Positions 1 through 36,642 of a stretch of DNA of 36,642 bases are shown here, piece by piece. Origin of the DNA: Clostridiales bacterium DTU087. Lineage in GTDB: Bacteria > Bacillota > Limnochordia > DTU087. Every line of letters begins with the position of its first letter. Within the stretch, counting starts at the first letter, position 1. The notes beneath the pieces are model-generated. The model did not search any database, had not been told where the DNA came from, and saw only the letters and a program-made list of their open reading frames with translations. Location of the stretch: positions 1 through 36,642 of the forward strand of contig LFTN01000109.1 of assembly GCA_001513495.1 (NCBI GenBank), in the 5' to 3' direction. The translations under genes were made by a program, and so were the position numbers.

Positions 1-164
1 TGCTGCCTGCTGCTGGCTTGGTGGGCGCCATCTTCCTTGTGCTTGCCGATACAGCGGCTCGTACAATGCTTGCTCCTGCAGAACTGCCGGTAGGAGTGAT
101 TACTGCCATAGCCGGAGCACCGTTTTTCATTTATCTGCTGAGACGGCAGAAACAGAGCCGCTAG
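1..164 (+). CDS. C-terminal fragment of a FecCD-family iron/cobalamin ABC transporter permease
   Basis: Open frame from the window edge (codons from nt 3) to TAG at 162-164: [54 protein letters not shown]. Typical FecCD C-terminus. Absent from the ORF track because it is truncated and short. Confidence 0.85.
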
Positions 165-410
165 GTTCGGGTACCCATATGCCGGAGTAACATTAAGATA
201 AAGGAAAAAGGTTACTATACAGGTGACTGGGAAAGGAATCCGCCTAGATCAGCGAGTATTGATAGCTTATTGCGGCTATTGGAAGTCTGCACGCAATGAT
301 GGCTTCTAGTAACAGCTTGTTATCGAGTATAGGCTTTCAATGCAATAATCGAAGAGAGGAGGGGCCGCCCCTAATCGCTGGATAAAGGCAGTGGGGCGGT
401 TTAAGAGTTT

Positions 411-1844
411 ATGGCGAGCAGGACAGATCACATTAAGTTCGGCACCGACGGCTGGAGGGCAGTTATGTGCGACACGTTCACCTTTGAGAATGCGCGTATA
501 GTTGTCCAGGCCATTGCTGCTTATCTTCTGGCCAGTTCCAAGGCAGGGAGGGGCGTCATAGTCGGCCATGATGCCCGGTTTTTGGGAGAACGCTTTGCTG
601 AGGAGGCAGCTAGAGTACTAATTGCCAATGGGATTAAAGTGTACATGCTCCCACATGATGCACCCACACCGGTCATAGCCTATGCAGTTGCTCTGCTCCA
701 GACTGCCGGCGCCGTGGTGTTTACTGCCAGCCATAATCCCCCTGAATACAATGGGATCAAATACATACCTGAGTATGCGGGGCCGGCAGATACCGACATA
801 ACCAAGGCCATCGAGGGCAGAATCGGGCTGCCGGCCGCGGAGGGCGCCGAATCGGTTGATCTAGAAGCTGCCCGCCGAGACGGCTCCCTGGAAATCATTG
901 ACCCCCGGGAAGCGTACTTTCAACACCTAAGGCGCTTGGTGAATTTTGAAGCAATTGCAGAAAGCGGCCTCAAGGTAGTCTGTGATCCCATGCACGGCTC
1001 CGGCCGCCATTACTTGGCTGAGGTGCTGAATGCCAACGGCTGCCGGGTGGAGGTAATCCGGGGAAACCGTGACCCTTTGTTTGGCGGGGGCATGCCGGAA
1101 CCTACTGCTGCTCAACTGATGCCCCTGGCTGAACGGGTAAGGGAAAGCGGCAGCCACTTGGGACTGGCCACCGATGGAGATGCCGATCGGTTTGGGATCA
1201 TTGACGATACAGGCCGGTTCATTACTCCCAACCAATTGGTTGCTCTGCTGCTGGTCCATCTAGTGGAGCATCGGGGCTACAGAGGGGATGTAGTGCGCAC
1301 GGTGGCTACAACACACTTGATCGATCGGCTGGCTGCCAAGTACGGGCTTCAGGTATTGGAGACACCGGTAGGATTTAAGTATATATGTGAACATATGCGT
1401 CAAAGGCCCGTCATCATCGGGGGAGAAGAGAGCGGCGGCCTCAGCATCGGCGGTCACATCCCCGAGAAAGACGGTATCCTAGCTAACCTCTTGGCTGCTG
1501 AAATGCGGGCGGTGTGGGGCGAGAATCTTAGTTCCATCTTGGACAGCATCATGGCAGAGGTGGGGCCTGTCTTCAGCAGCCGCATTGATTTGAGTTATCC
1601 CGCTGAGCAGAAAACCATCCTGCTGAAGAAGTTGGTTTCAACACACCCCGAGACAGTTGCCGGTAGAAAACTTGAGCGAATCATTGATATCGACGGGGCC
1701 AAATACATCTTGGAGGACGGCAGCTGGTTCCTGGTGCGTCCTTCGGGGACTGAACCCCTATTGCGGGTGTATGTGGAGGCTCAATCAGAAGAGGCAGTGC
1801 AGGAGCTCCAGGAAGCTGTAGCCGCACTGGTCAACTGCTGCTGA
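411..1844 (+). CDS. Phosphoglucomutase/phosphomannomutase family protein (alpha-D-phosphohexomutase)
   Basis: IKFGTDGWRAVM N-terminus, TASHNPPEYNGIK phosphoserine loop, DGDADRFG metal site, RPSGTEPLLRVYVE phosphate-binding motif. Confidence 0.93.
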   Translation: MASRTDHIKFGTDGWRAVMCDTFTFENARIVVQAIAAYLLASSKAGRGVIVGHDARFLGERFAEEAARVLIANGIKVYMLPHDAPTPVIAYAVALLQTAGAVVFTASHNPPEYNGIKYIPEYAGPADTDITKAIEGRIGLPAAEGAESVDLEAARRDGSLEIIDPREAYFQHLRRLVNFEAIAESGLKVVCDPMHGSGRHYLAEVLNANGCRVEVIRGNRDPLFGGGMPEPTAAQLMPLAERVRESGSHLGLATDGDADRFGIIDDTGRFITPNQLVALLLVHLVEHRGYRGDVVRTVATTHLIDRLAAKYGLQVLETPVGFKYICEHMRQRPVIIGGEESGGLSIGGHIPEKDGILANLLAAEMRAVWGENLSSILDSIMAEVGPVFSSRIDLSYPAEQKTILLKKLVSTHPETVAGRKLERIIDIDGAKYILEDGSWFLVRPSGTEPLLRVYVEAQSEEAVQELQEAVAALVNCC

Positions 1845-1916
1845 CGTTTCCGCTGCCGCATAGTCTTTTGCCCTACCAAGGCATACTAAGACAAACTGGT
1901 AGGGAGGCGACAGCTG

Positions 1917-3047
1917 ATGTCAGGAAGGCGGTTTCAGATTCCCCGGGAGCTGCTGATGGTCTTGATCGTCTGTACTGCTGCGGCTTTGTTTGGGAGTTGG
2001 TGGATGGATCAGCGGTGGGGCGGCGGGGCTTCACCTCCCGGCCCTGAGGAGATTAAGGCGGAAGAGCGGGCAGAGACTCCAAACGGGACTGATGTCCTCC
2101 GCAGCCTGGAGAGTGCTGCTGTAGATGTAGTTGATCAGGTTGGCCCGGCGGTTGTCCGGATAGAAACGGTAGAGAAAGCTGTTGTCAACGACTTCTTTGT
2201 GGGACAGATCATTCAGGAAAGGGAAGGGATTGGCTCCGGAGTCATCATAGATGGGGATGGGCACATAATTACCAATAACCACGTGATCTCCGACGCCTCG
2301 GAGATCATGGTGTACCTGCCGGAGCGAAGGGACCCCTACAGGGGCAGGGTGGTGGGGACTGATCCCTTTACCGATCTGGCGGTGGTGAGAATTTCCGGCG
2401 GGAATCTGCCCACAGCACCCTTAGGTGATTCAGACAAACTGCGGGTAGGGCAGTTTGTCATCGCCATCGGGAATCCCTATGGATTCGAGAGTTCTGTAAC
2501 CCTGGGGCTGGTCAGTGCCTTGGGCCGAGGGCTTCTCCTAGATCCCAAGTATAACCTGCAGATCGAGGGAGTGATCCAAACCGATGCCTCCATCAATCCT
2601 GGCAACAGCGGCGGCCCTCTGCTGAATCTAAAGGGAGAGGTTGTGGGCATCAATACCGCCATCATCCAGAACGCCCAAGGCATCGGTTTTGCCATTCCCA
2701 TCAACACTGCTCGAGACATAGCTGAAGAACTGATTGCCCACGGCAAGATACTCAGGTTGGGTATTTTGGGTGGTACCGTAGATGAAGTTTTTGCTGCCCG
2801 TTATGAACGGGAAACAGGAGATAAGCTGCCGGTGAAAAGCGGTGTTTTCATAGTAGAAGTAGTCCCCAATGAGCCGGCCGCGGCTGCAGGGCTGCAGCCT
2901 GGCGATCTGATCATCGCCGCCGGCGGTGATCAGATCCGATCCATGGAGGAACTGGTTGCCAAGGTCAAACGGGCCGGACACGGCGGGGAGCTGAATATTG
3001 ACTTCTTCCGGGGAGAAGACAGATTTGTAACTACTGCCCGCTTGTAA
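1917..3047 (+). CDS. HtrA/DegP-like membrane-anchored serine protease with C-terminal PDZ domain
   Basis: N-terminal TM segment; GSGVIIDGDGHIITNNHVI (His), DPFTDLAVV (Asp), INPGNSGGPLLN (Ser), then a PDZ region (AAAAGLQPGDLIIAAGG). Confidence 0.93.
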   Translation: MSGRRFQIPRELLMVLIVCTAAALFGSWWMDQRWGGGASPPGPEEIKAEERAETPNGTDVLRSLESAAVDVVDQVGPAVVRIETVEKAVVNDFFVGQIIQEREGIGSGVIIDGDGHIITNNHVISDASEIMVYLPERRDPYRGRVVGTDPFTDLAVVRISGGNLPTAPLGDSDKLRVGQFVIAIGNPYGFESSVTLGLVSALGRGLLLDPKYNLQIEGVIQTDASINPGNSGGPLLNLKGEVVGINTAIIQNAQGIGFAIPINTARDIAEELIAHGKILRLGILGGTVDEVFAARYERETGDKLPVKSGVFIVEVVPNEPAAAAGLQPGDLIIAAGGDQIRSMEELVAKVKRAGHGGELNIDFFRGEDRFVTTARL

Positions 3048-3096
3048 CCCTTGAAGACAACCTTCTCCGGCGGCCGGCGAGAGGAGTGCTGCTGGG

Positions 3097-3579
3097 ATGG
3101 TACGGGTTACGATCATCGCAGTCGGGAAGCTCAAGGAGCGTTACTTAGTTGACGGCATGGCGGAATACGCTAAGCGGCTGCGGTCTTACTGCCAGCTAAG
3201 CATTGTGGAAGTGAAGGATGAACCTTTTCGGGACGGGTATTCCCAAGCTCAGCAGGACATGGTCAAGGCCAAGGAGGCAGAACGCATCTTAAGGGCTATT
3301 CCCGAAAGGAGCTATGTTATAGCTCTAGATATACAGGGGCAAATGGAGTCCTCGGAGGCCATGGCAGCGGTGATTGACCGGCTGGGAGTGGAAGGCTGGA
3401 ACCATATTGTTTTTATAATCGGCGGTGCCCTGGGACTCCATGCTTCTGTGATTGATGGAGCCCACCTGCGCCTCTCCTTCTCCCCATTGACCTTTCCCCA
3501 TCAGCTGATGCGCCTGGTCCTTTTGGAACAGCTCTATCGGTGGTTCACAATCATCAGGGGAGAATCCTATCACCACTGA
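3097..3579 (+). CDS. rlmH: 23S rRNA (pseudouridine1915-N3)-methyltransferase RlmH
   Basis: VTIIAVGKLKERYLVDGMAEYAKRL, FIIGGALGLH, LSFSPLTFPHQLMRLVLLEQLYR, RGESYHH; follows an HtrA gene as in Bacillus. Confidence 0.95.
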   Translation: MVRVTIIAVGKLKERYLVDGMAEYAKRLRSYCQLSIVEVKDEPFRDGYSQAQQDMVKAKEAERILRAIPERSYVIALDIQGQMESSEAMAAVIDRLGVEGWNHIVFIIGGALGLHASVIDGAHLRLSFSPLTFPHQLMRLVLLEQLYRWFTIIRGESYHH

Positions 3580-3607
3580 ACCAAATAGCGTAGAAAACAG
3601 CAAAGAA

Positions 3608-3634
3608 AAAGCCAAGGGGTGACCCCTTGGCTTT
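3608..3634. terminator. Bidirectional intrinsic terminator between convergent rlmH and the isomerase gene
   Basis: Perfect 12-bp stem AAAGCCAAGGGG-tga-CCCCTTGGCTTT; the T-rich tail is better on the - strand. Confidence 0.85.
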
Positions 3635-3668
3635 CCATCACTATATGGGCTGGCTGCCTATTGGATAA

Positions 3669-5078
3669 TTAGCCCTTGTGGTAATAGACATCCCAGCCTA
3701 GATACGTGGTGAAGGCTTCATACAGGGCACAGGCAACCTGGGACTGGTTGATTGCCACATGGTGTTCGAAGCCGTTATTGCAGATGTGCTTCATGAGGCA
3801 CTGCAGCCCGGGGATTTCGGCAACTCCGTATCCGCCGAAGGTCGTCAGCTGATCCGTGGTAAATGCACCTTGGCCGACATAGGCCCTGATTTTCCCATTT
3901 ACATCATCGGTACTGGCCCTGGCAAAGGTGAAGGGCCCCGCCTTGATTCTCCCCTGCACCGTGCCGTAGGCGTTCTCGTTGCCGACTGTCCCGCCGACAA
4001 TGTCCTGATAGGACATGGCTGCATCTTCCAACATGTCCTTGGGGAAGTTGCTGCAGTGGAAAGCTACCAGCTTGTTGGGATCATCGCCATAGTTGTTGTT
4101 CCAGTCAATGATGGCACTTGGCTTTCCGGAGGCTGCTTGAAGGGCCAGCATGCTGATGAGCCCCAGTACGTCTACTTCACAAGCGCTGGGCAAGAGAGAG
4201 TTGCTCATCATGCTCATGACGGCGCAGGGGGCGATGCCAAAGAACTCCTCTATGGAAGTCCAGCACTGGATGGTGGTACCAATGAGGTCATGGTCCTTCA
4301 TCCATCGATCAATGACCACTGCCAGCTTCGCCATCTTCATCAAGGCAGCATCGGGTACGCCCGCGGTCTGAACGTAGCTAGTGATGTCCTTGAGGCGGGC
4401 CTGGACAGCATCATCGCTGTCAGCTAAGCGGCCAATCCTGCCGAAGACCTCTGACAGGTCAATGGGCTCAACGGATATTCCGCTTGCCTCCAGGAGCTTT
4501 TCACTGTAGCGGACAGTATTGAAGTTGGCTGGACGGGTACCGATGGCACCCAAGCGGGCACCTCTCAAGGTCCTGACAACCCGGCAGACTGCTGCAAACC
4601 ACTTTAGGTCCTCAGCAAAAGCTGGGTCCTCAGGGGCAACGGTATGCTTGGTAGTCAGCGAATAGGGAATTCCGTATTGACGGAGATTATTGCAGACTGA
4701 TATCTTGCCGCAGAAGCTGTCTCTTCTGTTGGCAAGGCCCATCGCGGCGGCATCGTCTGCGAAGGCGTGGACCAAGACCGGCACCTTAAGGCCGGACAGG
4801 CGGATGGCATTGGCCACACCCCGCTCATCGCCGAAGTTGGGTAGTGTAACCAAGATGCCGTCGATCTCATTACCGTGCTCCTTGAAGAGCGCTGCACACT
4901 TCTTGGAATCCTCCCAGGTTTCTACAGTCCCCAGGTTTGTGTCTTCCGGCGAAAGGGCAATGACCTTGATACCCAGCTGTTCCATGACCTTAATTACCGC
5001 CGGTCTGCCATTCTCACAGAGACTGTCAGGGAAAAAATTGCGGTTGCCCACAATCAGTCCCAATGTAACTTGAGACAT
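3669..5078 (-). CDS. L-fucose/L-arabinose isomerase family protein
   Basis: 469-aa ORF, MSQVTLGLIVGNRNFFPDSLCENGR..., RRDSFCGKISVCNNLRQYGIPYSLTTK, fucose isomerase-like architecture; RBS AAGGAGG on the - strand just upstream. Confidence 0.8.
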   Translation of the reverse strand: MSQVTLGLIVGNRNFFPDSLCENGRPAVIKVMEQLGIKVIALSPEDTNLGTVETWEDSKKCAALFKEHGNEIDGILVTLPNFGDERGVANAIRLSGLKVPVLVHAFADDAAAMGLANRRDSFCGKISVCNNLRQYGIPYSLTTKHTVAPEDPAFAEDLKWFAAVCRVVRTLRGARLGAIGTRPANFNTVRYSEKLLEASGISVEPIDLSEVFGRIGRLADSDDAVQARLKDITSYVQTAGVPDAALMKMAKLAVVIDRWMKDHDLIGTTIQCWTSIEEFFGIAPCAVMSMMSNSLLPSACEVDVLGLISMLALQAASGKPSAIIDWNNNYGDDPNKLVAFHCSNFPKDMLEDAAMSYQDIVGGTVGNENAYGTVQGRIKAGPFTFARASTDDVNGKIRAYVGQGAFTTDQLTTFGGYGVAEIPGLQCLMKHICNNGFEHHVAINQSQVACALYEAFTTYLGWDVYYHKG

Positions 5079-5220
5079 ATCTTTACCTCCTTCGATTGCC
5101 GACTTTGGCGTTTAATAAACTACTGCAGGATGCTCTCAACTACCATCAAGGATTCTGCACCTCCGCTATAGAATCCTCTTGGCCGTTTCTTGAAAACCTT
5201 GATAAAGGAAGGCCAGGTAA

Positions 5221-5250
5221 TTGCAGAGAAGAGCTGTGTATGGGTATAAT
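5221..5250 (+). promoter_or_regulatory. Putative sigma-A promoter for glyS
   Basis: TTGCAG (5221-5226), 18 nt, TATAAT (5245-5250); about 50 bp upstream of the glyS ATG. Confidence 0.45.
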
Positions 5251-5303
5251 AGGGCAAGACCTTTGGATTAAGTGTCAGATATTGGGAAGGAGTTCAAATA
5301 ACG

Positions 5304-6689
5304 ATGACGGAGAAAACCATGGACCAGCTAGTTTCACTCTCCAAATCCCGCGGGTTCGTTTTCCCGGGTTCCGAGCTCTATGGGGGATTGGCCAACACCT
5401 GGGATTACGGCCCTTTGGGAGTGGAGCTGAAGAATAATATTAAGAAAGCTTGGTGGAAGAAGTTTATCCAGGAATCGCAATACAATGTGGGATTGGATGC
5501 CGCCATCCTGATGAATCCCAAGACTTGGGAGGTTTCAGGGCACCTGGCGGGGTTCAGCGATCCGCTGATTGACTGCCGCCAGTGCAAAGCTAGGTTCCGG
5601 GCAGATCAGCTGATTGACGACAATCTCGCCAAAGACGGCGACGATCATCCTGCAGTTGATGGCTGGTCAGATGAGCAGATGACGGAATATATCAGAACCA
5701 ATAAGCTGCCTTGCCCCCGCTGCGGAGCCCATGATTTCACCGATATTCGGCAGTTCAACCTGATGTTCAAGACCTTTCAGGGTGTGACCGAAGATGCAAA
5801 ATCTGAAGTGTACCTCAGGCCGGAAACAGCCCAAGGGATTTTCGTCAATTTCAAGAATGTAATGCGTACATCCCGTAAGAAGATCCCATTTGGCATCGGC
5901 CAAATCGGTAAATCCTTTAGAAATGAGATCACCCCTGGCAACTTCATTTTCCGGACCCGGGAGTTCGAGCAGATGGAGCTGGAATTCTTCTGTGCACCTG
6001 GGACCGACATGGATTGGTATGAATACTGGATAGAGTTCTGCAAGCAGTGGCTGCTGGAACTGGGGCTGAAGCCTGAAAACGTCCGGACCCGGGAGCATTC
6101 CCCGGAAGAGCTGTCCCATTACAGCAAGGCCACCACCGACATCGAGTATCTCTTCCCATTTGGCTGGGGAGAGCTGTGGGGGATAGCCAACCGCACTGAT
6201 TTTGATCTCAAGCAGCATGCAGAAGCCTCGAAAGAAGACATGAGCTATGTGGATCCCTTCACCAATGAGAAGTACGTGCCCTATTGCGTTGAGCCGTCGG
6301 TGGGGGTAGACCGCCTGTTCTTGGCCTTCTTGGCCGATGCCTATGAGGAGGAAAAGCTGGAAAAGGACACCAGAAAGGTGCTGCGGCTCCATCACTTCTT
6401 GGCGCCCTACAAGGCAGCAGTACTCCCGCTGTCGAAGAGCCTGACATCGGAAGCTCAAGGGCTCTATGAAACCCTAAGGAAGCACTTCCCCGTTGATTAT
6501 GACGATTCCGGAAGTATCGGCAGGCGCTATCGGAGGCAGGATGAGATTGGGACTCCGTTTTGCATCACCTTTGACTTCGATTCCCGGGAGGATCAGGCAG
6601 TGACTGTCCGGAACCGGGATTCCATGGAACAGGTGAGGATACCCATAGGACAAGTAGTGAGTTACCTGGAGGACGAGTTAGCATTCTAG
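5304..6689 (+). CDS. glyS: Glycyl-tRNA synthetase (single-chain class II)
   Basis: [74 protein letters not shown]. Confidence 0.97.
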
Positions 6690-6801
6690 TTTGCAGACCT
6701 TGATATCAGCGATAAGCTGCGGACTGCAGCAAGTTGTTTAGAGGTCAAGAACTGCGGGTAAGAATGGAAGAACGAACACCTCTGTTGGAGGGGGAATCAA
6801 G

Positions 6802-7446
6802 TTGGCCTGGAAGGGAATCTCCGATGCGGTGATTCGGCGTCTGCCCGTATACCTGAGAGTGCTAGAAGAGGTAAAGGGTAAAGAGTCTTGTATATCGTCC
6901 CATGAACTCGGGAAAAGGGCCGGTGTAAGGCCGGCTCTGGTGCGCAAGGATCTGGCTTGGTTCGGCGAGTTCGGCAAGCAGGGAGTAGGGTATGATGTAG
7001 AGTTTCTTCAAGATGAGCTCCGTAAGATCCTCAATCTCGATGAGCCTCTCCATATGGCGCTGGTGGGGGTCGGCAGTCTAGGCCATGCCCTCGCCCGCTA
7101 TAATTGGCGCCGCTTTCAGATCGATCCTCTGTTTACCATCAAGCTGGTTGCCCTGTTTGATGTCAATCCGGGATTGGTTGGCGGGTATGTAGATGATATA
7201 CCTATCTATTCCGTCAGTGAAATCCCCAGAATTGTGCCGGAGGAGGATATCAGGCTGGCGATTATCACTGTACCGGCCGATGCAGCCCAGGAAACCTGCA
7301 AAGCCTTGGTAGAGGCTGGTGTGAAGGCTATACTCAATTTTGCACCAGTGACGCTGGATGTCCCCAAGGATGTGCAGGTGGCCAATGCCGACCTGAGCCT
7401 GGAGCTTCAGCGATTGGCATATTACATAGGTGCTGAGCAACTGTAA
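6802..7446 (+). CDS. rex: Redox-sensing transcriptional repressor Rex (TTG start)
   Basis: ISDAVIRRLPVYLRVLEEV, GVRPALVRKDLAWFGEFGKQGVGYDV, VGVGSLGHALARY; RBS GGAGGGGG before the TTG. Confidence 0.95.
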   Translation: MAWKGISDAVIRRLPVYLRVLEEVKGKESCISSHELGKRAGVRPALVRKDLAWFGEFGKQGVGYDVEFLQDELRKILNLDEPLHMALVGVGSLGHALARYNWRRFQIDPLFTIKLVALFDVNPGLVGGYVDDIPIYSVSEIPRIVPEEDIRLAIITVPADAAQETCKALVEAGVKAILNFAPVTLDVPKDVQVANADLSLELQRLAYYIGAEQL

Positions 7447-7473
7447 GGCAGCCCCTCTCTGATCACGTATCAA

Positions 7474-7545
7474 ACTAAAAAAAGCCGCTGCGGCTGCTGC
7501 GCTCCATCGATTTGGAGGCAGGGTAGTGCAGCGGTTTTTTTCATC
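7474..7545 (+). terminator. Intrinsic terminator after rex
   Basis: CCGCTGC (7485-7491) pairs with GCAGCGG (7528-7534), followed by TTTTTTT. Confidence 0.7.
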
Positions 7546-7759
7546 TTATGTCCCGTGGGCATTGACAACACCAGGTGAAGGAAGAAGTGGAGGAAAAAGG
7601 GTGGGAAGAAATGTGGCAGAACTGAGATTATGGGCAGGTATTTGTAACATTAAAGTCGAATCTAAGACGGGCGTCCATCGGCAGGGCGCTGCAAGGAGAC
7701 TGTACCGCATCAGCAGCACTAGTTCGCCACGAGTATGCTTCCGTATTGGAGGGTGATCC

Positions 7760-9253
7760 ATGTCCGAAACAGAGATCTTAAGGTACCAAAACATCAGCAA
7801 GCGGTTTGGAGGCGTTAATGCTTTAGTCGATGTGTCATTTGCAATAAACCGTGGCGAGATCCACGGCTTGGTTGGCGAAAATGGTGCTGGCAAATCAACT
7901 TTGATCAAGATTACCGGCGGAATTTACCGCAAGGACACCGGTCAGGTATATTGGAACGGTTCATCCATAGATGTAGCCAGTCCTATTGATGCCCAAAACC
8001 TGGGGATTTCCATTGTTCATCAAGAGATCCCCCTGTGCAGCAATCTCACCATCGCTCAAAATGTCTTCATGGGCAATCTGATTACCAAGGGCGTCACACC
8101 AGATTGGCCGGCTATGGAGAAAAGGACTGTTGAGCTTTTCCATCAGATTGGCCAGGAAGTCAACCCGAGACAGAAGGTCGGTGAACTGAGTGTGGCTATG
8201 CGCCAGCTTACAGCCATCGTTCAGGCCCTGCGCAGCAACAGCCAGTTCATTATTATGGATGAGCCGACCGCCGCGCTGACCCCCAGTGAAGTGGAGACTC
8301 TGTTTGAGGTGCTGCGCCGGCTAAAGGCTGAAGGCACTACCATAATGCTGGTCAGCCATATTCTCAGTGAGATCATGACCATTACCGACCGTGTCACTGT
8401 CTTGCGAAACGGGAGACACGTGGCCACTGTGAATACCGAGGATACCTCCATCCCTGAGATCATCAGCATGATGGTAGGCGATATACCTCTGCCGACCCAT
8501 AAGGAGAGTTTAGCAAAGAAGGACGATGTTGTACTAGAAGTCAAGAATCTCAATAAAGCATCTTTAGGGCTGAGGGATATCAATTTCCGCCTGCATCGGC
8601 AGGAAATCCTAGGAGTAGCAGGCATCCAGGGAGCAGGCCGGACCGAGCTGGCTACCTGCTTATTCGGGCTCTACCCGCCGGACAGCGGAACCATTGAAAT
8701 GGAAGGGAAGGCCGTCAACATTACAAGTCCCCGTGCAGCCATCGAAGCAGGTATGGGTTATCTAACTGAGGATCGCCGTAATCTTGGGATATTCTCTGAT
8801 ATGAATATCTGGCAGAACTCTACGGCAGTGATTATTGACGAGCTGACAAAGCCCGGGGCGGTCTTAGATCAAAAGGAGATCGATGAAGTTGCATCCCGCT
8901 CTGTAAAGGATCTGCGGATCCGCACTCCAGGGCTGGAGCAAAAGATTCGCTATTTGAGCGGCGGCAACCAGCAAAAGGTAATGCTGGCCCGGTGGCTGAA
9001 CGCCAAGCCGAAGGTGCTCATCTTAGATGAGCCTACCCGGGGCGTGGATGTGGGAGCTAAAGCTGAAATCCGACGGGTGATCCAGGATCTAGTCAGTCAA
9101 GGCATATCGGTGATCGTCATCTCTTCTGATCTGGAAGAGCTGCTCAATATCAGCGACAGGGTCCTGGTGATGGCCAATGGGACGATTAGAGGCGAATACC
9201 TGGCTCACGAAGCATCAACAGATAAAGTAATGGCTTTGGCCACTCTCAAGTAG
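7760..9253 (+). CDS. Sugar ABC transporter ATP-binding protein (RbsA/MglA-like, two ATPase domains)
   Basis: GLVGENGAGKSTLIKI Walker A; second domain LSGGNQQKVMLARWL signature, LILDEPTRGVDVGAKAEI. Confidence 0.95.
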   Translation: MSETEILRYQNISKRFGGVNALVDVSFAINRGEIHGLVGENGAGKSTLIKITGGIYRKDTGQVYWNGSSIDVASPIDAQNLGISIVHQEIPLCSNLTIAQNVFMGNLITKGVTPDWPAMEKRTVELFHQIGQEVNPRQKVGELSVAMRQLTAIVQALRSNSQFIIMDEPTAALTPSEVETLFEVLRRLKAEGTTIMLVSHILSEIMTITDRVTVLRNGRHVATVNTEDTSIPEIISMMVGDIPLPTHKESLAKKDDVVLEVKNLNKASLGLRDINFRLHRQEILGVAGIQGAGRTELATCLFGLYPPDSGTIEMEGKAVNITSPRAAIEAGMGYLTEDRRNLGIFSDMNIWQNSTAVIIDELTKPGAVLDQKEIDEVASRSVKDLRIRTPGLEQKIRYLSGGNQQKVMLARWLNAKPKVLILDEPTRGVDVGAKAEIRRVIQDLVSQGISVIVISSDLEELLNISDRVLVMANGTIRGEYLAHEASTDKVMALATLK

Positions 9254-9266
9254 GGATAGGAGGACG

Positions 9267-10286
9267 ATGGCAATGAAATCCACTAGCGGAAAAGTTATGG
9301 CAGAAGGGCCAGCAGGCCAGTCTACGGGAGCGGTGCCGCTTGTTCGACGGTTATTCCAGCGGCAGGAATTTGGCGTTTTCCTAGTACTCATTTTGATATC
9401 AGTATTTTTCTCGATTTCTACTACTACGTTCTTGACAATGCCCAATATGCTTAATGTGCTGCGCCAAGTTTCCATCAATGGAATCATCGTCATGGCAATG
9501 ACCTTTGTGATCATTACCAAGGACATCGACCTATCGATCGGATCCTCATTTGCATTGGTCAGCATGTTGGTAGCAATCCTGTTTAATACCCACGGGATGA
9601 ACATCTGGCTGGCCAGCTTCATCGGACTGATCGTCGGCGGAATTCTTGGGCTGATCAACGGAGTAATCACTGTCAAAGGCCAGCTGCCTCCGTTTATTGT
9701 GACTCTAGCTACAATGATGATCTACCGAGGCGCGGCCCTGGTTGTCTCTGGTGGAGTCCCGGCTGCAGTACGTCTGCCTGAAAGCTTCTTTATGTTCACA
9801 GGGGCACGGCTTTGGGGGCGAATCCCTGTTCCCAGCCTTTGGTTCCTGGGAGCGACCATTGTAGCCGCATTTGTACTCCATAAGACCAGTTACGGCTTCA
9901 AAGTCTATGCCGTTGGGGGTAATGCAGAAGCGGCCCGCCTGGCCGGTATCAATACCGACCGTGTTAGAATCACTAACTTCATGATTATCGGTGTGATTTC
10001 AGGTCTAGCAGGTATAATCTCCATGTCTTACCTAAGCAGCGTCACCCCCACTGTGGGACAAGGCATTGAGACGCAGGTAATTGCAGCAACAGTCTTAGGC
10101 GGCACCTCGATGCTTGGTGGTGTCGGCACTGTCTTCGGCTCCATGCTGGGAGCGCTGGTGCTGGGTATTATTAGAAATGGCCTGGTCTTGATGGGTACTA
10201 GTGCCTACTTGATCGAATTGATTACCGGTATAGTACTCGTGATGGCTGTATTGGTGAGCAGCTGGGCCCATAGGGAAAAACGCTAA
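9267..10286 (+). CDS. Sugar ABC transporter permease (RbsC-like)
   Basis: Multi-TM protein with KDIDLSIGS, GLINGVITVKGQLPPFIVTLATMMIYRG, AVGGNAEAARLAGI motifs. Confidence 0.93.
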   Translation: MAMKSTSGKVMAEGPAGQSTGAVPLVRRLFQRQEFGVFLVLILISVFFSISTTTFLTMPNMLNVLRQVSINGIIVMAMTFVIITKDIDLSIGSSFALVSMLVAILFNTHGMNIWLASFIGLIVGGILGLINGVITVKGQLPPFIVTLATMMIYRGAALVVSGGVPAAVRLPESFFMFTGARLWGRIPVPSLWFLGATIVAAFVLHKTSYGFKVYAVGGNAEAARLAGINTDRVRITNFMIIGVISGLAGIISMSYLSSVTPTVGQGIETQVIAATVLGGTSMLGGVGTVFGSMLGALVLGIIRNGLVLMGTSAYLIELITGIVLVMAVLVSSWAHREKR

Positions 10287-10476
10287 TCCCTCTTGAGCCC
10301 CGCGGGTGGTATCGAATGAGTCTATTGCGGGTTTTGATTCCCACGCTTAGACATATATGGGAGACAGCTTATGACGAGGAAAGGAGGGATATGGGAGTTT
10401 CCCAGTTATCAGTTCAGTAGCAAGTGATGCAGGCTAAGAGATTGTAACGGGATTGAGCGAAAGGAGAGTCAAATTG

Positions 10477-11445
10477 ATGAAGAGACGATTATTCGCAGTA
10501 TTGGGTGCTGCCCTTGTTCTGACTCTGTTGGCAAGCTTTGCGGTATTAGCTGCAGAGAAGAAAACCTACGAGTTTGTAGTAATTACCCACAGTGCATCAA
10601 TTGATTTCTGGGTTCCGTTGGTAAAGGGTGCTGAAGATGCAGCTGCTATGATCAATGCAGCTAACCCCAATGTCGAGGTAACGGTAAGGCATACCGGCCC
10701 CCGTTTGTTTAATGTATCCGAGCAGAGAGATATCCTGGAGAACGTCATTGAAGCAGGTGTAGACGGCATCATTACTACTCTGCCCGACCCAACTGCATTT
10801 GACGAGCCGGTGGCCCAGGCTCTCGCCCGGGGTATCCCGGTGATAGCCACCAACACAGATGCTGGCCCGGACAATCCCAGAATGGCCTATGTAGGACAGG
10901 GCCAGATCGCAGCTGGCCGCGCTCTAGGCCGGAAGCTGATTGACCTCATCGGTACCGAAGGCAAGGTAGGTATCGGTATTGAGGACTTGGGCCACACTGC
11001 TCTGCAGGAAAGGCTCCAGGGTCTGACGGAAGTGCTCGACCAGACTGATATTAAGTACACTGTACTTGTTACCACTGCTGACCTGACCCAGGGCGCCTCT
11101 GTGCTGGAGTCCTACCTGATCGCCAATCCCGATGCCAAGGCCATTGTCAACGTCGATGCCAATACCCAGTGCCACGGCGTTGTGCTTCGCAACTTGGGAT
11201 TGAAGGGCAAGGTTGTCTCCGCCGGATTTGACCTGGTTCCCGCAACGCTGAACAACATCATCGATGGCTACACTGCATTCACCATCGATCAGAACCCCTA
11301 TGTGCAGGGCTTTTATCCTGTCCTGGCATGCTACCTCTATCATGAGTACGATATTGCCCCTGGCGATATCGATTCTGGTGTAGGTATCGTCGATGCCAGC
11401 AACGTGCAGCGGGTAATCGAACTGGCAGAAAAGGGCTACAGATAA
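10477..11445 (+). CDS. Sugar ABC transporter substrate-binding protein (RbsB/YtfQ-like)
   Basis: Signal peptide MKRRLFAVLGAALVLTLLASFAVLA; periplasmic binding protein fold (DILENVIEAGVDGIITTLPDPTAF). ATG at 10477 has the AAGGAGAG RBS, so it is preferred over the longer ORF start. Confidence 0.9.
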   Translation: MKRRLFAVLGAALVLTLLASFAVLAAEKKTYEFVVITHSASIDFWVPLVKGAEDAAAMINAANPNVEVTVRHTGPRLFNVSEQRDILENVIEAGVDGIITTLPDPTAFDEPVAQALARGIPVIATNTDAGPDNPRMAYVGQGQIAAGRALGRKLIDLIGTEGKVGIGIEDLGHTALQERLQGLTEVLDQTDIKYTVLVTTADLTQGASVLESYLIANPDAKAIVNVDANTQCHGVVLRNLGLKGKVVSAGFDLVPATLNNIIDGYTAFTIDQNPYVQGFYPVLACYLYHEYDIAPGDIDSGVGIVDASNVQRVIELAEKGYR

Positions 11446-11472
11446 GCCCCAACTGAGTCGATACAGCTGATT

Positions 11473-11503
11473 AGGGCCGGAGCTTCTAGCTCCGGCCCTT
11501 TCA
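11473..11503 (+). terminator. Intrinsic terminator after the ABC transporter operon
   Basis: Perfect 12-bp stem AGGGCCGGAGCT-tct-AGCTCCGGCCCT followed by TT. Confidence 0.8.
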
Positions 11504-11675
11504 ATGGGATCTATTATGGCCGACAGGTCATAATAGGTTTCAACGGTGATGCGTGGAGGTCGGGCAAAGATCAGCGTGGTTCCCGTAAGGTTCTGCAACG
11601 GCTGAAAGGCTGTTGCGGGATCTGTAGGGAGTCACGTTGGTCGGAGCGAAGATCATTGCAGGCTCCTGTCATAAT

Positions 11676-11708
11676 GCGAAAATCCCCGGCGGCAGCTGCC
11701 GCCGGGGA
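11676..11708 (-). terminator. Intrinsic terminator for the - strand MCP gene
   Basis: Perfect palindrome AATCCCCGGCGGCAGCTGCCGCCGGGGATT; T-rich tail on the - strand. Confidence 0.75.
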
Positions 11709-11735
11709 TTGCAGTTTCGCCTGCGTCTGTCTGCT

Positions 11736-12848
11736 TTAGTCTCCAAACTCCTGGATGTAGGATTGCAGCCGTTCTGCTATTTCACTGAGGGCCTTAGCTT
11801 TGCCGGCAATCTGTTCGATAGATGCCGCCTGCTCTTGGGCAGCGGCCGCGATCTGCTGGCTGCCGCTGCTCAGCTGCTGAACGCCAGCGTTGATATTCTG
11901 CATTTGGGTAATGGACTCATCTACTTCATCCTTAAGTCCAGCAAAACTGTCGGCCATGGATCTTAATGTTTGGCTGCCCTCTTGAATTGCCTTGACATTG
12001 ATCTCCAAAGCGCCATCGGCCCTGGCATCCCCTTCGGCAATATTGGCAACCACCCGCTGCACCTCATTGGCAGCTCTGCCTGACTGCTCTGCCAGCTGAC
12101 GGACTTCTTCTGCCACAACGGCAAACCCGCGGCCCTGCTCGCCGGCTCTGGCTGCTTCAATGGCGGCATTGAGGGCCAGCATGTTGGTCTGTTCTGCAAT
12201 ATCGGTGATATCTCCCACAAACCGGTTGATCTGTTCATAGCGCTGGCTGAGATCCCTTCGAATGTTAGAAAGCTCCATGATTGCCGCCTCAATCTGGTTC
12301 ATCTGGTTGACTACATCTTCGATTCTTTTCAGATGCTCCATGGTAGTCTCTCCGACCTTGACGGAGGATTCGGCCAAGAGCCGGGAAGTAGCACTGACTT
12401 GCTGGACTGTGCCGGCAAACTGGTTAGCTGTACTGGCTACCTCTTGGATAGACGCGTTGATCTCCTCTGACGTCGTCAGGAGATCTTCCCCACTTTGCAC
12501 TAGCTCATTGACAATCTCTTTGGCATTGTCAGAAAACTGACGCAGCCTGGTGCCCAAATTGGTCAATTCCCGGCCCAGAGAACCGAGGATCCGGCCTTCA
12601 CTGGATGCCAGCGCTTCGCTGCCGCTGAACTTGCCTGCCGCTAACTGTTCGATTGCCTCCTCGTAATCTTCAATTCTCTGCTTGCCGTAGTGGGCGCCAA
12701 TTGTGGTGACCAGGAAGTTTATCAAGACTGCGCCGGCTATCCATGCCATCCGCTGCCACGAATCAGCGACTCTGAAAAACCAAAGGATACCTATGGAGGC
12801 CAGCATTACAGCGATGCCAAAAAGCAGCCTTTTACGATTATTTCTCAT
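11736..12848 (-). CDS. Methyl-accepting chemotaxis protein signalling domain protein (two TM, no apparent extracytoplasmic sensor)
   Basis: Conserved hairpin tip [44 protein letters not shown]; two adjacent TM helices near the N-terminus. Confidence 0.93.
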
Positions 12849-13099
12849 TTGAGCCCCTCCTCGATGGTTCAGTTAATCATTAAGGCGTCAGCCAAGTTAT
12901 CTATGACTGTGTAATTCGCCATCAAGGGACTCATTCCTACACCGTTATGGGTGATTCTGCCAGCGCTGCCAGTTGCTGGGAAGCAAGAATGAAAAGGATC
13001 CTATGACTCTTTGTGGAAATAATGTCTCTGAGTGAACGGGTGTTGTCCAGGGCCAATGGACCCGGCGGATGCTGTGCCCGGCCAGAAAGGGAGCTGTAT

Positions 13100-14767
13100 A
13101 TGTTGAGCGACATCCAAATTGCCCAGGCTGCAAAACTGCGGCCGATACAGGAGATTGGAGCTTTATTGGGGTTAGATGAGGATGATCTGGAGCTGCATGG
13201 GAAGCATAAAGCCAAGATCGGAGCCCATGTCTGGGAGAGAGTTAAGGAGCGCCCCAATGGCAAATTGATCTATACAACGGCCATTACCGCCACTCCTGCA
13301 GGTGAGGGCAAGACCTGTACCGCCATCGGCCTGGCCCAAGCTCTAGGCAGGATGGGCAAGAAGGTGACGGTGTGCCTGCGGGAGCCATCCCTAGGCCCTA
13401 CCTTCGGGATTAAGGGGGGAGCAGCAGGCGGCGGTTATGCGCAAGTAGTGCCCATGGAGGACATTAACCTCCATTTTACCGGGGACATCCATGCTGTGGG
13501 GACAGCCCACAATCTCTTGGCAGCTGTCATCGACAACCATCTTTTTCAAGGCAACGAGCTGGACTTGAATCCTAAGCGGATTTTGTGGCGAAGGGTAATG
13601 GATATGAATGACCGGCAGCTGCGGAACATAGTTGTCGGGCTGGGGGGCCCGGGAGACGGAGTTGTCCGGGAGTCCGCCTTTGACATAACTGTAGCTTCCG
13701 AAATCATGGCTATCCTTTGCCTGGCAGAGGACATGGAGGATCTAAAGCAGCGTCTGGGGCAGATGCTCATCGGGTACACCCACAGCAAGCAGCCGGTGTT
13801 TGCCCGGGATTTGGGCATTGTCGGCTCATTGGCTGTTCTGCTCAAGGATGCACTGAAGCCCAATCTAGTCCAGACCTTGGAAGGGCAGCCAGCCTTTGTC
13901 CACGGCGGGCCTTTTGCCAATATCGCCCACGGCAACAACAGCATTATTGCAACCCGTTTAGGATTGAAACTGGCCGATTATGTGGTGACTGAAGGCGGCT
14001 TTGCAGCAGACCTGGGAGCTGAGAAATTCTTTGATATTGTTCACGGGTACAGCGGTCTGACTCCCGATGCGGCAGTTTTGGTGGCCTCAGTCCGGGCACT
14101 TAATATGCACGGCGGTGTTCCCAGGGACCAGGTGGCAGAGACCAACCTGGAGGCTCTGAGGCGGGGCCTCGCCAACCTAGAAAAGCATATTGTCAATATT
14201 AAGAAATTCGGCCTGCCGGTAGTGGTGGCAATTAACCGGTTCCCCACCGATGAAGCACGGGAGCTGGAACTGGTCGAACAAAGCTGCCGGGAGCTGGGGG
14301 TTAGAGTTGCGGTCTCAGAGGTTGTCGCCAGAGGCGGGGAAGGCGGTATACAGCTGGCAGAGGCCGTGATGGAGGCGTTAGAGGAAGAAAACAACTTCCG
14401 GCCTCTCTATGATTGGAACTTGCCCATCAAAGAGAAGATGGGCATTCTCGCCCGGGAGATCTATGGCGCGGAGGACGTTGCCTATACTTCCAGGGCAGAA
14501 CGGGATATCAAGGACCTGACTGCCATGGGCTTCAGCGGCCTGCCTCTTTGTGTAGCCAAGACCCAGCATTCCCTTTCCGATGACCCGAGTTTGAAGGGTG
14601 CTCCAGCTGGCTGGACTCTGACGGTGAGAGAAGTGAGGGCGTCGCTGGGAGCAGGCTTTCTAGTGCCTATCACCGGAGATGTGATGACTATGCCGGGCCT
14701 GCCCAAGGAACCGGCGGCCAATAGGATTGACATAGATAAGAACGGAACCATCGTCGGGCTATCATAA
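13100..14767 (+). CDS. fhs: Formate-tetrahydrofolate ligase
   Basis: TAITATPAGEGKTCTAIGLAQAL, REPSLGPTFGIKGGAAGGGYAQVVPMEDINLHFTGD; MLSDIQIAQAAKLRPI start with GGGAG RBS. The ORF track extends upstream to 13013. Confidence 0.97.
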   Translation: MLSDIQIAQAAKLRPIQEIGALLGLDEDDLELHGKHKAKIGAHVWERVKERPNGKLIYTTAITATPAGEGKTCTAIGLAQALGRMGKKVTVCLREPSLGPTFGIKGGAAGGGYAQVVPMEDINLHFTGDIHAVGTAHNLLAAVIDNHLFQGNELDLNPKRILWRRVMDMNDRQLRNIVVGLGGPGDGVVRESAFDITVASEIMAILCLAEDMEDLKQRLGQMLIGYTHSKQPVFARDLGIVGSLAVLLKDALKPNLVQTLEGQPAFVHGGPFANIAHGNNSIIATRLGLKLADYVVTEGGFAADLGAEKFFDIVHGYSGLTPDAAVLVASVRALNMHGGVPRDQVAETNLEALRRGLANLEKHIVNIKKFGLPVVVAINRFPTDEARELELVEQSCRELGVRVAVSEVVARGGEGGIQLAEAVMEALEEENNFRPLYDWNLPIKEKMGILAREIYGAEDVAYTSRAERDIKDLTAMGFSGLPLCVAKTQHSLSDDPSLKGAPAGWTLTVREVRASLGAGFLVPITGDVMTMPGLPKEPAANRIDIDKNGTIVGLS

Positions 14768-14843
14768 AGAACTGTCAGTGCAGTTGGAATCCGGTTGCAG
14801 TCAGGCTTGAGCTTTTGATGCCTAATACTGGAGGTAGTATAGC

Positions 14844-15251
14844 ATGGCGGTTGAGCAGACCTTTGTTATCATCAAACCAGAAGCTGTAGAAAGAAAACTG
14901 ATCGGGGAAATCCTCGGCCGCTTTGAGCGCAAAGGCCTGGAGGTTAAGAGGTTGGCTGTCACGGAAATCCAAAAGGAGACAGCAGAGGAGCACTACGCTC
15001 ATCATCAAGACAAATCGTTTTTCCCGCAGCTCATCGAAGCCATCACCAGCGGCCCCGTGGTTCTAGTGGTGTTGGAGGGCGATAATGCCATTGAGCAGGT
15101 GCGGACATTGATTGGAGCTACCGACCCTGCTGCAGCCGCTCCCGGTACCATCAGGGGAGATCTGGCCATTAGACTCCCGTACAATATGGTGCATGCCGCG
15201 GACAGCCCAGCTGCCGCAGAAGCGGAGATTAAGCGGTTTTTTGGTGATTAA
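14844..15251 (+). CDS. ndk: Nucleoside diphosphate kinase
   Basis: QTFVIIKPEAVERKLIGEIL, PGTIRGDLA, NMVHAADS containing the active-site His. Confidence 0.93.
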   Translation: MAVEQTFVIIKPEAVERKLIGEILGRFERKGLEVKRLAVTEIQKETAEEHYAHHQDKSFFPQLIEAITSGPVVLVVLEGDNAIEQVRTLIGATDPAAAAPGTIRGDLAIRLPYNMVHAADSPAAAEAEIKRFFGD

Positions 15252-15287
15252 AGGCTTGGCCAGGTTGGGAGAGGCATTGTAAATATC

Positions 15288-15318
15288 AAGGGTAAGGCAC
15301 AGCTTTGCCCTTTTCTTT
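15288..15318 (+). terminator. Intrinsic terminator after ndk
   Basis: AAGGGTAAG...CTTTGCCCTT imperfect stem followed by TTCTTT. Confidence 0.55.
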
Positions 15319-15394
15319 GTTGGCGTTATACTCCAGAATCTGCCAATGGTGACGGAGAAGGAAGGCCGGTGGCCCGTTTGGGGAGGTATGGCGT

Positions 15395-17977
15395 GTGGCA
15401 AGAACTAGTGCCCGCCGGGGGAGAAAGTGGAAGGGAAGCTTAGAGAAGTACATCAGGGGAGTCTTACCCTGCCTGGGAATTGTCTTATGTTTGCTGCTGT
15501 CCCCGTGGGGCAAGGGGTGGGCGGCTCCGCCTTCTAGGGTGCTGCAGCTTCGTGACGCCGGTGGGAAACTGGCCGTTGGCCTCGGTGAAGCGGCCGGCAC
15601 TCTCCGGGTTTCATCCAAGGATGGGCTGCGGATAACTACAGCTAAGGGCGGAGTTGAGGAGGCATTTCCTAGAGCCCTGCGCATAATCGGAGCTGCCGGC
15701 CGGGGACCGGCCCGTCCATCGACTATCTGGAGAGTACAAATTAAGGCTGTCCGTGATGAAAGCGCCGCTTTAGCTCTGCGTCAGCAAGTGGAGGCGGACA
15801 GCGGTGTCTCCAGCTATGTAGTTGAGCAGGCGCCTTGGTATAAAATCCAAGTGGGCAATGCGGCCAGCATGGATGAAGCAGAAATCCTGAAGGCAAAGCT
15901 CCAGGAGCTGGGTTACCAAGATGCATGGATCACCAGGGTTGAGATTCCCGGAGAAAACGCAGCGGACCAAACCGCGGGCGGCCAGCCGGCCTTCCGGCTG
16001 GAGGATGACAGCGGTACTTTATTGTCCTGGATTGAGGAACCCCAACTGGTGGTGGAACCTGTCAATGGCCACCCCATAACCCTGGAAATGCCGGGCAGCC
16101 CTTCCCGGAGCTATCGGGGGCACCTGCGGTTGACCTTTAAGGGAGAAGGGAGAATCCAGGCCGTCAACATCGTCGATGTGGAAAGCTACCTGTACGGAGT
16201 AGTGGGGGCAGAGCTTTACAGCAATAACAGTGAAGATCTGGCGGCACTGGGGGCTCAAGCAGTCGCTGCCCGGACCTACAGCATCAACAGCCTGGGCAAG
16301 CATGACAGCGAAGGCTTCGACCTTTGCGCTGAAGTCCACTGTCAAGTGTATCAAGGGACGGGGCGGGAATCGGCCCTGATCAAGAGAGCAGTCGATTCTA
16401 CCGCAGGGCTGATTCTAGTATATGAGGGCCGGGCCATCAGCGCGGTTTATCACTCCAACAGCGGCGGAGCTACTGCAGGTGCTGAACAGGTCTGGTCTAC
16501 CCGGTACTCGGGCTACCTGCGGCCTCGGCTTGATGAAGTCGTTGACCCCAGTACCAGCTCAGTGGTGCAGCTGGGCCAGGACCGGCCTGGATACAGCTGG
16601 GAGGTCCAATGGCAGGGAGATGTGCTGGATAGTATTCTGCGTCAGCACCTGCAGGCCGAGTTGTCCTTGAGTGTCCCTGAATCCGCGGAGTTGAGCGGCT
16701 TAAGTGCTGCTAAGCTGGATGAACTAGGGAGAGTCCAGGAACTTGTGATTACCTATACGCAGAACGATGATGCCGGCAGCAGGCAGCTGGAGTACAAGGT
16801 GACCAAGGACAAAATCCGGTGGGTGTTGCGGCAGCCCGACGGCCGTATCCTTCCCAGTACCCGCTTTGAGCTCACGGTGCAGGGGGTTGACGGCCAAGTC
16901 AAGCAAGCTGCCGCCGCGGGGAAGGGCAACGGTCACGGCTTAGGCTTGTCCCAAGCGGGGGCCGTCCATATGTCTCGCTTGGGGTTTGGATTCGAAGATA
17001 TCCTGCGTCATTATTACACCGATGTGGAGCTAGTAACGCTGACCGATTACTTTGAGATGGCGGAGGCCCAGCTAGCCTGGGAAAAGAAGGGTTTTGTCTC
17101 CACTTGGGCAGCTGTCCTGGGACCAGAGCAGGGTATAGAGGAAGTCACAGACGTCTTGGAATGGTCTCCTGACGGCAAGTCCATCGCCTTCGTCACTGGG
17201 GGAGCGGATGGTGGGCTGTGGCTGTTTGACCTGTATACAGGCAGCCTGAACAAGCTCTTGGCAGAGCCAGTGGTGGAGATAGCATGGAAGGGCGACGGCT
17301 CGGCGGTAGCTGCCGTCAGTAACGCTGACCAAGACGGGCTGATGCGGCTGAGTTCTATTCAAGTGCCGAGGGATGCAGCTGGAAATGACGCTATCAGTGT
17401 CTCCATCTTGGCAGAGGGAGCTGATATCCACTCTCCCATATGGTCAGCCGACAGCGACCTGCTGCTCTTCAGCCAGAATGAGATGATCTATGGTGCTTTG
17501 GATGGAGTAAGCATACCGGTGATTACCGGTGCCCGCACGCCGGCAGTAAGTCCCAACAGCCGGCAGCTGGCATTCAGCAGGGATGGAGCTATTTGGTTTT
17601 ACCAACTGGCCGCGGGTGACGCTGCAGAATTGGAGGCCGTGGGCAAGGTAGAGTCCTTGTGCTGGTCGCCGGATGGGAGATACTTGGCTGCTGCTGCCGG
17701 GGAAGATGTGGTAATAATCGATGTGCTGAACAGGGAGGCTGCAGCCCGGTTTTCCGGGTGGAGTCCAGTATGGTCTCCTGACGGCGGTTACTTGGCATAT
17801 GTGAACCATCCGTCGGATGGCAAAGCAGAAGTGCGGTTGTGGGAGGCGGATTCGGCAACGTCGGCCGTATTGACCAGCGCCGATAACAATGGGGCCCGGG
17901 GAGGTGTCCACTGGGCAGCCTCCAGCCGGCAGCTGGCCTACAGTATTGATGGCAGGCTCCATCTCGCAGCTTGGTAG
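15395..17977 (+). CDS. SpoIID/LytB-domain protein with N-terminal SPOR-like domain and C-terminal TolB/WD40-like propeller (GTG start)
   Basis: Signal/TM segment; SPOR-like WRVQIKAVRDESAALALRQQV...WYKIQVGNAASMDEAEILKAKLQELGY; SpoIID-type VVGAELYSNNSEDLAALGAQAVAARTYSINSLGKHDSEGFDLCAEVHCQVYQG; repeated WSPDG(K/R) propeller motifs. Confidence 0.85.
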   Translation: MARTSARRGRKWKGSLEKYIRGVLPCLGIVLCLLLSPWGKGWAAPPSRVLQLRDAGGKLAVGLGEAAGTLRVSSKDGLRITTAKGGVEEAFPRALRIIGAAGRGPARPSTIWRVQIKAVRDESAALALRQQVEADSGVSSYVVEQAPWYKIQVGNAASMDEAEILKAKLQELGYQDAWITRVEIPGENAADQTAGGQPAFRLEDDSGTLLSWIEEPQLVVEPVNGHPITLEMPGSPSRSYRGHLRLTFKGEGRIQAVNIVDVESYLYGVVGAELYSNNSEDLAALGAQAVAARTYSINSLGKHDSEGFDLCAEVHCQVYQGTGRESALIKRAVDSTAGLILVYEGRAISAVYHSNSGGATAGAEQVWSTRYSGYLRPRLDEVVDPSTSSVVQLGQDRPGYSWEVQWQGDVLDSILRQHLQAELSLSVPESAELSGLSAAKLDELGRVQELVITYTQNDDAGSRQLEYKVTKDKIRWVLRQPDGRILPSTRFELTVQGVDGQVKQAAAAGKGNGHGLGLSQAGAVHMSRLGFGFEDILRHYYTDVELVTLTDYFEMAEAQLAWEKKGFVSTWAAVLGPEQGIEEVTDVLEWSPDGKSIAFVTGGADGGLWLFDLYTGSLNKLLAEPVVEIAWKGDGSAVAAVSNADQDGLMRLSSIQVPRDAAGNDAISVSILAEGADIHSPIWSADSDLLLFSQNEMIYGALDGVSIPVITGARTPAVSPNSRQLAFSRDGAIWFYQLAAGDAAELEAVGKVESLCWSPDGRYLAAAAGEDVVIIDVLNREAAARFSGWSPVWSPDGGYLAYVNHPSDGKAEVRLWEADSATSAVLTSADNNGARGGVHWAASSRQLAYSIDGRLHLAAW

Positions 17978-18103
17978 CTGAGGGAAGAACTAGTTTATTT
18001 TCTACAGCCCATCTGATATACTATCTCATGGCTCCGCGGGAGCGCTTTTCCCGGTATGTCCACCGGCTGACGGGTATGGGGGAATAGAGGGAGGTCATAC
18101 CTT

Positions 18104-18934
18104 ATGGAGCTTTGGTACACAGAGAAGCAGACAGAGTATGTCGGGATGACTTGTAAGGCCAAGGGCACACTCATGCGCAAGCGTTCTCAGTATCAAGACA
18201 TTGCCGTTATCGATACGGAGCAGTTTGGCCGCATGCTCTTGCTTGACGGCATTGTACAGACCACCGTCGCGGACGAGTTCGTTTACCATGAGATGATTGC
18301 CCATGTGCCTCTAAATGCGCATCCGCATCCCCGCAAAGTGGCGGTAATTGGCGGCGGCGACGGCGGAACCATCCGTGAGATTGTCAAGCATGATACTGTT
18401 GAGAAGGCTGTACTGCTGGAAATTGATTCCGAGGTCATTGAAACCAGCCGCCGGTACCTGCCTGAGATAGCCTGCGGGTTAGATGATGAAAGGGTGGAGA
18501 TCCTGATCGCCGATGGCATAGCCCATATCCGGGAATCGAAAAATACTTATGATGTGATCATCATCGACTCTACAGATCCAGTGGGTCCAGCTGTCGGCCT
18601 TTTCACTCCTGAATTCTATGGCAGTGTCTATGAGGCCCTCAAAGATGACGGGATCATGGTGGCCCAAACCGAGTCACCCTACTATGAGCCGGAGAGGGTG
18701 AGGCAGACATATCTCGGAGTCAATGCCCACTTCCCCATTACTAAGCTGTACTTAGCTTATATTCCCAGCTATTCCAGCGGCTTGTGGAGTTTTACCATAG
18801 GAGCTAAGAGGCACGATCCTGCGGTGATCAATAGGGAAAGGCCGCAGCCTCTGACGACCAGATACTATAATGTAGATGTACACAAGGCTGCCTTCGGCCT
18901 GCCGGAATTCGTGCGGGAGTTGGTGCAGCCTTAG
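18104..18934 (+). CDS. speE: Spermidine synthase (polyamine aminopropyltransferase)
   Basis: YHEMIAHVPLNAHPHPRKVAVIGGGDGGTIREIVKHDTVEKAVLLEID, DVIIIDSTDPVGPA. Confidence 0.96.
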   Translation: MELWYTEKQTEYVGMTCKAKGTLMRKRSQYQDIAVIDTEQFGRMLLLDGIVQTTVADEFVYHEMIAHVPLNAHPHPRKVAVIGGGDGGTIREIVKHDTVEKAVLLEIDSEVIETSRRYLPEIACGLDDERVEILIADGIAHIRESKNTYDVIIIDSTDPVGPAVGLFTPEFYGSVYEALKDDGIMVAQTESPYYEPERVRQTYLGVNAHFPITKLYLAYIPSYSSGLWSFTIGAKRHDPAVINRERPQPLTTRYYNVDVHKAAFGLPEFVRELVQP

Positions 18935-19034
18935 TACAGGACCCCTCTGTGGTGCTGGCATAGAAGTGCTATCAGGAGCGGCAGGGCATTGGCCCCTGTC
19001 AGAAAGGTTAGTCTAACGAAGAAGGTGATTTGGC

Positions 19035-20714
19035 ATGAGTGTTGCCCTAGAGCTGCAGTCCCGGATCAAGAAAGCCCTGCAGGATGCAGTAAACAAGGCC
19101 GCTGCCAGTGAGGGCTGGGTGATTGAAAATCTGCCTGCCATTGAGCTGGAGATACCCAAAGAAAAAAATCACGGAGATCTGGCAACTAATCTGGCTATGC
19201 AGTTGACCAGAGAGATCAAGCAAGCTCCCCGGCGCATCGCGGAAGTGCTCATCGAGAGCCTTGACCTCTCGGGTACCTTTGTCGAGAGTGTTGAGGTGGC
19301 AGGGCCTGGGTTCATCAACTTGCGCCTTGGCAATCAGTGGCTGTCCAAGGTCTTAAGGGACATTGAGGAGCAGGGCGGTGCTTATGGGCGCTCTAATCAT
19401 GGACAAGGCAAGAAAGTACTGCTGGAGTTCGTCAGCGCCAACCCGGTAGGCCCTATGAATGTTGTCAACGCCCGGGCAGCAGCGGTGGGAGATACACTGG
19501 CCAATATTATGGAAGCTGCCGGCTATGATGTAAGCCGGGAATATTATGTCAATGACGCCGGACGTCAGGCATATCTTTTCGGCCTTTCTATCCTTGCTAG
19601 ATACAAGGAGCTGGCCGGTATGGAGGCAGACTTCCCGGAAGACGGATATCCTGCTGAATACGTCACTGACCTGGCCAAAATCTTGCGGCAGGAAGTGCCG
19701 GACCTGTTAGAGAAGTCTCAGGAGGAGCAAGAGGCTTTCTGCAAGCGGTGGGGTACCGACCGGATGGTAGAGCAGCAGAAAGCAGACTTAGAAGCCTTTG
19801 GCGTTGAATTTGATTTGTGGTTCCGGGAACGGGATCTGCACCAAGGGCGGGAGCTGGACAAGGTTATCCAGTTCATGCAGGAGGCAGGCTTTCTGTATGA
19901 ACAAGATGGAGCTGTCTGGTTTGCCTCTACCAGGTTTGGCGATGATAAAGACCGGGTGATGGTCAAGTCCGACGGGGTGCCAACCTATCTGACACCTGAT
20001 GTAGCCTATCATTGGAACAAATACCGCCGCGGCTATGAGCACCTGATCGACATCTGGGGGCCTGATCACCACGGTTACATCGCCAGGATGAGTGCTGCTG
20101 TACAGGCTCTTGGCTATCCGGCAGATAGCTTTGAAGTCATCATTTTACAGCTGGTTACCCTCCTGCGCCACGGCGAGAAGGTGCGGATGTCCAAGCGGGC
20201 GGGCAGGTTTATCAGTATGCAGGAGCTCTTGGATGAAGTGGGCAAAGACGCTGCCAGGTACTTCTTCTTGATGCGGGCTCCCGACAGCCACTTGGATTTT
20301 GATATGGCTTTGGCGGTGGAGCAAAGTCAGGAGAATCCGGTCTACTATATCCAGTATGCCCATGCCCGTATCTGCAGCATTTTGCGGCAGGCCCAGGAAA
20401 CCGGAGTCCAGCTGCCTACAGCCGCTGAGGCCCAGCTGCACCTGCTGCAGGCCGAGGCTGAGATTGATCTGATTAAGAAGCTGGCCCAGCTGCCAGAGGA
20501 GATCATCCAAGCAGCAGAGCGGAGAGAGCCCCATCGGATAGCCCGCTACTGCTATGAAGTGGCTTCTACCTTCCACAGTTTCTATACCCACTGCCGGGTC
20601 TTGGGTGAAGATGAAGCCCTGCAGGGAGCGCGGCTGGTGCTGGTCCAAGCGACACAGCAAGTGCTGCGGATAACACTGAAGATGCTGGGGGTTTCGGCCC
20701 CTGAGCAAATGTGA
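19035..20714 (+). CDS. argS: Arginyl-tRNA synthetase
   Basis: VLLEFVSANPVGPMNVVNARAAAVGDTLANI, YVNDAGRQAYLFG, C-terminal anticodon-binding domain ending LKMLGVSAPEQM. Confidence 0.97.
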   Translation: MSVALELQSRIKKALQDAVNKAAASEGWVIENLPAIELEIPKEKNHGDLATNLAMQLTREIKQAPRRIAEVLIESLDLSGTFVESVEVAGPGFINLRLGNQWLSKVLRDIEEQGGAYGRSNHGQGKKVLLEFVSANPVGPMNVVNARAAAVGDTLANIMEAAGYDVSREYYVNDAGRQAYLFGLSILARYKELAGMEADFPEDGYPAEYVTDLAKILRQEVPDLLEKSQEEQEAFCKRWGTDRMVEQQKADLEAFGVEFDLWFRERDLHQGRELDKVIQFMQEAGFLYEQDGAVWFASTRFGDDKDRVMVKSDGVPTYLTPDVAYHWNKYRRGYEHLIDIWGPDHHGYIARMSAAVQALGYPADSFEVIILQLVTLLRHGEKVRMSKRAGRFISMQELLDEVGKDAARYFFLMRAPDSHLDFDMALAVEQSQENPVYYIQYAHARICSILRQAQETGVQLPTAAEAQLHLLQAEAEIDLIKKLAQLPEEIIQAAERREPHRIARYCYEVASTFHSFYTHCRVLGEDEALQGARLVLVQATQQVLRITLKMLGVSAPEQM

Positions 20715-20756
20715 GTGGGAAAGGCCCACTCACTTACATAAGCGAGGAGGAGCGGT

Positions 20757-21485
20757 ATGGCGGGGCAATCGATCTCTAAGTCATGGCTGATAATCCGCAG
20801 GGGCATTCGCTATTCCTATGATTATCTGGGGATGGTGATCGCGGCCAGTGCCCTCTGGTTTATTACAGGTTTCTTGCCGATGCTGGTAGTCACAAGCTTT
20901 AGCAAGTATCTACAGAGCCCAGCAGTTATAGGGGCAGCCATTGTGCTGACGGTGACAGCCATTGGCCCGTCAACCGCCGCAGTCCATGGGATCGTCGTCA
21001 GGATCCTGCAAAACGAGGATGTGAGGGTGCGGGAGTTCTTCACTTTTTTCCAGAAGTTTTTTTGGCGAGGTGTTGCCCTGATACTCCTCAATGTCCTCAT
21101 TCTGCTGATCCTGGCCTCGGATCTGGTATTTACGCTAAACAGCCCCAATAGAATCATTCAAATGCTGTCCGGCATTTGGATTTACTTTTTCATTTTTTGG
21201 GTATTGATGAGTAATTATATTTTTCCATTCTTAGTCAACCAGAACATCGGCGTTTTCTTGTCAATGAAACGGTCGGCTCTGCTGGCCCTTGATAACCTGG
21301 TAGTCACCATTTTCCTATCGCTGGCAGTAATGCTGGTAGCAGTGCTAAGCGTGATTCTAGCTGCACCTGTACTGCTTTTGATGCTGGGTATCATAGCTTT
21401 TCTGCAAAACGTCGGTTTTCATGAGCTGATGCAGAAGTATGACGATGCACCTTCTCAGGATACAACCATTGAAGGTGAAGTTTAG
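20757..21485 (+). CDS. Uncharacterised polytopic membrane protein (possibly DUF624/YesL-like)
   Basis: 242 aa with several hydrophobic TM segments; RBS GGAGGAG before ATG; same strand in tight series with argS. Confidence 0.75.
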   Translation: MAGQSISKSWLIIRRGIRYSYDYLGMVIAASALWFITGFLPMLVVTSFSKYLQSPAVIGAAIVLTVTAIGPSTAAVHGIVVRILQNEDVRVREFFTFFQKFFWRGVALILLNVLILLILASDLVFTLNSPNRIIQMLSGIWIYFFIFWVLMSNYIFPFLVNQNIGVFLSMKRSALLALDNLVVTIFLSLAVMLVAVLSVILAAPVLLLMLGIIAFLQNVGFHELMQKYDDAPSQDTTIEGEV

Positions 21486-21527
21486 CAGGGAACTCTACGG
21501 TGCCGCAAGCGGCCATTGCTTGGTGTT

Positions 21528-21556
21528 TTGATGCTGGCAGCTGACTAGACTAATAA
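21528..21556 (+). promoter_or_regulatory. Putative promoter immediately upstream of the pyrG leader hairpin
   Basis: TTGATG (21528-21533), 17 nt, TAATAA (21551-21556). Confidence 0.35.
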
Positions 21557-21559
21557 CAG

Positions 21560-21587
21560 AGCTTCCTTTCAGGAGGCTTCTTTTTTG
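21560..21587 (+). terminator. Intrinsic terminator/attenuator hairpin before pyrG
   Basis: AGCTTCCT-ttc-AGGAGGCT (8 bp, one G-U) followed by TCTTTTTT. Confidence 0.75.
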
Positions 21588-21634
21588 TGGGAGTTCCTGT
21601 ATCTTTACGGACTGATGGAGAAGATCTAAAATAA

Positions 21635-23290
<1,656 letters not shown>

Positions 23291-23348
23291 AACTGCAGGC
23301 CGCTGGTCTGTGCCGGCTAGAGTGCTGGTGGCGCGAATCTTAGCCTTT

Positions 23349-23357
23349 TGATATAAT
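23349..23357 (+). promoter_or_regulatory. Putative extended -10 promoter element for the DUF151 gene
   Basis: TGATATAAT (TGn-TATAAT) at 23349-23357; no strong -35 seen. Confidence 0.4.
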
Positions 23358-23463
23358 GGTCGCGAGATTAGCTGAGGGCGACGTTCATCCATGGGCGGCC
23401 AGATTATTGAAAGCTGCCGCAATGGATGAGTCATCACCTTGGGAGACGAGAGAGGTGGAAGAT

Positions 23464-23973
23464 ATGGTTCGGGTCAAGGTGAAGTTAGTCGGTATCGACC
23501 AGGTTGCCATGTGCCCGGTTGTAGTAGTGACTGACATGGACGAACAGCACTTCCTGCCAATCATGGTAGGACCAGCTGAGGCCAACGCTATTGCCATGGA
23601 ACTCGAAGGGATTAGGCCGCCTCGACCACTGACCCACGATCTGATGCGGGATCTCCTGAGCAAGTTGGATGCTCAGGTAGATCGAGTAGTGATCTCGGAC
23701 CTCAGGGATGAGACGTATTATGGTTGTATTGTACTCAAGACCGTAGCTGGGAAAGTTGAAGTAGATGCTAGGCCAAGTGATGCCATTGCCCTTGCACTGC
23801 GTACACAAAGCCCGATCTTCGTTTCGGACACCGTGGCTAACCAAGCCATGATTGCCGATCGCGGGACTGCTGATGAGAAGGCTTCTGCGGACAACCATGA
23901 CCAGGAGGCGGAAGAATTCCGCCGCTTCTTGGATAATCTCACTCCCGATGATTTTCGCCGCAATCTCCAGTAG
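23464..23973 (+). CDS. Bifunctional nuclease family protein (DUF151/BFN domain)
   Basis: MVRVKVKLVGIDQVAMCPVVVVTDMDEQHFLPIMVGPAEANAIAMELEGIRPPRPLTHDLM...VDARPSDAIALALR. Start moved to ATG 23464 (RBS GAGGTGG) from the track's 23356. Confidence 0.88.
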   Translation: MVRVKVKLVGIDQVAMCPVVVVTDMDEQHFLPIMVGPAEANAIAMELEGIRPPRPLTHDLMRDLLSKLDAQVDRVVISDLRDETYYGCIVLKTVAGKVEVDARPSDAIALALRTQSPIFVSDTVANQAMIADRGTADEKASADNHDQEAEEFRRFLDNLTPDDFRRNLQ

Positions 23974-24003
23974 GCAGCGCAGCGGTTAACTAGTCATAAA
24001 GTC

Positions 24004-24051
24004 TGCCTCCCCGGTTCATACTGGAAAGGATGGAACGGGGAGGCGATTTTT
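24004..24051 (+). terminator. Intrinsic terminator after the DUF151 gene
   Basis: GCCTCCCCGGTTC...GGAACGGGGAGGC stem followed by GATTTTTG. Confidence 0.8.
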
Positions 24052-24109
24052 GTGAGGGGCGCTGGCAGCACCTCCCTTGGGAAAATAAACTAACGGTTCC
24101 TAAAGGAGT

Positions 24110-24820
24110 TTGTTTCTAGGCAGCGAAACTTTACAACTGGACCGCCGAGGGAGTGGACATAGGGTGTTAATTGATACTAGTCGAGTCGTGGCTGTCAGGT
24201 GTCCCCAATGTGGCCGGCTCGAACTCCGTGATTATTCTCTATTCGAGTTACATAGCAGTCAACCCACCGCAATCAGCTGTCAGTGTGGATATGCCCTGGT
24301 AGAAATTGGACGGCGCAGCCGTTTATACAGACTGGATATTAGCTGCATTGTCTGCGAAACCAGGCATGAGATCCTTGTGGATGCCAAGGGCCTTCTGCAA
24401 AATGATGCCCTGGTGATTTTCTGCCCTGAAAGTGATATTGACCTAGCCATGATCGGAAGGGCTGAACGGGTGCAGGAGCTTCTGGCCGCTGAGGGAGATC
24501 TGCTGGCGAATGTGGTGATGCCGGGAGCCATCGATTCTGCCTTTGTGGATATCGAGATTATGCGAGAGGTATTGGAACGGCTTCAAGGCTGGGCCAATGA
24601 TGGCCAGTTGTACTGCAGCTGTGGGAATCATCAGCTGGAGCTTGACCTCTTTGCTGAGAAAGTTGAAGTCGTGTGTTCCCAATGCGGCGGCACATTGGTC
24701 ATATACGCTGAACGGGAAGAAGACTTGGTCGCCATGGAAGGGTTGCACGAGGTCGTCCTGAAACAGGGGGCTTTTACCTGTATAGACTCGGCTGATTTCC
24801 GTTATCGACACAGAGTATAG
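24110..24820 (+). CDS. Uncharacterised CpXC/zinc-ribbon-like protein
   Basis: 236 aa, TTG start with AAAGGAG RBS. Cys pairs CPQCGR, CQCG, CIVC, CSCG, CSQCGG suggest metal-binding ribbons. Confidence 0.75.
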   Translation: MFLGSETLQLDRRGSGHRVLIDTSRVVAVRCPQCGRLELRDYSLFELHSSQPTAISCQCGYALVEIGRRSRLYRLDISCIVCETRHEILVDAKGLLQNDALVIFCPESDIDLAMIGRAERVQELLAAEGDLLANVVMPGAIDSAFVDIEIMREVLERLQGWANDGQLYCSCGNHQLELDLFAEKVEVVCSQCGGTLVIYAEREEDLVAMEGLHEVVLKQGAFTCIDSADFRYRHRV

Positions 24821-24866
24821 GGAAGGGTCATGGACGATATGGCCCGGCAAGTGGGAGGAGAAGAAT

Positions 24867-25721
24867 TTGGCTTTAGTCACTGTCGCTGAATTGACCAGAG
24901 CCGCTGCCGAAGGCGGCTATGCTGTAGGAGCGTTTAACTTAAACAACATGGAGATCCTGCAGGCTGTGATCGCGGCCGCAGAGGAGGAGCGGTCGCCAGT
25001 TATTTTGCAGGCCAGCCAAGGCGGCCTTAAATATGCTGGTATTGACTATATTGCAGCCATGGCACGGGTAGCCGCTGAAAATGCTTCTGTACCGGTGGCT
25101 TTGAACCTAGACCACGGCACCAGTTTTGAGCAGGCCATGGTCTGCATCCGCAAGGGTTTTTCAGCTGTGATGATCGATGGCTCTCAACTGCCCTTTGAGG
25201 AGAATGCCTCTTTGGTAAAGCGGGTTGTGGATGTAGCCCATTCAGTGGGAGTGTCGGTGGAAGCCGAGCTTGGCAAGATCGGCGGTACCGAAGACGATAT
25301 TGTGGTTGCCGATGAAGATGCCGCAATGACCAACCCCGATGAGGCTGCTGAGTTTGTGCGGCGGGCTCAGCCTGACCTTTTGGCTGTAGCCATCGGTACA
25401 GCCCATGGAGTTTACAAAGGTGAACCTAGGATAGACTTTAAGCGCTTGGAAGAGATCAAGAAACGAGTAGACATCCCCTTAGTCCTCCATGGTGCTTCCG
25501 GCGTCCCCGATGAAGCTATCCGCAAGGCTTGTCAGCTTGGGATCAGTAAGATCAATATCGATACAGAACTACGGGTAGCCTTCACGCAAGCTGTGCGCAA
25601 CGTTTTGGAAGCTGCTCCCGCTGAGATTGATCCTAGAAAAATCTTAGGCCCGGCAAGGGAAGCTATGCAGAAGGTTGTCAGGGAGAAAATGCGTCTGTTT
25701 GGCTGTTCTGGGAAAGCATAA
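24867..25721 (+). CDS. fba: Class II fructose-bisphosphate aldolase (TTG start)
   Basis: AVGAFNLNNMEILQAVIAAA, LNLDHGTSFEQ, VEAELGKIGGTEDD, LHGASGVPDE, KINIDTELR. Confidence 0.96.
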   Translation: MALVTVAELTRAAAEGGYAVGAFNLNNMEILQAVIAAAEEERSPVILQASQGGLKYAGIDYIAAMARVAAENASVPVALNLDHGTSFEQAMVCIRKGFSAVMIDGSQLPFEENASLVKRVVDVAHSVGVSVEAELGKIGGTEDDIVVADEDAAMTNPDEAAEFVRRAQPDLLAVAIGTAHGVYKGEPRIDFKRLEEIKKRVDIPLVLHGASGVPDEAIRKACQLGISKINIDTELRVAFTQAVRNVLEAAPAEIDPRKILGPAREAMQKVVREKMRLFGCSGKA

Positions 25722-25739
25722 GAAGGCTGCTGACGAACC

Positions 25740-25768
25740 GGGCGGGTGAACCATTCTTCCACCCGCCC
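25740..25768. terminator. Strong GC hairpin after fba, possible terminator without a clear U-tract
   Basis: GGGCGGGTG...CACCCGCCC 9-bp perfect stem; downstream sequence TCCATTCTC. Confidence 0.45.
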
Positions 25769-25886
25769 TCCATTCTCAACTTTGGTTTACCATCATCGTC
25801 TTTCTGACCTTGAGCGTTGCCAGCATGTTTTTGAGTACTCTCCTACTCATGCATTCAGCTATTATTTAGAAGGAACAAGCATAAGA

Positions 25887-25944
25887 ATTGTGTCAGCCTT
25901 CGGTGACAGGCGACAGCTGTACTGTTTGCACTGTCAGACACAAT
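25887..25944 (+). promoter_or_regulatory. Nested hairpin in the rho 5' leader
   Basis: ATTGTGTC (25887-25894) pairs with GACACAAT (25937-25944); TGACAG (25904-25909) pairs with CTGTCA (25931-25936). The 3' arms abut directly. Confidence 0.5.
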
Positions 25945-25999
25945 AGTCCTACTGTTTTGACAAGTGGCAATTCAGCACAGAGGGTTAAGGAGTGGAGTT

Positions 26000-27271
26000 A
26001 TGAACATTTCCCAACTGGAAGAGAAGACATCGGCAGAGTTGCAGGAGATCGCGAGAGAGCTGGAGATCCCCGGCTCTACACGGCTCCGCAAGCGTGAGCT
26101 CATTTTCGAAATCCTCAAAGCGGAGTCTAACAAAGAGGGCCTGGCGTTCAAAGACGGGATCTTGGAGATCCTCCCTGACGGTTACGGTTTTCTGCGGGTA
26201 GATGGCTATACTCCCAGTGGAGAAGATGTATATGTTTCACCATCTCAGATCCGGAGATTCAACCTGCGAACCGGAGATTCGGTCCTAGGACAAATAAGGC
26301 CTCCCAAGGATAATGAAAGGTACTACGCTCTCCTGAGGGTGGTGGCCGTCAACGCCGTCGATCCTGAGAAGGCCATCAGCCGCCCCAACTTCGAAGACCT
26401 CACTCCCATTTATCCCCGCGAGCGCCTGCGGCTAGAAGTCTCCCAGGAAGATACAGCAACCAGATTAATAGATGTTGTAGCACCTTTGGGAAAAGGTCAA
26501 AGGGGCTTAATTGTGGCGCCGCCGAAAGCCGGCAAGACCACGGTTCTTAAGAAAATAGCCAACAGTGTTACCCACAATCATCCGGAAGTTGAGCTGATGG
26601 TGCTCCTCATTGATGAACGGCCGGAGGAAGTTACCGATATGCAGAGGTCGGTTGATGGCGAAGTGGTCAGCTCCACCTTTGATGAGCCTCCCGATAACCA
26701 CGTCCGGGTAGCAGATATGGTACTGGAGAGGGCAAGGCGTTTGGTGGAGCATGGCAAGGATGTGGTCATCTTGCTGGACAGCATCACCCGCTTGGCCCGG
26801 GCCCACAATCTGGTGGTGCCGCCCAGCGGGCGCACCCTGTCTGGAGGCGTCGATCCGGCTGCACTGCATCGCCCCAAGCGGTTTTTCGGTTCCGCCCGCA
26901 AACTGGAGGAGGGGGGCAGCCTCACTATTATAGCTACTACCCTGATTGAAACAGGTTCACGAATGGATGACGTTATCTATGAGGAGTTCAAAGGCACCGG
27001 CAATATGGAGCTCCATCTAGACCGCCGTCTCGCTGAACGGCGCATCTTCCCGGCCATTGATATTTACCGGTCAGGTACCCGGAAAGAGGAACTGCTCTTG
27101 ACAGAGCAGGAAATGGAGATGATGTGGCTGTTGCGCAAAGCTTTTAGTTCGGTGGGAACCGCGGAGACAACAGATATTCTCATTGACCGGATCATGCACA
27201 CCAAATCCAATGCCGAGTTGATAGATTTAGTCATCAACTCCACATTTGCAGAGAATGTCCGTTCATCATAG
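26000..27271 (+). CDS. rho: Transcription termination factor Rho
   Basis: [66 protein letters not shown] at 26000 preferred over the track start at 25964. Confidence 0.97.
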
Positions 27272-27416
27272 CCTAAGGCCCGGCGCAGCATTGCCCGTGG
27301 GTGGAAAGGCCGGGATTGGCTGCTGCTGCTGGGAAAATAAACCTACAGAAGAATTTCTCAGCAAAAAAAGGATTTAGCCCTGGAGGGCAAGAAGATATCG
27401 AAATGATTCCATAGGA

Positions 27417-28562
27417 TTGGAGTGGGTAGCATTGGACGGCAATCGCACCAGCCGCTGGCGTCCGGGATGGACCCTTTTAATACTTATGATATTTGTTGCT
27501 TTGACAGTCTCAGACGAGGCTGCGAGGCTTACCTCAGATGCTCCGGTTCAGTTTACGTGGAACCAGAGCCTGCTGGGAGCAATTGATCAGGGCGGCCCGG
27601 AACCAGAGGATGCGGAGTTTGCTTCATTGCTGGCTAATGACGTCCAAGAGCTGGCTGCCGTGCTAAGCTCCGATAGTGGCCCCGCGGTTTCTCTCGGTGA
27701 GATTGATATATTACCTGCTGGGGATGGGGAGACTAGTGAAGAGTTGCCGGTGGATGCCGTCACTCTCGCCGCCGGAGTTGAAGCTAACGCTCAGCAGGCG
27801 GAGCAAGCGGCGGAAGAAGCCCCCGAACCGGAGAAGCCCGCTGTGCTGACCCATGTAGTTGCACGGGGACAAACCCTCTGGGATATTGCCAAGATCTATG
27901 GAATCCATATAGATACCATCGTCGCGGCCAACGGGATCAGTGATCCCCAGCGGCTGCAGGTTGGCCAAGAGCTGACCATCTTGAGCATCGATGGAGCCCT
28001 CCACACGGTAAGAACTGGGGACAGCGTCTGGAGCATAGCCAGGGCTTATCAGGTTAAGACGCAAGATATCGTTGAGGCCAACAACCTATCGGATCCCAGC
28101 AGCCTGAAGGTAGGGCAGCAGCTGTTGATTCCAGGCGCCCAAGCGGTTGCTGCGCAGCGGTACCAGCTGATTGGACCCAATGGCCAGCTGCGGAGAGCTT
28201 TCGACTGGCCGGCTAGGGCCCGGATATCATCTAGGTTCGGCTCTAGGTGGGGCAGCATGCACTATGGATTGGATATTGCCATCCCTATAGGCACGCCGGT
28301 GCGGGCTGCTGCAGATGGACGGGTGACATGGAGCGGAGCCAGGGGTTCATACGGCAATCTTGTCATCATCGATCATGGTCAGAAGGTAGAGACTCGATAC
28401 GCGCACAACTCCCGGCTGGCAGTTAAAGCAGGAGATACTGTAAAGCGCGGACAGATCATCGCTTACAGCGGCAACACCGGCCGTTCAACCGGTCCTCACC
28501 TGCATTTTGAGATCCGCTATCGAGGGACAGCAGTTAATCCTGAGAAGTATCTCGTGCCTTAG
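27417..28562 (+). CDS. Membrane-anchored LysM (two repeats) + M23 peptidase domain protein (TTG start)
   Basis: N-terminal TM; HVVARGQTLWDIAKIYG and HTVRTGDSVWSIARAYQ LysM repeats; HYGLDIAIPIGTPV...GPHLHFEIR M23 motifs. Confidence 0.9.
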   Translation: MEWVALDGNRTSRWRPGWTLLILMIFVALTVSDEAARLTSDAPVQFTWNQSLLGAIDQGGPEPEDAEFASLLANDVQELAAVLSSDSGPAVSLGEIDILPAGDGETSEELPVDAVTLAAGVEANAQQAEQAAEEAPEPEKPAVLTHVVARGQTLWDIAKIYGIHIDTIVAANGISDPQRLQVGQELTILSIDGALHTVRTGDSVWSIARAYQVKTQDIVEANNLSDPSSLKVGQQLLIPGAQAVAAQRYQLIGPNGQLRRAFDWPARARISSRFGSRWGSMHYGLDIAIPIGTPVRAAADGRVTWSGARGSYGNLVIIDHGQKVETRYAHNSRLAVKAGDTVKRGQIIAYSGNTGRSTGPHLHFEIRYRGTAVNPEKYLVP

Positions 28563-28654
28563 CATTATTGGTCCTGGCTGATGTATGATGCTGATTTGAT
28601 AGGCAATGGCACAGGCTAAGAAGGGATTTCGCGCACCAGGTGTACAACGGCGGC

Positions 28655-28684
28655 TTGCGTCCATCCCAAGAGTCATGTTATAAT
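28655..28684 (+). promoter_or_regulatory. Putative sigma-A promoter for rpmE
   Basis: TTGCGT (28655-28660), 18 nt, TATAAT (28679-28684). Confidence 0.45.
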
Positions 28685-28748
28685 TCTACGGTGTGCAGAC
28701 TGCATATGGGATGTTTATAGTACCAAATGGGGAAAGAGGTGACAGGCC

Positions 28749-28958
28749 GTGAAGGAGAAGATCCATCCACAATACCATCAGACAACAGTAACCTGTGCCT
28801 GCGGTGCCAGCTTTGAAACTGGCTCCACCCGGGAAGATCTCAGAGTGGAAATCTGTTCCCAGTGCCACCCATTCTATACAGGACAAAGGCAGAAGCTCGT
28901 TGATGCCGGTGGCCGCGTAGAACGGTTCCGGAGAAAGTACAATTTGCCGGAAGAGTAA
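28749..28958 (+). CDS. rpmE: 50S ribosomal protein L31, zinc-binding (C+) form
   Basis: [64 protein letters not shown]. Confidence 0.97.
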
Positions 28959-28994
28959 GCACAGGAGCACAGGAAAATTTAGGTTGTAAAGGCA

Positions 28995-29018
28995 AAGCAG
29001 GGCACAGTCCTGCTTTTC
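28995..29018 (+). terminator. Intrinsic terminator after rpmE
   Basis: AAGCAGG-gcacagt-CCTGCTT followed by TTCT. Confidence 0.65.
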
Positions 29019-29037
29019 TGCTTACTGGGGGGTTGGA

Positions 29038-30018
29038 ATGAAGGCAGTAATGAGGATAGGCGATGTGGCTGTAGATAATCCTGTAGCTTTGTCCCCAATG
29101 GCCGGCGTGACCAATTCCATCTTCCGGAGGATCTGTAAGGAGATGGGGGCCGGCCTAGTGGTTACAGAGATGGTGAGCTGCAAGGGGCTCCTTCACAACA
29201 ACCAGCGCAGCCAAGAGCTGTTGGCTTTCCGCGAGGAGGAGCGCCCCATCGCGTTCCAGCTATTTGGTTCTGAACCGGAGGTAATGGGCAAAGCTGCCCG
29301 GTTGATAGCGGCCTTGGAACCGGATCTCATTGACATCAATATGGGCTGCCCCACCCCGAAGATTGTAAAGAATGGGGATGGGGCAGCCCTAATGCTGGAT
29401 CCAGACTTGGCGGCCCGGGTGGTGGAGAGCGTCGCCGAAAATGTCCCCTGTCCAGTCACTGTTAAACTGCGCCGGGGGTGGGATGAGGCTTCGCCCTCCG
29501 CTGCTGACCTAGCGCCGCTGTTGGCCGCGGCTGGTGCCCAAGCCTTCACTATCCATGGGCGTTATCGGGAGCAGTTCTACCGAGGCGAGGCCGATTGGGA
29601 GAGTATAGCAGCAGTCAAGGCTGTTGTAGATGTGCCGGTTTGGGGCAACGGAGATGTGGATTCCCCCGATGCCGCCCTCAGGATGCTGCAGCAGACCGGC
29701 TGCGATGGGGTGATGATCGGGCGGGCGGCTTTAGGGAACCCTTGGATCTTCCGGGAGGTCCACAACTTCCTGCGCTGCGGTGAATACTTGCCCAGGCCGA
29801 GCCTCAGAGAAAGGTTGGAGCTAGCCTTGGCACATCTAGAGGAGGAAGTCCGGGCGGTGGGTGAGCCGGCTGGGGTGCGGAAGATGCGGTCACAGCTTGC
29901 TTGGTACACCAAGGGATTTCCCCAGGCGGCGGCCATTCGCCAAGAGCTCAATACGGCTGAGACCGTTGAGGAGGTCCGCCGGCTCTTAGAAGGTTGCCTC
30001 TATATGGAAAAGACATAA
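29038..30018 (+). CDS. dusB: tRNA-dihydrouridine synthase (DusB family)
   Basis: LSPMAGVTNSIFRRICKEMGAGLVVTEMV, DINMGCPTPKIVKNGDGAALM, GNGDVDSP, GVMIGRAALGNPWIF. Confidence 0.95.
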   Translation: MKAVMRIGDVAVDNPVALSPMAGVTNSIFRRICKEMGAGLVVTEMVSCKGLLHNNQRSQELLAFREEERPIAFQLFGSEPEVMGKAARLIAALEPDLIDINMGCPTPKIVKNGDGAALMLDPDLAARVVESVAENVPCPVTVKLRRGWDEASPSAADLAPLLAAAGAQAFTIHGRYREQFYRGEADWESIAAVKAVVDVPVWGNGDVDSPDAALRMLQQTGCDGVMIGRAALGNPWIFREVHNFLRCGEYLPRPSLRERLELALAHLEEEVRAVGEPAGVRKMRSQLAWYTKGFPQAAAIRQELNTAETVEEVRRLLEGCLYMEKT

Positions 30019-30151
30019 GGGTTTAGGTGGAGAAGATGCAGGGATATATATGGGGCAGCCGCTGTCCTAGTGATCTGAGATCTAGTCCGCTGGCGGATGG
30101 AAGATGAGAGTCACTGGAGGATAGATTGCGGCAAGAGGGCGGAGGGATGAC

Positions 30152-30721
30152 ATGATGCACAGACATAGGAGATGGAATACTGCCGGACTAGGGACATTGA
30201 CAAAATCCCTGTGCTTCGCAGTGCTTCTTGCAGCGGTGGTGGTTCTAAACGCTGCAGGAGAGCCGGCAGCCGCCAGTGTGGGAAGTGCCGTTCCAAGGGT
30301 TGGCTATAGGGCCCCTGATATCACGGTCAAGACACTGACGGGCACTGAGGTCACCTTGGGGGAGCAGCTGGGTACTCCCATCTTCATCAACTTCTTTGCC
30401 ACTTGGTGCTATTTTTGCAGGGTGGAAATGCCGCATATTGAATCTCTGTATGAAGAGGTTGGCGACGAAGTCAATTTTATGATCGTCGACATTGGGGAAA
30501 GCAGGGAGACGGTTACTGCTTACTTTGAAGCAGAAGGATGGACGGTACCGGCATACCTGGATTCCACCGGAGCCGCAGGCAACCGCTATGCTGTCCGGGG
30601 GCTGCCGACATCATTTTTCATTGACAGTGACGGAGTCATTCGAGATATGGTGATTGGCGCAATGACCGAAGCGAGGCTGCGGCAGGGGATTGAGTCTATC
30701 CTGTCGGCAGGTTCAGATTAA
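30152..30721 (+). CDS. TlpA/ResA-like thioredoxin-family redoxin, secreted or membrane-anchored
   Basis: N-terminal hydrophobic segment; FINFFATWCYFCRVEMPHIESLYEEV with CxxC; cis-Pro region GLPTSFFID. Confidence 0.88.
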   Translation: MMHRHRRWNTAGLGTLTKSLCFAVLLAAVVVLNAAGEPAAASVGSAVPRVGYRAPDITVKTLTGTEVTLGEQLGTPIFINFFATWCYFCRVEMPHIESLYEEVGDEVNFMIVDIGESRETVTAYFEAEGWTVPAYLDSTGAAGNRYAVRGLPTSFFIDSDGVIRDMVIGAMTEARLRQGIESILSAGSD

Positions 30722-30796
30722 TGAGGCTAAGCTAATAGGCACATGAGCACGGTTGAACCCCTGTAGATAGTCAAGACTATAGGGCGGTATTACATG

Positions 30797-30830
30797 GCGA
30801 TTCGCCTCCTGCGGGGCGATCGCTTTTTTT
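30797..30830 (+). terminator. Intrinsic terminator after the TlpA-like gene
   Basis: GCGATTCGCC...GGCGATCGC stem (one bulge) followed by TTTTTTT. Confidence 0.75.
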
Positions 30831-30843
30831 GTGTCTTGTACCC

Positions 30844-30872
30844 TTGCACCGGATGGTTCGGTTTGGTAATAT
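30844..30872 (+). promoter_or_regulatory. Putative promoter for the HTH-unknown-AAR-like cluster
   Basis: TTGCAC (30844-30849), 17 nt, TAATAT (30867-30872); inverted repeat GCACA-aaac-TGTGC at 30881-30894 near the expected start site. Confidence 0.5.
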
Positions 30873-30947
30873 GGGACTGAGCACAAAACTGTGCACAATG
30901 CAGCGGCAGACCTACTGCCGCCGAAGGTGGTTGGTAGCGTGGGCCTG

Positions 30948-31466
30948 ATGCGGATTGGGGAGAAGCTTGTCAGTACCAGCCGAATTCATAGGGTGGTGGA
31001 CCAAATCCTAGAGCTGCGCTCCCAAGGGCAGTCTCAGCAGGAAGTTGCCGAACAGATCGGGGTTGACCGTACCTTTATTTCCAGAATGGAGGGCCTCGGG
31101 GAGGTTCGCAAAGGGGAGCGCATAGCGGTAATTGGCTTTCCCATCGGCAATAAGGAAGAGATTGAGGGTATTGCCCAGGAAGAAGGCGTGGATTTTGTAT
31201 GGGTGATGACTAATGAGGAACGCTGGCAATTTGCCGAGGATCGCAGCGGGGCCAAGCTGGCCAACGAATTGATGGTCCTCTTCTCTCGGCTGCGGGATTT
31301 TGATACCATCATCTTTCTCGGTTCCGATATGCGGATTAAGCTGGTGGAGGCCATGCTGGCCCCAGAGACTGTACTAGGTATCGAACTGGGAAAATCGCCA
31401 ATCCGTGAAGATAAGTATGTGGATCCGACAGAGTTTCGAGCCTTAATTCGCTCTTTGAGCACCTAA
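30948..31466 (+). CDS. HTH DNA-binding transcriptional regulator with a C-terminal alpha/beta putative effector domain
   Basis: HTH: VDQILELRSQGQSQQEVAEQIGVDRTFISRMEGLGEVRKG; then ERIAVIGFPIGNKEEIEGIAQEEGVDFVWVM... Track start is GTG 30891; MRIGEKLVS at 30948 judged more likely. Confidence 0.8.
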   Translation: MRIGEKLVSTSRIHRVVDQILELRSQGQSQQEVAEQIGVDRTFISRMEGLGEVRKGERIAVIGFPIGNKEEIEGIAQEEGVDFVWVMTNEERWQFAEDRSGAKLANELMVLFSRLRDFDTIIFLGSDMRIKLVEAMLAPETVLGIELGKSPIREDKYVDPTEFRALIRSLST

Positions 31467-31520
31467 AGGGCAGTCAGCCCTGTGTCTTGGAACAATTCTC
31501 TTTCCGATGGAGGCGCTACT

Positions 31521-32438
31521 GTGAAGCATGTAGTGAGTATCAGCATTGGTTCCTCTAAACGGGATCATCGAGCAGAGCTGGAGATCTTGGGTGAGAGGTT
31601 TCTCATTGAACGTATTGGTACCGATGGCGATATGGATAAGGCTGTGGAACTGATCCGCCAGCTGGACGGCAAAGTGGATGCTTTCGGCCTCGGCGGCATG
31701 GATATGTACATCTATGCGGGAAATCGTCGGTATACTATTCGGGACTCTAAGCGCTTTTCCTCGGCGGCGGAGCGAACCCCTTTGGTTGACGGCTCGGGGC
31801 TCAAAAACACCCTAGAGCGAAAGGTCGTAGATTTCCTGCAGGAAAAGATGCAGCTAGAGCTGAAGGGACGCCGTCTGCTGATGGTGGCTGCAGTGGATCG
31901 TTTTGGCATGGCAGAGGCCTTTGCCTTGGCTGGATGTGACATGGTGATTGGAGATCTGATGTTTGGGCTGGGGATACCAATCCCCTTGCACAATCTGAGA
32001 ACCCTTGCTGCGGTAGCCCGGGTTGCAGCTCCTGTTGCTGTGCGGCTTCCCTTTGAGGTACTGTATCCTACCGGCAGCAAGCAGGAGCAGTCCAAGGTCA
32101 AGTACTCCAGATACTACCACTGGGCAGATATCATTGCCGGGGACTACCTGTTTATCAGCAGGCATATGCCGGAGGATCTGCGAGGGAAGATAATTGTGAC
32201 CAATACCGTTACCGAGGATGATGTCACCGGATTGAGGCGCAGGGGTGTAGAGATGCTGATCACCTCGACACCGAATCTCTGTGGGCGTTCCTTTGGTACC
32301 AACGTGATGGAAGCGGTGCTGGTGGCATTGATGGGCAAGCGGCCGGAGGAGATCATGCCGGAGGATTATCTAGCCATGCTGGATGCCCTCAACTTCACTC
32401 CCCGAGTGGAGTACTTACAGGCCAGTACCCGTTGTTAA
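31521..32438 (+). CDS. Conserved protein of the type often auto-named 'quinate 5-dehydrogenase'; function unclear
   Basis: MKHVVSISIGSSKRDHRAELEILGERFLIERIGTDGD...VDAFGLGGMDMYIYAGNRRYTIRDS. GTG 31521 preceded by GGAGG. Family name recalled, not searched. Confidence 0.65.
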   Translation: MKHVVSISIGSSKRDHRAELEILGERFLIERIGTDGDMDKAVELIRQLDGKVDAFGLGGMDMYIYAGNRRYTIRDSKRFSSAAERTPLVDGSGLKNTLERKVVDFLQEKMQLELKGRRLLMVAAVDRFGMAEAFALAGCDMVIGDLMFGLGIPIPLHNLRTLAAVARVAAPVAVRLPFEVLYPTGSKQEQSKVKYSRYYHWADIIAGDYLFISRHMPEDLRGKIIVTNTVTEDDVTGLRRRGVEMLITSTPNLCGRSFGTNVMEAVLVALMGKRPEEIMPEDYLAMLDALNFTPRVEYLQASTRC

Positions 32439-32474
32439 AAAAGGTTCAATAGACAACCGATGAGGTGATATTTT

Positions 32475-33572
32475 TTGGAACGGTTCGCATTCATTATCCA
32501 CCCACTTGAGATTGAAGATGTTGCTCGCAAATTCCCTTCAGCCCAGCGGATGCCGGCGTCCTGGCTTGAGAGCCTGCTTAGGCATAGCCCGCCCATCAAG
32601 GCATCCCACATTAAAGGTGTCCGTTCCCTCCAGGGCACGGAGGCAGAGGGATGGTTCATCGGCTGTCTGTTGACCTCCAAGCAGATGATGGAGCTGCCGG
32701 AGCAAGATGTATTGGATAAGATCATCAAGTCGGCAAGAAAAGCGGAGCAGCTCGGTGCTGGGATTGTAGGCCTGGGCGCCTTTACGGCGGTGGTTGGCGA
32801 TGCAGGTGTGACGGTAGCTGAGAATGTCGGCATCGCAGTGACCACTGGCAACAGCTACACTGTCGCGACGGCTTTGGAAGGGATACGCTATGCCGCCGAT
32901 TTAATGGATGTTTCCATTGCTGATGCGTCGGTTACCGTCCTAGGTGCCACCGGCTCCATCGGTTCTGCATGTGCCCGGATACTGGCACGGGACGCGGGCA
33001 ACATGACAATGGCAGCCCGTTCCCTAGACAGGCTGGAAGAACTGGCGTCCAGGATTGAGGCAGAGGCCGGCTTGCGGCCTCAAGTGACCATTGACTTGGC
33101 TGCGGCTTGCCGCGGGGCAGACATAATTGTGGCTGTTACCAGCGCTACAGGCGCCGTGGTGGAGCCGGAATGGCTGAAGCCGGGAGCAATAATTTGTGAC
33201 GTTGCCAGGCCCCGGAATGTCTCCCGCCGGGTAGCAGATGTCCGCCAGGACGTATTAGTCTTTGAAGGCGGTGTAGTGGAGGTGCCGGGAGATGTCGACT
33301 TCGGTATGGATTTCGGCTTTCCGGCCAAGACCGCCTATGCCTGCATGGCTGAGACGATGATTCTAGCCCTTGAGGGCCGATACGAGAATTTTACATTGGG
33401 CCGGGATCTGTCAGTGGCACAGATAGATGAGATTAGCCGGTTGGCTGCCCGCAACGGCTTTCGGCTGGCTGGGCTCCGCAGCTTTGAGCGAGCTGTCAGC
33501 AGGGAGTGGATTCAGCGGGTCAAAGAAAATGCCGACAGGGCCAGCAGGGGGGTTGCCGCGAAAGGCATGTGA
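32475..33572 (+). CDS. Reductase resembling cyanobacterial long-chain acyl-ACP reductase (AAR) / shikimate dehydrogenase-like Rossmann protein (TTG start)
   Basis: AFIIHPLEIEDVARKF N-terminus, GLGAFTAVV, TTGNSYTVATA, VTVLGATGSIGSACARILA, ARSLDRLEEL, VFEGGVVEVPGDVDF, YACMAETMILALEGRYENFTLGRD. Similar in order to cyanobacterial AAR recalled from memory. Confidence 0.75.
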   Translation: MERFAFIIHPLEIEDVARKFPSAQRMPASWLESLLRHSPPIKASHIKGVRSLQGTEAEGWFIGCLLTSKQMMELPEQDVLDKIIKSARKAEQLGAGIVGLGAFTAVVGDAGVTVAENVGIAVTTGNSYTVATALEGIRYAADLMDVSIADASVTVLGATGSIGSACARILARDAGNMTMAARSLDRLEELASRIEAEAGLRPQVTIDLAAACRGADIIVAVTSATGAVVEPEWLKPGAIICDVARPRNVSRRVADVRQDVLVFEGGVVEVPGDVDFGMDFGFPAKTAYACMAETMILALEGRYENFTLGRDLSVAQIDEISRLAARNGFRLAGLRSFERAVSREWIQRVKENADRASRGVAAKGM

Positions 33573-33607
33573 CTTTCTTCGGCGGGTTTATCCAAATCCA
33601 GCACGGG

Positions 33608-33636
33608 TTGACATCACCTGGATCACTGGCTATAAT
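33608..33636 (+). promoter_or_regulatory. Consensus sigma-A promoter for greA-lysS
   Basis: TTGACA (33608-33613), exactly 17 nt, TATAAT (33631-33636). Confidence 0.8.
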
Positions 33637-33686
33637 AGGAGCCGCAATGCAGGGGTCAGGGTGGTTGACCGCCTGATTGACACTTA

Positions 33687-33714
33687 AGTACCCGGCAGCA
33701 ATTAGCCGGGTACT
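33687..33714 (+). promoter_or_regulatory. Perfect 10-bp hairpin in the greA leader
   Basis: AGTACCCGGC-agcaatta-GCCGGGTACT; no U-tract follows. Confidence 0.6.
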
Positions 33715-33729
33715 ATGGTGCGCAGTTGG

Positions 33730-33836
33730 CTTAGAACTAAACGACTGTCCTGGATGGGAGCCGGGGTTATCAGTCAGTATAAAAGTATAGGGCAGCACAA
33801 ATATTAAGTTTTGATTTGGCTGCCCGGTGTTCTAAG
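33730..33836 (+). promoter_or_regulatory. Putative multi-stem structured leader RNA upstream of greA
   Basis: P1 CTTAGAAC 33730-33737 / GTTCTAAG 33829-33836; P2 GACTG 33743-33747 / CAGTC 33771-33775; P3 GGGCAGC(a)CAAAT 33790-33802 / ATTTGGCTGCCC 33814-33825. Confidence 0.5.
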
Positions 33837-33862
33837 TTAGCACGGACGAGGGAGAGAGCTGT

Positions 33863-35934
<2,072 letters not shown>

Positions 35935-35943
35935 CGACGGGGC

Positions 35944-35973
35944 TTGACAATGTGCGGAGCGGCGTGGTATTAT
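35944..35973 (+). promoter_or_regulatory. rrn promoter P1
   Basis: TTGACA (35944-35949), 18 nt, TATTAT (35968-35973). Confidence 0.65.
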
Positions 35974-36113
35974 CAAAAAGCCGCAGGGGCGGCAACAGAT
36001 TCTTAACATTAGATTGGCTGGTGGATGGAAGCCTTGGGGCAGTGAACAGTGCCGACAGGCCTGTTGCCCGAGGGGAAATTCATCAGCGGGACACCGCAAG
36101 TAAGAAAATGGTG

Positions 36114-36142
36114 TTGACAGGTTAAGAAGAGGCTAGTATAAT
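36114..36142 (+). promoter_or_regulatory. rrn promoter P2
   Basis: Perfect TTGACA (36114-36119), 17 nt, TATAAT (36137-36142), about 130 nt upstream of 16S. Confidence 0.85.
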
Positions 36143-36269
36143 AAGAACTTGCCGGATGGTTGAGTCCGGCGGGGAACCTTGAACCTTGAAAACTAGACAG
36201 CGTACAGAAAGCTTGTGCGTCAAGAATTAATTAGCCAGAATCGAATCCCGTCAGGGATTTGGATAATCT

Positions 36270-36642
<373 letters not shown>

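Follow-up and report, generated by a model that had tools for sequence, protein, structure and literature searches.

A three-gene unit between dusB and greA

In this computational analysis, the window (the whole stretch of DNA analyzed, 36,642 nucleotides) was found to carry three open reading frames on the same strand, here called HTH, MID, and AAR, with intergenic gaps of 54 and 36 bp. The features of the locus, in window positions, are as follows.

30802..30832, + strand: intrinsic-terminator-like hairpin and T run (7-pair stem, loop of 4, T6 tail), which closes the upstream unit
30844..30872, + strand: promoter-like TTGCAC-N17-TAATAT, a sequence reading, with hexamers largely kept in four congeneric loci
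30878..30897, no strand assigned: predicted tandem operator TGAGCACA-AAAC-TGTGCACA, two palindromic 8-mers with a 12-bp pitch
30939..31466, + strand: HTH, helix-turn-helix regulator with an alpha/beta C-terminal domain, 175 aa, GTG start kept in the genus alignment
31521..32438, + strand: MID, undescribed protein family, 305 aa, two-domain alpha/beta model (AlphaFold, AF2)
32475..33572, + strand: AAR, acyl-ACP/CoA reductase relative, 365 aa, TTG start, with C290, GATGSIG at 157-163, R182, R186, and R310
33608..33636, + strand: consensus promoter TTGACA-N17-TATAAT upstream of greA, 12/12 matches, the 3' border of the unit

A first-pass annotation of this DNA had described close spacing on one strand (about 55 and 36 bp), a terminator upstream of HTH, a promoter-like TTGCAC-N17-TAATAT, and a separate greA promoter, and all of these were recovered: the hairpin proper spans 30802-30819 and is followed by the T run, the two hexamers lie at 30844-30849 and 30867-30872, and the greA promoter is a perfect match. 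The TTGCAC-N17-TAATAT element was too weak to be detected in a consensus promoter scan. The longest HTH reading frame begins at GTG 30891, a start that is unlikely because congeneric loci have stop codons in frame and because these bases belong to the conserved palindrome, which the frame would overlap. The real start is probably GTG 30939, preceded by a ribosome-binding site, AAGGTGG, at 30924-30930.

The layout supports the proposal that HTH, MID, and AAR are a single transcription unit, and on sequence criteria the three genes form a predicted operon that is kept across most of the phylum. The annotation had also taken the unit for an insertion into a housekeeping block that runs on to the rRNA genes (the small-subunit rRNA starts at 36270). 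This part failed, since the order dusB-HTH-MID-(AAR)-greA-lysS is conserved across many families; it is the usual order and was found in Thermincola, Thermoanaerobacteraceae, and Syntrophomonadaceae, and MID-AAR-greA-lysS with no detected HTH was found in Orenia, Halonatronum, Natroniella, rumen Negativicutes, and Coprothermobacter. Several of the relatives compared are draft metagenome bins. The dusB-HTH-MID-AAR-greA-lysS order is ancestral, and no insertion took place. Between dusB and the HTH unit, the window has a TlpA/ResA-type thioredoxin gene (30152-30721); among the loci read, a gene of this type at that position is confined to the window's genus and some other members of its family.

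Co-occurrence of the three families

We surveyed 300 genomes drawn across the phylum and found MID in 225, the HTH profile in 179, and strong AAR (E below 1e-60, our own cut) in 154. MID was present in 154/154 strong-AAR genomes and in 178/179 HTH genomes, with a single HTH genome lacking it, so that the co-occurrence expected of a conserved triad was borne out; because the sampled genomes share ancestry, P values overstate the independence of such counts. AAR directly followed MID in 100 of the 112 genomes for which both coordinates were listed, with a median gap of about 40 bp. Some divergent AARs fell under the cut, such as the one with 31% identity beside MID in L106. In total, 71 of the 225 MID genomes had no strong AAR, and in 36 of these 71 no AAR-type protein was found, which means that MID must act without AAR too.

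These AAR-less genomes, together with the dusB-greA-lysS synteny and four loci in which MID has moved next to genes for L,D-transpeptidase, GerM, or MurI, would fit an independent housekeeping role of MID tied to dusB-greA-lysS, with AAR and HTH as passengers in the transcription unit. However, AAR is strictly nested within MID genomes, MID-AAR fusions exist in other phyla far from dusB-greA, and in one genome (G261) the predicted operator described below stands directly before MID; we therefore hold a pure housekeeping role to be quite unlikely.

Away from dusB-greA, MID has a second recurring site (L099, L100, L101, and L111), where its neighbors are genes for L,D-transpeptidase or peptidoglycan-binding proteins, GerM-like proteins, and glutamate racemase.

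AAR is a relative of acyl-ACP reductases

AAR is, by its sequence, a relative of the acyl-ACP reductases that lies outside the TIGR04058 equivalog (116.6 bits versus a cut-off of 449.7 bits). Its best NCBIfam match was PigE (6.8e-65), it also matched the cyanobacterial acyl-ACP reductase, and PF01488 (Shikimate_DH) matched its Rossmann part. The catalytic Cys equivalent to SeAAR C294 is present as C290 in YACMAE and is nearly invariant in A3, and the dinucleotide loop GATGxIG is present as GATGSIG (157-163). The three Arg residues that bind the NADPH 2'-phosphate in SeAAR (R189, R193, and R314; PMC7089970) have counterparts in R182, R186, and R310 (phmmer alignment). The family matches and the conserved Cys, loop, and Arg residues support the acyl-thioester chemistry that had been suggested for the unit, at least for AAR, which is predicted to reduce acyl-ACP or acyl-CoA to aldehyde.

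The cyanobacterial AARs (TIGR04058; COG5322; PDB 6JZQ/6JZU) share the fold, the catalytic Cys, the GATGxIG loop, and the three phosphate-binding Arg residues with the window AAR, whereas the latter scores under the equivalog cut-off, is partnered with MID, and belongs to a group found mostly in Firmicutes. The cyanobacterial partner is the oxygen-dependent ADO (aldehyde-deformylating oxygenase), for which no candidate was seen among the local open reading frames. The transaminase-AAR fusions PigE, TamH, and PpKTFusion (PMC10829540) have an AAR domain of the same superfamily. Class-III transaminase fusions to AAR domains also occur in Firmicutes, where they bear the operator found before HTH, and thermophilic fusions of this type have in vitro transaminase activity (PMC10829540). 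The window AAR differs from them in standing alone with MID and a regulator, with no transaminase fusion. A search of the literature for a link between acyl-ACP reductase and plasmalogens in Clostridium gave nothing relevant.

MID is an undescribed protein family

MID matched no family in Pfam or NCBIfam, dehydrogenase models included, no PDB sequence, profile search included, and nothing in plasmids. The name "quinate dehydrogenase" was dropped for want of profile support in Pfam, NCBIfam, and PDB, and the warning that automatic names may mislead here was justified. The literature on "quinate 5-dehydrogenase" yielded only an uncharacterized conserved Deinococcus family that bears this name (PMC9425974). 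Taken at its word, the name would make the unit a quinate/shikimate-type dehydrogenase with a carboxylated ring metabolite as its substrate, a reading that could call on the Deinococcus usage and on the PF01488 match to the Rossmann part of AAR. We find it barely credible, as MID itself has no match to such a family, AAR has the Cys and Arg set of acyl-ACP reductases, and the neighboring and coregulated genes encode acyl-thioester enzymes.

The AF2 model of MID is confident (pLDDT 90, pTM 0.86), and Foldseek aligned it with two-domain alpha/beta dehydrogenases and sugar-binding proteins; the top listed TM-score, 0.49, was shared by AAR (6jzq_D) and a carmabin-pathway enzyme (9e4u). In profile-profile alignment, MID and AAR were collinear over 207-230 columns (P values of 0.033 and 0.0017; reversed control, P value = 0.11 over 26 columns), and a global profile alignment was unsuccessful; at a probability of 0.7-16 percent, homology between the two is no more than suggestive. 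MID has neither a Gly-rich dinucleotide loop nor the catalytic Cys, but it has its own set of many charged and nearly invariant residues. MID is probably, if not provably, a distant AAR-fold protein.

HTH and a predicted tandem operator

The AF2 model of HTH (pLDDT 88) shows a helix-turn-helix at the N terminus and an alpha/beta domain at the C terminus. Foldseek of this model returned weak Rex-like matches only (best E value, 0.012), and none that was significant for the C-terminal domain. HTH did not reach the curated cut-offs for XRE/HTH_3 (18.6 versus 23 bits) or Tfx (14.2 versus 60.25 bits). The Tfx/EnfR DNA-binding proteins resemble it in a weak match to the helix-turn-helix region, and the HTH profile weakly matches the archaeal regulator structure 8hnp; it differs from them in scoring far under the curated cut-offs and in its C-terminal domain, which has no significant match.

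Upstream of HTH genes, the 8-mer TGTGCACA occurred in 38 of 45 loci (0.37 expected). Among 32 diverse loci (HTH proteins <75% identical), the exact 8-mer was found in 26 and a second near-copy 11-13 bp away in 24, with exact 12-bp spacing in 21 site pairs (shuffles: mean 0.05, maximum 1). The tandem pattern TGTNNACANNNNTGTGCACA was present in 111 of the 300 phylum genomes, and the reversed-pattern control gave 0. Seventy-eight of the 132 tandem sites lay ahead of HTH by no more than 250 bp (median distance, 29 bp), the HTH position being unlisted for 24 further sites. With a relaxed pattern, the window's predicted operator was the only site in its genome, no second one being found, and each congeneric genome likewise had exactly one site, at HTH. 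No operator was found immediately upstream of MID or AAR where these follow HTH, as expected inside an operon.

A conserved predicted operator thus lies between the promoter and the regulator gene, the arrangement of an autoregulated operon. The statistical evidence for the operator is strong; HTH would bind it and act as a repressor. The suggestion that the unit is regulated, with HTH as its regulator, is supported by this highly conserved site ahead of HTH, and the protein very probably regulates the unit. Control of lipid synthesis in Firmicutes is exerted by FapR-type regulators. HTH, read as an autoregulated local repressor with predicted operators also before fab genes in some genomes, is similar to them in this respect, but its operator differs, and its C-terminal domain is modeled as alpha/beta, whereas that of FapR-type regulators has a hot-dog fold. 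Among the titles found for TGTGCACA/TTGTGCACAA, none described the HTH regulator.

Predicted operator targets in other genomes

Operator sites away from HTH are nonrandom; the account below covers all of them but the two in G197 and G243. The operator precedes transaminase-AAR fusions in seven genomes (G163, G091, G177, G024, G016, G030, and G027), a transaminase-AAR gene pair in G130, a lone transaminase in G184, AAR alone in G200, MID alone in G261, and fabH-fabK-fabD operons in G153, G300, and G320. It also precedes serine-palmitoyltransferase/KBL-like (SPT/KBL-like) synthases, most of which have a zinc alcohol dehydrogenase gene behind them, and many of these loci belong to genomes with MID and without AAR (e.g., G104, G131, G141, G171, G192, G215, G220, G238, and G266). 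The G239 site falls within an unrelated gene, probably by chance. The targets that could be identified form or use up acyl thioesters, or transaminate the aldehyde. This is the strongest reason to place the operon in long-chain acyl metabolism and to assume more than one terminal enzyme served by MID.

The same data bear on a PigE-like specialized metabolism, in which AAR would reduce a polyketide or medium-chain thioester held by a carrier, with the aldehyde or amine serving as an alkaloid or pigment precursor and not becoming a lipid. Such a role would agree with PigE being the best NCBIfam match of AAR, with the class-III transaminase fusions under the same operator, and with a Pseudomonas transaminase-AAR fusion that lies within a type II FAS/PKS cluster (PMC10829540). 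It is difficult to square with the phylum-wide, single-copy, housekeeping-like conservation, with a locus that has no PKS or NRPS genes, and with the wax-ester genes that adjoin MID-AAR fusions and the fab operons under the operator. We consider this role unlikely.

The SPT/KBL-like synthase, in most cases with the dehydrogenase gene behind it, was seen under the tandem operator at L243:3812-6243 and 15 similar loci of genomes that have MID and lack AAR; sphingoid-base synthesis in Firmicutes from such loci is possible. Beside transaminase-AAR genes or MID, we also observed a small alignable protein family (FPG/YFPS..EAQ.A), with members at L233:965-1321, L264:5235-5654, and L111:4657-5127.

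MID-AAR fusions and wax-ester genes

A single open reading frame encodes both MID and AAR in Chloroflexota and sulfate-reducing Desulfobacterota, where there are about 18 distinct fusions. In a Desulfobacterales cluster (L174:3268-13953), two tandem MID-AAR fusions are accompanied by two genes for wax-ester synthases (WS/DGAT), a gene in which an iron alcohol dehydrogenase is joined to SCP2, and one for a PhaR/phasin-like protein; in a second sulfate reducer (L062), a WS/DGAT gene adjoins the fusion. It is thus at L174 and L062, and not in the window, that fusion and WS/DGAT are adjacent, and the sulfate-reducer clusters would encode the path from acyl thioester through aldehyde and alcohol to wax ester side by side. 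In the second AAR copy of L174 (L174:5654-7717), Gly replaces the catalytic Cys.

The fusion, the dehydrogenase-like fold of MID, and the wax-ester synthase neighbors might suggest that MID-AAR is one bifunctional acyl-to-alcohol reductase, AAR forming the aldehyde and MID the alcohol. MID, however, has no Gly-rich dinucleotide loop, the same cluster already has an iron alcohol dehydrogenase, and the aldehyde itself would be the substrate of the transaminase-AAR proteins that share the operator, all of which makes a bifunctional reductase very unlikely.

Nine Chloroflexota genomes were searched for WS/DGAT, which was found in only one fusion carrier, G368, and was absent from the Chloroflexus-type genomes tested; the wax synthase of the other Chloroflexota, if any, would therefore be of another type. 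An alpha/beta hydrolase gene follows the fusion in Chloroflexota genomes without WS/DGAT (L165:9925-10722, L168:4877-5656, L169:9084-9887, and L177:8978-9787) and could encode an unrelated wax synthase. The WS/DGAT search of the window's genome gave no match; control genomes were also silent, and sulfate reducers gave matches.

FarA, AcrB, and FcrA, the acyl-CoA reductases of wax-ester formers, occur in only 1, 31, and 26 percent of WS/DGAT-bearing bacteria (PMC11948995), so many of these bacteria appear to have no known acyl reductase. The MID-AAR fusion resembles them in its proposed supply of the alcohol precursor to WS/DGAT and differs in belonging to an unrelated reductase family and in needing a separate alcohol dehydrogenase.

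A proposed role in long-chain lipid metabolism

We think that the unit is probably an autoregulated lipid-metabolism operon that would make long-chain aldehydes from acyl thioesters, with MID as the partner of AAR. HTH would bind the two palindromic TGTGCACA-type sites, 12 bp apart and just downstream of the -10 hexamer, and so control the operon; we conjecture that HTH represses until an acyl or downstream metabolite releases it. AAR would load a long-chain acyl-ACP or acyl-CoA on Cys290, and reduction with NADPH would yield a fatty aldehyde, which in some lineages might become an amine (transaminase-AAR fusions, same operator) and in others an alcohol and then a wax ester (MID-AAR fusions with an alcohol dehydrogenase and wax-ester synthases as neighbors). 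In many lineages without AAR, the operator precedes an SPT-like enzyme and a reductase, which would act on a thioester of that type. MID would be the constant partner, most likely one that binds the acyl thioester or presents it to the terminal enzyme in a complex, which we infer as the weakest step of the scheme; a presenting or sensing of acyl-ACP/CoA by MID is our conjecture.

The lipid reading draws on the AAR residues, nested co-occurrence, adjacency, fusions, wax-ester clusters, operator statistics, and operator targets, together with the collinear MID/AAR profiles and the place of AAR among the top listed TM-scores to MID. Against it stand the 71/225 MID genomes without strong AAR (36 without any AAR-type protein found), the greater closeness of AAR to PigE, whose substrate is no plain long-chain acyl-ACP, the merely suggestive MID-AAR homology, and an AAR score far below the TIGR04058 cut-off. 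No downstream aldehyde-using gene was identified in the window's genome.

Put more broadly, and as a tentative proposal, MID might be a new acyl-thioester-handling family that is the obligatory partner of AAR, transaminase-AAR, and SPT-like synthases under one previously undescribed regulator and operator that extend over much of the Firmicutes, serving unrecognized aldehyde- or amine-derived long-chain lipids, with the MID-AAR fusion as the missing fatty acyl reductase of some wax-ester formers. The fusion would be a concrete candidate for WS/DGAT bacteria that have no known acyl reductase. The predicted operator offers a direct experimental handle, and the genomic context narrows the chemistry to acyl thioesters. 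Three quarters of the genomes sampled from this major bacterial phylum carry a family that has no Pfam model; if the Deinococcus annotation, matched here by its name string only, denotes the MID family, every Deinococcus genome covered by PMC9425974 has it too. The genes that come after MID in Anaerolineae-type genomes encode a MobA/CTP-transferase-like nucleotidyltransferase and a PAP2 phosphatase (L057:2335-4583, L059:8004-10247, L060:8004-10241, and L178:6848-9396).
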